Origin: a virus
Length of the DNA: 39,457 nt
Virus record (IMG/VR): IMGVR_UViG_3300050014_000266
Span: 1 to 39,457 of that record
Reading direction: 5' to 3' (one strand)
In this document: positions 1-39,457 of the stretch, in pieces
Position numbering within the stretch: position 1 is the first letter of the stretch
How the letters are laid out: every line of letters begins with the position of its first letter
Position numbers and translations under genes: made by a program
The notes under the pieces: model-generated
Databases searched by the model: none
What the model was told of the DNA's origin: nothing
What the model saw: the letters and a program-made list of their open reading frames with translations, nothing else

Positions 1-26
1 GACGACAGAGTTGAGCCTAACTTTTG

Positions 27-626
27 CTACGCCCCCCGCGCCCTGCTCTTCTTGACATAGGCAATGAGGGCATCGATGCCCATGCCCTTTGCGCCGTTCC
101 TCATCGCCAGATGGGTCAGTGTGTGATCGTTGAAGCACAGCGGCACGCACTTAGCCAGCTCAGGCAGCAACTGTTCAACTGTGTGGCAGTGACGCATGTC
201 ACGTTCCTTCGTGTCCATGTCCACATGATGCGCGCATATCAGACGTGAAAAGGCCCGGGACGTCGGCTGCTTCCGCAGTGTCGCTGTTTCCAGCGACTGA
301 CGTGTCTCCCGAACCTCTGCACCAATTCTACCCCGAGAAGCTAGGAATGCAACGGGGTGGATGGACTCGCGCTGCACGATTGGCGCGCATGCGACGCATC
401 GCTTGCGATGACTGTTGCCGAGCACGATACCGCAACGTAGGCAGACCTTAGGCGGCTCGTGTGCCCTGCGTGCTTGCGCCTGCTCCCGTGCCCGTCGTAC
501 GTTTCTCGCCTTAGCGCAGGCGGGCCCACAAGTGAGCGGCCAACGACCCCGCATGAGGCGTGCGCCGCATTCACTGCATTGCCGCATAGCACTCGGCGGG
601 GCTGTGCTACAATCCATGCTACTCAA
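27..626 (-). CDS. Zinc-finger protein with degenerate HNH-like C-terminus
   Basis: About 199 residues. Two CxxC zinc knuckles lie in the first third (CSECG with a later C; CLRCG followed by CVAC), then a basic linker. The C-terminal third has an HHVD motif and a later CVPLC, which resembles a worn HNH nuclease core. I chose the TTG start at 626 because AAGGAGG (634-640) sits seven bases upstream; GTG 647 and ATG 617 are alternatives with worse spacing. The gene is preceded by its own promoter and hairpin leader, shared with two other HNH loci in this window. The zinc pattern is visible; nuclease activity is inference and could be lost. Confidence 0.6.
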   Translation of the reverse strand: MSSMDCSTAPPSAMRQCSECGARLMRGRWPLTCGPACAKARNVRRAREQAQARRAHEPPKVCLRCGIVLGNSHRKRCVACAPIVQRESIHPVAFLASRGRIGAEVRETRQSLETATLRKQPTSRAFSRLICAHHVDMDTKERDMRHCHTVEQLLPELAKCVPLCFNDHTLTHLAMRNGAKGMGIDALIAYVKKSRARGA

Positions 627-696
627 GGACGTACCTCCTTGGGTCACGCCCCCGGCCGTTTACGCGGTGCGGGGGCACTCTGTTCCCCATACTATA
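624..696 (-). promoter_or_regulatory. HNH-associated promoter and two-hairpin leader, copy 1
   Basis: Read on the minus strand: a TATAGT -10 box (691-696), then ACAGAG, a 29-base hairpin at 648-676 with arms GCCCCCG and CGGGGGC, then a second hairpin at 624-641 with arms CAAGGA and TCCTTG. The second stem contains the AAGGAGG ribosome site in one arm and the TTG start codon of the downstream gene in the other. Same layout as 7387-7491 and 16319-16398. The promoter starts directly after the stop of the upstream HNH gene. Confidence 0.55.
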
Positions 697-698
697 CA

Positions 699-1166
699 CT
701 ACCTGGGCATCGAGTGCGTGCTCGTCTTGCCTGTCCTTCTTGTTGCCTTACTAGCCCCTACCCGCCCGCCCTGCCTATCAGAGCAGCGCTTGCAGTGCAC
801 ACGCAGTTCGCCGTCCTCACTGCCGCCCTGTGCTATGGGCACGACATGGTCAGCAATCCAACGCCTTGCTATCTGCCCACAGTCAGGACACGCGCCTATC
901 CATGTCACGTGCCCATCGTCCACTTGCATCAAGTCACAGTGCTCATGCGTGAACGCTGCTACTGCTGCCCTGCGGCGCTTGGTCTGATAGGGCGATGAGT
1001 AGTCAGGTCTGCGTTCGCGTGTGTTGCCCTGCCCCCATCCATGCGCCTTGACTGGCAGTGGCTCACACGTACACAGCGAGGCGCGCTTGTTGCACCCGCT
1101 GCACGGGCGCCTACCCTTGCTTAGCACGGTCGCGGTGCAGGAAGCCGAAGCCGGTTTCCTCTTCAT
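699..1166 (-). CDS. HNH endonuclease
   Basis: 155 residues. An N-terminal CSGC with a following CTC gives a zinc knuckle; near residue 105 CPDCG leads into the HNH core, with ADHVVPIAQGG and then HCKRCSDRQGG, which matches phage HNH nucleases. Start ATG 1166 has GGAGAG eight bases upstream, so the gene begins inside the end of the gene at 1111-1365 (about 55 bases overlap). Such genes are usually free-standing homing-type or packaging-linked nucleases; the target here is unknown. Confidence 0.8.
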   Translation of the reverse strand: MKRKPASASCTATVLSKGRRPCSGCNKRASLCTCEPLPVKAHGWGQGNTRERRPDYSSPYQTKRRRAAVAAFTHEHCDLMQVDDGHVTWIGACPDCGQIARRWIADHVVPIAQGGSEDGELRVHCKRCSDRQGGRVGASKATRRTGKTSTHSMPR

Positions 1167-1365
1167 AAATGATGCTCTCCGCATCTGCATCCAGGCTATC
1201 GAGCGTGCCGGGGTCCCGTTTGCCAGCGGACGGGTCGACCCATGCGTCAGCCCGAAACCGTGCGTCGCATGTCGGGCAGATGCACATCGTGTAGCCGTCG
1301 CAGTCTTTCCAGTGACGATCTAGGAGCGCGCCGTCGAACGGGCAGACCGGCTCAAGGCTGAGCAT
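1111..1365 (-). CDS. Small zinc-binding protein
   Basis: 84 residues. A CPFDG motif near residue 8 and CICPTC near residue 28 suggest a single zinc ribbon; the rest is acidic (DSLDADAES) with an aromatic C-terminal stretch. ATG 1365 follows GAGGGAG at seven bases. It overlaps the 47-residue gene upstream and the HNH gene downstream. No family recognised. Confidence 0.6.
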   Translation of the reverse strand: MLSLEPVCPFDGALLDRHWKDCDGYTMCICPTCDARFRADAWVDPSAGKRDPGTLDSLDADAESIIYEEETGFGFLHRDRAKQG

Positions 1366-1495
1366 TGCGCCACTCCCTCACTTGCTCTGTCATCTTCGGC
1401 GAATGAAACCCTGCGTCCGTGCCCTTGTAGCGCACGATGCTGATACGCTTGGTGCGCGGCTTGGCGTGATACTCAGTGTTGCGGAGCTTGCTCAT
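1352..1495 (-). CDS. 47-residue basic protein of unknown function
   Basis: Short gene: ATG 1495 with AAGGTG eight bases upstream, stop TGA at 1352. The product is basic in its first half (KPRTKRISIVRYKG) and ends VREWRNAQP. It overlaps the stop of 1473-1784 by 23 bases and the start of 1111-1365 by 14, which fits the compact operon. No family recognised. Confidence 0.5.
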   Translation of the reverse strand: MSKLRNTEYHAKPRTKRISIVRYKGTDAGFHSPKMTEQVREWRNAQP

Positions 1496-1784
1496 GCTCA
1501 AAGCACCTTTGCACGACGTAGCACCCGAGGCAGCGCCGTGGCGGCCTCGTGACTATCGCCGGCCAATCTGGAAGCGGCTCATCGAGAACAGCACGGTAGT
1601 CGGTCAGCGGATTGTCGCTTCTGTCGATCGTCAGTGTCGGCACATAGAACCCGTCCGGTCCCGGCTCGCCAATGTCCACGATGATGCGGTTGCAGTCGTT
1701 GTCGCGCAACACTATCTGTTGCAGCAACTCGTCGCTCCAGAGCACCTTGACGTACGGCGGCGTTCCTTCAGGCAGACCGTTCAC
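1473..1784 (-). CDS. Hypothetical protein
   Basis: About 103 residues from GTG 1784, which has GAGG five bases upstream inside the end of the preceding gene; a longer reading to 1850 has no better site. Acidic central region (VDIGEPGPDGFYVPTLTIDR) and a C-terminal CLGC motif. Unknown function. Confidence 0.5.
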   Translation of the reverse strand: MNGLPEGTPPYVKVLWSDELLQQIVLRDNDCNRIIVDIGEPGPDGFYVPTLTIDRSDNPLTDYRAVLDEPLPDWPAIVTRPPRRCLGCYVVQRCFEHEQAPQH

Positions 1785-2052
1785 GCTTCCTCTTCCGTTC
1801 CAGTGCCAGCGTCCAGTGCCCGACGCGCTCACATGTCCAGCACTCGGCAAGCGAACTGCGCGAGGCGGCGACCTTCATCGCCTCTGTGCATTGCATACAC
1901 GCTTCGATGTCGGACAGTTCACGAGCACGGCGATTGATCTGTGCAAGCGCCTTGGCAAGCATTGCCTCACTGCGTACCACTGTGATGTGGCGTGCCTCAG
2001 CCGGGCTTAGCTTGGGGTGTTTGCGCGGGCGCCTGGATGCGGGGCGAGTCAT
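1768..2052 (-). CDS. Small basic protein with CxxC motifs
   Basis: 94 residues. Basic N-terminus, a helical middle (MLAKALAQINRRARELSD), then CMQC and CWTC pairs that could bind one zinc, and a very basic tail (ERKRKRER). The ATG shares four bases (ATGA) with the stop of the sigma-like gene upstream. May bind nucleic acid, inferred only from charge and zinc ligands. Confidence 0.55.
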   Translation of the reverse strand: MTRPASRRPRKHPKLSPAEARHITVVRSEAMLAKALAQINRRARELSDIEACMQCTEAMKVAASRSSLAECWTCERVGHWTLALERKRKRERSA

Positions 2053-2273
2053 TCGCCTCTCACTCTATAGCTGACGAGTACTGCACGTGTTGCCGTGGTC
2101 ACATCGGCGCGAAGTGCCCGAAGTGCGCGTGAATTGCAGTTTTCAATCGCGTGTAGTGACACTCCCATGCCGTCGGCGATCTCCTGCGCCGTCCAATCGT
2201 TGAGATAGTGCAGCGTGACGATCAGCCTTTGCCGTGGCGTGAGCGATGCCATGCTGATCGTCGGGAACGTCAC
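2049..2273 (-). CDS. Sigma-70 region 4-like helix-turn-helix protein
   Basis: 74 residues. LTPRQRLIVTLHYLNDWTAQ followed by EIADGMGVSLHAIENCNSRA is the pattern of sigma-70 region 4 or LuxR-type helix-turn-helix, which binds -35 DNA. There is no region 2, so it cannot be a full sigma factor. GTG 2273 lies three bases after the stop of 2277-2549. It may be a phage transcription regulator. Confidence 0.65.
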   Translation of the reverse strand: MTFPTISMASLTPRQRLIVTLHYLNDWTAQEIADGMGVSLHAIENCNSRALRALRADVTTATRAVLVSYRVRGE

Positions 2274-2276
2274 GGC

Positions 2277-2549
2277 CTACCAACTCTGCCGGCGCATTTG
2301 TGACGCTTTCGGCTCCGGCAGCGGCGGGTGCTCGGCCTTCGGCGGGCGCGTCTCGTCGATGGCAATGCAGGGTTGGTGCGTACAGGCCGAGTAGACTCGC
2401 TCGTAGGTCGCCAAGGGTGGCGGCGGCCACGGCTTGGGGGGGAGGTTGTGGCGGGGGCGGCCAAGGCGGCGCCACCATGCCAGAGTCAGCACTAGCATGA
2501 ACGAAGCGCCAATGATGTAGCCAGCGCCGAAGATGAGATAGTCGCTCAT
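2277..2549 (-). CDS. Small membrane protein, IFGAG type
   Basis: 90 residues. The N-terminus (MSDYLIFGAGYIIGASFMLV) forms one membrane segment to about residue 26, followed by WWRR and a proline-rich cytoplasmic-like tail (PPKPWPPPP). Its start resembles that of 10393-10512 (both share IFGAG at residues 6-10), so the two are probably paralogues. ATG 2549 overlaps the upstream TGA. Function unknown. Confidence 0.6.
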   Translation of the reverse strand: MSDYLIFGAGYIIGASFMLVLTLAWWRRLGRPRHNLPPKPWPPPPLATYERVYSACTHQPCIAIDETRPPKAEHPPLPEPKASQMRRQSW

Positions 2550-2689
2550 CGCTTTGCACTCGCTATCCAAGCAAGGGACGCAGCGTTGAACGCCCACAGG
2601 GCCGTCGCATATTCCCCCTGAGACAGAGACATTCCGCAAGAGATGAGCGAGGCGGTGATAATGAGGAGGTATCGTCTATGCCGTTCCAT
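2546..2689 (-). CDS. 47-residue hydrophobic protein
   Basis: ATG 2689, stop TGA 2546 overlapping the next start as ATGA. A charged MERHRR start is followed by a hydrophobic run (YLLIITASLISCGMSLS) that could be a membrane anchor or lipoprotein-like signal with Cys19, then a second hydrophobic stretch. No clear ribosome site seen. Function unknown. Confidence 0.45.
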   Translation of the reverse strand: MERHRRYLLIITASLISCGMSLSQGEYATALWAFNAASLAWIASAKR

Positions 2690-2720
2690 GCCCCGACGAT
2701 AGCCCGCCGTCAAGGGCCAG

Positions 2721-2740
2721 GCCATGTGCAGTTTCTACGC
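2721..2740. repeat. Dispersed motif GCCATGTGNNGTTTYT, copy 1
   Basis: Sixteen-base motif that also occurs at 12533-12552 and 15435-15454, near gene starts on the minus strand. Role unknown. Confidence 0.35.
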
Positions 2741-2864
2741 CCAAAGGGGGCAAATAGGGGGCAAGAATCTGCGCCCGCTTTGGCGAGATTTAGGGGTTCA
2801 GCCTCAAATCACCTGCAAATCGGGGACGGACGGAGACGGAACGCACGCACGGGTACGCCTGTCG

Positions 2865-2913
2865 CCGCCCTCTCACGGCGGTAACATGGGTTCGAATCCC
2901 ATATGCGCTGCCA
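2865..2913 (+). other. tRNA-Glu(CTC) 3' half, probable attP core
   Basis: Anticodon stem CCGCC/GGCGG with loop CTCTCAC (anticodon CTC at 2872-2874), variable loop TAAC, T-stem ATGGG/CCCAT around TTCGAAT, acceptor strand ATGCGCT, discriminator G and encoded CCA at 2911-2913. The sequence closely follows bacterial tRNA-Glu. The 5' half is degenerate: the best acceptor partner (AACGCAC, 2840-2846) pairs at five of seven positions and no normal D-arm forms. A tRNA 3' end without its 5' half is the usual form of an attP that restores a host tRNA on integration. A decayed phage tRNA is the alternative. Confidence 0.6.
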
Positions 2914-3050
2914 CTCTAAAAGTGCTCGATTAGCAGGCAGTTTGCGGACTACTCAGCATGTCGAGCAAACGAATCCGGCGGCGAAAGGGAATTGCCGGAC
3001 GGCCCAACAACACCACCTGCCTAAGCGTTAGGGACTTCACGCCGCCCATC

Positions 3051-3416
3051 CTACACCTCGCTCGTGTCGAGTTGTCCGTCGATGTGCAGGCACACCGGCC
3101 GCCTTGGGATCGTCTCCGTGCGGCTCGGCGGCCACGATGCCACCTTGGCGGCGTGGACCCAGCGGCGGCGCTGGAAGCCGACGTACTTGTACCCGCGCTT
3201 GGGGTCGCCAACGATCACGTCGCCCAAGTTTCGTGCCGCCTCGACCACGTCGCGCACGGCCTCACAATCAGCGGAGAAGATGCGCCCGAGCTGACACCAT
3301 TCGCCGCGATGAAGCCGCAGATAGTCGATGACGATGTCGGGGAATGAGGCGTCCCAACGGGCGTTGTATCCCTCGGGCGGCATGTACTTGGCGCCGAACT
3401 CGGGGGTGGCACTCAC
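3051..3416 (-). CDS. Winged-helix-like protein
   Basis: 121 residues. Residues 25-80 (FPDIVIDYLRLHRGEWCQLG, then a second helix and GDVIVGDPKRGYKYVGF) look like a helix-turn-helix with a beta wing. The C-terminal part is basic. The GTG start overlaps the stop of the broken methyltransferase as GTGA. Possibly a small regulator; not assigned to a family. Confidence 0.5.
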   Translation of the reverse strand: MSATPEFGAKYMPPEGYNARWDASFPDIVIDYLRLHRGEWCQLGRIFSADCEAVRDVVEAARNLGDVIVGDPKRGYKYVGFQRRRWVHAAKVASWPPSRTETIPRRPVCLHIDGQLDTSEV

Positions 3417-3532
3417 GTTATAGCCATCTGCATCTGGTCCCGGTGCGGCGCAATCCTACGCTCTGCCATCGCCGCGTACTCGGGGTTTAACTCGACGCCG
3501 ACGAAGTTGCGGCGGTCGCTTCCGTCGCCACC

Positions 3533-3557
3533 TTGTGGTATAATCACATCACCACAA
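3533..3557 (+). promoter_or_regulatory. Promoter of the LAGLIDADG gene with inverted repeat
   Basis: Extended -10 sequence TGGTATAAT (3536-3544), flanked by a perfect 7-base inverted repeat TTGTGGT (3533-3539) and ACCACAA (3551-3557). No good -35 is seen, as is usual for extended -10 promoters. The repeat covers the likely transcription start, so it could be an operator. Confidence 0.55.
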
Positions 3558-3571
3558 TGAAAGGACATGGG

Positions 3572-4072
3572 GTGACTAGGAAAACGGACATCGCGTACAT
3601 CGCCGGGATACTCGACGGCGAGGGGTACATCGGCGTGAAACGAATGACCGTGCGGAAGGACGCTGCGAATCGCAGTTACCATGCGCGAATCCAGGTCCGC
3701 ATGGTTGACGAGCCGGCCATCGCGTTTTTGGCCGAGACGCTGGGCGGTGCCTATTACCAAGAGAAGCCCAGCGCGACTCGCGGACGACCGCTGTACTGCT
3801 ACTCGGCATCCGACGCCTCGGCTGCCGCGATCCTGCGCACCGTGCTGCCGTACCTGCGCGTGAAGCGTGGCGCGGCGGACATCGTGCTTGAGCTTCGCGC
3901 CATGCAGGCGAACGCGGCCAAGCATCGGACGAAGGTCGTCGGCTATCGCAACTTCCCGAACAAGTACGGGACGGCGCGGCAGGTGCCGAACCTTGCGTAC
4001 TCGGACGAGTACATCGCTGGGTGTGAGCGCCTGTGGCTCGCAGCCAAGGCGTTCAATCGCGTCGGCGTCTGA
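3572..4072 (+). CDS. LAGLIDADG homing endonuclease
   Basis: 166 residues, the only convincing plus-strand gene. The single motif IAYIAGILDGEGYIGV at residues 7-22 is a LAGLIDADG helix, with E17 as the metal-binding acid, so the protein should act as a homodimer. A beta-rich region follows (YHARIQVRMVD; RPLYCYSASDASAAAILRTV). I prefer GTG 3572 because AAAGGA lies six bases upstream; ATG 3557 would add five residues. It sits inside a methyltransferase gene on the opposite strand and has its own promoter, as expected of a mobile endonuclease gene that does not depend on host-gene transcription. No intron or intein signature was seen. Confidence 0.85.
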   Translation: MTRKTDIAYIAGILDGEGYIGVKRMTVRKDAANRSYHARIQVRMVDEPAIAFLAETLGGAYYQEKPSATRGRPLYCYSASDASAAAILRTVLPYLRVKRGAADIVLELRAMQANAAKHRTKVVGYRNFPNKYGTARQVPNLAYSDEYIAGCERLWLAAKAFNRVGV

Positions 4073-4158
4073 CGGCGGGCTGGTGACGACGCAGTTGACG
4101 GACCCGGCTTTGAGCGTCGGCAGGATGTCGAAGACGGAGCCGACGACCACGCCGGCGC

Positions 4159-4497
4159 TCACCTGAGCTTCTCCCCACTCATCGCGATCGCGTCTTCAAG
4201 GCAGCGCAGGACAACGTACTCGCCGCCCTCGTTGGCGATCGTCTGCCGGAAACCGTCCTGCCAATCGCTGAGCCGCCCCTTGGCCGTCTTGACCTCGGCA
4301 AAGACGACGCGGCCTTTGCGCACACAAATGAGGTCGCTGATCCCCTTGTGCGCGCCGAGTCCCTGCTGGATGCGGATCACAAACCAGCCGGCGGCCCGCA
4401 GGTAGCCAGCACAGACGCGCAGGATGGCCGTTTCCGGCTGGCGGTGCGCTCCCTTGGCTTGGAGCTTGGCGACTTCGGCCGGGGACAAGGCGCTCAC
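4159..4497 (-). CDS. VRR-NUC domain nuclease
   Basis: 112 residues. QPETAILRVCAGYLRAAGWF then GISDLICVRKGRVVFAEVKT is the VRR-NUC fold of the PD-(D/E)XK superfamily, with D55 and E68-x-K70 as metal site. Such phage proteins are thought to be structure-specific or junction nucleases in replication and recombination. GTG 4497 overlaps the upstream stop as GTGA; the open frame continues upstream but has no ribosome site there. Confidence 0.85.
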   Translation of the reverse strand: MSALSPAEVAKLQAKGAHRQPETAILRVCAGYLRAAGWFVIRIQQGLGAHKGISDLICVRKGRVVFAEVKTAKGRLSDWQDGFRQTIANEGGEYVVLRCLEDAIAMSGEKLR

Positions 4498-4841
4498 TTG
4501 TGCTCGGCCTCTTGCGAGAAGTCGGCACCTGACAGTCGGGCACCTGACAGTCGGTATATCGCGCACAAGGCGGCGAGCATGCGTCTCCGCTCGCCCTCCA
4601 GTTCGCAGATGCGTGGCTCGACCACTTCCGCGTCGTAGGTCTTTCGCGCCTCCACTTGCGCCTCTAGAGCGGCGATGCGGGCGTCCTTGTCGGGGTGCTC
4701 GACCATGCCAGTCCGCACCGGCCATCCCGGCGCGCAGGAACAAGCAAGCGACCCGTGTTCCGGCCTGCCACAGAGGCGACAAGCGCGTGTCGGGATGGTG
4801 CCGGTGTTGCCCGCGCTGAAGCTGCCCCACCCGTTGTTCAC
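4494..4841 (-). CDS. Zinc-knuckle and coiled-coil protein
   Basis: 115 residues from GTG 4841 (GTGA overlap with the previous gene). CRLCG at about residue 20 and CSC at 33 may bind zinc; residues 50-95 (KDARIAALEAQVEARKTYDA) form a coiled coil. Near the end RLSGA is repeated twice from an exact 15-base tandem duplication. Function unknown. Confidence 0.55.
   Translation of the reverse strand: MNNGWGSFSAGNTGTIPTRACRLCGRPEHGSLACSCAPGWPVRTGMVEHPDKDARIAALEAQVEARKTYDAEVVEPRICELEGERRRMLAALCAIYRLSGARLSGADFSQEAEHK
4524..4553. repeat. 15-base exact tandem duplication
   Basis: GGCACCTGACAGTCG occurs twice head to tail inside the gene 4494-4841, duplicating the codons for RLSGA in frame. A recent slippage event is likely. 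Confidence 0.85.
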
Positions 4842-5512
4842 TTCTCCCCCTTCCGGACGCGGTTGCGAAGGTCGGCGAGATAGGTCGCGTCGGTGTCGAA
4901 GTCGGAGTTGAACGAGCCACGGAACTTCCAGTACCAGTCGCTTACTGCCAGCCGCGCTATCGCCTCCCACTCGTCGCGCTCGGCCTCTAGGGCGGGGATG
5001 CGCTTCCGTAACGTAAGGTAGCCGTCATGCTCAAAATCCCACCCACCTGGCGGATAACAGGCCATCACGCCTCCTCCTGGACGCGGTAGCGAGAGAAGGT
5101 GGTCAATACCCCTCTCCAGCTCGTCGCGCTCGGCCTCGAAATACTTCGTGTCTTTGATTGCTGCGTCGACGACCTTGAGGAGTTCGGCGTTCGCGGTCTC
5201 AGCTTGCTCGGCACGACCACGGAAAACGTCTGCCGCGTCTGCCAGGGCCTTCCTCCACGGCTCCATTGCCGCAAGCGCCTCCGCCCTCTCGTGCTCGGCC
5301 TGCAACGCAGATACGGCGATTTCACGCATCGTCTGATGTTCCTCCGCCCTCCCATGCTCGGCTTCGGCGAGGGCGATGAGTTCGGCGATGGCGGCGTCGC
5401 ACGTCTTGAGTGAGCGACCGTAGCCGCCATTGGCCTGCGTCGGGTGTTCGCGTTCTTCCTTCCACGCCTTCCACGCCTCTCCCGGTTCGGCCCATGTGGG
5501 GAAGTCAGTCAT
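4838..5512 (-). CDS. Coiled-coil protein of unknown function
   Basis: 224 residues. ATG 5512 has AAGGGGG upstream. The N-terminus is tryptophan-rich (FPTWAEPGEAWKAWKEERE); residues 40-130 are alanine- and glutamate-rich helix with coiled-coil character. The C-terminal part resembles phage early proteins with an EAERDEWEAIARLAVSDWYW segment. It ends in the operon with a GTGA overlap. No function recognised. Confidence 0.55.
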   Translation of the reverse strand: MTDFPTWAEPGEAWKAWKEEREHPTQANGGYGRSLKTCDAAIAELIALAEAEHGRAEEHQTMREIAVSALQAEHERAEALAAMEPWRKALADAADVFRGRAEQAETANAELLKVVDAAIKDTKYFEAERDELERGIDHLLSLPRPGGGVMACYPPGGWDFEHDGYLTLRKRIPALEAERDEWEAIARLAVSDWYWKFRGSFNSDFDTDATYLADLRNRVRKGEK

Positions 5513-5627
5513 TGTCGCCCCCTTGTCTCGGCGGTTCTTTGCTCGCGGCCCGGCACATGGAAAGGCCAAAGATGGGGGCGGCGGCCCAGAGGATGACCGC
5601 GGCGATGAAGGCGACTATCCAGATCAC
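5505..5627 (-). CDS. 40-residue membrane protein
   Basis: GTG 5627 overlaps the previous stop (GTGA). One membrane segment (VIWIVAFIAAVILWAAAPIF) from residue 1, then a short polar tail. It ends eight bases inside the next gene. Function unknown; one of several tiny membrane proteins in the early region. Confidence 0.5.
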   Translation of the reverse strand: MIWIVAFIAAVILWAAAPIFGLSMCRAASKEPPRQGGDND

Positions 5628-5863
5628 GGTTCCCTCCCTTCGAGCACGCCCTCAATCTCGGCGAGCTCGTGGTAGTGCCCGAGCCATCTATCTGGCCCAC
5701 AGAACCAACTCCAGTAGCGTTCGAGCTCGGGCGTCGGCACGTCCTCATACGGCGTGTCGACGTAGGGCACTAGACAACTCGGCAGTCGCCAGCCCTTGAC
5801 TCGGTGAATGTAGCCGAGAGAGCCGCAGACAGTGATACCTGGACCGCTTGCGAGGATGGTCAT
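5624..5863 (-). CDS. Hypothetical protein
   Basis: 79 residues, ATG 5863 with AAGGAAG about seven bases upstream. Aromatic and acidic second half (PELERYWSWFCGPDRWLGHY). It lies just downstream of the replication protein gene. No family recognised. Confidence 0.5.
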   Translation of the reverse strand: MTILASGPGITVCGSLGYIHRVKGWRLPSCLVPYVDTPYEDVPTPELERYWSWFCGPDRWLGHYHELAEIEGVLEGREP

Positions 5864-5867
5864 GTCG

Positions 5868-6665
5868 TCACTTCCTTTCTGATGGGATGGGCGTCACGCA
5901 TACCGGACAGTGTTCGGCGCCGTCGACGAAAGTAAGGAAGGCGCCGCAGTCGGTGCATGACGGTTGCTCTTGCGCTGCTGTTGGAACCGCCCAGTTGTCC
6001 GGCGGGCCGTCGTCCCAATCGTGCCAGCGTTCGCCGTGGATGAATGTTGTCGGCAGCATGATGAAGGCGCGGTCCTGTCCGCGGCCGGCTGCAACGGCCT
6101 TACCCATGAGATCGGCAACGCGCTGCGCCTCCTTCTGCTGCTTGGCAGTCAGATGCTTCCAGGCGGTCGCCGCCTTCTTCTTGTCGGCCTTCTTTGGATA
6201 GGCGGTCCAAAATGCGTCGAATGATGCGTTCGACGGTTCGGCGTCGAACGATGGGTTACTCAAGTCCCCAGACCCATGACAAGACACAAGACAAGACCTG
6301 CCGGGAACGTTTGGTGCTTGTGTGGTGCTAGTACTGTTCTTGTCTGGTGCTGGTATGACACTGGCCGCTTCTTTGACGTGTGGGTTCTGGTGCTTTGCCC
6401 ACTTCGGCACGGCGATGTACGCGCGTCCGTCGTCTTGATAGCGAATGATGAAACCGTGCGCTGAGAGTTCGTTGAGTAGGTCGTCTACATCGCACTCGTC
6501 GTAGGGAAGGCACTCGACCTTGATTCGCTTCGGCCGATCCTCTAAACGCCCTTCCCTGTCGGCGACGCACCATAGGCCGGCGAAGAGGATTCGGGCGAGG
6601 GGTTCGCAGTCGGCAAGAACCTCGTCAAGGAAGAAGCCGGGTTTGATAGTTCGCAGGCGGCTCAT
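5868..6665 (-). CDS. Phage replication initiator-like protein
   Basis: 265 residues. The N-terminus (MSRLRTIKPGFFLDEVLADC, with LARILFAGLWCVADREGRLE next) is typical of phage winged-helix replication proteins of the DnaD or replisome-organiser type. A proline- and threonine-rich linker follows, then FDAFWTAYPKKADKKKAATA at about residue 155, the usual second domain that binds helicase or DNA, and a C-terminal zinc knuckle (CTDCG and CPVC). ATG overlaps the HNH stop (ATGA). It would start replication by loading a host helicase, since no helicase gene is seen here. Confidence 0.7.
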   Translation of the reverse strand: MSRLRTIKPGFFLDEVLADCEPLARILFAGLWCVADREGRLEDRPKRIKVECLPYDECDVDDLLNELSAHGFIIRYQDDGRAYIAVPKWAKHQNPHVKEAASVIPAPDKNSTSTTQAPNVPGRSCLVSCHGSGDLSNPSFDAEPSNASFDAFWTAYPKKADKKKAATAWKHLTAKQQKEAQRVADLMGKAVAAGRGQDRAFIMLPTTFIHGERWHDWDDGPPDNWAVPTAAQEQPSCTDCGAFLTFVDGAEHCPVCVTPIPSERK

Positions 6666-7348
6666 CGCTCGGCCCATAGGCGGCATGAGTTGTTCTTATG
6701 CACCACGTAACACTCATCGTCTCCTGCTGGACGCTTTCGGCAGGCCATTTCGGAGAGTTCTCCAAAACTGTGTTCGCAGGTGCAACAGATGCGGCCCAGT
6801 TTGGTGTTGCGTTTATTCCTTAGTATCCCGGCCATGTAGCGGATCATGGCGTTGGGCTCCGGGCTTTCCCCCGCCCACACGAGTTTCCCGGCCATCGTTG
6901 TGATGGACTTCTCTACGTCGTCCGGCCCGTACTTTATGAGCCACTGCCTAATGGTCCTCTCGGGGAACCAAGTGGCCCCCGTCTCGGTCTCCCACACCTC
7001 GCGCAGGGTTTCGAGCACTCCCGCATATAATTCCGCCTCGGCTTGCTTGGCTAATTGGTATTCGCGGACCTCGGCGATCTCCTGCTGTTGCTGGAGCCAC
7101 GCCATATGGGCGTCAGGAGACGGCCGCACGTCGCCTAAGAGCCTTGGACCCTTCCCGAGGTTGCAGTCGGAGCACGACGTGACTAAGTTCACCATGTCGT
7201 TCTCGCCGCCGTTGACGACGGGGTCGACGTGGTCACAGTGGAGCGTGACGTCGGGGGGGCGCCGCCCGCAGTATTGGCACGTGAACCCGTCGCGCTTGAA
7301 AACCTCGAAACGGATACGCTTGCTGAGGGTCGTGCGGGTGCGGCTCAT
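6662..7348 (-). CDS. HNH endonuclease with long C-terminal domain
   Basis: 228 residues. The HNH core is at residues 10-65: FEVFKRDGFTCQYCGRRPPD, then LHCDHVDPVVNGGENDMVNL and SCSDCNLGKG, so both zinc CxxC pairs and the catalytic histidine are intact. A helical region follows (residues 80-170) and a second cysteine cluster (CCTCEHS, C, C) near the end. ATG overlaps the stop of a 14-codon leader frame, so translation is probably coupled to it. It is the first gene after the leader-hairpin promoter and reads into the replication gene. Confidence 0.85.
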   Translation of the reverse strand: MSRTRTTLSKRIRFEVFKRDGFTCQYCGRRPPDVTLHCDHVDPVVNGGENDMVNLVTSCSDCNLGKGPRLLGDVRPSPDAHMAWLQQQQEIAEVREYQLAKQAEAELYAGVLETLREVWETETGATWFPERTIRQWLIKYGPDDVEKSITTMAGKLVWAGESPEPNAMIRYMAGILRNKRNTKLGRICCTCEHSFGELSEMACRKRPAGDDECYVVHKNNSCRLWAER

Positions 7349-7389
7349 GGAGTTGGCGCGAAGACGCAGCGGGGGGGTATACTACTCAT
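7345..7389 (-). CDS. 14-codon leader peptide before HNH gene
   Basis: ATG 7389 encodes MSSIPPRCVFAPTP and ends with TGA overlapping the HNH start codon (ATGA). The start has the same distance to the leader hairpin as the start of the HNH gene at 16319, so it could be the left-over beginning of a lost HNH gene. Translation would deliver ribosomes to the next start. Confidence 0.4.
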   Translation of the reverse strand: MSSIPPRCVFAPTP

Positions 7390-7491
7390 GCGATCACCTC
7401 TATCCAGGTGGTGGCCATGGCCCCGGGCGCTCACACGTCGCGGGGCCGCTTCTGTCTCCACCATTGTATCACAGGCGAGGGATGCAGTGAA
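7387..7491 (-). promoter_or_regulatory. HNH-associated promoter and two-hairpin leader, copy 2
   Basis: Minus strand: -35-like TTCACT (7486-7491), 17-base spacer, extended -10 TGATACAAT with TACAAT at 7463-7468, then a 29-base hairpin (7419-7447; arms GGCCCCG and CGGGGCC, loop TGTGA), eight bases, a second hairpin (7395-7410; arms CACCT and AGGTG) whose 3' arm holds the GGTG ribosome site, and ATG five bases later. Confidence 0.6.
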
Positions 7492-7496
7492 CGCGC

Positions 7497-7841
7497 TCAT
7501 CCCTTCGCCGCCCTTCCCCGCTCCCGGTGTCGCTGTGCTTGCTGCCGCTTCTGCTCCCGGTAGCGCGAATCCGTCGCATACTTGCGTTCGTATAGGGCGC
7601 GCTGCTGCTCCCGGCGCCGTTCCAGGCGTTCGGAACTGAGTCGGTAGGAGTCGGCTTGCGCTTGCCGGCGGCAGAGACGGCACTGTGCCGCAAACCTGTC
7701 TCTGTCGGCGTGGAAGTAGTCGGCACAGGCGGGTAGCGTGGCGTGGCACTTGCTGCAGGTCCGCTTGCCGAACAGCATCACGCCGATGTCGATCGCGTCG
7801 GCTGAGTAGATTGAGAAGTCGTCGGCGGCGGGGTGAGTCAC
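7497..7841 (-). CDS. Zinc-finger protein resembling an HNH N-terminus without the nuclease
   Basis: 114 residues from GTG 7841 (GTGA overlap). RTCSKCHATLPACADYFHAD then CRLCRRQAQADSYR is the same CxxC-x-LP-x-F-CxxC module that begins the HNH protein at 30638-31330, followed by the same basic helical linker rich in Arg, Glu and Tyr. The protein stops where the HNH domain should begin. Either a truncated HNH relative or a stand-alone DNA-binding protein. Confidence 0.6.
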   Translation of the reverse strand: MTHPAADDFSIYSADAIDIGVMLFGKRTCSKCHATLPACADYFHADRDRFAAQCRLCRRQAQADSYRLSSERLERRREQQRALYERKYATDSRYREQKRQQAQRHRERGRAAKG

Positions 7842-8092
7842 GACGCCACCGCGTAGGCCGCGATCGTCCATGCATCGCCGCCGCACCCGGTTCCGCGGCC
7901 GCCCGACTGCGCCAGGTTGCATTCACCGGAGCGGCCGCAGTTGCCGCAGCAGCGGAAGTCAATGAGGACCGCCCTGGCGCCGCTGCAGACGGGGCACGTG
8001 CCATGGTGTCCGCCGCCGGTCTTGTCGCGCATACGCCCGTCACCGTCGCACTCAGGGCAGGCGATTTTCAGACGAAGGAAACCGTCGCTCAC
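7838..8092 (-). CDS. DnaJ-type zinc-finger protein
   Basis: 84 residues. CPECDGDGRM, CPVCSG and CCGNCGRSGEC repeat the CxxCxGxG pattern of the DnaJ central zinc domain. No J domain. GTG overlaps the upstream stop. Phage early genes often carry such small zinc proteins; a role in binding unfolded protein or nucleic acid is inference. Confidence 0.6.
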   Translation of the reverse strand: MSDGFLRLKIACPECDGDGRMRDKTGGGHHGTCPVCSGARAVLIDFRCCGNCGRSGECNLAQSGGRGTGCGGDAWTIAAYAVAS

Positions 8093-8364
8093 GATGCCAC
8101 CGCCGCTAGGTCGTGCACAATGACCGGCTCGAGGAACGGGTCGCCGTTGAAGCTGCAGAACTGCACGCCGCCGGGTGTGTGCTCGGCGAGTAAGTACTCG
8201 TGGTATGCCTGCACGCTGTCGCGCGGCAGCACCAGTGGCCCGACGCGTCCGCTCGGGTACACGCGCACCGTGACGTAGCCCTTGACGGTGAGCAGCAGGC
8301 GGATGCGCTGGCGGGGATCGACGGTGGACGGGACTTCGCTGATGATCACGACGATGGAGGTCAT
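8089..8364 (-). CDS. Hypothetical protein
   Basis: 91 residues, ATG 8364 with GGGAGG seven bases upstream. Beta-strand-rich start (MTSIVVIISEVPSTVDPRQR) and a PFLEPVIVHDLAAV end. It shares ATGA and GTGA overlaps with its neighbours. No family recognised. Confidence 0.55.
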   Translation of the reverse strand: MTSIVVIISEVPSTVDPRQRIRLLLTVKGYVTVRVYPSGRVGPLVLPRDSVQAYHEYLLAEHTPGGVQFCSFNGDPFLEPVIVHDLAAVAS

Positions 8365-8588
8365 GGTGTCGCCTCCCAATGGCTGCAGCCGAAGTCGGCG
8401 CGAACAGCGTCATAAACGGCGACCCCCTGACGGCAAGCGCCCAACGATGACTTGGCCTTGAAGTAGCGGCGGAACTGTTTGCAGGTCCCGCACGTCGCCG
8501 AGGGCATGGCGTCGAGAGTTTCAAGAACCGTCTCTCGTGCGCCCTCCAGCCTCTTCCGCAGTTCCTCGCGGTCGATCAGGTTAGTCAT
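8361..8588 (-). CDS. Small cysteine-rich protein
   Basis: 75 residues, ATG 8588 with GGGAGC upstream. Helical N-terminus (REELRKRLEGARETVLETLD), then CGTC at residue 33, further C near 52 and C near 68 (FGCSHWE), which could form one metal site. Function unknown. Confidence 0.5.
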   Translation of the reverse strand: MTNLIDREELRKRLEGARETVLETLDAMPSATCGTCKQFRRYFKAKSSLGACRQGVAVYDAVRADFGCSHWEATP

Positions 8589-8656
8589 GGCTTGCTCCCG
8601 AGTAAGAGGCCGATGCAGAACGTGAAGACGAGAAAGGTTTCGACTAGGAAGGTCAT
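8585..8656 (-). CDS. 23-residue membrane peptide
   Basis: ATG 8656 has a perfect GGAGG seven bases upstream and overlaps both neighbours by four bases (ATGA). The product is almost entirely one membrane helix (FLVETFLVFTFCIGLLLG). The ribosome site and exact overlaps argue that it is real although very short. Confidence 0.5.
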   Translation of the reverse strand: MTFLVETFLVFTFCIGLLLGSKP

Positions 8657-9006
8657 GATTCGGCCTCCAGCACGGAAAGCGCAGTTGCCAGAGCCTCGGT
8701 GCGATTCGGCTTCTCCTGCACCCTCTCGACCCCGCACAGCTTCTGCCGCAGCAGCAGCCCCTTGACCAGCATCCGCCCGCCTTGTCTGACCGCCGGTATC
8801 TCGTTGTAGCGCGGTGCCAGGACGTCGGCCGGGACCAAGAACCCGTGCGCGGCCTGCCACTTGTCGATGCGGTCGATGTAGGCACCGGCGGCGGCGTACA
8901 GCACGTTCACGCCGAGCGGCAGGTAGCGGCGCGTCTCCTTGATCGAGTAGGGGCGATCTTCGAGGTCGTGGGGCGAGAGCTCTGAGTAGGCGGTGACGGC
9001 GCCCAT
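8653..9006 (-). CDS. Hypothetical early protein
   Basis: 117 residues, start overlaps the SSB-like gene stop (TGATG). Residues 20-80 (YSIKETRRYLPLGVNVLYAA, then AYIDRIDKWQAAHGFLVPAD) suggest a helical DNA-binding-like fold, but no family is recognised. Its place next to SSB-like and exonuclease genes suggests a replication or recombination role. Confidence 0.5.
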   Translation of the reverse strand: MGAVTAYSELSPHDLEDRPYSIKETRRYLPLGVNVLYAAAGAYIDRIDKWQAAHGFLVPADVLAPRYNEIPAVRQGGRMLVKGLLLRQKLCGVERVQEKPNRTEALATALSVLEAES

Positions 9007-9560
9007 CAGAACGGGATGTCTTCGTCGTCGTCTACGACGGGCCTAGCGTCGCTAGGGTCAACAGACGGCTCAGGGCCGTCCAGGGCAACTGGGGCCGTCT
9101 GTGAGTCAGGAGGGGGCATCTCGCCCGTCACCGGGTCGACTCCGCTGTCGTCAGCGCCCTTCTTCGTCGGCCGGATGAAACGCTTGACCCCGCCCGGCTG
9201 CTTGACCTCGACGGCCTCCTTGATTTCAGGCGTTCCGACAAAGAGGATGCGCAGGCCGTTCGCCGACTTGCCGCTCGTGTCGGGAACGGCGGCTACCGTG
9301 ATACAGTGGCCTATCCAGTCCTTCGACTTGTCGCTCCAGAGTTCGCGCAGCACCATCGCGTTCGTCTTGTTGAGCACGTACTCGCGCTTGGTGTGGGCGA
9401 AGGAGAGAATTCCGCAGGGATTGACGGCGCCACCGGGGAGGCGCAAGTCCTCCACATAGGCGTCCGTGATCTTGAGTGTGAGTTGCTTCCCCTGCAGGTC
9501 TTCCGAATGAAGCCAGCGGTCAGGGAACAGGTCGTCGTAGCTGAATCCGGGCTTACTCAT
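9006..9560 (-). CDS. Probable single-stranded DNA-binding protein
   Basis: 184 residues, ATG 9560 with AGGGGGT seven bases upstream. The first 115 residues are beta-rich (QLTLKITDAYVEDLRLPGGA, GHCITVAAVPD), compatible with an OB fold. The C-terminal 60 residues are disordered and end in DDDEDIPF, the acidic tip that SSB proteins use to recruit partner enzymes. It neighbours the exonuclease gene, as in many phage recombination modules. The tip is clear; the fold is inference. Confidence 0.6.
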   Translation of the reverse strand: MSKPGFSYDDLFPDRWLHSEDLQGKQLTLKITDAYVEDLRLPGGAVNPCGILSFAHTKREYVLNKTNAMVLRELWSDKSKDWIGHCITVAAVPDTSGKSANGLRILFVGTPEIKEAVEVKQPGGVKRFIRPTKKGADDSGVDPVTGEMPPPDSQTAPVALDGPEPSVDPSDARPVVDDDEDIPF

Positions 9561-10396
9561 GTCGCTACCCCCTGTCGGACCTCGAATGCGATTCCGAGGT
9601 CGCTGATGTCGTTGTCGTTCGGTAGCGCCCACGGCGGCAGGTCGAGTTCCTGCACGTCCTCGTAGCGGAACGGCCACACGTCCGACGCCTCGCACTCGGC
9701 GACGCGCTCTAGCAGTTTGTGGAAGAGGTCGGACCCGGCCCAGAGTTCATCGCTCGACACTTTCAGCACCGCGACCTCGAATGCGCCCGACGTCTCAGCG
9801 ACGATGATTCGCGCGCCGGCATCGATGTCGAGCGCGGCCTTCACTCCGTCGCGGTACATGCCGAACTGCCCGTGATAGAGGAGGTCCGCCGCCGAGTTGC
9901 GGAAGCGGCGTAGGTCGCCGATCCGGTTGCCCGTCGTCTTGAGGTCGATGATTCGCGGAGGGGCGACCGTCAGGAAGTCAAGCCGCGATTTACAGGCCCG
10001 CCCCGCGTCCTTGTCGGTCCACTGGATCGTCTTCTCACGGTCACCCTTGGCCCGGAGAATCTTCCGCGCCTCGGGGTGCGAATGCACGGCGTCGCGAACC
10101 TTGACCGCGCGCAGGTAGTCGGCTTCGCGCAGCGGTTCCATGCCGGCGTTCGCGGCCAAGAACTCGTCCCACTGCTTGCCCCGTCTCGTGCCGCCCTTCC
10201 AGATAGCGAACTGCAGTGGCAGCATGTCCGGCTCGAAGACGGCGACGTGAGCGGCCCGGCCGAATGCCATCGCGTCGGTGTCGCCGTCGTCGGGTGCGTC
10301 CATGTGCATCCGATATGAGCGCGGGCCGTCGTTCATGTGCTTGAGGTCGGACCAGCGATCGCCGGGCAGGGCGGCGTAGGCGGCATAGGTCGTCAT
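9557..10396 (-). CDS. PD-(D/E)XK exonuclease (RecE/PDDEXK_1-like)
   Basis: 279 residues. The N-terminus (MNDGPRSYRMHMD, then MAFGRAAHVAVFEPD) carries the G-x-x-x-H of this family; SRLDFLTVAPPRIIDLKTTG at residues 138-156 gives D140 and D151-x-K153, the metal centre. Members degrade duplex ends to give 3' single strands for annealing or replication. Located directly upstream of the SSB-like gene, with which it should work. ATG overlaps the stop of the small membrane gene. Confidence 0.8.
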   Translation of the reverse strand: MTTYAAYAALPGDRWSDLKHMNDGPRSYRMHMDAPDDGDTDAMAFGRAAHVAVFEPDMLPLQFAIWKGGTRRGKQWDEFLAANAGMEPLREADYLRAVKVRDAVHSHPEARKILRAKGDREKTIQWTDKDAGRACKSRLDFLTVAPPRIIDLKTTGNRIGDLRRFRNSAADLLYHGQFGMYRDGVKAALDIDAGARIIVAETSGAFEVAVLKVSSDELWAGSDLFHKLLERVAECEASDVWPFRYEDVQELDLPPWALPNDNDISDLGIAFEVRQGVAT

Positions 10397-10512
10397 CGCC
10401 TGCGCCCCCGCCGGTCGACCCGGTCGAGCATGTAGGCGCCGACGAGGTAGTAGGCACATCCCAAGAGGCTGCCCAGCGCAAGGCCTGCGCCGAAGATGTC
10501 AAAGTGGCTCAC
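10393..10512 (-). CDS. 39-residue membrane protein, IFGAG type
   Basis: GTG 10512 overlaps the previous stop. Residues 5-30 (DIFGAGLALGSLLGCAYYLV) form one membrane helix, followed by a basic tail (DRVDRRGRRR) that should stay in the cytoplasm. Its start matches the gene at 2277-2549, so the two are likely paralogues. Function unknown. Confidence 0.55.
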   Translation of the reverse strand: MSHFDIFGAGLALGSLLGCAYYLVGAYMLDRVDRRGRRR

Positions 10513-10727
10513 GGCGTCGCCTCGAACTCGTGATACCAACGGCCGCAGTCGCACAGCCAGGCAATCTCCATCATGTGGGCCGAAACAAGGCCGGCGCCGC
10601 GATCGACGGCGGCGTAGCGTGCGTCTTCGAGCGAGCGGCCGCAGTCGCAGATGACATAGACGGGGTCGGGCGGTGAGCAACGGTTCGGGTCGGTGGCCGG
10701 GCCTAGCTCGGGAATGAAGATGCTCAT
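10509..10727 (-). CDS. Small zinc-binding protein
   Basis: 72 residues. Two CDCGR motifs (near residues 27 and 59) are spaced to bind one zinc, with the segment ARYAAVDRGAGLVSAHMMEI between. ATG overlaps the upstream TGA, with GGGTGAT ahead. Function unknown. Confidence 0.55.
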   Translation of the reverse strand: MSIFIPELGPATDPNRCSPPDPVYVICDCGRSLEDARYAAVDRGAGLVSAHMMEIAWLCDCGRWYHEFEATP

Positions 10728-10924
10728 GTGATCACCCAGGCGAGCGACCACGCCACGTAGACGACGAAGATGAGGATGGCCGCGAGGGTGATCCCGCGCA
10801 CGGCCGCGCGTAGGTCGAAGTAGAACTGAGAGTGGTAGAACGTGGTAGACTCTGCGGTGGTCCTTAGCGGGACTGTGGCGGCGCTTTGCTTGGTGGCGGG
10901 CGCCGCTTCTTCGTAGCGGTTCAT
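10724..10924 (-). CDS. Small membrane protein, first gene of the early operon
   Basis: 66 residues. A polar N-terminus of about 40 residues and a C-terminal membrane helix (GITLAAILIFVVYVAWSLAW). ATG 10924 follows AGGGGATG. It is the first gene behind the TTGACA promoter at 10974-11001. A host-membrane-targeted early role is possible; no family recognised. Confidence 0.6.
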   Translation of the reverse strand: MNRYEEAAPATKQSAATVPLRTTAESTTFYHSQFYFDLRAAVRGITLAAILIFVVYVAWSLAWVIT

Positions 10925-10973
10925 CTCATCCCCTTGGTCGAGTGAATCCGAGTCTGCTTAGTTCCTGCAACGA

Positions 10974-11001
10974 ATTCTACTTCACAGGATAGTGTTGTCA
11001 A
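10974..11001 (-). promoter_or_regulatory. Sigma-70-type early promoter
   Basis: Consensus TTGACA (10996-11001), 16-base spacer, TAGAAT (10974-10979) on the minus strand, about 50 bases before the first early gene. This is the best -35/-10 pair found in the window and should drive the run of genes leftward from 10.9 kb. Confidence 0.75.
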
Positions 11002-11024
11002 GGGACGGATGGCGGCGGAAGGGA

Positions 11025-11225
11025 CTAGCGGGGGTGATTCGCGGGGTCGCACCAGGCGTCGATGGAGTCGCGGTCGATTTCCCACCACTCATTCGGCGTG
11101 CCCGTGGCCTGTCTACCGACTAGATTGCCGGCCTTGATGAGTTTCACGATGGTTGGGCGGCTGCGACGGTACCTGTACTCATCCCGCATATACCGCTGAG
11201 CCTCGCCCATACGAATCCAGTCCAC
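11025..11225 (-). CDS. Excisionase/MerR-like helix-turn-helix protein
   Basis: 66 residues. MGEAQRYMRDEYRYRRSRPT, then IVKLIKAGNLVGRQ and EWWEIDRDSIDAW form the helix-turn-helix plus wing typical of phage excisionases and DNA-binding domain (helix_turn_helix_17-like) proteins. GTG 11225 follows AAGGGGG at six bases. It sits just upstream of the early promoter, so it may regulate it, or may be an excisionase acting at the tRNA att site. Confidence 0.65.
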   Translation of the reverse strand: MDWIRMGEAQRYMRDEYRYRRSRPTIVKLIKAGNLVGRQATGTPNEWWEIDRDSIDAWCDPANHPR

Positions 11226-11256
11226 CCGGTCCCCCTTGAGTCGCGGGCGAAGGGGT

Positions 11257-11284
11257 ACACTATCGCATCGGCATTTTTAGCAAA
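11257..11284 (-). promoter_or_regulatory. Possible promoter of the helix-turn-helix gene
   Basis: TTTGCT (11279-11284), 16 bases, TAGTGT (11257-11262) on the minus strand, just after the terminator hairpin. Both boxes are weak matches; the AT-rich context in an otherwise GC-rich genome is the main support. Confidence 0.35.
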
Positions 11285-11300
11285 CATCTTTAAGGATGAC

Positions 11301-11331
11301 AAAGGGCCGCCCCTCCAGAGAGAGACGGCCC
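11301..11331 (-). terminator. Intrinsic terminator after the membrane protein gene
   Basis: On the minus strand a stem GGGCCG/CGGCCC (11304-11331, interior CTC/GAG pairing) is followed by TTTGTC. It lies ten bases after the stop of 11342-11536 and separates the late-side genes from the early operon. Confidence 0.6.
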
Positions 11332-11341
11332 CAGTGATCGG

Positions 11342-11536
11342 CTACAGAACAGTGTTAGGCCAAATGGCCTTCTTGACCGCATAGGCGAGAGCGGCCAAGG
11401 CGGCGACGTAAGCCTCCCTCGCCGTGAACGCGACGTTCTTGCTCATGGCGGCAGCGATAATCGGCTGGGAGAAGAAGGCGAACAGGAACGTCCACGCCCC
11501 GCGAATCAGGATGGCCTGGATGCGAGCTTTTGTCAT
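11342..11536 (-). CDS. Two-helix membrane protein, holin candidate
   Basis: 64 residues, ATG 11536 with AAGGAGA eight bases upstream. Two membrane segments (AWTFLFAFFSQPIIAAAM and AYVAALAALAYAVKKAIW) with short charged ends; size and topology fit class II holins. It lies in the cluster with the lytic transglycosylase. Followed by a terminator. Holin function is inferred from topology and neighbours only. Confidence 0.5.
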   Translation of the reverse strand: MTKARIQAILIRGAWTFLFAFFSQPIIAAAMSKNVAFTAREAYVAALAALAYAVKKAIWPNTVL

Positions 11537-11586
11537 GTGCGTTTCTCCTTCGTTAGTTTGCGATTCATGCGATTTGCGTAGCGGGG

Positions 11587-11763
11587 TCACACATCCTTGA
11601 GCTCCTTGAGTATCTTCATGAAGTACGGAGCGCAGGCCGCGCCGTATGTCTCCGGCGTCTTCTTGAGTAGGTGCGTGGCCTCCGACATAAACCGCTCGGG
11701 TTCCTCGCGGTAGCGCCGGTCCCATTCGGTGAACGCGGCGGCGAACTTGGTCTCCGTCTTCAT
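11587..11763 (-). CDS. 58-residue hypothetical protein
   Basis: ATG 11763 follows AAGGGAGG. Helical and charged (AAFTEWDRRYREEPERFMSE, ending MKILKELKDV), no membrane segment. The palindromic operator 11791-11809 is immediately upstream. Function unknown. Confidence 0.55.
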   Translation of the reverse strand: MKTETKFAAAFTEWDRRYREEPERFMSEATHLLKKTPETYGAACAPYFMKILKELKDV

Positions 11764-11790
11764 GTTCCCTCCCTTGCTAGTGGTCAATTT

Positions 11791-11809
11791 TCACCCACGC
11801 CGTGGGTGA
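11791..11809. promoter_or_regulatory. Palindromic operator-like site 1
   Basis: TCACCCACGCCGTGGGTGA, a perfect palindrome around one central base, flanked by ATTT on one side and TTTTC on the other. The same sequence with two changes is at 12570-12588. It lies between two small genes. Confidence 0.5.
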
Positions 11810-11812
11810 TTT

Positions 11813-11914
11813 TCACTTCACGAACCCCATGCCGTGCGCCGCCAGCACGAAGATGAGCACGGCGAATGCGGCGGCGAGCAGGCAGACCGCCTGCGCGTAT
11901 GTGAGGTGTCTCAT
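11813..11914 (-). CDS. 33-residue membrane protein in the lysis cluster
   Basis: ATG 11914 overlaps the transglycosylase stop (ATGA), with GGGTGA upstream. One membrane helix (AVCLLAAAFAVLIFVLAAHG). Such a small protein after a secreted muralytic enzyme could be a holin or pinholin, by context only. Confidence 0.5.
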   Translation of the reverse strand: MRHLTYAQAVCLLAAAFAVLIFVLAAHGMGFVK

Positions 11915-12411
11915 GGCGCCGTCACCCAAGCGTGCCAGCCGCTTGACTTCCATATCCAGCGGCCGAAGAAGAGATTGAGCCGGGCGTTCATCGGGTCGAA
12001 CTGGTACGGCCACCACTGGGCCAGATACCAACCAGCCAAGAGTTGCAGGAGACCTCGGGCACTAGAATAAGGATTGGCGGCATCTGGCCGGCCGCCGGAC
12101 TCTCGGTAGATAACGAGCATGAGGACGGGGATGTCCCGCCACTTCCAACCTTCACGGCGGGCCAGCCGGACCCATCGCCCAACGCTTCCTCCGTACGCCC
12201 CGCTGTAGAGCCGAGTCGCGTTGAGGACATGGCGCGCCTCGCACGCTCGAGCCTCTGCGCGGAGAGCGGCGCGGTGTGCGGCCCGGTAGGCGGATAAAGA
12301 TTGGGCCGCAGTGCAGGACCCGTCACCCGCCGCACCAGCAGCAAGAGGCAGGGCACAGTACAGAGTCCAGCAAAATAGAAGAGCAGAGATCGTGAGCGTC
12401 GCACGTCGCAT
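11911..12411 (-). CDS. Secreted lytic transglycosylase (SLT-type)
   Basis: 166 residues. A signal peptide (RRATLTISALLFCWTLYCAL, cleavage near residue 27) precedes an SLT-like domain: VIYRESGGRPDA with catalytic Glu104, then NPYSSARGLLQL, the usual GLLQ motif. It would cut the glycan strands of peptidoglycan from outside the membrane. ATG 12411 follows AAAGG and lies ten bases after the stop of a 26-codon leader frame that contains two competing hairpins. Could be a lysis enzyme that exports itself. Confidence 0.75.
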   Translation of the reverse strand: MRRATLTISALLFCWTLYCALPLAAGAAGDGSCTAAQSLSAYRAAHRAALRAEARACEARHVLNATRLYSGAYGGSVGRWVRLARREGWKWRDIPVLMLVIYRESGGRPDAANPYSSARGLLQLLAGWYLAQWWPYQFDPMNARLNLFFGRWIWKSSGWHAWVTAP

Positions 12412-12421
12412 CCTTTGCCTT

Positions 12422-12502
12422 TCATTCGCCTATAAGACTGACCGCGGCCGGGCCGTTCCCTTGTGGGGTGACCCGGCCGCGAGCCGTCAAGGGGAACGGC
12501 AT
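12422..12502 (-). promoter_or_regulatory. Leader frame with two mutually exclusive hairpins
   Basis: Two long stems share the same region. Stem A pairs 12443-12452 (CGCGGCCGGG) with 12472-12481 (CCCGGCCGCG), ten pairs. Stem B pairs 12452-12463 (GCCGTTCCCTTG) with 12488-12500 (one extra G), twelve pairs. Their arms alternate A-B-A-B, so both cannot form as simple hairpins. A 26-codon open frame from ATG 12502 covers both and stops ten bases before the transglycosylase start; no ribosome site was seen for it. Confidence 0.5.
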
Positions 12503-12532
12503 GACTGAGACTACGCAGGCTCACGTGCTGCG

Positions 12533-12552
12533 GCCATGTGCAGTTTTTCGCG
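12533..12552. repeat. Dispersed motif GCCATGTGNNGTTTYT, copy 2
   Basis: Second copy of the motif found at 2721-2740 and 15435-15454; here between the leader frame and operator-like site 2. Confidence 0.35.
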
Positions 12553-12560
12553 CATCCGGT

Positions 12561-12588
12561 GGGTGATAATTACCCGCGCCGTGGGTGA
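12561..12588. promoter_or_regulatory. Operator-like site 2 with an extra half-site
   Basis: TTACCCGCGCCGTGGGTGA (12570-12588) matches site 1 at 17 of 19 positions; a third GGGTGA half-site at 12561-12566 makes a second near-palindrome around TAAT. It lies upstream of the transglycosylase leader on the minus strand. TAATTA inside it could be a -10 box, but no -35 was found. Confidence 0.5.
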
Positions 12589-12620
12589 TTTCCGCACTTG
12601 CGCAGTAGAATTACACACGG

Positions 12621-12755
12621 TCAGTCACCGGGCACCCAGATATAGCCGCACTTGTCGCAAGTCCAGTAAGTGACCCGGCCCATTACTTTCCCCTCCATGG
12701 CAACGTGAACGTCGGTACATCGCCAAGTCTCACGGCCGCAGCGAGGGCACTTCAC
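12621..12755 (-). CDS. 44-residue zinc ribbon protein
   Basis: GTG 12755 overlaps the methyltransferase stop (GTGA). CPRCG near residue 3 and CDKCG near 35 frame a two-stranded zinc ribbon ending YIWVPGD. Probably a nucleic-acid or protein adaptor; function unknown. Confidence 0.6.
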   Translation of the reverse strand: MKCPRCGRETWRCTDVHVAMEGKVMGRVTYWTCDKCGYIWVPGD

Positions 12756-13291
12756 GGCGCGCCCATCTCGACATGGCACAGCGCCTCGTTCCCCCACGCG
12801 TCCCATCCGAGGCGTTGGCGGCGGGCGAACATCTCTAGGCGTGGGCCGGGTGACACTTGCTCGAAGTAGTCCATCCAGCACTCCGGTTTCCGACTGTGCC
12901 CGCCGCTCCGCGTGGTGGTGATGACCGCCGACGGCATCGTGTCTAGTCGGGTGGGCGTGCCCCGCGTAGCAACCAGAATGAACTCGGCGGAGTTCGGCGC
13001 GACCGAGGCGGGAAGGTTCGCATCAGCCTTGTGCCATACAAGCGTTTGCCGGTAGCGGAACCCCCACGCGACGATAACGTCGAAGGCCGCGCGCAAGTAG
13101 CGGTTCGTCGTCCACAGGAACAGGCGACAATCGCGGTCCGACAAGTCGCGGACTGGCAGTGCGCATATCGCAGCGACGGTCATACTGGGATACGGCAGGG
13201 GCCGCACGATGAGAGCTCCACGGCCGGGTCCGACCGCGAAGCCTTCCTCGTACTCCCACGGCGGGTCGACAACGATCGTCCGGTACTTCAT
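12752..13291 (-). CDS. MT-A70 family DNA adenine methyltransferase
   Basis: 179 residues. IVVDPPWEYEEG at residues 6-17 carries the catalytic DPPW motif IV; DCRLFLWTTNRYLRAAFDVI and GFRYRQTLVWHKADA are conserved MT-A70 strands, and the end (PGPRLEMFARRQRLGWDAWG) is the family signature. It transfers methyl from SAM to the N6 of adenine, probably protecting phage DNA. It is the only intact methyltransferase here, since the other is disrupted at 3413-4162. Starts three bases after the previous stop. Confidence 0.92.
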   Translation of the reverse strand: MKYRTIVVDPPWEYEEGFAVGPGRGALIVRPLPYPSMTVAAICALPVRDLSDRDCRLFLWTTNRYLRAAFDVIVAWGFRYRQTLVWHKADANLPASVAPNSAEFILVATRGTPTRLDTMPSAVITTTRSGGHSRKPECWMDYFEQVSPGPRLEMFARRQRLGWDAWGNEALCHVEMGAP

Positions 13292-13294
13292 CTG

Positions 13295-13645
13295 TCAGTC
13301 ATCCGGCGATTCCGGCAGTTCGTCGAGGTCCGGCGCGACGGCCCGGTGCGTGATCGTGTCCTCGTACTCGTCGCGGAGTTCGTGCCCGAAGGCGGCGACG
13401 AGCAGGTAGAAGGCACAGTCACAGAGTTCTTCGATGGCCTCGCCTGCGAACCCGACGAGCTGCAGGTTGTCCTTCCAGAAGGCCGCGTCGCCATACTTGG
13501 CGAAGGCTTTCTCCCCGGCGAGGCGTTCGCGCTCAAGTCCGATAATCTCGCCCATGACGACGTTGGTGAGGTAGCCGCGCAGGAGTTCGGGGATTTGGTC
13601 GGAGTGGCGGTCGAACCAAGCGATTTGCGCTGAGAGGGGAATCAT
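13295..13645 (-). CDS. All-helical protein, possibly MazG-like
   Basis: 116 residues. GEIIGLERERLAGEKAFAKY and EAIEELCDCAFYLLVAAF give the E-rich helices seen in small all-alpha nucleotide pyrophosphohydrolases (MazG type), which remove unwanted dNTPs. Acidic C-terminus. ATG overlaps the upstream stop. The family assignment is tentative; only the helix pattern and acidic positions support it. Confidence 0.45.
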   Translation of the reverse strand: MIPLSAQIAWFDRHSDQIPELLRGYLTNVVMGEIIGLERERLAGEKAFAKYGDAAFWKDNLQLVGFAGEAIEELCDCAFYLLVAAFGHELRDEYEDTITHRAVAPDLDELPESPDD

Positions 13646-13905
13646 TTGCCCGCCCCGAAGCATGCTTCACAGATGTTCCTGTATTTGGAGTACGGGAAGC
13701 CATCAACGTACATCCCGCCAGCGATGGGTTTTCCGCAGACCTCACACTGCACTGTCTCGTCTTCCAGTCCCGGATGCGCGTCTCTGAATGAGCCGAAGAT
13801 GGCCCGCAGTGTGGTTTTGGGTAGACGGCCGTGCTTCTTGTCTGTCCCGTATGCTGCAAGAAGTCGGTCCTCAAGTTCGTCGAGTGGGCAGAGGTCGCGG
13901 CTCAC
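13642..13905 (-). CDS. Small zinc-binding protein
   Basis: 87 residues from GTG 13905 (GTGA overlap). A helical start (LDELEDRLLAAYGTDKKHGR) leads to CEVC and CEAC pairs about 27 residues apart, with GGMYVDGFPYSKY between, consistent with one zinc. Function unknown. Confidence 0.55.
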   Translation of the reverse strand: MSRDLCPLDELEDRLLAAYGTDKKHGRLPKTTLRAIFGSFRDAHPGLEDETVQCEVCGKPIAGGMYVDGFPYSKYRNICEACFGAGK

Positions 13906-14120
13906 AGCGGCACGTCCCATGATTGGCCCCATTCCGGGCAGCGGGTCACGGCGAGGGCCATTTCGTTGTCGATGCAGACGCTTAGGAGTGCCTTCGCCGC
14001 CGGGCACCCCGCGAGCTTTGCACAGCGTAGGCAGAGACAGTGCGTGCGCCGCTTCTCATCCATGAACGGGTCGGTAAAGACGCGGTGTCCATGATGTTCT
14101 TCCAGAACGGGCGGCCTCAT
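13902..14120 (-). CDS. Small cysteine-rich protein
   Basis: 72 residues. CLCLRCAKLAGC near residue 28 and a later C give up to five ligands; the end is EWGQSWDVPL. ATG overlaps the previous TGA. Function unknown; one of a run of zinc-type miniature proteins. Confidence 0.5.
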   Translation of the reverse strand: MRPPVLEEHHGHRVFTDPFMDEKRRTHCLCLRCAKLAGCPAAKALLSVCIDNEMALAVTRCPEWGQSWDVPL

Positions 14121-14245
14121 CTCAGCCCGCCCCCGAATTGAGAGGCTATCGTCTCGGTCGCAGGCACGGGAATGTCCCGCAAGTTGTCCACCGATACAGG
14201 CCCAGATTCGCGATAGTGGCCGCGACTGCAGGAGAGGTAGGGCAT
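14117..14245 (-). CDS. 42-residue hypothetical protein
   Basis: ATG 14245 shares one base with the phosphoesterase stop (TAATG), TGA at 14117 overlaps the next ATG. No membrane or zinc motif (SVDNLRDIPVPATETIASQF). Supported by position between tightly coupled genes only. Confidence 0.45.
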   Translation of the reverse strand: MPYLSCSRGHYRESGPVSVDNLRDIPVPATETIASQFGGGLR

Positions 14246-15066
14246 TACAGGATTCCCTCGATGCTGACGCCTTCGCGGCCGGGTGTGACGACGAAGCGCA
14301 CCGCGCCCAATGTCGTCGGCGGATAACCGGCTCTCTCGGCGTAGCCGACGTGGCCCTGCTGGAGCGTGCGCACGAACGAGCCGGTGTGAGCGACGTAGAC
14401 GGTCTGCTGCACTTCCTTGGTGAATGACTGGTTCGTCGTCAGGCGCGTCTGCGGCACGATGAACTTCGAGTGGGAGTGGCCACTAAGGTAAATGTCGGCG
14501 TCGATATACGCCATGAGGCGGCGCGACTCGTTCACTTTGGCGCCGTCGAGACGCCCGCCCTGCCAGCCGTGATGATGGAAGATGCGCAAGGAAGCGCCCA
14601 TGTTGTATTCGTTCTTGAAACTGAGGCGGGTCAGACACGCCCACTTGGTGTAAATCTCCGGCCGGCCGATTGCTTCGAGCACGCGCATAGAGAGGTTCGT
14701 GTAGTAGTACTTCTTGAAGGTGACTTCGTGGTTCCCGTCACCGTAGGCGACGAACTTGTCGGCGATCGGCCGCAGCCGGTTCGCGAGCTTTTCCACGTAC
14801 ACGTCGCCGATGCGGTCCTGATTGGCGAGGTCGATGACCTTTTCGTCGACGCCGCCCGCCTCCCAGCGCTTGTCATTCGGCGCGATCGACTCGACCATGT
14901 CGCCCATGCCGACCACGAGCGCGCGCGGATCATTGCGGATTGCCGCGATCGTCTCGTCCAAGAGGTGCGTGTCGCAGTTGGCGCTGCCGAAGTGGATGTC
15001 TCCCAGGGGGTAGATGGAATAGGACTCGCCGTGCTTATGGTCGATGCGAATCGAGTTGATCTCCAT
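14245..15066 (-). CDS. Calcineurin-like metallophosphoesterase
   Basis: 273 residues. All five metal motifs are present in order: GDIH (23-25), GMGD (53-56), GDGNHE (109-114), HHHG (164-167) and SGHSH (195-199). The family uses two metals to cleave phosphomono- or diesters; phage members have been linked to DNA or RNA end processing, but the substrate here is unknown. It is coupled to the HEVLE-motif gene upstream and to a small gene downstream. Confidence 0.9.
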   Translation of the reverse strand: MEINSIRIDHKHGESYSIYPLGDIHFGSANCDTHLLDETIAAIRNDPRALVVGMGDMVESIAPNDKRWEAGGVDEKVIDLANQDRIGDVYVEKLANRLRPIADKFVAYGDGNHEVTFKKYYYTNLSMRVLEAIGRPEIYTKWACLTRLSFKNEYNMGASLRIFHHHGWQGGRLDGAKVNESRRLMAYIDADIYLSGHSHSKFIVPQTRLTTNQSFTKEVQQTVYVAHTGSFVRTLQQGHVGYAERAGYPPTTLGAVRFVVTPGREGVSIEGIL

Positions 15067-15070
15067 ACCG

Positions 15071-15337
15071 TCACCACCACGCCGGGTTGTGCCGCAGCAC
15101 CGCGAACAGTTCGGCGGCGAGCGTCGCGATCTGCGGATGTGAGAGGCCCATGTCGTGCGTGTCGTTCAATGCTTCGAGAACTTCGTGCAGAAGCGTTGCC
15201 TGTTGGTATTCGGGGGCGGAGTCGGCATCGACGGTGAGCGCCAGTCTGGCGTTGTGACAGGAGCCGTCACCTTCGAGCATCGGTTGTACTGTGACCGAGT
15301 ACGGCAAGCCGCAGACTTCGAGCGATTCGGGTAGCAA
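15071..15337 (-). CDS. Small phage protein with HEVLE motif
   Basis: 88 residues. I prefer the TTG start at 15337 because AAGGGAGG is five bases upstream; an ATG at 15358 lies before that site. Residues 52-90 (QQATLLHEVLEALNDTHDMG, then LAAELFAVLRHN) match a widespread small phage family with a metal-protease-like HExxE motif; catalytic function is unproven. The 5' leader forms a large hairpin (15351-15408). Confidence 0.6.
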   Translation of the reverse strand: MLPESLEVCGLPYSVTVQPMLEGDGSCHNARLALTVDADSAPEYQQATLLHEVLEALNDTHDMGLSHPQIATLAAELFAVLRHNPAWW

Positions 15338-15350
15338 GTGCGCCTCCCTT

Positions 15351-15408
15351 GTTGTCATCGCATCCCGCAACCTGCTCAAATGGGCACGTTGCGGTACTCA
15401 ATGACAAC
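15351..15408 (-). promoter_or_regulatory. Nested inverted repeat in a 5' leader
   Basis: Outer arms GTTGTCAT (15351-15358) and ATGACAAC (15401-15408), inner arms CGCAAC (15366-15371) and GTTGCG (15388-15393). The outer arm ends beside the AAGGGAGG ribosome site of the next gene. It could be an operator or an RNA fold; no T-run follows. Confidence 0.4.
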
Positions 15409-15412
15409 TACG

Positions 15413-15622
15413 CTAGCCCGGCTTCGTGCCCGCCGCCATGTGTGGTTTTTCACGCGATTTGCGCGCGAAGCAGGCGGGCTGCGACCCGTCCATGAACAGT
15501 GCCCGGCGTACCGGCGGCGCCTGCCCGTACGCTTCCTCGTACGCCTCCATCGCGTGCAGGATCGGCTCGCAGCGTTCGGCCTCGCGGCAGAGGCGGCGAC
15601 AGTAGGCGTAGGACAGGGGCAT
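15413..15622 (-). CDS. Hypothetical protein
   Basis: 69 residues, ATG 15622 shortly after the HNH stop, without a clear ribosome site. N-terminal half has three cysteines and helix (YCRRLCREAERCEPILHAME). The C-terminal codons overlap the third copy of the dispersed GCCATGTG motif. Coding is plausible rather than certain. Confidence 0.4.
   Translation of the reverse strand: MPLSYAYCRRLCREAERCEPILHAMEAYEEAYGQAPPVRRALFMDGSQPACFARKSREKPHMAAGTKPG
15435..15454. repeat. Dispersed motif GCCATGTGNNGTTTYT, copy 3
   Basis: Third copy of the motif found at 2721-2740 and 12533-12552. Confidence 0.35.
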
Positions 15623-15632
15623 GGCTAGGCCG

Positions 15633-16319
15633 TCACAGCATTACGCCCGCGAAGTCCATCGGATGCTGACCCCTCTTGCTCAGATTGCAGTGCTTGCACG
15701 TCACCACGATGTTCTCGGGGCCGTTGCTGCCACCTAGGACAAGCGGGATTACATGGTCAACGTGGTAGTCGTCTCCGACCTTCGCGCGGCACCAGAAGCA
15801 GCGGCCTCGTTGGCGGGCGTACTGTGCGGCCACGTCGGCGGCGGTGTGCTTCCCTGGGGCGTTGTTCTTTCGAGCGTGTCTCGTCCGGCTGTGGGCTGCA
15901 CGCTCGTCGGGATGTTCTTCGCGATATCGACGACCGTACTCGGCGATCTCCTCGCGGTGACTGTTCCGGTATCGAGAAGCGGCTCGCCTCGCGCTTGCGC
16001 TGTGTGCCCATTCGGGATGTAACTTGCGGTACACGCACTGTCGTTTTGCAAGTTCCTCCCCATGGGCGGCTCTGTAGCGCCGACCACGCTCGGTACCGTG
16101 CAGGCGGGTCTCCTCTTGGTGCTCTTCTTGGTACGCGCGGCAGCGGGCAATAAGATGCTCGCGGTGGCTCTCATAGTACGCTCTCGCACGCTCGCGGTTA
16201 GCGGCTCGGCAGGCGACGCAGCGACAGCCTGAGTGGGCGTAGAGGTATAGTGATGGTGACCCGTGGGCGTGCAAGAGGTTGACGCGGACAGACGAGGGAG
16301 GGGTGGTATAATCCGACAT
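15633..16319 (-). CDS. HNH endonuclease with repetitive linker
   Basis: 228 residues. CRCVACRAANRERARAYYES opens a zinc knuckle and a long basic helical linker (residues 45-150, repeated YRxxHxEE-like units), then the nuclease: RCFWCRAKVGDDYHVDHVIP, LGGSNGPENIVVTCKHCN. It is a paralogue of 30638-31330 (both end in VML and share DYHVDH/GYHVDH cores). ATG 16319 is five bases after a hairpin that holds the GGTG ribosome site. It has its own promoter leader and interrupts the late region. Confidence 0.88.
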   Translation of the reverse strand: MSDYTTPPSSVRVNLLHAHGSPSLYLYAHSGCRCVACRAANRERARAYYESHREHLIARCRAYQEEHQEETRLHGTERGRRYRAAHGEELAKRQCVYRKLHPEWAHSASARRAASRYRNSHREEIAEYGRRYREEHPDERAAHSRTRHARKNNAPGKHTAADVAAQYARQRGRCFWCRAKVGDDYHVDHVIPLVLGGSNGPENIVVTCKHCNLSKRGQHPMDFAGVML

Positions 16320-16398
16320 GCGATCACCGTCCGTTCGGTGGTGGCCACGGCCCCGGCGGGTCACACCGCGCGGGGCCACTCTGTACCTCCTCATTGTA
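16319..16398 (-). promoter_or_regulatory. HNH-associated promoter and two-hairpin leader, copy 3
   Basis: Minus strand: extended -10 TGATACAAT with TACAAT at 16393-16398 (no clear -35, which would fall in the upstream gene), ACAGAG, a 29-base hairpin (16349-16377; arms GGCCCCG and CGGGGCC, inner GCGG/CCGC), eight bases, a second hairpin (16325-16340; arms CACCG and CGGTG) and ATG five bases later. Confidence 0.6.
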
Positions 16399-16403
16399 TC
16401 ACC

Positions 16404-18452
16404 TTACGGGGCTGGCGTCGCGGGGATGTCTGCGACGACCACGAGCTGCCCAGCCGCGAGGGTGACAATGTGTGAATCTGCCAGCGTCGCCTCGATCTCG
16501 TACTTCTGTCGCTTGAATGTCAGCGCCGCCGTCTCGGCGTGCGTCAACTCGAACGTGACGGTATAACCGGGAGTCGTACTGACCACGCTCGTCGCGGTGA
16601 AAGTCGCCTGCGTGCATTTGAGGGTGACGACTCCGGTGTCGAGTACGAGCGCGTGCGTGGCATCGGCCACCGTGACCGTAATTTGCCGCGACTCGTCGGT
16701 CGCGTAGTCGTCACCGGCGTAGAGCGTGATCGTGCCGGACTCGGCGACGGGGCTTGTGACCGTGATGTCGGCCGCGCCGAGCGTGTCCGTCTTGAGCTTG
16801 ATTGCGGCGAGGCTTGTGGAATCGAAGACGACGGTATCGAGCGTGGCCACGGAACAGGACGCCACCCTCTCTTCGGCCACGGCGTAGCCCCCTCGTCCGT
16901 CGGGGATGGACCCGTAGAACATGTAGAGCCGTCCGTTGTGCTCGACCACTTCGGGGTCGGCTTCCTGACCATAGGGGAGCAGAGCACCGCCATCGTCAAC
17001 CGTGCGACCGAAGAGGATGATGTCGCCGGTTCCGGGGTCAACGACATCGACAATCCAGGCGAATGGCGTGAGGGCGTGGGCGCGCAGGATGTCGCAGGGG
17101 AGCATGGCCGGATAACCGCCGAGGAACCAGCAGTAGTCGATGCCGTCCTTCTTTCTGACGCAGGGAGACGCCGCCTGCATCGTGGGCGTGCCAATAACCG
17201 GGTTGCTCGCATACTTCGTCAGGTGGTCGAGGTCGGGTCCGGACGCAATACCGAGATAGTCGATCCCGCCCAACACGCCGCCCTCGTAGAGAATGTAGTA
17301 GGTGCCGTCGTCGTCGAGCCAGAAGTCGGAGTTCGTTATCCAGTACCCGTCCCAGTCGGCCTCAACGTCGGAGACTGTGAGAATGGCGGCAGCCGATAGC
17401 GTCCACGGAGCCTTGCCGTCTGGCGAGGTGAAGTGGTCGAGTTGTTGACCATATCCGAGGTCTCCGTGGACGTTGTCGGGGTTACACGACGCGATACAGT
17501 GATACGTGTCTCCAATCTGCCGAACGCAGATGCGGGCATAGGAATTGCTCGTGTTGCCGGGGCTGACGAGTGGTTGAAAGGTCCCCAGGGTGTAGGGTCC
17601 ACGGATTTCGTCCGCCGTCGCGTAGTTGAGTCCGCTGGCACCGCTGCCCCACATCTGCCAGCCGTCGCCGTCGGGCAAGACGGACACCTCTCCCATCACG
17701 TCAGCGACAGGACCATCGTCTACTGCCCCGTGACGAATCCAATCGCCGTTGTAAGGCAACGGCGGGGTCTTCATTCTCAGGGCGTTTTCGGCGATTCCGC
17801 CGACGATGGACGTGCGAACCGAAGTGGAAGCGTTGACTCGTCCCGCCCACCTGCACATGGCACTGTCGCCGTCGAAGTAGGGGTGCAGGGCGTCGGTCTT
17901 CTCAATGAGACAACCCGTAGCGTAGTAGGTACCGGTTCCTCCTGTGACATACATCTTGAAGGTGAGCTTGTTCTCACCGGACCCAGCCACAACAACAGTA
18001 GTGGATACCCGAACAAAAGATGCGTTTACGGCACTTACGGGGACGGGGACCGCCCGGACATAGGCGTCATCGTTGTATACCGACACAGACGGTGAAAGGG
18101 TATCTTCGCCCGCTATTGCAGAACAATGTATGTATACACTCAGGGTGAAGGCATCACCGGGGCTAACGGCCATGCGGCCTACAAACTGGATTTCCTGCCA
18201 TGACCCCGAACTGTGAACCATCTTGGTGCAGGACGTGAATCCAGTGGGCAGCGGAACGGGAGGGGAGGACTCCAGTGTGTATGTTGCCCCATCGCCATCC
18301 GTCCCCCACTTCGTCCCCGCGCTGGCGGGGTTCGTGCAGTAGTTCGTTCCAGCAGGCGGGTCGTAGGCGATGAACGCGGCCTCGATGGCCGCAGCAATGT
18401 CGGCGTCAGTGGGCAGCGCCGCAATCGCGTCGAGTACGTCTGCTTCGCTCAT
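16404..18452 (-). CDS. Tail protein with glycoside-hydrolase-43-like beta-propeller
   Basis: 682 residues. Residues 35-200 look like a carbohydrate-binding beta-sandwich (GTNYCTNPASAGTKWGTDGD; QEIQFVGRMAVSPGDAFTLS). Residues 230-545 have the repeated W/D-rich blades of five-bladed propeller glycosidases (VEADWDGYWITNSDFWLDDD, DPEVVEHNGRLYMFYGSIPD). The last 130 residues are Ig-like. It probably binds or cuts host surface sugar. It follows the endolysin gene by four bases. Hydrolase versus binding role cannot be decided from sequence alone. Confidence 0.65.
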   Translation of the reverse strand: MSEADVLDAIAALPTDADIAAAIEAAFIAYDPPAGTNYCTNPASAGTKWGTDGDGATYTLESSPPVPLPTGFTSCTKMVHSSGSWQEIQFVGRMAVSPGDAFTLSVYIHCSAIAGEDTLSPSVSVYNDDAYVRAVPVPVSAVNASFVRVSTTVVVAGSGENKLTFKMYVTGGTGTYYATGCLIEKTDALHPYFDGDSAMCRWAGRVNASTSVRTSIVGGIAENALRMKTPPLPYNGDWIRHGAVDDGPVADVMGEVSVLPDGDGWQMWGSGASGLNYATADEIRGPYTLGTFQPLVSPGNTSNSYARICVRQIGDTYHCIASCNPDNVHGDLGYGQQLDHFTSPDGKAPWTLSAAAILTVSDVEADWDGYWITNSDFWLDDDGTYYILYEGGVLGGIDYLGIASGPDLDHLTKYASNPVIGTPTMQAASPCVRKKDGIDYCWFLGGYPAMLPCDILRAHALTPFAWIVDVVDPGTGDIILFGRTVDDGGALLPYGQEADPEVVEHNGRLYMFYGSIPDGRGGYAVAEERVASCSVATLDTVVFDSTSLAAIKLKTDTLGAADITVTSPVAESGTITLYAGDDYATDESRQITVTVADATHALVLDTGVVTLKCTQATFTATSVVSTTPGYTVTFELTHAETAALTFKRQKYEIEATLADSHIVTLAAGQLVVVADIPATPAP

Positions 18453-18456
18453 CTCG

Positions 18457-19086
18457 TCACGCTCCCCGGTGCCGGATCGCGGTCATGAACTTCGACCAAA
18501 CGGTTGACAGGATGCGCACCTGCGTCGTACCGTCCGGTCGCTTCGCGGGCTTGCCCAGGAACCGCATCAGGCGCACGAACATGGACGGGCTGAATCGCTT
18601 GTCGAGCACCACGGCGGGCTTCTTCGGCTCCGGATCCTTGACGCGCACGAAGGCGGCAACGAGGTCGCTGGTCCGCAATCTGCGCATGACTTCGCCGCCG
18701 TTTGACTGATTGCCGCTGAGAGAGGTGTTCCCTTCGATAGCGTCGAACGAATGCGGCTCCGCGATCCACTTCTCGAAGATGCCGATGTGGTCGACGTCGC
18801 CGCCGTCCCACTGGTAGACAACGGCGTCACCGGGCAGGACGTTGGCCGCGCTCACGTGCGGGTAGGCGAGCCAGGTGGTCACGTCGGCGGTCGCGTGGCG
18901 GAGTTCGTGATCGGTCGCGCCCGCCCTCTTGTAGTCCCACCTGCAGAACGATCCACACCAGGGCTGGTGATAGGCGCCCGTCGCGGACTGGTACTGGCGC
19001 ACGCGCGGGCCGTCATTCGAGTTCGCCGGTTGTTCCTTGACGCCGAGTTCGATGCGCGCCAGTCGGATGATGTCGGTACGCTTCAT
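18457..19086 (-). CDS. CHAP-domain endolysin
   Basis: 209 residues. QPWCGSFCRW places catalytic Cys44; GGDVDHIGIFEKW gives His100 and AIEGNTS the third polar residue near 118-120, the CHAP triad for peptidoglycan amidase or endopeptidase. A C-terminal 65-residue basic region may bind the wall. No signal peptide, so release would need a holin. ATG 19086 follows AGGAG and overlaps the peptidase stop (ATGA). Confidence 0.85.
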   Translation of the reverse strand: MKRTDIIRLARIELGVKEQPANSNDGPRVRQYQSATGAYHQPWCGSFCRWDYKRAGATDHELRHATADVTTWLAYPHVSAANVLPGDAVVYQWDGGDVDHIGIFEKWIAEPHSFDAIEGNTSLSGNQSNGGEVMRRLRTSDLVAAFVRVKDPEPKKPAVVLDKRFSPSMFVRLMRFLGKPAKRPDGTTQVRILSTVWSKFMTAIRHRGA

Positions 19087-19883
19087 GGCAGCAACTCCTC
19101 TAGTTCCTTGACCGCTTTCGCCAGCGCCCTCTCGACGCTGCCGAGAATCTTGACGACGGCCTTGACGATCTTCTGCACGTCGCTCGGCGGCGCGGGCGTC
19201 GGCGCTGGCGGCGCTGGCGGTACCGGCACCGGCTTGACGTACTTCACGGCCATCAGCACTTCGCCGCCGTTCGCAAGAATCAACTTGAAGTCGGCGTCGG
19301 AGATGTAGAAGTCGCCAGCGTTGGCCCATGATGTGCCCCACGAGTTGCGGCCCTCACTGTCGCCGTACTCTTCGTCTACGCCGCGCCAGAGCCAGCAATG
19401 CCCGCCGACGACGTCTCCGGTCGCGTGGACTTCGTCGTTCGTATCCGGGTCGAACATGTCCTCGGTCCAATCAGTGCCGACGACGACGGGACCATGCGCT
19501 CGAACCCACGCCTGCCCCTGCGCGAACGTGCCGAAGGCGTAGGCGTCGATGTATTTGAATTCCTTGAGCGCCTTGGCGCCGCTTCTCACGCTCGAACCGT
19601 TCTGTTGGCCCGGTTCGCCGTCGATAATCTTCGCGGCGGCATAGATGGCGTCGCCCAGGGCGTCGGTCACGGTGATGTCGGCGGGCGAATCGGCCTCTGC
19701 GCAGGCGACGAATCCCGCGCACCCGTAGCCGACGCAATGCGGCGTCTGCCCTTGGTCGAGCACGACGGGGTCACTCCAGCTCACGGGCATGGCGACGCCG
19801 TCGGCAATCATGTCGGCGAGGCGTTCGACCGGCCAGTCTCTGCTGTCTTTTGGTGATGGGACGCGCCCTAACCCGTGTTTCAT
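19083..19883 (-). CDS. Papain-like (C1) cysteine peptidase
   Basis: 266 residues. VVLDQGQTPHCVGYGCAGFV gives Gln46 and catalytic Cys50; GGHCWLWRGVD gives His162; GRNSWGTSWANAGDFYIS gives Asn180. All four C1A active-site residues are present. A proline-rich hinge (VPPAPPAPTPAPP) joins it to a C-terminal helix. There is no signal peptide or propeptide of usual length. It lies between tail genes and the endolysin, so it may cut wall peptides or process a virion protein. Confidence 0.85.
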   Translation of the reverse strand: MKHGLGRVPSPKDSRDWPVERLADMIADGVAMPVSWSDPVVLDQGQTPHCVGYGCAGFVACAEADSPADITVTDALGDAIYAAAKIIDGEPGQQNGSSVRSGAKALKEFKYIDAYAFGTFAQGQAWVRAHGPVVVGTDWTEDMFDPDTNDEVHATGDVVGGHCWLWRGVDEEYGDSEGRNSWGTSWANAGDFYISDADFKLILANGGEVLMAVKYVKPVPVPPAPPAPTPAPPSDVQKIVKAVVKILGSVERALAKAVKELEELLP

Positions 19884-19893
19884 CGCAGCCGTC

Positions 19894-19968
19894 TCAGACC
19901 CGGTGAATGATGGCGACTAAGATGCAGGCGACGACAACGATGACGACGAGTGTGAAAAGTAGGTGCAT
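19894..19968 (-). CDS. 24-residue membrane peptide
   Basis: ATG 19968 has AGGAGA five bases upstream. The product is one hydrophobic helix (LLFTLVVIVVVACILVAIIH). It lies ahead of the peptidase and endolysin genes, where holin-type peptides occur. Confidence 0.45.
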   Translation of the reverse strand: MHLLFTLVVIVVVACILVAIIHRV

Positions 19969-19977
19969 GGCGGTCTC

Positions 19978-20565
19978 CTATTTCTGTCTGTTTCCGTAGA
20001 TGATTGCGACGACGGCGCCGAGGGCGAAGAGTATCCCGCCGATGTCGCCAGCCCAGTCCGTGTGCTGCGTGAACATGGCAACGGATAGTCCTATGAGCAG
20101 GACGCAGGCGAGGATGGATAGGGCGAGCCGCATCCCGGAAGACAAGAACTTGCGCACGACGACCCCGTCGGCACCTTTCTTGACGAACGGTTCGATCGCG
20201 AGTTGGACCGCCGTCAGTTGCCGTTCAACTTCGAGCTTGGCGGCGGTCTGTTCCACCCTACCTGCCAGTGCCGCCGCCGTCAGCTTCCCGTCGAGCGCCG
20301 TCGGTAGGGCGCCGACTTCCATGTGCAGTCGCGCGAGCTCGGCGGCCATCTGCGTCTGCGTTGCCTGCACGCGGTCGAGGCGGCTGCCGGTGTCGCCCTT
20401 CCAGCGGTCATCGTCGATACGAACCTGGGCGCGCAGGGCGTCGGACTCGGCCTTGTCTTTGACGCGCTGTTTCTCGGCGGCGACGAGGGACACGACGGCG
20501 TTGCGTATGGTGGCGAGTTCGGTGCCGTCGGTTACACCAGCGATGCGTTTCTCGTCGGCGGTCAT
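19978..20565 (-). CDS. Coiled-coil protein with two C-terminal membrane helices
   Basis: 195 residues. Residues 20-125 are long helix with heptads (ELATIRNAVVSLVAAEKQRV, RLDRVQATQTQMAAELARLH); residues 148-190 hold two membrane segments (LALSILACVLLIGLSVAMFT; GDIGGILFALGAVVAIIYGN). Just upstream of the lysis enzymes, so a holin-like or tail-tip membrane role is possible. ATG overlaps the previous stop. Confidence 0.6.
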   Translation of the reverse strand: MTADEKRIAGVTDGTELATIRNAVVSLVAAEKQRVKDKAESDALRAQVRIDDDRWKGDTGSRLDRVQATQTQMAAELARLHMEVGALPTALDGKLTAAALAGRVEQTAAKLEVERQLTAVQLAIEPFVKKGADGVVVRKFLSSGMRLALSILACVLLIGLSVAMFTQHTDWAGDIGGILFALGAVVAIIYGNRQK

Positions 20566-22928
20566 CTGTGGCCCGGCTTCGGTGGATGCGCGCCCGGTAT
20601 GCCCGAACCACTGCCCACCTGCGGGCGTGCCTTCGTCAGCCTCGCCACGAAGTCGCGCACGTTCTCGCCGATGCTCAGTGTCGCGACGCCGGAGTCGGGG
20701 TCCATCGAATAGCCGGTTATCATCAGCGGGCCGGTGGCGAGGTTGGAATCCTCGATGTAGTCACCGGCACGGACGTAGGCGAGCAACTTCGTCGCCGTAT
20801 CGCGCCGCGTGATCGTCGGCGTCGCTATCGTGATCGTGCCCTGGTACTGATTATCGTCGAGCCAGGCGAGGATTTGGTCGCCGAGGTCGTTCGCCTGTGC
20901 CGTGGTCATCAGCAGGTCCGCCCATTGGTCCCACACGTCGACGACGACCGAGGCGTCCGTCCACGTCGGCGCGCTCGGGCGATAGACTGAGAGCAGCGTG
21001 CCGTCCGGCATCGTGGCCGAGCCGCCGTCCACGTCGCGGAAGAGGTAGAGCACCTTGACGACGGTGGGCGAGTCTTCGGTGGCGGCAACGACGTTGAAGT
21101 CGATACCGGGGCCGTTGGAGTCAATCAGGTAGTCGTTCGCGGCCGGGATGCTCACGGCGCGGTCCTGGCAGTAGAAGACGCCGTCGTCCCAAAATCCGTA
21201 GTCAATCGGGTTGACGTTGGTCATCGCGAACGTCTCGATGGCACTGGCGCGGGTCGTGTGCGGGCGCGTGTTGAGGCTCCAGTTGGCGTTACCAATCTTG
21301 TCCGCTTGCAGGTCCGACGAGGTGGCGAGGCCGGTGGCGACAGCGATTTCCGCCATGGCGTCGTCGACGGTGCGGGCGGTTTCCACATACCCGGTCGTGC
21401 CTGCCGAGCCGGTAACGTTGACGCCGGTCATCGTGAAGGTGTCGGTGGTCGGTGTCGTGGCGACCCTCTGCCAGCCGTCGATGCTTGCTACCGAGTCGGA
21501 GGCGTAGACGCCTATGCGGTCACCCGCCTTGAGATGGTGGCTGGCGAGCGTCACTATGGCGGGACTTTCCTTCGAGATGGCCGTCATGGTCCCGCCCGCA
21601 CTGGCCGCCGAGGCGACTAGGGAGAGGCGCGCCAGGGTGATGACCTTGTCGTCGTTTACGGACGCCACGACGGCATCTGAATAGAGTTGCAAGCGCAGGC
21701 AGCGCTTGTTCGCGCCGTTGTAGTACGGCGTCCCGGCCGTGACGGTCGCGTTGCCGTGGGCAACGTCCCAAATGTCAATCGTGGTCCACGAACCGCTCGC
21801 ATCCCACGGCGTGTCGCCGCCCGAGAGCCACGCATGCCAGTTGCCTGCGACCGTGCCAACGTCGACGCGCAGTGTTCCGAGGATGTCTTGAACATAGCCC
21901 GCCGGGTCGCCCATCCCGCCGTCCAGCCAGTAGTACAGGCTGCACGGTTTGTTCGCCTTCGCCGACTGCCCCTTTTCTAGACGAATCTCGACCATGCCGT
22001 CGGTGTTCGTCGCAAAGGACTTGGCGTTGTCGTCGAGCGCGAACCATTGAGCGGTGTCGTCGTCCGCGAAGACCTGGCAGTAGTCCTTGCGCTGCCCCGC
22101 CTTCCACCAGAGCCCGGCGCAGGTCACGTCGTAGAACGCCTGCCCGCCCTGAATCGTGGCGTGGGAGACATCGTTGGTGATCTCGCCCTCGTAGAGTTCG
22201 ACGATGGGGTCGGTGCCGTGCGTGACGAGGACCGCCGCGCCTTTGACGACGAGGGGGTCGTAAGGAGCCCATGGACTGGGGCTTGTCAGGTAGCGCACGA
22301 CGACGATGCCATTGCCGCCAGCGCCGCCCGGACCCGCGCCGCTGTTGCCGCCGTTGCCGCCAGCGGTCCAGTAGGAGCCACCGTAGCCGCCGCCCTTGGC
22401 CGTCGTCCCGGCGAAGGTGGTGTCACCGCCAGCGGTCCCGTTGGCGGCGTTCGGATTCGCGCCCGCACCGCCGGCGCCGACGGTGACGGGCATGGAGCCG
22501 GCAAGAACCACATCCTCTTCGGGGATGACGCCGCCCGCGCCGCCACCACCAGATGAGCCGCCAGCGCCGCCACCGATGCGGAGCACCTTGCCGGCAATGC
22601 TGCCGGTGCAGACGAGTGTGCCGGAGCCGGTGAACTTGTGGACGGTGTAGGCTCCGTCGACGGACTTAGTGCCGCCGGTTGCGGAGAATGGGGCAGAAGC
22701 GGGAGGAGCCGCCAGCCGCAGCCCCGCGTCGCCGAAGCCGCCGGGATTCGTGTTGCCCCATGAACGGCTCACGCAGGCGGCGGCGGGAACGTCGAGGCCG
22801 CCGGTGTTGACGCCAGCCGCGTTCGTGCCGCCGATGTAGACCTTGAGCGTGCCGTCGAAGAGGGGATTGTCGTTGATCGGCGGCGTCTCGGCCGCTGCCC
22901 ATCCGCGCAGGAGGGTCAGTAGGCTCAT
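20562..22928 (-). CDS. Large tail protein with glycine-rich domain
   Basis: 788 residues. After an N-terminal stretch with LKVYIGGTNAAGVNTGG, residues 85-215 are a glycine-rich domain (GGGAGGSSGGGGAGG and later runs) starting at VHKFTGSGTLVC, the usual entry to phage Gly-rich adhesin domains. Residues 225-760 resemble a siphophage tail-tip or baseplate hub protein. It is likely the receptor-contact or central fibre protein. ATG overlaps the hydrolase stop. Confidence 0.65.
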   Translation of the reverse strand: MSLLTLLRGWAAAETPPINDNPLFDGTLKVYIGGTNAAGVNTGGLDVPAAACVSRSWGNTNPGGFGDAGLRLAAPPASAPFSATGGTKSVDGAYTVHKFTGSGTLVCTGSIAGKVLRIGGGAGGSSGGGGAGGVIPEEDVVLAGSMPVTVGAGGAGANPNAANGTAGGDTTFAGTTAKGGGYGGSYWTAGGNGGNSGAGPGGAGGNGIVVVRYLTSPSPWAPYDPLVVKGAAVLVTHGTDPIVELYEGEITNDVSHATIQGGQAFYDVTCAGLWWKAGQRKDYCQVFADDDTAQWFALDDNAKSFATNTDGMVEIRLEKGQSAKANKPCSLYYWLDGGMGDPAGYVQDILGTLRVDVGTVAGNWHAWLSGGDTPWDASGSWTTIDIWDVAHGNATVTAGTPYYNGANKRCLRLQLYSDAVVASVNDDKVITLARLSLVASAASAGGTMTAISKESPAIVTLASHHLKAGDRIGVYASDSVASIDGWQRVATTPTTDTFTMTGVNVTGSAGTTGYVETARTVDDAMAEIAVATGLATSSDLQADKIGNANWSLNTRPHTTRASAIETFAMTNVNPIDYGFWDDGVFYCQDRAVSIPAANDYLIDSNGPGIDFNVVAATEDSPTVVKVLYLFRDVDGGSATMPDGTLLSVYRPSAPTWTDASVVVDVWDQWADLLMTTAQANDLGDQILAWLDDNQYQGTITIATPTITRRDTATKLLAYVRAGDYIEDSNLATGPLMITGYSMDPDSGVATLSIGENVRDFVARLTKARPQVGSGSGIPGAHPPKPGHR

Positions 22929-23938
22929 GAGGCGATCGCCGTCGCGTAGGCCTGCCAAGCGGGCTTCTGGGTCAAATCCGTGCGGTTGAGTCCGTACCAG
23001 TCGCCACTTCCGACTGCGACAACGTCGGTCTGGCGGTACCAGAAGAAAGCAGCGACGTTGCTGATGAGTTTCAACCGCGCGACGACGTTGGTAACGACTG
23101 CCGCTTGGTAATCCTCGGTGCCGCAGTTTTGGTTGCTCCGGTAAGGAGGGTTGGGATAGTTGACGGTGCTGCTCTGCACCTGACGGTTGATTACACCCTC
23201 GCCGAGGTTGCCGTTGTAACTCGTGATGCCAAATTCGGTACACCAGATCGGGAAGTTCGGCACGCCCGCCGTCGAGAGCTTGCTGAGGATGCTGTAGGGC
23301 GCGCCTACCGCCGAGATCATGCGGAAGGCGTTGAGCGTGTTGCCTGTGTCTTGCGGCCAGTACGGCGTGCAGTACGGGTGCAGGCCCATCGCGTCGCAGT
23401 AGTTGTAGAATCCAGCGGTTATCATGTCGGTGAAGTAACCGGCCGTGCTCCACGGGCTGTAGAGCGCGCCGGAGATGATAAAGGCCGAGGCATCCTCGGC
23501 GCGGAGGGCCGTGCTGGTCTCCTGGAGCAGAGCGACGTAATCGGTTGCGTTCGGAGTCGGATACCAATGCGCGGCCAGGTCCGGCTCCCCCCAGATTTCG
23601 TAATTGTGGAAGCCCGCGCCTTTGTAGCGGTTGGCCAGGGCGGCGACGAGGTTGGCGTAGTCGGTATTGTCGTTCGGCGGCGAAGTCGCGGTCGCACAGG
23701 CCCACAGCGGGTTGTTCGGAATCGGGTCCCAGAGGATGTCGAGTCCCACGTCGAGAGCGGCTTGTGCCTTGATATCTAAGGCATCCCACGTGAAGTGCGC
23801 CCCGTCCGTGGGTTGTACCCCCGCCCAGCCCACGTAGACGTGCACGATAGTGCAGCCGAGACGCTTGGCGTCATAGTAGGACGCCAGGACCGCTTCTCGC
23901 GAGGCTCCTGCTGCTGTGGGCGCGATACCGAAAATCAT
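22925..23938 (-). CDS. TIM-barrel glycoside hydrolase, tail-associated
   Basis: 337 residues. HNYEIWGEPDLAAHW supplies the acid/base Glu118 at the end of strand 4 (the xEPx motif of clan GH-A), and FPIWCTEFGITS gives the nucleophile Glu235 at strand 7. WDPIPNNPLWACA and MGLHPYCTPYWPQ fit the barrel. Clan GH-A enzymes cleave beta-linked polysaccharide with retention. Its place between tail genes suggests that it digests host capsule or wall sugar on entry. Substrate unknown. Confidence 0.8.
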   Translation of the reverse strand: MIFGIAPTAAGASREAVLASYYDAKRLGCTIVHVYVGWAGVQPTDGAHFTWDALDIKAQAALDVGLDILWDPIPNNPLWACATATSPPNDNTDYANLVAALANRYKGAGFHNYEIWGEPDLAAHWYPTPNATDYVALLQETSTALRAEDASAFIISGALYSPWSTAGYFTDMITAGFYNYCDAMGLHPYCTPYWPQDTGNTLNAFRMISAVGAPYSILSKLSTAGVPNFPIWCTEFGITSYNGNLGEGVINRQVQSSTVNYPNPPYRSNQNCGTEDYQAAVVTNVVARLKLISNVAAFFWYRQTDVVAVGSGDWYGLNRTDLTQKPAWQAYATAIAS

Positions 23939-24783
23939 CGGACCGGGATGTAGGGGACCAGGTAGCGCATGGCGTCGAGGGTGACGATGACGTGCGTGCC
24001 GCCGGCCGAGTCGACGGCGCAGATGCCGGCATTGAGTGGGGCGGTGGTGTACATGGCATTGGTGGTGATGCTGCTCGTCCACAGGGTCGTACCGTCGCTG
24101 CATTTCTTGACGGTGAAAGTCGCGGAGGTATCGCTGACGACGTCGAGGCAACCGCGATACCAGGTCGAGTTCCCCATTGTGCCTGCGGTCCCGGTGTTGG
24201 TCGTACCGGCGTTGATGCCGGTGCCCTGAATCTGGTTACCGCTGACGTTGAAGAACGTCCCGTAGGTCGGGAAGGTGGCGCTGATTGAATTGTGGAAACC
24301 GGCCCACCAGAGCATGTTCGTCTGCGTGGCCGGGGTCTTCCAGATGATCTCGAACATGGCGTTGGCACTGAGGAAGAACATCGCGGTCGAGGCATAGACG
24401 CAGTTCAGGACGAGTGCCCCGCTGTTGGCCCCGGCGACGCTCCCGATGACGCCCTGCCCAGGATGGTCTCCTGTCCCGGCGATGGACGCGATGGTACCAC
24501 TGGAGATCGCGAGTGCCGTGAAGCCCGGCCCAGCGCCGACCACTCCGGTGCCCTGCGTGATGCACTCCGTCCAGCCGTAGACCGGCTCAGTGAAGGGGTC
24601 GCGCAGGGGGTCGGCGTAGGCATTGGTATTGCGCCAAGTGCCGTCGCCGGCCGGGAAGTCGTAACCGTGACTGCTCAGCTTGGGCAGCAACCCGTGCTGG
24701 CCTACAGCGGAATCAGCCGTCGTGTTGTCGGTCAGCACGAGGCCGCTCTCAGTGATCTGCGCGACTGGGTTGTTCAATGACAT
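23935..24783 (-). CDS. Tail fibre-like protein
   Basis: 282 residues. N-terminal part (QITESGLVLTDNTTADSAVG) is a common head of phage tail-fibre modules; the rest is beta-rich with few charges (AMFEIIWKTPATQTNMLWWA, STWYRGCLDVVSDTSATFTV), like a concanavalin-type lectin jelly roll. Likely surface binding. ATG overlaps nothing but is five bases after the previous stop. Confidence 0.6.
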   Translation of the reverse strand: MSLNNPVAQITESGLVLTDNTTADSAVGQHGLLPKLSSHGYDFPAGDGTWRNTNAYADPLRDPFTEPVYGWTECITQGTGVVGAGPGFTALAISSGTIASIAGTGDHPGQGVIGSVAGANSGALVLNCVYASTAMFFLSANAMFEIIWKTPATQTNMLWWAGFHNSISATFPTYGTFFNVSGNQIQGTGINAGTTNTGTAGTMGNSTWYRGCLDVVSDTSATFTVKKCSDGTTLWTSSITTNAMYTTAPLNAGICAVDSAGGTHVIVTLDAMRYLVPYIPVR

Positions 24784-24787
24784 CTCG

Positions 24788-25243
24788 TCACCCCGAGGTC
24801 ACTAGCAAGTTCTGGCCGGTGCCAGCGGCGGAGATGGCCGCGACTGCCACCGTAGAGATGTGTCCGGCCGCGTCAGGCAGTTCATAGGAGCCGCCGGAGG
24901 CGTTGAGGCGGATGCCCGTGCTGGCGACGGCCGCCGCGCCGAAGTTCAAGTAGATGACGTTGGCCGAATCGTTGACGAAAAGGCAGTATTTTCGGTTCGA
25001 ATCAGCCGCCAGGGCGGTGACGGATGTAGAGTTGTTGCAAGCGACGGCGGCGTGGGTGAGTGTCATCGCTGAAACGGCCTGCTGCACCTTGACGCCATTG
25101 GCGTCCGCCGTCACAGCGGTCGCGACGCCATTGGCGGAGTAGGCCAGCTTCATCAACTGCACCTGCCCGCCGGCGCCGCAGTCGTCGGTCCCGATGACGA
25201 CGCTCGGGGTCGGTCCTGGGTCGATTGTCACGTTGTCAGCCAC
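24788..25243 (-). CDS. Virion structural protein
   Basis: 151 residues, GTG 25243 with AAGGAGA upstream. Low in charge, alanine- and valine-rich, beta-strand pattern (YCLFVNDSANVIYLNFGAAA, GGSYELPDAAGHISTVAVAA). Typical of small phage tail or decoration proteins; exact role not recognised. Confidence 0.55.
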   Translation of the reverse strand: MADNVTIDPGPTPSVVIGTDDCGAGGQVQLMKLAYSANGVATAVTADANGVKVQQAVSAMTLTHAAVACNNSTSVTALAADSNRKYCLFVNDSANVIYLNFGAAAVASTGIRLNASGGSYELPDAAGHISTVAVAAISAAGTGQNLLVTSG

Positions 25244-25283
25244 GGCTATGTCTCCTTACGGGGCGAGGTTGGAAGGGCGGCCG

Positions 25284-25682
25284 TCATGGCAGTCTCTTGA
25301 GCGCGACGACGATCTCCGTCCAGAACTTGAGCAGGAAGGCGTCATCTTCGACCCAGCCGACGCGCGGTGAGGCAACGATGGAGTAGTTCGTCGAGGCGTA
25401 GGCGAGGACTTTCGGAGCCGCCGCCGTGCAGCCGTCAATCTTCGTGTTGATGGTGGCGAGGGCGGTGCGCAGGTTCGCGGCCGAGTCCTTCTGCACGTGG
25501 ATGGGGATGGTCACGTCGATGAGAATGGCCTCGGTCACGTTCGCCTGCGTCACGGTGCCGTCGAGGCCGCGATACTCGTCGAAGCTCTTGAGCCGTTCGC
25601 CGATTGTGACCGGGCCGGAGATGGTGTAGATTGTGCCGTCGTTGAGGTCGAGCGAGTCGAGTGTGCAGGTCGGGGCGGCCAT
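25284..25682 (-). CDS. Distal tail-like component
   Basis: 132 residues directly after the tape measure gene (TAATG overlap), where distal-tail or minor tail genes lie in this genome type. Beta-rich: LNDGTIYTISGPVTIGERLK, then ILIDVTIPIHVQKDS. Assignment rests on position. Confidence 0.5.
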   Translation of the reverse strand: MAAPTCTLDSLDLNDGTIYTISGPVTIGERLKSFDEYRGLDGTVTQANVTEAILIDVTIPIHVQKDSAANLRTALATINTKIDGCTAAAPKVLAYASTNYSIVASPRVGWVEDDAFLLKFWTEIVVALKRLP

Positions 25683-27832
25683 TAGCGGCGCCGTCCAGTG
25701 CGGGCGTTGGCGCGGTCAATGGCGGCGGCGACGTGCGGGGCGATCGCCTCACCGACCTGGCGGGCGGTGCCAATGAGAGTCGTGCCGCCGGGCATGTGGA
25801 CGTGGACGTGAACGCCGCCGCCACCGGAACCGCCGCCGCTGCTTGCACCCGCATAGGCAGGAGTCGGCATTGCCCAAGGTGAACTTCCGGCCGCCGCCTG
25901 CACTCTGCCAGAAACGCGCGGGAGGGCATCGGTCACGCCTTGGCCGAAGGCGTCCATGTAGCCTTGGCCGTAGTGGTAAGACATGTATTGTGGCGAACCC
26001 TTGAGTCCCCGTTTGAAACCATTGGAGATGTCTTCGGCGATCCTCGCGGCGTGGCGGGCGGCGCCGTTGTCGGCTGCCGCCATGCCAGAGGCCAAGTCCG
26101 TCACATACTGGTAGCCGACGGCCTTCATCTCCGCTGGGGCGTCACGTAGGGCGGCGACCATTTTCTTCGCGGCGGTTAGGCAGGATTTGGAAGCATTCCG
26201 CGGAATAATGCCCAGGTCCTGGCCAATCTTGATAACCATGGCGGCGGTGGTGCGCTTTCCGGCGGCGGCCATTGCATTCACGGCCCTCACCGCCGGGTCG
26301 ATGTTCGGCTTCTTGAGCGAATATTGCTTGCCGTAGGTACTGCGCAAGAAGTAGTCCGCCTCTTTGCCCGTGACGTGCAGACTCTTCATTATCAGGACGC
26401 GATACTGGTAGAACTGCTCGGCGGTAAGGTGCGTGTCGGGTGCCGGAAGGTCGAGCGGGTGCGCGGCGAACTTCTGCATCACGTCGATCTCGCCCATGAG
26501 GGTGCGGATGCTGGCGGTGATCTTGCCCTTGCTCTGCTCGAGGGCGTTGAGCAGCCGGGTGCCCAGGTCTTCGGCCAGGGTCTTAGCTGCACCGGCGGCG
26601 GCGTTCATCCGGTCGGCTATCTGGGCCAGGGCCTTGACGTCCTCCATAGTCGAGGCGGAGAGGGCTTTCCCGGCGACCACGAGTTTCCCGCCGACAATTT
26701 GGGCGAAGGTGGCGGCGGGGGCCTTGACCTGGTCGAAGTGTTTGGTGAGCAGATAGGCACCGACGCCGAGGGCGGCGATGGCAGCAGCGGCGAGTCCCAC
26801 GGGGCCAGTCATCGCGACGAAACTCGCGACCATCGCCTTGAACCCGCCCACGACCATTGCCGCTCGCAGTGCGCCGAAGGTCAGAGCAAGGGTGCGAACC
26901 GCGCTGCCGACCATGACGACGGTCGTGAGCAGTTTGCTGAAGAGGAAGATGACCGGGCCGGCGACGGCGGTGATCGCGAGCCATTTGGTTATCGTCGTCT
27001 TCGTCGCCGTGGACAGGTTCGTGAACGACGTCGCGAGCTTGCCGAGCCACCCCGCCAGTTTGGTCACAACGGGCAGCAGGATATTGCCGAAGGATATCTC
27101 TAGCGCCTTCAATTGTTCGGCGAGCTTCTGCAGCGGCGAAGCCTTCTTCGCGGCGAGGCCGTCGAACTGCTTGTGCAGGCGCGCGAGGATGACGGAGAAC
27201 GGCAGCGTCTTCTTGACGAGCGTAGTGGTAACGTCGCCCTCTTTGAGCATCCCCTTGGAGGCGAGTGCCATCGCCGCCGTGACCTTCTTCTGTTGCGGCA
27301 CCATCTCGTTCGTCTTGATGCCGAAGCGGGACAGGCCGCTGGTGACGCCGAGGTAGGCTTTCGTCAGGGCGGTCGCAACGGTGGTCGCGTCCTTGCCCAT
27401 GCCAGCGCCGAGGTCCATCGCCAGCGTCGCCAGTTCCTGCGCTTTGGCGACGTTCTTTGTCGCCGGAAGCAGACGCTGCTCCATGAGGCGGATAGAGGTC
27501 CGGTCGATGCCGGTCTTGACGGCCATCGCGTTGACGTAGGCGTCGTTCGCCGCGGTCTGTGCCGCCGTTGCATGCGCCGTCTTCTGGATGACGGCATGCA
27601 GGACTTGCATGCCCTTGGCGTCGTCCATCGCCGCCTTCGTCGCCAGGGCGAAGCCGCCGACGATCGGCAGCGTGACGTACTTGGTCATCGTCTTGCCGAC
27701 GCTTTGCATGCGCTTCCCGATGACGGCCATGTCGCGCTGCCAGCCGGTCAACTTGGTGCGCGCGCGGCCGAGGCCGACGCTAAAGCCCTTGTCGTCGAGT
27801 ATCAGATAGGCTGTGGCCCTATTGCTCGGCAC
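25682..27832 (-). CDS. Tail tape measure protein
   Basis: 716 residues. The N-terminus (ILDDKGFSVGLGRARTKLTG, then GKRMQSVGKTMTKYVTLPIV) is the classic TP901-type tape measure start; alanine-rich helices and membrane-like segments follow (GPVIFLFSKLLTTVVMVGSA; GPVGLAAAAIAALGVGAYLL). The C-terminus has a glycine-rich hinge near residue 680. It sets tail length; at about 1.5 angstrom per residue the tail would be near 100 nm. GTG 27832 overlaps the frameshift frame of the chaperone. Confidence 0.93.
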   Translation of the reverse strand: MPSNRATAYLILDDKGFSVGLGRARTKLTGWQRDMAVIGKRMQSVGKTMTKYVTLPIVGGFALATKAAMDDAKGMQVLHAVIQKTAHATAAQTAANDAYVNAMAVKTGIDRTSIRLMEQRLLPATKNVAKAQELATLAMDLGAGMGKDATTVATALTKAYLGVTSGLSRFGIKTNEMVPQQKKVTAAMALASKGMLKEGDVTTTLVKKTLPFSVILARLHKQFDGLAAKKASPLQKLAEQLKALEISFGNILLPVVTKLAGWLGKLATSFTNLSTATKTTITKWLAITAVAGPVIFLFSKLLTTVVMVGSAVRTLALTFGALRAAMVVGGFKAMVASFVAMTGPVGLAAAAIAALGVGAYLLTKHFDQVKAPAATFAQIVGGKLVVAGKALSASTMEDVKALAQIADRMNAAAGAAKTLAEDLGTRLLNALEQSKGKITASIRTLMGEIDVMQKFAAHPLDLPAPDTHLTAEQFYQYRVLIMKSLHVTGKEADYFLRSTYGKQYSLKKPNIDPAVRAVNAMAAAGKRTTAAMVIKIGQDLGIIPRNASKSCLTAAKKMVAALRDAPAEMKAVGYQYVTDLASGMAAADNGAARHAARIAEDISNGFKRGLKGSPQYMSYHYGQGYMDAFGQGVTDALPRVSGRVQAAAGSSPWAMPTPAYAGASSGGGSGGGGVHVHVHMPGGTTLIGTARQVGEAIAPHVAAAIDRANARTGRRR

Positions 27833-28216
27833 GCTTCAACTCTCTTTCCTCGGCCTCGCGGAAGTCGTTGTAGTAGCGGATGTAGTGCTTCTTTTGGCGC
27901 AGAGTGAGGCGCCGGTATTCGTCCAGTGGAATCTGGAAGAAGTGGGCGAAGAGCGGGGCGTCGGCTAGGACGCCGGGGTAGGGTCCGGGCCCGTCTCCCC
28001 CTCGACAACGTCAAACTCCCGCAACTTGACGGCTCGGGCCTCGTCGAGCGTGGCCTCGGGATTGAGGCGGAGCATGTATAGCCAAACGTATCCCGTCATC
28101 GACGAGAAGCTGCCCGCGGCAATCTGCTCTGTGCCGATGCCGTTCTTCTCAAGCAATTCCATTTCGCCAAGGGTAAAATCCTCGGTGTCGATTTTGATCT
28201 TCTTCTTCGCCGGCAT
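27819..28216 (-). CDS. Tail assembly chaperone, -1 frameshift (G-T type) product
   Basis: Joined product: the 83-residue frame from ATG 28216 slips at GGGCCCG (27986-27992) and continues in the -1 frame for about 54 residues (DAPLFAHFFQIPLDEYRRLT, ending LKRAEQ) to TAG 27819. The long form carries the tape-measure-binding T domain in well-studied phages such as lambda. This frame has no start codon of its own with a ribosome site, which supports the frameshift. Confidence 0.75.
27965..28216 (-). CDS. Tail assembly chaperone, short (G type) form
   Basis: 83 residues. ATG 28216 has AGGAG four bases upstream. Acidic, helical protein (MELLEKNGIGTEQIAAGSFS, then ATLDEARAVKLREFDVVEGE) directly before the tape measure gene, the fixed place of this chaperone. 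It coats the tape measure during tail tube assembly. Stop TAG 27965. Confidence 0.8.
   Translation of the reverse strand: MPAKKKIKIDTEDFTLGEMELLEKNGIGTEQIAAGSFSSMTGYVWLYMLRLNPEATLDEARAVKLREFDVVEGETGPDPTPAS
27986..27992 (-). other. Slippery heptamer GGGCCCG for -1 frameshift
   Basis: Reads G-GGC-CCG in the zero frame, so both codons re-pair as GGG and CCC after a one-base slip. GAGGGGGAG lies just upstream and can act as an internal Shine-Dalgarno stimulator. The zero frame stops five codons later. Confidence 0.75.
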
Positions 28217-28223
28217 GAGACTC

Positions 28224-28733
28224 CTAACTTGAGAACTTGCTGGTATCGAAACCGGCCTCTTGCAGGGCGATGCGCACGGCATCGTTGACGAGGTCGGTCA
28301 TCTCGGGCAGTTCGCGCTTGCGCTCGGGGTAGACGAAGTAGCCGTCCGGACGCTTCGGCACATACTGGTGACGGTCCGGATGCGGCTGCCCGTGCGTGTA
28401 GCGGTTCGCCAACGTGCCGCCGAACTCGCGCGGCCCCGCCCATGGAACCGTGCGCCAGTAGACGCCAGCCTTGTAGTTCGCGGCCGAACCGGAACGCGTC
28501 TTATAGATGGGCGCGATAGAGGTCTTCCAGTGTTCGGGCCCGCGTCCGGTCATCGGAATCATCCGACGCACGTTCGCCGTGAACGTCTCCGCCGTCCGCT
28601 TCATCACCTGCGTTAGGCGACGCTTCGCCGTGCGGTCGACCTCGGTGAAGGCGGCGAGGATGCCGTGGATGTCGACCTTGACGCCGCTCGGCCCGCCGAT
28701 TCCGTATGCTGGACTGTGGCTAGTGCCGCTCAC
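28224..28733 (-). CDS. HK97 gp10-like neck/tail completion protein
   Basis: 169 residues. FTANVRRMIPMTGRGPEHWK, then YWRTVPWAGPREFGGTLANR matches the HK97 gp10 family (R-x-x-P then EFG motif), which joins tail to head or stops tube growth. Its position between tail tube genes and chaperone fits. GTG start overlaps none of its neighbours by more than a few bases. Confidence 0.8.
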   Translation of the reverse strand: MSGTSHSPAYGIGGPSGVKVDIHGILAAFTEVDRTAKRRLTQVMKRTAETFTANVRRMIPMTGRGPEHWKTSIAPIYKTRSGSAANYKAGVYWRTVPWAGPREFGGTLANRYTHGQPHPDRHQYVPKRPDGYFVYPERKRELPEMTDLVNDAVRIALQEAGFDTSKFSS

Positions 28734-28738
28734 CTAGA

Positions 28739-29131
28739 TCAGGTGGCGAGGTCCGTCGCGATCGTGCCGCTCGGGGTAAAGACGACGGTCAGGATGTGAT
28801 CGCCGTCGGGCGCCACGGAAGGCGTGACCTTGCTGGCGATGTACGTGCCGGCGACGCTGTGGCCCGTGTCTAGCGCGAGCGTCAGGGTCGCCGACGTACC
28901 GAGCGCGCACTTCACGTTCGGTCCTGTCGCCGAGCCGTCATACATGAATTCGACGGTCATCGGGTCCTGCAAGAACGTGCCGGTTCCGACCGGAGTCGGC
29001 CACGCGACGCCTGCGGGATGGAAGTCTTGCAGGATCGCTTCGCAGCCGAGTCCGTCGAGCGTGCGCACGAATGTCGTCAACGCTTGCGAGTTATAGGTGA
29101 ACGTGATTCCCGTCCATTGCGAGTAAGCCAC
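28739..29131 (-). CDS. Tail tube-like structural protein 2
   Basis: 130 residues, GTG 29131 with GGAGGAGGG upstream. Beta-rich (QWTGITFTYNSQALTTFVRT, DPMTVEFMYDGSATGPNVKC). It follows a terminator after the larger tail protein gene, so its level may be set separately. Either a second tube protein or a tail decoration protein. Confidence 0.6.
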   Translation of the reverse strand: MAYSQWTGITFTYNSQALTTFVRTLDGLGCEAILQDFHPAGVAWPTPVGTGTFLQDPMTVEFMYDGSATGPNVKCALGTSATLTLALDTGHSVAGTYIASKVTPSVAPDGDHILTVVFTPSGTIATDLAT

Positions 29132-29155
29132 TTTGCTGCCCTCCTCCGGGCATAG

Positions 29156-29176
29156 AAAAGGCCGCTAGTAGCGGCC
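29156..29176 (-). terminator. Intrinsic terminator between tail genes
   Basis: Minus strand: stem GGCCGCT/AGCGGCC, three-base loop, followed by TTTT. It lies 27 bases after the stop of 29203-29943 and before 28739-29131. In the middle of a late operon it should give partial stop. Confidence 0.85.
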
Positions 29177-29202
29177 CGGTCACAGAACGTGTAGCGGTCG
29201 GT

Positions 29203-29943
29203 TCAGTCCACAGTCACCCCACAAAACCCGGAGAATGTCTCGGCTCCGGGACTGCCGCCGTTCCACGACCAGGACATGGCCACGTAGCGGTTGACGGTGG
29301 TGGCGATGTTCTTGACCTCGGCGCCGACGGCGGTCAGGTTCGTGAACGGCACGTCGGCGTAGGTGACGTGGTCGGACGAATGCTCGAAGTTGACCGTGAG
29401 CGAACTATGGTTGCCGAGGGAGAGAGCCGTGACGTGCAGGTAGGCGTGACCGCCGCCTGTGGCCGCGGCACCGATGTCGGCGTAGGTCGTCTCCGTGTTG
29501 CCGGCCGTCGTGCGCGCCGCGTGCGGAGCGACGACCCATCCGTAGTTACACTCGCCGTTCGCCGTGAATGTCTCCTCAAGAGCGTCGACTTGGTCGGGAC
29601 TGGCGGCGGGTTTCACACCGCTGACCATCGCCGACTGCAGGCCCCAGAAGCGCGGCCCGGCGTGCGCCGTGATCGTGTCGCCCTCCAGCAGCAGACTGAC
29701 GACGCGACCGGTGCCGTTGATTGCACTGACCGCATCCGTGGTCGGTGGGTCAAGCAAGCCGGAACAGGCAAGGGTTCCCGTGCGCGTGCCGGTGTCGATA
29801 GCGAGCGGGAATGTCGTCCCACACGGACGGAACTCCTGCAGGGTACACTCGCCGCTGAAGTCGATGTTTCCGGTGGCGGTGGCGATGTCATACCCGCCGA
29901 CGAAGACGTGGTTGATATCCTTGATTGACTTAAACGCTGTCAT
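29203..29943 (-). CDS. Major tail protein (tube) candidate
   Basis: 246 residues. Beta-rich N-terminal domain (DINHVFVGGYDIATATGNID, then VSLLLEGDTITAHAGPRFWG) like tail tube proteins, plus a C-terminal jelly-roll-like segment (HVTALSLGNHSSLTVNFEHS). Expected high level is supported by the strong terminator that follows. ATG overlaps the previous stop by 14 bases. Confidence 0.65.
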   Translation of the reverse strand: MTAFKSIKDINHVFVGGYDIATATGNIDFSGECTLQEFRPCGTTFPLAIDTGTRTGTLACSGLLDPPTTDAVSAINGTGRVVSLLLEGDTITAHAGPRFWGLQSAMVSGVKPAASPDQVDALEETFTANGECNYGWVVAPHAARTTAGNTETTYADIGAAATGGGHAYLHVTALSLGNHSSLTVNFEHSSDHVTYADVPFTNLTAVGAEVKNIATTVNRYVAMSWSWNGGSPGAETFSGFCGVTVD

Positions 29944-30160
29944 CGTCGCTCACCGCCTCGGGTTCGGAGCCGTCGACGGGCTCGATGAGCCCTTGCTCTA
30001 GAAGCCACGGCAGGCTGGACGTGGGAATGTCAGAAGTGACTTTCCCGGCTTCAACGCGGGTCCACCGAGTGACGACGTCTGTCATCCCCGCCGCCGCCTT
30101 CGCTAGATTCTTCTTGCCTGCCGGGAAGGTGAGCCCGACGAGCGCCTTGTACGTTGCCAT
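29930..30160 (-). CDS. Small structural-module protein
   Basis: 76 residues, ATG 30160 with GGAGG seven bases upstream. KALVGLTFPAGKKNLAKAAA, then WLLEQGLIEPVDGSEPEAVS is typical of short head-tail proteins with an acidic tail. Role unknown. Confidence 0.6.
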   Translation of the reverse strand: MATYKALVGLTFPAGKKNLAKAAAGMTDVVTRWTRVEAGKVTSDIPTSSLPWLLEQGLIEPVDGSEPEAVSDDDSV

Positions 30161-30164
30161 AAGC

Positions 30165-30638
30165 TCAACCTCCGGGGGTCAGGATTGCGGAAAAGCCGAT
30201 AGTGCCCTTGAGTTCGTGGATGCGGCCTTTCGTATCTTCGGACAGGTACGCCGCGCCGGTCACGTTGTCGACGTGCAGGGTGGTCAGTTTCGCGCCGGTG
30301 ATGTCATAGTCGGATACGGCGATGAAGCCGTCCAAGTCGGCGAGGCGCGCATAGGCCAAGTCGCGGGCGGAGCGGGTCGTTTCCTCGCCGGAGCCGTCGA
30401 CGCGGGCGGTGAGTTCGAAGCCGAGATGACCGGCCTCGGTGATTCGCGTGAGCGCGCCGCCGAAGGTTGCCACGCTGCGGTCGCTGGCCTCGTCGGTCAG
30501 GTGGAAGTGGTTCACCTGCGTCATGTCGCCGGTCGGTTCCGTGAGCACCTGCACGTCGCTCCAGACGGCCGGGCGTGCGACGAGTCCGTCGACGATGGCG
30601 TCCTTGACGTCGGGCACGAGTGAGGTCTTGACGGCCAT
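30165..30638 (-). CDS. Tail or head-tail protein
   Basis: 157 residues. DVKDAIVDGLVARPAVWSDV, then QVNHFHLTDEASDRSVATFG and ELKGTIGFSAILTPGG suggest a tail-terminator-like fold. Located upstream of the tail tube gene as tail terminators are. ATG shares one base with the inserted HNH gene's stop (TAATG). Confidence 0.55.
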   Translation of the reverse strand: MAVKTSLVPDVKDAIVDGLVARPAVWSDVQVLTEPTGDMTQVNHFHLTDEASDRSVATFGGALTRITEAGHLGFELTARVDGSGEETTRSARDLAYARLADLDGFIAVSDYDITGAKLTTLHVDNVTGAAYLSEDTKGRIHELKGTIGFSAILTPGG

Positions 30639-31330
30639 TAGAGCATCACAGCCTGACCGTCATAGCGGGCGAACTCCCACGGCCACTTTGCGAGCTTGCG
30701 GCGGTTACATGGCGCGCATGCAATCGCGATGTTTTCGAGTCCATTGGAACCGCCCTTAGATACAGGAGTGATATGGTCAACGTGGTAGCCGGGTCCGAGC
30801 TTCTCACCGCAGTAGAAGCATCGTTTACGTTGCCTGGCGATCTGTTCTAGGATGTCCGGCCCCGTGAAGTGCGACTCGGAGTCTCGGCAACGCCTCATCT
30901 GGCCGTTGGCCCTAAACCATTCCGGATTGTTCTCACGCCACGTCTTGCGGGTCTGCCGTGCTCTCTCCGGGTACCGCTCCAGATATACGTGTTGGGCGAG
31001 CCGGACCTGCTCGCGGTTAGCTTCCGTCCACTTGCGGTTGTATTCTCGGCACTCCTCGCGATGCGCCTCCCTCCACGCGGCGCGCTTTGCCCGGTTCTCT
31101 TCTGGGTTCTCAGCATATTTGGCACGCGCCACCGCGTTCGTTTTCTCGTCGGAACGGCGAGTTCGCTCCATGCACGGATGCGTCTCACGCCACCTGTGGT
31201 GGTAGTCCCTGGCCTCTTCTCGCTCACAGATGCGGCAATGCGTGTGCAGCCCGTCTGGTGACGCTCCGCGTCGATTGAACTCAGCCTCGGGCAGCGTGCG
31301 GTGGCATCTCTTGCAGGTCTTGTTAGGCAA
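30638..31330 (-). CDS. HNH endonuclease inserted in the head-tail genes
   Basis: 230 residues from TTG 31330, with GAGGAG ten bases upstream. N-terminal zinc module KTCKRCHRTLPEAEF, CRICEREEARDYHHRW, a long basic linker, then KRCFYCGEKLGPGYHVDHIT and GGSNGLENIAIACAPCN. It overlaps the connector stop and the next start, so it sits in the operon without breaking flow and lacks the promoter leader of the other HNH genes. Paralogue of 15633-16319. Confidence 0.88.
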   Translation of the reverse strand: MPNKTCKRCHRTLPEAEFNRRGASPDGLHTHCRICEREEARDYHHRWRETHPCMERTRRSDEKTNAVARAKYAENPEENRAKRAAWREAHREECREYNRKWTEANREQVRLAQHVYLERYPERARQTRKTWRENNPEWFRANGQMRRCRDSESHFTGPDILEQIARQRKRCFYCGEKLGPGYHVDHITPVSKGGSNGLENIAIACAPCNRRKLAKWPWEFARYDGQAVML

Positions 31331-32207
31331 TTCCAGGACGCTCCTCGGAATATTCAGAAAGCACTTGGTTCACTTCCGGGTCCATGTACCACGCGCCGGC
31401 GCGGCCGGGTGTGATGAGGCTGTAGTTCGCGCTGCCGTCGGAGAACGAGGTCATCCGCGCGTCGAGCATCTTGAAGTCGGACGTGAGCATGTTCTGCATG
31501 CAGACTCGCAGGGCCACGCGCTTGATTGCCGCCGGGGTCGTCGCCCAGCCGTGCGTGTACGTGAGCGAGATGTTCTGCGAGTTCGGCCAATCGCCGTACC
31601 AGTAGCCGAGCGTTCGCCGGACGATGCGCCCGTCGGGGTAGGAGACGAGGTCGGCGATTTCGGGCGCGGAGAACGACACGCCGTCGATGCTGGCCGCCGT
31701 GACCACGATCGGACGCGGCGGCTGCTCCCGGAGCGGGTTGTGCTGCGAGACCTGCACGGCCGCCGGGTAGTGGTAACAGCCATCGAGCAGGTCGGTGCTA
31801 CTCATCTCGACGAAGCTGACGCCGCACTGGCGCCGGAAGCGTTCGCGAATCTCGGCCTCGGCCGCTTCGACATCCGCGTCGGTATACGGCGAATCGTTGA
31901 GCTGGGCACGGTCGAAGGCACGGGCCTCGGCGACGGTGAACAGCGCGCCCGAGTAGGTGAACGGGTCTGCCGCCGACGTTGCGCTCGTGCCGCCCGCCGT
32001 AGTCAGTGTGACGTGGACGGTGCCCGTGCCGGCCGGGGAAACGGCGAAGGCCTCCGTTGCCGACGCCCCGCCGAAGACGGTGCAGGCGGTCGCGCCGAAG
32101 TGGACGGCCGTGGGAGTCCCGAGGTTGGTGCCGGTGATCGTCACGGTGGTGCCGCCGGCGAGTTTGCCGACGTTGGGTGCTATGCCGGTGATGACGGGGA
32201 CAGCCAT
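31323..32207 (-). CDS. Head-tail connector with N-terminal IPT/TIG domain
   Basis: 294 residues. Residues 1-88 (PVITGIAPNVGKLAGGTTVT, then TGTNLGTPTAVHFGATACTV) are a clear IPT/TIG Ig-like domain. Residues 90-285 (FTVAEARAFDRAQLNDSPYT, then AAEAEIRERFRRQCGVSFVE) are the helical head-tail adaptor found just after the capsid genes. The domain join may project an Ig fold from the neck. ATG 32207. Confidence 0.75.
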   Translation of the reverse strand: MAVPVITGIAPNVGKLAGGTTVTITGTNLGTPTAVHFGATACTVFGGASATEAFAVSPAGTGTVHVTLTTAGGTSATSAADPFTYSGALFTVAEARAFDRAQLNDSPYTDADVEAAEAEIRERFRRQCGVSFVEMSSTDLLDGCYHYPAAVQVSQHNPLREQPPRPIVVTAASIDGVSFSAPEIADLVSYPDGRIVRRTLGYWYGDWPNSQNISLTYTHGWATTPAAIKRVALRVCMQNMLTSDFKMLDARMTSFSDGSANYSLITPGRAGAWYMDPEVNQVLSEYSEERPGIA

Positions 32208-32226
32208 CGCTATCTCAGCCGGGTCA

Positions 32227-32697
32227 TCAGAGGTAGTAGCCGAAGACGACGGCGCGGATGGCGGTCGTCACGGTCAGGGTGTTGGCTGTGACGTCGACGA
32301 TCTCGATGCCAGCCCCGCTTGGCAGTGCCGTATTCATGTTCGTGATGACGACCGTGCCGCCGGTCGGTCCGACCCAGGTGCCGTCGGTCATGTCGGCAGC
32401 AACGTGTGACAGAACAACGCCAGCCGCGCTCGTTTCCACAAGGCGGATTGTCGTGGCCGTGGTCACCGACCCGGCCGCGCACATAGCCGCGAAGGTCGCG
32501 AAGAACTGCCTGCCGGTGATCTTTGGCACGAGCAGGTTCGTGGTGTGGTTCTGGGCCTTGATAACGGCCGTGGTGAAGGTCGCGTCATAGCAGCCGGCTC
32601 CGGCCATCATGTAGACCGTCTTCGAGTAGGAGCCGTCGCCATTGTCGTGGTACTTGAGGGCGATGCCGTCGGCGCCGGAACGAGTTGTGTCTGCCAT
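32227..32697 (-). CDS. Virion protein of the capsid-proximal group
   Basis: 156 residues. YDATFTTAVIKAQNHTTNLL, then SGAGIEIVDVTANTLTVTTA: beta-rich, with threonine- and alanine-rich strands like the two proteins upstream. Possible head decoration or minor structural protein. Confidence 0.55.
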   Translation of the reverse strand: MADTTRSGADGIALKYHDNGDGSYSKTVYMMAGAGCYDATFTTAVIKAQNHTTNLLVPKITGRQFFATFAAMCAAGSVTTATTIRLVETSAAGVVLSHVAADMTDGTWVGPTGGTVVITNMNTALPSGAGIEIVDVTANTLTVTTAIRAVVFGYYL

Positions 32698-32698
32698 A

Positions 32699-32920
32699 TC
32701 AGTTCACCGCCTTTCGCGGTTTCGGTTTTCCAATACGGGCGGCGGCGTTGCGCGGTGCTTCGACCGCCTCCGTCTTGACTTCCGGGGCGGCAACCGCCTC
32801 GGCTTGGCCGCGAGCGATGTACTCAAGGGCAGAACTCTCGCCGATGTCGGCTTCGCTGCCGGAGACGATCGGGGCACCGTCGCAGGTGCCCCCGAGTGAG
32901 ACGAGCCAGCGGACGCGCAT
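32699..32920 (-). CDS. Small phage head-module protein
   Basis: 73 residues. RVRWLVSLGGTCDGAPIVSG followed by an alanine/glutamate-rich and lysine-rich tail. Short proteins of this type are common between capsid and connector genes. ATG shares one base with the previous stop (TGATG). Confidence 0.55.
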   Translation of the reverse strand: MRVRWLVSLGGTCDGAPIVSGSEADIGESSALEYIARGQAEAVAAPEVKTEAVEAPRNAAARIGKPKPRKAVN

Positions 32921-33300
32921 CAGATGTTCACGAACTGGACGCAGTAGTCGACGGCGGTCGTCTGCGCGTCCAGCGTGCCCGTCGATATAAGTTGCAGTCC
33001 CTCGTCGCCGCCGAGTTGCGCGAGCAGGTTCGTCGCCGTCGTGTTACTTGCGCCGATACGGACGATGCCGGCGGCGAGCGTCATCGCGGCCGTAGCGAAT
33101 GAGCAGGCGACGGTGCCAGTGGTGGTGTCGACGATGTTCAGTGCCGTCGCCGTCTTTACGTCATTGCCGAGGGCGCGCAGCCAGCCGCCGACGACAATGC
33201 GACTGCGACCGGAACGCGGCCGGACGATGACCTTGCCCGCATTGACCTCGGCGCGGGTCGCTTGGCCCTGTACTGTGTGGAGTCTCTGGTAGGTTGCCAT
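32920..33300 (-). CDS. Virion protein, paralogue B
   Basis: 126 residues. VVGGWLRALGNDVKTATALN, then RIGASNTTATNLLAQLGGDE and AVDYCVQFVNI match the gene upstream strand for strand. It probably arose by tandem duplication. Directly after the capsid gene group, so a head decoration or trimeric spike is likely. Confidence 0.6.
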   Translation of the reverse strand: MATYQRLHTVQGQATRAEVNAGKVIVRPRSGRSRIVVGGWLRALGNDVKTATALNIVDTTTGTVACSFATAAMTLAAGIVRIGASNTTATNLLAQLGGDEGLQLISTGTLDAQTTAVDYCVQFVNI

Positions 33301-33303
33301 GAT

Positions 33304-33702
33304 TCAGATTCCGACGGTGTAGAAGATGCAGTAGTCGAGGCTTGTCGCGGTGGCGAGGTCGGCGCCGTGCTTGATGATCTTCAATCCGTCATTCGTGGTC
33401 AGGACCGAGCCGACGTTCGTGGACGTGACGTTGGTTGCGCCGACACGGGCGATGGCGTTCTGCGTCAGGGCGGCGACAAGCCACTCGACGGCGATCACGG
33501 TGCCGGAGGAATCTTCAAGGTACACGCCGGTGGCGGTGGCAGCGGCCCCGCCAATGGCACGCATCCAGCCGTCGACGACGGTGAGAATACGGCCGGGCAT
33601 GGCGGGAACGATGATGGCGCCTAGGTTGATGCCGGTACCGGCGCCAACGCTGATGCTGCCTTGAACGCAGCGGACTCTTGGATCGGTTGATGTGGCGGCC
33701 AT
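33304..33702 (-). CDS. Virion protein, paralogue A
   Basis: 132 residues, ATG 33702 with GGAGG seven bases upstream. VVDGWMRAIGGAAATATGVY, then RVGATNVTSTNVGSVLTTND and SLDYCIFYTVGI align with 32920-33300. Strong ribosome site right after the capsid gene hairpin suggests high expression, as for decoration proteins. Confidence 0.6.
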   Translation of the reverse strand: MAATSTDPRVRCVQGSISVGAGTGINLGAIIVPAMPGRILTVVDGWMRAIGGAAATATGVYLEDSSGTVIAVEWLVAALTQNAIARVGATNVTSTNVGSVLTTNDGLKIIKHGADLATATSLDYCIFYTVGI

Positions 33703-33731
33703 TTACGGTCCTCCGTTAGATAGGGGTGGTA

Positions 33732-33760
33732 GGGGCGGCCCCCAAGTCGGGAGCCGCCCC
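33732..33760 (-). terminator. Strong hairpin after the capsid gene
   Basis: Perfect 8-base arms GGGGCGGC (33732-33739) and GCCGCCCC (33753-33760) between the major capsid stop and the next gene. On the minus strand there is no T-run, so it may stabilise the capsid mRNA 3' end or pause transcription rather than end it. Confidence 0.5.
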
Positions 33761-33776
33761 AGTGGCAGGTCAGGAA

Positions 33777-34970
33777 CTACGCCGCGAGGGTGAGTGCCTT
33801 GACCTTGGCGGTATCGAACAGGTCGGCGTCGATGAACGCCGCGAAGCGCACAACGGACTCGAATTGCGTGAAGTACACGCTGTCGTCGCGCTCAATGCGG
33901 ACGCCGCCGATGCGACGGACGCGATAGGCCGAGACATCCCCAAAAGTTACGGGTTTTAGGGTTGTCGTACACGCTGGGTAGGCCGCATCTTCCCGTATGG
34001 GCTTGCCCATGAGCGTGTCCGGCAACGCGGCCGCGATTGCGGGCTGCATGTACGGACGACCATTGTCATCGACCATCTTCATGATGATCCCAAACGCGGA
34101 CGAACCGGCGATCCAGCTACCACGCATCCTGGCACCGGGGAGCAGCGACAAGTACAAATCTTGAAGCTCCGGATAGGTAAACGTAGTCTTGGAAGCAGCC
34201 GTTTTGCCGCTTGCGCAGACGATCGGCAGACCATCGGGCATCGTCGTTCCGGTTCCGGTCGCGAGCTGCGACGCAATCTGCGTGGCGAGGGCGCGGGATG
34301 CGACCTCGGTCACGATCGGCCACACGTTCATGGCCGTGTCGCGAACCAACTCTTCGGTCAGTGTCATTCTCCCGTCTTGCCTATATGAATCCAACTGCGG
34401 CTGCGAAAACACCGGGTAGGTGAGCGTTGCCGCCGTGCGCTCAGCCGTTTGCGCGGAAGAGGCATCGGTGGCAAGGAGCGGCCATTTGATCGTGCGGCCG
34501 TGGTCGGTGTCGACGTAGGTGACGCCGCTGGCGAGAACACCAGACTCGGCGTTCTCATGGTAGAGCACGTCGGTCATCAACTCACTGCCATAGAGGTACG
34601 TGGCAAACGGAGTCGCACCCTGCTTGCCCCATTCCTCGTTGGCGCGCTTGAGCGGGATAACGACGCTGCGCTTGGTCGGTGTGACACCCTGCTCGGGCGG
34701 GGCGAACATGTCGAGAATGCCGCGCACGAGCGGGTCGACCGACGGCGCCGGGGTTCCGGTGGGACGAAGGAACTCGTCCATCGCCGAGCGGGCGTTGCCG
34801 ATCTCGATGTCACGGACGGACGCGATCATGGCCTCGTCGAGCTTGAGACGCAGGTCACAGGCGTCCTTGGTCGCCTTGTCGCGGGTTTCCTCTTCGGCTT
34901 CTTGGTCAACCGCAACGTTGTGTGCGCTGCGGTAGTCCTCGAAGAGCCGCTGGATTTCAGCTGCTGTCAT
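33777..34970 (-). CDS. Major capsid protein, HK97 fold
   Basis: 397 residues. Helical N-terminal delta domain (residues 1-70), a likely protease cut near residue 100, then the HK97 core: NEEWGKQGATPFATYLYGSE, LTEELVRDTAMNVWPIVTEV (spine-type helix), ELQDLYLSLLPGARMRGSWI, KPVTFGDVSAYRVRRIGGVR. It forms the icosahedral shell. ATG overlaps the protease stop (ATGA), so the two are translated together. Confidence 0.93.
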   Translation of the reverse strand: MTAAEIQRLFEDYRSAHNVAVDQEAEEETRDKATKDACDLRLKLDEAMIASVRDIEIGNARSAMDEFLRPTGTPAPSVDPLVRGILDMFAPPEQGVTPTKRSVVIPLKRANEEWGKQGATPFATYLYGSELMTDVLYHENAESGVLASGVTYVDTDHGRTIKWPLLATDASSAQTAERTAATLTYPVFSQPQLDSYRQDGRMTLTEELVRDTAMNVWPIVTEVASRALATQIASQLATGTGTTMPDGLPIVCASGKTAASKTTFTYPELQDLYLSLLPGARMRGSWIAGSSAFGIIMKMVDDNGRPYMQPAIAAALPDTLMGKPIREDAAYPACTTTLKPVTFGDVSAYRVRRIGGVRIERDDSVYFTQFESVVRFAAFIDADLFDTAKVKALTLAA

Positions 34971-35686
34971 CGTTGCACTCCTATCAGGGGAAGATACGGA
35001 TTGCGCTTCTGCTCCGGCTGAGGAGTGCCAGCGTCGAGTGCAGGACCGTCCTGCGGCTCGTCTGACGGCTCGCCAGTGGTGGCGTCGCGTGGTGTCCAGA
35101 GGCCAGCGGAATCGCCGGACTCGTAGGCAGCGGTTACTTCGTCGATCGTGCGACCGGACAAGTCAGCGACGCGCAACAGAACGCGCGCCGAGACGTCGGT
35201 TGTCTCATAGGCGGGGAAGGTGACGGGCGAAACGTCGAATAGCCGCGCCTCCTTCACCGTGAACAGGGGCATCGTCTCGCCGGCGTCGGCGTCCGCCTCG
35301 GTGCGCAGTTCCTTGACCGGGTCGAACGCGAACGAGGACTGCGAGATGTCGCCCCGGTCAATGGAGGTCCACAGGTCGCGGGCGGCCTGCGTGTCTGGCA
35401 GGTCGATCTCATAGGCGAGGCCGGTGTCGTCTTCGGAGAGGCGCAGGGTCCCGGCTTTGTTGCGGCCGAGCACGACGTTCGTGTCATGGTTGAACAAGGC
35501 GCGGATGTCGTTTTCCTTCATCGACTTGCGGAAGGCGCGCGGTGCGATCTCTTCGCGGAACATGCCAGCGATGACCGTCTCGACGTTGAACACAGCGGCG
35601 TGACCGACGAGGGTGTTGCCCCCGCCATCAGCGGTGCGAATCTCGAATGCCGTGTCGGCGTAGCGAATCTGTCGGTCTGTCCTCAT
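34967..35686 (-). CDS. Prohead protease, HK97 family
   Basis: 239 residues. RALFNHDTNVVLGRNKAGTL gives catalytic His67; RGDISQSSFAF gives the nucleophile serine near 115-118, as in herpesvirus-type S78 proteases. VSPVTFPAYETTDVSARV is also family-typical. It trims the delta domain of the capsid protein during head maturation. The 50-residue C-terminal part is linker. Confidence 0.93.
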   Translation of the reverse strand: MRTDRQIRYADTAFEIRTADGGGNTLVGHAAVFNVETVIAGMFREEIAPRAFRKSMKENDIRALFNHDTNVVLGRNKAGTLRLSEDDTGLAYEIDLPDTQAARDLWTSIDRGDISQSSFAFDPVKELRTEADADAGETMPLFTVKEARLFDVSPVTFPAYETTDVSARVLLRVADLSGRTIDEVTAAYESGDSAGLWTPRDATTGEPSDEPQDGPALDAGTPQPEQKRNPYLPLIGVQR

Positions 35687-35943
35687 CAGCCCTCCTTGCG
35701 GGCGTCTTCGCAGAGCCAGTCACGGCAAATCTGCGGTCTAGTCTCATAAACGGCGCATGAATATGCACCCTTGGCGTCACTCTTTAGCTGCCGGCACTTC
35801 GACTCGCCGTAGACCTCCATCTGGCCATCGGCGCGGTCACGCATGACGAGCCCGTGGTAGGCCAGGAAGCGGCCGAAGTCTGCGTTCTTGTACATCGCTA
35901 TCGCGTAGTCGCGGCAGCATTTGCCGCAACGCTTGCAGGCCAC
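35686..35943 (-). CDS. YkgJ-type zinc/iron-cluster protein
   Basis: 85 residues. ACKRCGKCCRDYAIAMYKNA, then a C at about residue 49 and CAVYETRPQICRDWLC follow the YkgJ (CxxCxxCC...RPxxCR) pattern that binds zinc or an Fe-S cluster. The role is unknown. Its place between portal and protease is unusual for this family, and no clear ribosome site precedes the GTG. Confidence 0.75.
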   Translation of the reverse strand: MACKRCGKCCRDYAIAMYKNADFGRFLAYHGLVMRDRADGQMEVYGESKCRQLKSDAKGAYSCAVYETRPQICRDWLCEDARKEG

Positions 35944-35944
35944 G

Positions 35945-37201
35945 TCAGCCGGTCGGTATCGTCGCGGCGGCGGGCAGGATCAACTGGCCGTCGGGTCCGA
36001 TCGGCGCATATCCCGCCTGCAAGTAGTGCGAGTCGCCGCCAGTGAACGGGTTCATGTCTTCTTTGGCGAGCACGTCATTCGGCGAGAACGCCGCATTGCG
36101 CACCATCGAGTCGTACAGTGCCGCGCGGCCGGCCGAGTCGGCGCGCAAAAGCCCGTTGACGTTGAAGCGGGCGTACCAGTCGCCGGAGTCGCGGACGGGC
36201 CCGAGCCGCGACCATTCGGAGATGAGCGGCAAAAGCGCCGACTCGAGGCGCACCAGCCATGGCGTCAACGTGTGCTGCAAGAACATGATGTTCTGCTGTT
36301 CGATGCCGGTTCCCCAACTCGTCGAGCCGGAGACCTCGCCGATCATGTGCGGCGGAACGCGGAACCATCGCGCAACCTCATTGACTTGGAATCGCCGCGC
36401 CTCGATGAACTGCATCTGCTCGTTGGTCATCGTCAGCGTCTTGATTTCAGCGCCACCGCCGAACACCGCCGTCTTGCCGACGTTGTCGAGTCCGGCGTGC
36501 AGACGGTCGATGCGCCCGGCGAACGCTTCCGCCTGCTGGTCGGTGACGTTCTTTGGGGTCGTCACGACCACTGCTGGCGTCGCCCCGTTGGCGAGCATCT
36601 TGGCGGCAAACTTCTCGTCGCCGAGCGCGAGGCCGATTGTCTGGCGCGCATACTCCACGGGCGAGACACCGCGCAAGTAGCCGGGCAAGGTCAGGCCGCG
36701 AACGTGCAACACGTCGGCGGGATTCAGCGGTCGACTGGCGCCGGCACACCAATACTGCAGGTTCCGCGTCTGCGGGTCGCGGTCAACGGTGACGGTGCGC
36801 GGGTCGAGTAGCCAGAGTTCCCCCGCCAATCCGGCACGGTCGCGAACGATGACGCTGATTGCGTCGCCGCCGAGCAAGAGCGAGACGACGGTTGCGGCGC
36901 AGTACGTCGGCCAGTCCCACTCCGAGTTCGGCTGCGTCATCCAGGCCGGGCGCGGTCGCGGGAAGCGATTGGCGCCATAGTTCGCGAGCACGTTGACGGG
37001 CAGGCTGGCGATCGTCTCCGAGATGAGAGACACGGCCGCGTAGACGGCCGAGACGGTCATCGCGCTCTCGTGACTGACGATCATCCCGGTATCGGAGTAG
37101 CCGCCGCCGTTGCCCCAGAAGTCGCCGGGGTTGCGCTGTGGCGGACCTGTGCTACTAAACCAATTCAGGAACGGGGCCGCAGCGCGGGTCAGGATGCTCA
37201 T
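35945..37201 (-). CDS. Portal protein, HK97 family
   Basis: 418 residues. AMTVSAVYAAVSLISETIAS, then YLRGVSPVEYARQTIGLALG, MTNEQMQFIEARRFQVNEVA and RWFRVPPHMIGEVS are the usual conserved segments. A 12-mer ring at the capsid vertex passes DNA and docks terminase and connector. The ATG overlaps the small membrane gene stop. Confidence 0.95.
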   Translation of the reverse strand: MSILTRAAAPFLNWFSSTGPPQRNPGDFWGNGGGYSDTGMIVSHESAMTVSAVYAAVSLISETIASLPVNVLANYGANRFPRPRPAWMTQPNSEWDWPTYCAATVVSLLLGGDAISVIVRDRAGLAGELWLLDPRTVTVDRDPQTRNLQYWCAGASRPLNPADVLHVRGLTLPGYLRGVSPVEYARQTIGLALGDEKFAAKMLANGATPAVVVTTPKNVTDQQAEAFAGRIDRLHAGLDNVGKTAVFGGGAEIKTLTMTNEQMQFIEARRFQVNEVARWFRVPPHMIGEVSGSTSWGTGIEQQNIMFLQHTLTPWLVRLESALLPLISEWSRLGPVRDSGDWYARFNVNGLLRADSAGRAALYDSMVRNAAFSPNDVLAKEDMNPFTGGDSHYLQAGYAPIGPDGQLILPAAATIPTG

Positions 37202-37341
37202 TTACCGCCGCCCTTGACTTGGCCGATGGCGACGAGACACAGACCGCCGACGATGAACCCGAGCGGGTGTGAGTACAGCCAGGAGCCATAAGAAAGGCCG
37301 GCTAGACCGGCCACTTCGCTCGCTCTCGTGAGGTACCTCAT
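37198..37341 (-). CDS. 47-residue membrane protein between terminase and portal
   Basis: ATG 37341, AGGAG ten bases upstream. Hydrophobic segments (ASEVAGLAGLSYGSWLYS; PLGFIVGGLCLVAIG) make one or two membrane helices. A terminator-like hairpin lies within its codons (37291-37312). Function unknown. Confidence 0.55.
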   Translation of the reverse strand: MRYLTRASEVAGLAGLSYGSWLYSHPLGFIVGGLCLVAIGQVKGGGK

Positions 37342-37342
37342 T

Positions 37343-38992
37343 TCATGCTGACTCCTCGCCGGGGATATACATAGAGAATCCTTCATCCTGATAGGCCAGC
37401 GCCCGGTTCAAGCACATGAGCAGGGCGACGAGGCCGTCGATCTTGTCGGCACTCTTCTTGCGCGAGGGCCGAATCAGGTCGTCTTGGTTGACCTCGGCGA
37501 CGGCATTGGCGGCCATCCAGCGAAGGACGGGATTCCCGCCGTGGTTCAACCGCTTCTGCGCAAGCATCTGTTCGAGCAGCTTGCAGGGCGCGTTCATGTG
37601 CCGGTACGTCTGCCCGGCGTCGACCATCTGCTCGCCCAAGTCCTCGATGAGCTCCGAGACGATCGGGTAGGCGTGGAAGTTGTCGTAGGCCAACTCCGTG
37701 CAGGTGAAGTCTTTCAGGTCGCGGTGTATCGTCGCCAGTACGTCGCGGTGGTCGACGACCTCGCCGGGGCAGATAGTGACGTAACCGGCGCGCGCCCACT
37801 CGTCGATTGAATCGGCGTAGGTGCCGTGCTTCACGATTGACGCTTCCGGTATCCACAGGTGCAGCGAATACTGCCCGGCGATCTCGCCGTCCTCGCGCTC
37901 CTCGGGGAAGAACTTGCCCCACGCGGTGAAGTCCTGCGTGTGCGAGATGTCGAGCCCGCCGAAGAACGGCTGGCCCTTCAAGTCGGACTCATTGACCAGG
38001 CCGCCGCACTTGTCCCACTGCGGCATGTTCAACCACGTCTCTTCGGTGTCCGTCCAGATATTGAAGTGCAGGTTGAGCACGTGATTGCGGGCGCGGGGCA
38101 GGTGCACGGCCTCGGTCACGGCGCGGCGAATCTCGGCCGGGTTGACGAAGCCGCCCGGCTGCCCGATAAGCGACGGGTTCGCCATCGTCCACAGGTCGCC
38201 CTCGCGGACGAAGTTGCCCTTCGCGTCGCGCTCGGCCACTTGCTCGAAGCTCGTGCCCGGTGGCAACTCGAAGACGCGACCGACGAAGCTCGGGTCGTCT
38301 TTGATGTAACCTGACGCGACCTTCTTCGCGTAGTCGTAGACCTCGTAGCATGGCCCGTTTGTCTTATCGAAGCCGGCCGTCGTGATCATAAAGATGAGCG
38401 GCTGGTCGCGGGCCGAGGTCGAAGTTGACAGGGCATCGTACAGGTCACGCTTCTTCTGCGTGTGAAACTCGTCGAAGATGATGCCGCTCGCGTTGAACCC
38501 GAACGCGCCGCCGGCATCGGCGGGGATCGTGCGGTAGAAGCCGCCGTTCTCAGGACAGAGGATGCGGTGCGTGCCCTTGAGCGGCTTGAGCACGTTGCGC
38601 AGTTCCTCGGAACGCGATGCCATCTGCATCGCCACGTCGAAGACGATCGAAGCCTGGTCGCGGTCCTCTGCCGCGCCGTAGACTTGCGGTGATTCCTCAC
38701 CGTCGGCACAGAGCAGGTAGAGCGCGACCGCCGCCGCGAGTTCGGACTTGCCCTGCTTACGCGCTATCTGCAGAAACGCCCGCCGCGTGATCCGCAGGCC
38801 GTGCTTGTCGACATTCGAGAACACTTCGTAGACGAACTCGCGCTGCCACGGCGCCAGGACGAAGGGCAGGCCGGCCCACTTGCCGATCGTGTGGACGCAG
38901 CACTGCTCGATGAACTGGATGACGCCCTTGGCGCGTGCGTCACCGTCGGCGAGTCTTTTCGCGGACCAGTGTGAGCGTGGACTTACCGGCAT
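37343..38992 (-). CDS. Terminase large subunit
   Basis: 549 residues from ATG 38992, with AGGA six bases upstream and 53 bases overlap with the small subunit. FLQIARKQGKSELAAAVALY is Walker A (77-83), SGIIFDEFHTQ Walker B (171-177), FFGGLDISHTQDF starts the RNase H-like nuclease (Asp348), with further acidic residues after 500 (KKSADKIDGLVALLM). It pumps and cuts DNA at the portal. An open frame continues upstream but only as an overlap with the small subunit gene. Confidence 0.95.
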   Translation of the reverse strand: MPVSPRSHWSAKRLADGDARAKGVIQFIEQCCVHTIGKWAGLPFVLAPWQREFVYEVFSNVDKHGLRITRRAFLQIARKQGKSELAAAVALYLLCADGEESPQVYGAAEDRDQASIVFDVAMQMASRSEELRNVLKPLKGTHRILCPENGGFYRTIPADAGGAFGFNASGIIFDEFHTQKKRDLYDALSTSTSARDQPLIFMITTAGFDKTNGPCYEVYDYAKKVASGYIKDDPSFVGRVFELPPGTSFEQVAERDAKGNFVREGDLWTMANPSLIGQPGGFVNPAEIRRAVTEAVHLPRARNHVLNLHFNIWTDTEETWLNMPQWDKCGGLVNESDLKGQPFFGGLDISHTQDFTAWGKFFPEEREDGEIAGQYSLHLWIPEASIVKHGTYADSIDEWARAGYVTICPGEVVDHRDVLATIHRDLKDFTCTELAYDNFHAYPIVSELIEDLGEQMVDAGQTYRHMNAPCKLLEQMLAQKRLNHGGNPVLRWMAANAVAEVNQDDLIRPSRKKSADKIDGLVALLMCLNRALAYQDEGFSMYIPGEESA

Positions 38993-39416
38993 TCGGCTTC
39001 CTAGTCTCGATCTTGGTTCTGCTTGCCGCGCCAATTCCGAGTTCGGCACCGAAGCGGCGCAGATCATCTTTGGCGCGAGCGAGCATGGCGACTTCGGGAT
39101 ACGGCGCGACCGCACCCTTGTCGCCGAGTTGGTAGGTGCGGCCCGTCTCGCGGATGAACGCGCTGAGCACGACGACGGACTCATATGCCTCGCAGTAGCA
39201 GGCGAAGACGTCGCCGTCGACGCGGGTGAGCACGCCGCTGTAGTCGAGTTCCGGCAACAGCTCATCCCAGCGGACGCGAGCGATCTCGCCGAGGTAGGGC
39301 GGGGCATCGGGCAGGACGGGGCGCGGGTGCGGCTCGTTCTTAGGCAGCGGTCGCTTGCCGGCGTTGCCTTCGAGCAGCTTCAAGGCGGTAGGTTTGGGCG
39401 GTCGACCAGCAGGCAC
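38940..39416 (-). CDS. Terminase small subunit, P27 family
   Basis: 158 residues. AGRPPKPTALKLLEGNAGKR is the hallmark start of the P27 family; ARVRWDELLPELDYSGVLTR and a C-terminal basic region follow. It recognises the packaging start site. GTG 39416 near the right end of the window. Confidence 0.9.
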   Translation of the reverse strand: MPAGRPPKPTALKLLEGNAGKRPLPKNEPHPRPVLPDAPPYLGEIARVRWDELLPELDYSGVLTRVDGDVFACYCEAYESVVVLSAFIRETGRTYQLGDKGAVAPYPEVAMLARAKDDLRRFGAELGIGAASRTKIETRKPNAGKSTLTLVREKTRRR

Positions 39417-39457
39417 GGGAACCCCAGACTCGAATTTAGCGGAAATGCATAACCTCA

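Follow-up and report, generated by a model that had tools for sequence, protein, structure and literature searches.

An antisense LAGLIDADG homing endonuclease at the catalytic codons of a viral DNA methyltransferase, and short stop-bearing insertions at the same codons in related loci

We analyzed a 39,457-base virus record over its whole length (the window) and find that a DNA methyltransferase gene is interrupted, at the codons for its TSPP motif, by a LAGLIDADG homing endonuclease gene on the opposite strand, and that the same endonuclease family occupies the same codons in related viral loci, most of which carry a few extra bases there. The reading we favor, at a probability of roughly 0.6, is that these loci are homing cassettes in which cutting of the carrier's own gene would be blocked by the short insertion and the insertion would be overcome in translation; by comparison with its relatives, the window is best read as a decayed copy of such a cassette. 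The parts of the window locus are given in Table 1.

Table 1. Features of the methyltransferase-endonuclease locus in the window
Feature	Positions	Strand	Description	Basis
249-codon open reading frame	3413-4162	-	Methyltransferase N-terminus, antisense strand of endonuclease, and C-terminal relic	Open reading frame list
Methyltransferase N-terminus ("copy 1")	4073-4162	-	First 30 codons, GTG start, last codons TSPP; 4162-4073 translates as MSAGVVVGSVFDILPTLKAGSVNCVVTSPP	psageK9 alignment, phrog_67
LAGLIDADG homing endonuclease gene	3557-4072	+	171 aa	phrog_5046, AlphaFold2, Foldseek, relatives
Putative deletion junction, endonuclease start to methyltransferase relic	3515-3556	-	Second N-terminus of the relatives missing
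C-terminal methyltransferase relic	3416-3514	-	33 codons, beginning RRNFVGVELNPEYAAMAERRI; stop 3413-3415	phrog_67, psageK9 alignment
Upstream neighbor, VRR-NUC/Holliday-junction-resolvase-like	4159-4524	-		Family scans of longer open reading frame 4159-4920

A sequence-only reading of this DNA had taken the two methyltransferase pieces to belong together, and they do: aligned with the intact methylase of phage psageK9, they correspond to residues 6-32 and 372-392 of 413, and phrog_67 (DNA methyltransferase) matches the 249-codon frame in two stretches (E = 5e-8), although Pfam matches nothing in it. The relic is in frame with the N-terminus by way of the endonuclease's antisense strand, and the minus frame is, as claimed, open through the whole insert. 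That reading was also right to place the interruption exactly at TSPP and the endonuclease stop (TGA, 4070-4072, plus strand) next to those codons; the single intervening base that it gave is not there, the stop being flush with TSPP (0 bases between). The loss of the catalytic region is likewise borne out: relative to psageK9, ∼340 methyltransferase residues are absent from the window, including all of motif I (FxGxG), and the window product does not bring together in one protein motifs IV (TSPPY) and I (FxGxG) of the N4/N6 DNA methyltransferases (PF01555). With four methyltransferase bodies as queries (E = 1e-3), no other methyltransferase of this family was found in the window. The stop of the VRR-NUC-like gene overlaps the methyltransferase start; a search for syntenic relatives through this neighbor gave two weak loci with no same-family methyltransferase adjoining, and among the close relatives of the window no undeleted form was found.

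The interrupting gene carries the LAGLIDADG helix motif IAGILDGEGYIG and matches phrog_5046 (E = 4e-21), with no Pfam match to the plus-strand gene. AlphaFold2, with eight relatives, gave a model with a pLDDT of 88.6, for which Foldseek returned I-MsoI (2fld, E = 8.7e-9) at the top and I-MsoI and I-CreI as the best PDB matches. On this predicted structure the plus-strand gene encodes a LAGLIDADG homing endonuclease with one motif and the I-CreI/I-MsoI fold, in agreement with the earlier assignment of an antisense LAGLIDADG gene; like those enzymes it has a single motif and ∼170 residues, whereas I-CreI and I-MsoI are intron-encoded and no intron was found here. The label of PHROG 5046, "HNH endonuclease," appears to be an error given the LAGLIDADG fold. 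ATG 3557 is preferred over a TTG at 3533 as the start codon, since alignments with the relatives (52-62% identity) begin near residue 6 of the ATG form. On the plus strand, positions 3536-3544 read TGGTATAAT, which by eye we take to be an extended -10-like motif; a sigma-70 scan found no promoter at the endonuclease start or the junction.

Searching viral contigs with the window protein returned 11 loci, and searching with the eight-member alignment gave 300, of which the best 80 were used. In 20 of these 80 the endonuclease lies in or beside an N4/N6 methyltransferase gene in the manner described here (L057, L085, and L103, also methyltransferase matches, were left out of the analysis), and in 14 of the 20 it lies at the codons joining TSPPY and W (TSPPY/W): L049-L056 and L058-L063, with L002, L003, L004, L031, L035, L036, and L038 being repeat extracts of contigs among these. 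Judged from the sequences, such recurrent occupation of the same codons by one endonuclease family is beyond chance. The endonuclease is antisense, as in the window, in nine of the 14 loci and sense in five, and the usual plan is a cut first N-terminus, the endonuclease, a complete second N-terminus with its own start codon, and the methyltransferase body. The first N-terminus is cut at a variable place, at TSPP in some loci and earlier in others (none is seen in L055), and the second is complete in every case; in six of nine loci compared, it is most like the first copy of its own locus.

Because the 14 related loci keep a methyltransferase body and a re-supplied N-terminus, we take the catalytic region of the window to have been lost secondarily, through a deletion that would have removed the second N-terminus and most of the enzyme and left the endonuclease behind. 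The sequence-only reading had proposed that the insertion replaced the gene; this describes the gutted enzyme of the window but not the general picture, in which body and second N-terminus are both present. The window has neither a second N-terminus nor an insertion at TSPPY/W, and its history is therefore read from its relatives.

In 12 of the 14 endonuclease-bearing loci, extra bases lie in the second copy between the codons for TSPPY (or TSPP) and those for WGLRDYG: four bases reading TGAC, TGAT, or TAAC in seven loci, TGAAT in L049 and L061, TAGTCG in L052, and a single T, giving UUU-C, in L058 and L059. The site is intact (TAYTGG) in the other two, L055 and L063. The comparison set comprised 80 methyltransferases retrieved by body sequence alone, 77 of them evaluable (left out were L251, which bears an endonuclease, and L285 and L290, which were not judgeable); here the site is altered in three (L317, L284, and L263, the last with TGAC), as against 12 of 14 in the endonuclease loci (Fisher P = 1e-10). 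An endonuclease of this family was found at intact TAYTGG sites in 0 of the 80 loci used out of at least 120 matches. The insert lengths observed overall are 1, 3, 4, 5, 6, and 8 nt, and L075 has an in-frame TAG as well.

The pattern TSPPY-TGAC-WG returned 12 stretches, every one of them a methyltransferase. When any four bases were allowed between TSPPY and WG in the viral contigs (viral_contigs), 15 stretches were returned, of which 14 are methyltransferases (12 distinct) and one, L034, is a chance match outside this class; all 14 methyltransferases read TGAC, TGAT, or TAAC, that is, a stop codon followed by a pyrimidine. A search for T(G/A)AY (TRAY) at the site returned 20 stretches, with one chance non-methyltransferase (L039) and 19 methyltransferases, 17 of them distinct after two repeats were removed (L022/L025 and L033/L037 are identical sequences, each pair counted once). 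Bacterial genomes (genome_contigs) gave four pattern matches, one a methyltransferase (L044) and three due to chance, so that with L044 and L053 there are 19 distinct TSPPY-T(G/A)AY-WG methyltransferases. A LAGLIDADG gene adjoins seven of the 19 and none lies near the other 12 (L040 and L044 were counted as endonuclease-free from pattern matches alone). By eye, HNH-like genes are seen directly upstream of LAGLIDADG-free TRAY methyltransferases at L020:43-726 and L033:6324-6638. In the four named phages examined among 60 matches listed of 352, the site is intact in all four and TRAY in none. L027 and L028 had been considered as a persistent TRAY clade; TGAC is present in two of 13 WGQR loci (L251-L263), which is therefore no proof of long persistence. 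Titles and abstract openings, over an incomplete range of journals, yielded no description of stop-bearing inserts at TSPPY of phage methyltransferases.

GGC encodes the glycine that follows TGG in 14 of 18 TRAY genes, compared with 13 of 80 intact genes (P = 1e-6); serine leans toward AGY and the first proline toward CCG in the same way, but not significantly. We infer that the GGC bias is a trace of the endonuclease target, roughly AGYCCGCCNTAY-TGGGGC, and CCGCCNTAYTGGGGC is predicted as a candidate cleavage substrate of the window endonuclease and its L050 relative.

In the mechanism that we propose from the position, fold, and family of the endonuclease, the enzyme would recognize the catalytic motif IV codons (TSPPYW-G) and its gene would be copied into cut alleles. 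An intact cassette runs from a remnant of the old N-terminus through the endonuclease, usually antisense, to a fresh N-terminus with its start, the short insertion at TSPPY/W, and the body. The carrier presumably cannot cut itself, because the insertion would part the two halves of the target, and the stop codon or frame change thereby placed within the active-site codons would have to be passed by ribosomes for enzyme to be made. At T(G/A)AY, a +1 shift would give TSPPY-(D/N)-WGLRDYG, or ribosomes might hop over 3-6 nt; inserts of 3, 5, and 6 nt need something other than a +1 shift, and the spread of lengths calls for different recoding events if ribosomes do not hop.

Several features of the sequences suggest recoding at these insertions. 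In 18 of the 19 TRAY genes the body is open over 233-630 codons (L044 runs to 233), and three +1-shifted products match N6_N4_Mtase in Pfam across the join (E = 1.5e-49, 2.1e-43, and 9.6e-36). The +1-shifted codon is always GAY or AAY, so that D or N is encoded, and the corresponding stretch of a solved N4-methyltransferase reads TSPPYN. A Shine-Dalgarno-like motif precedes 11 of 15 recoded starts; the figure for intact starts is 51 of 78, and for random 20-mers 21%. In the pair L058/L059, the 31-codon second N-terminus, which in both sits between endonuclease and insertion, shows purifying selection by its substitution pattern (12 synonymous changes over 23.5 sites versus 9 non-synonymous over 69.5, P = 0.0004); the endonucleases of the pair have dS 0.60 and dN 0.058, and the body contains no stops, where ∼5 would be expected after neutral drift of 0.2 substitutions per site (P = 0.004). 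The other pair in the selection test, L024/L026, is mosaic through recombination. Against recoding, UAY-UGA is not known as a slippery site, tRNA-Tyr pairing poorly with AYU, and the cassette reading as a whole is weakened by the intact sites of L055 and L063 and by the 12 TRAY genes that lack a nearby LAGLIDADG gene. In the +1 frameshift of the bacterial release factor 2 gene (prfB), UGA is likewise followed by C, and a shift by one base reads GAC (Asp); the P-site codon differs, UAY here and CUU there. Bypassing in T4 gene 60 uses matched take-off and landing codons; here TAY shares two of its three bases with GAY/AAY, AAT, or TAG, and in no class of insert all three.

These observations also bear on a rival account, unlikely in our judgment if deserving of close attention, in which the insertions are repair scars: genes cut at TSPPY/W would have been rejoined with extra bases, becoming uncuttable and leaving the methyltransferase dead, so that the endonuclease rides in dispensable, dying genes and the window is the end state. 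The TGAY in TAY-TGAY-TGG does resemble a duplicated 4-base overhang (AYTG) such as a LAGLIDADG enzyme could leave, but about half of the TRAY loci have different bases at the two Y positions, unlike a fresh duplication. The variable insert length fits repair, as does the true destruction of the enzyme in the window, and L022 has a further nonsense codon, TGG having become TGA. Recoded alleles are moreover scattered almost at random on the methyltransferase tree (18 changes versus a shuffled mean of 21.8), and many insertions may therefore be young and some of the genes dead. Against this, 18 of the 19 TRAY genes have bodies that are open over hundreds of codons, the second N-terminus retains its start codon, frame, and ribosome-binding-like motif, with the selection just described in L058/L059, and the antisense host frame is kept open in AT-rich viruses, which would be pointless for a dead gene.

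Each TTA, CTA, or TCA codon of an antisense endonuclease creates a host-frame stop, and expected numbers were computed from the codon usage of other open reading frames at the same loci (the reference being long, uncurated frames). The antisense endonucleases at the TSPPY site (nine scorable, window included; L051 left out) contain six host-frame stops where 36.1 are expected (P = 8e-10), and three scorable antisense genes further inside the methyltransferase contain none where 7.9 are expected; three scorable sense endonucleases contain five versus 7.8. The window alone, with none versus 1.9 expected, is weak. Antisense relatives avoid host-frame stops in AT-rich viruses too. Judged by these counts, the open frame of 249 codons is therefore a selected feature of the family and not merely a by-product of high GC content. 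Translation in the host sense may pass through the antisense strand of the endonuclease, which would account for the openness of this frame and for its frequent termination at the second start. Such termination is seen in L054 (TAATAA-CT-ATG) and L060 (GGATGATAA), and in L051 it falls nine bases before that start; these loci suggest translational coupling.

An open frame could also mean that the 249 codons of the window are a working fusion, the complement of the endonuclease forming an in-frame insert of a reduced methyltransferase. A single frame does join N-terminus, insert, and relic, and in L065, L069, L073, L075, and L076 the methyltransferase frame crosses an antisense LAGLIDADG gene uninterrupted, the enzyme resuming in phase beyond it. 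In the window product, however, nothing remains of the enzyme between TSPP and the final 33 codons, motif I included, and there is no Pfam match; the product cannot be a working enzyme, and we regard the fusion as very improbable.

A stronger form of the cassette reading, which we put forward tentatively and at somewhat less than even odds, is that of a mobile stop codon: the endonuclease would spread along with four inserted bases, T(G/A)AY, which render the gene uncuttable and are passed by a +1 shift or a hop, the insertion would also spread alone, and the antisense strand would be held open as translated host message. Spread without the endonuclease could occur if a cut allele were repaired from the second N-terminus and gained only the four bases. 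If true, immunity to homing would be bought by translational recoding inside the active site of an enzyme.

Still less probable than the fusion, to the point of being barely tenable, is a group I intron, perhaps degenerate, that carries an antisense endonuclease and whose splicing would restore TSPPYWG. Exons before group I introns end in U and the introns in G; here CCNCCNU would close the first exon and G the intron, and one of the endonuclease relatives lying antisense beside capsid genes weakly matches a group I intron (L098, 21 bits, E = 0.3). The flush endonuclease stop, however, leaves no room for an intron core, the putative intron would hold a complete second N-terminus with start codon, and a first exon is missing from endonuclease-free TRAY genes, L022 for example. 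Rfam searches are negative as well: at the gathering score, applied to the window, nine loci, and 13 further ones, no group I intron was found in the window, L002, L004, L031, L035, L036, or L038; with permissive E-values on 13 loci, no intron was found up to E = 0.5 in L050, L051, L053, L060, L058, or L073; and across all Rfam runs there was none at the methyltransferase sites. An intein is dismissed, the endonuclease lying on the strand opposite the host gene and the 249-codon frame having no Pfam splicing domain. The sequence-only reading had seen neither intron nor intein, and we concur. At L079, L082, L095, L098, L102, L108, L116, and comparable loci, a relative of the endonuclease is found in antisense orientation immediately upstream of what by eye is an N4-gp56-like major capsid gene; many of those in AT-rich viruses have 0-2 antisense stops versus 6-14 expected, and the weak L098 match suggests introns with antisense endonucleases at these capsid loci.

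The proposed cassette resembles known arrangements in part. As in T4, where the mobA insertion splits a conserved phage gene (PMC2988022) and the gene 60 insert is thought to protect against the nuclease (Atkins et al. 2016, PMC5009743), a homing endonuclease here splits a conserved phage gene, and an endonuclease beside a restarting host gene with an insert is found in 12 of the 14 relatives and not in the window. T4 has an HNH enzyme and one 50-nt insert whose bypassing was demonstrated by experiment, whereas here the enzyme is LAGLIDADG and mostly antisense, inserts of 1-8 nt fall at catalytic codons in many diverged methyltransferases, the N-terminus is duplicated, and recoding is proposed from the sequences. 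In Aeromonas phage Aeh1, the free-standing endonuclease mobE lies in a functionally critical region of nrdA (PMC2988022), from which two assembling polypeptides are made; we propose one polypeptide across the recoding site.

A hidden endonuclease in phage ShiLan likewise lies inside a phage methylase in another frame, with the methylase frame open and no intron or intein signals, but it is an HNH enzyme on the same strand and its insert is retained in the product; here the enzyme is LAGLIDADG and mostly on the opposite strand (in the window the host frame is open and the endonuclease antisense), and the host gene at TSPPY is restored by the second N-terminus. A lone LAGLIDADG endonuclease in methylases is noted in the ShiLan paper as well, and the words "antisense" and "opposite strand" do not occur there. 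Within the accessible parts of the sources, an antisense plan together with a minimal insert in catalytic codons appears in neither T4 mobA/gene 60 nor ShiLan. The cassettes would extend the T4 gene 60 pairing of endonuclease and skipped sequence to a widespread family in uncultured viruses. They also show a second means by which a homing gene can spare its host, namely by occupying the strand opposite an uninterrupted reading frame. Because the inserts are minimal (1-8 nt) and lie in catalytic codons, recoding would be open to small reporter constructs. Gene finders would split such methyltransferases or call them pseudogenes.

Other loci show related features. L317:1171-2610 is a TSPPY-TAG-WGLRD methyltransferase with an in-frame TAG and an HNH-like open reading frame (1664-2263) on the same strand in another frame, and L284:900-960 has TAGCGTGC (TAG plus five bases) between TSPPYW and GLRDY, the body continuing in another frame. 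L014 (Gordonia phage Sitar), L018, and L013 (Mycobacterium phage DotProduct) have a LAGLIDADG match within a methylase that by eye is of the Cytosine-C5 type, in an overlapping frame on the same strand. Finally, the TRAY methyltransferase at L027:2719-4714 contains ∼195 extra in-frame residues that are absent from its relative L028.

Follow-up and report, generated by a model that had tools for sequence, protein, structure and literature searches.

The stretch of DNA analyzed here, hereafter the window, is the whole of an IMG/VR virus record of 39,457 bases. Three sites on its minus strand share the same layout, as pointed out by the initial annotation: a -10-like box, a hairpin of 29 nt, a second hairpin including the ribosome site, and a start codon. 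The -10-like boxes are TATAGT at 696-691 in copy 1 and TACAAT (within TGATACAAT) at 7468-7463 in copy 2 and at 16398-16393 in copy 3, and the 29-nt hairpins are located at 648-676, 7419-7447, and 16349-16377, respectively. Stems of 7 bp that close a 15-nt loop occur only six times in the 39-kb window, half of them in these copies.

The genes behind the three copies had all been described as HNH-type, which is clear for two of them. Copy 3 precedes an HNH endonuclease gene at 15633-16319 (minus strand, ATG at 16319-16317; PF14279 with E = 1e-9, and also PF01844), and copy 2 precedes another at 6662-7348 (minus strand; PF01844 with E = 1e-12). The start codon of copy 2 is not that of the HNH gene; it opens a 14-codon ORF at 7345-7389 (minus strand, MSSIPPRCVFAPTP up to the stop), and therefore the HNH gene proper begins 41 bases further on. 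Since the TGA of this ORF overlaps the HNH start codon (ATGA), the HNH gene is probably coupled to it in translation, and the ORF itself may either be left over from an earlier gene or serve the coupling. Copy 1 is followed by a zinc-ribbon gene at 27-626 (minus strand, TTG start at 626-624), which gave no match in Pfam and a weak match to an HNH endonuclease PHROG (E = 1e-5).

On the opposite, plus strand, each copy carries another -10 box that was overlooked by the initial annotation: TACAAT at 608-613 (TGCTACAAT), TATACT at 7378-7383 (GGGTATACT), and TATAAT, of the extended type, at 16307-16312 (TGGTATAAT). Downstream of these boxes, antisense RNAs consisting of hairpin A and then hairpin B are predicted at 620-685, 7390-7456, and 16319-16385 (plus strand, predicted ends), in agreement with covariance model hits at 619-688 (56.9 bits), 7387-7459 (58.8 bits), and 16317-16389 (58.2 bits). 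Hairpin B, terminator-like and with a bulged G, corresponds to the 29-nt hairpin above, that is, the first stem of the initial annotation. For all three copies, the fold of the antisense strand is more stable than that of the sense strand (-34.8 versus -28.6 for copy 1, -35.0 versus -27.1 for copy 2, and -40.9 versus -34.9 for copy 3). The T-tracts after hairpin B are weak in these copies (ACTCTGTTC, GCTTCTGTC, and ACTCTGTAC).

Elsewhere in the window, a tRNA-Glu (ctc) gene is located at 2840-2913 on the plus strand, opposite to most genes. An ORF with a LAGLIDADG-like motif (YIAGILDGEGYIGV) at 3533-4072 (plus strand), which gave no match in Pfam, lies antisense within an apparently split methyltransferase frame (3413-4162, minus strand).

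Search for further copies of the module

The same element is carried by many unrelated viruses, and well over 150 further copies from IMG/VR, cultured phages, Actinomycetota, and Chloroflexota were collected for comparison. A pattern drawn from two copies identified three more in other viruses, a looser pattern gave 97 stretches in viral contigs, 84 of which were distinct at the element, and a pattern with a free loop gave at least 120 matches; the corresponding pattern with flank gave only 10 matches in 257 Gb of cellular genomes. The larger set was filtered by pairing and by open-frame length. Left out of the first tally were L094, L116, L125, L139, L158, L074, L106, and L112 as bidirectional terminator-like hairpins, and L080, L084, L086, L098, L102, L128, and L157 for having no clear gene. 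The first five of these, all from prophages of isolates, carry the same bulged hairpin in front of a small membrane protein gene.

A covariance model was built from 48 copies in the antisense orientation, with the promoter box left outside the model; its E-values should be taken as rough. In the window, the model found exactly three places, the module copies (57-59 bits, E = 1e-13), this detection being not independent because they are among the 48 training rows. Scanning of 34 complete virus records gave 51 places, with a maximum of four in one record. Upon reading one by one, 17 viral copies found by the model alone (including L004) all begin at the start codon of an ORF, and the genes behind them are nearly all of HNH, AP2, or NUMOD type, one being antirepressor-like; at four other weak or terminator-like places, no such gene was found. 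The covariance search proposed at the outset thus yielded many copies upstream of HNH genes, with covariation. Among 65 loci collected as relatives of the HNH proteins, only one, L004, has a clear copy (E = 5e-7), indicating that most HNH genes are without the module.

Three cultured-phage regions that hold the nearest HNH proteins gave no module upon scanning with the model. Blastn of two copies against phage records gave nothing beyond short matches attributable to chance, for example with tectivirus ends, and relatives of the terminase gave no useful close phage for comparison. Matches in Microbacterium and Curtobacterium were rejected, being due to the packaging HNH gene beside the module and not to the module itself.

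Structure and covariation

In the alignment of the copies, the element begins with hairpin B, in which 7 bp, a bulged base, and 4 bp carry a loop of six bases, and continues with a short linker and a second hairpin reaching the start codon (hairpin A). Read as the antisense RNA, hairpin B has about 11 bp with one bulged G and a loop of UUNNCG type, and the linker is 3-4 nt long and contains CA. The inner pairs of the hairpins vary and covary across the copies. In the 48-copy alignment, 89% of cells pair versus 74% in shuffles, and the covariation score was 0.42 for the real alignment versus 0.16 for shuffled and 0.06-0.14 for slid ones. The pairs left free by the search pattern are complementary in 79-84 of the 84 raw copies.

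Hairpin B is also conserved in sequence (CCCCG/CGGGG, the bulged G, and the UUNNCG-type loop). In pattern-found copies, this conservation is in some measure set by the search patterns, as in the CCCCG/CGGGG part, and model-found copies are more variable. The conservation exceeds what a plain terminator or antisense RNA needs, and hints at a binding partner or a function in trans. A pseudoknot between the loop of hairpin B and the GUCA linker was considered and rejected, since no covariation was visible by eye. No family of Rfam 15 matched the elements at either gathering or lax thresholds, including HEARO and OMEGA, which were compared on both strands.

Strand of the selected fold

Whatever protein is encoded, the genes open with codons that include a conserved ANNNTA, which reads as a -10 box on the other strand. 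Likewise, the A-rich stretch preceding hairpin B is, on the other strand, a T-rich stretch following it. Because these features suggested an antisense RNA, four tests were made.

The first concerned wobble pairs, since a G.U pair in one strand is an A.C mismatch in the other. For hairpin B, G.U on the antisense strand (A.C on the sense strand) outnumbers the reverse by 37 to 2, or by 20 to 2 after removal of pairs biased by the search pattern, which affects one pair of this hairpin. In hairpin A, touched by no pattern, the ratio was 99 to 19 (p = 3e-14), and by folding, the second test, the antisense strand was the more stable in 139 of 146 copies (p = 3e-24); related copies are not independent events, so that both p-values overstate the significance, but within-sequence controls were near zero. 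Against dinucleotide shuffles, the z-score of hairpin A was -2.5 for the antisense and -0.9 for the sense strand. The sense strand folds as well, with a mean of -28 kcal/mol.

As to promoters, the antisense -10 box (GGTANNNT) is present in 127 of 146 copies, facing the gene start at +6 to +13 of the gene, while control windows deeper in the gene gave 2-5 and shuffles at most 15. Among copies found by the model alone, the box was detected in 17 of 17 viral (controls, 0-1) and 44 of 52 cellular ones (controls, 0-4). In the sequence logo, GG precedes TANNNT; no -35 box was visible over the 146 copies. A sense -10 box, also preceded by GG, was found in 81 of 146 copies versus 14 in shuffles; nearly half of the copies lack it or have it at another position. 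Since it is enriched alongside the antisense box, the promoters appear to be convergent. The promoter that had been placed in front of the HNH genes is thus retained as a trend, and the facing one has to be added. In the fourth test, TTT after hairpin B was present in 67 of 146 copies in the antisense direction and in 1 of 146 in the sense direction.

Judged from these sequence features, the fold under selection is that of the antisense strand, the plus strand in the window. The initial annotation was right that RNA structure is selected, but assigned it to the opposite strand from the one indicated by the wobble pairs, the stability of the fold, the -10 box in the first codons, and the directional T-tract. 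These four taken together support an antisense small RNA much better than a sense leader alone.

Genes and hosts associated with the module

The 138 proteins encoded behind pattern-found copies include, with overlap between families, HNH_3 (68), the homing-endonuclease zinc loop (34), HNH (19), HNH_5 (14), AP2 (6), NUMOD4 (4), endonuclease VII (4), phage integrase (4), resolvase (1), and LAGLIDADG (1). HNH_3 was thus found in 68 of 138 downstream proteins, compared with 2 of 96 ORFs taken from the same loci as controls. In comparison with the control ORFs, the controlled gene encodes a DNA-cutting or DNA-joining enzyme, with exceptions that have no obvious DNA-cutting role, such as the pilus protein CpaB and small zinc-ribbon proteins. 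In L070, the module precedes a gene for a ParB-like/MT-A70 methyltransferase fusion (7168-8328, minus strand), and thus the carriers are not nucleases alone. The control RNA proposed to travel with HNH genes is therefore self-contained, conserved, and mostly in front of such genes, but not restricted to them.

In cellular genomes, the model gave hits in 33 of 396 Actinomycetota (E at most 1e-5, the seed genome counted) and 14 of 301 Chloroflexota (E at most 1e-3, the seed counted). In the phylum of an alphaproteobacterial genome, the single hit among 299 (E at most 1e-5) was the seed genome itself. The module is located at the start codon of five Cas1 genes (PF01867), L245 and L249 in Chloroflexota and L355, L364, and L368 in Actinomycetota (position 1501 onward). 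Other cellular carriers are a DDE transposase gene (L375), four tyrosine integrase genes (L229, L243, L377, and L381), and a serine recombinase gene (L246). For a few cellular copies, no gene begins at the module. Among these, L231, L234, and L236 of Anaerolineae/Chloroflexi are stand-alone copies, two with a consensus TTGACG-N17-TATNNT promoter, and may represent small RNAs of this family encoded on chromosomes.

Among cultured phages, the module is carried by Propionibacterium phages B3, Anatole, and E1, and is therefore directly testable. In phage B3, it was detected with 70.8 bits in front of an HNH gene adjoining the terminase gene. The annotated start of the HNH gene at 505-1260 in this phage (NC_041892, L255), 772, is probably too late, as the module places the start at 505 (GTG).

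Discussion

Each copy is best read, with good confidence, as a compact cis-antisense control module that would block the ribosome site of a gene for a DNA-cutting enzyme. This reading starts from what the sequence itself displays, namely promoter motifs on two strands, the strand of the fold, covariation, a directional T-tract, placement at the start codon, the gene classes, and the host range. From the opposite-strand promoter, which lies within the opening codons of the gene, an RNA of approximately 65-75 nt would be transcribed, beginning at about the start codon. This RNA would fold into hairpin A, whose loop contains or adjoins a sequence complementary to the Shine-Dalgarno site, the CA-containing linker, and hairpin B, and would terminate past hairpin B in the T-rich stretch; start-codon placement, the terminator-like hairpin, and the T-rich tail are what the sequence displays for such a transcript. 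The gene's own promoter would lie just beyond hairpin B, facing it, so that the mRNA leader and the antisense RNA would be complementary over the full length. By pairing with the leader, the antisense RNA would block ribosome loading, perhaps along with RNase III cleavage or promoter interference. The DNA-cutting enzyme would then be held low in a copy number-dependent manner, and be made only when the antisense RNA is limiting. Such repression may serve to limit the toxicity of the endonuclease or integrase, with the cassette still able to home. In addition, the UUNA loops of the predicted antisense RNA, though not every loop, appear to match the YUNR U-turn, which serves fast RNA pairing (PMC4485353).

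The two hairpins could instead act in the mRNA, with stem 2 concealing the ribosome site and thereby limiting or timing translation, as for mobE, segB, and I-TevI. Hairpins of this kind over the ribosome site are indeed employed by T4-type homing endonucleases (PMC2988022), the sense -10 box is enriched, and the sense strand folds. Stem-breaking A.C mismatches are, however, common on this strand and stem-keeping G.U pairs rare, sense hairpin A is barely above shuffles in stability, and both the antisense -10 box and the directional T-tract would be left unexplained. By the G.U/A.C asymmetry and the z-scores, the sense fold over the ribosome site is not the one under selection, making a sense leader alone unlikely. 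The limitation of translation attributed by the initial annotation to stem 2 would then probably be an action of the antisense RNA, the sense hairpin adding at most a second layer. A conserved leader peptide, encoded by the frame ATG...APRRV..RGRG that is open in all three window copies, can virtually be dismissed, because L069, L070, and L071 have no start codon for it, hairpin A pairs covary, and lengths vary.

Two other readings keep the opposing promoter but not the antisense control. If the RNA acted in trans on targets elsewhere, its gene overlapping the start of the mobile gene by chance, hairpin B could be the handle for a protein of the host or phage. The conservation of hairpin B beyond the need for complementarity, again in part fixed by the pattern at CCCCG/CGGGG, and the full promoters of the stand-alone Anaerolineae copies fit this idea, which is nonetheless quite improbable, given the exact placement at start codons of unrelated genes and the free variation of hairpin A, its loop, and the linker between copies, as expected if the own leader is the sole target. 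It is still harder to regard the module as a purely transcriptional device, in which convergent promoters and a terminator insulate the inserted gene by interference and the RNA itself plays no role. The whole module does consist of convergent -10 boxes and a terminator-like hairpin, but a conserved, covarying hairpin A, the bulge, and the loop would not be required, and such a device is very unlikely.

Antisense control of mobile enzymes is known from RNA-OUT of IS10/Tn10, a short antisense RNA whose promoter opposes the transposase gene and which covers the translation start. The module resembles RNA-OUT in the DNA-moving enzyme, the opposing promoter, and the antisense position over the start, and copy number-dependent inhibition is likewise expected here. 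RNA-OUT belongs to one element, whereas the module architecture is common to HNH families, LAGLIDADG, integrases, transposase, and Cas1, and the absence of a match in Rfam speaks against a link by sequence family. HEARO/OMEGA is also a structured RNA beside an HNH-type gene, but the module is much smaller, antisense, and associated also with non-HNH enzymes; together with the Rfam result, this bears out the earlier view that it is not HEARO/OMEGA RNA.

The IS10 transposase is reported to be under Hfq/antisense control (PMC5006887). RNAII of pMV158, a small countertranscript that carries a terminator hairpin, is complementary to the mRNA just upstream of the repB start and inhibits repB translation (PMC4485353). 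The module is similar in its predicted small countertranscript with such a hairpin, but RNAII has a single hairpin and a 5' tail that is single-stranded, while the module has two hairpins and covers the ribosome site itself; the gene class and hosts differ as well. IS200 combines an inverted repeat over the ribosome site in the transposase leader with the antisense transcript art200 (PMC12594629), a combination that the module is predicted to share, with differences in sequence, structure, and details of orientation; art200 is bound by ProQ in Salmonella, and no such link is known for the module. The T4-type genes (mobE, segB, and I-TevI/II/III), also phage homing endonuclease genes, are tightly limited in translation through sense hairpins and late promoters (PMC2988022), but no antisense RNA is described for them, and their leaders are not conserved between endonuclease families.

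A wider proposal, possible but rather doubtful at present, is that one portable antisense module has been captured repeatedly by unrelated DNA-cutting and DNA-joining enzymes (HNH, LAGLIDADG, tyrosine and serine recombinases, DDE transposase, and Cas1) of actinobacteria, Chloroflexota, and their phages, with the bulged UUNNCG-loop hairpin as the handle for an RNA-binding protein. Such a module would restrain genome-editing enzymes in general, placing phages and CRISPR adaptation under the same RNA family. These bacteria are not known to have Hfq or ProQ, and the module offers a handle on an actinobacterial RNA chaperone.

No published description of the module was found in the literature, the coverage of which is incomplete and thus no proof of absence. 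While antisense control of mobile enzymes is of a known kind, a single antisense architecture across endonuclease, recombinase, and Cas1 genes with no relation to one another is, to our knowledge, new, and antisense control of CRISPR adaptation through modules at Cas1 starts would also be new. The module may be used as a genome-wide marker for free-standing homing endonucleases and for the start codons that they truly use, and as a ready, naturally modular repressor part. Self-restraint of homing endonucleases within the carrier phage is known mainly from T4, in which it relies on sense hairpins and promoter timing; the module would be the first structured, transferable control RNA for this class of enzymes.
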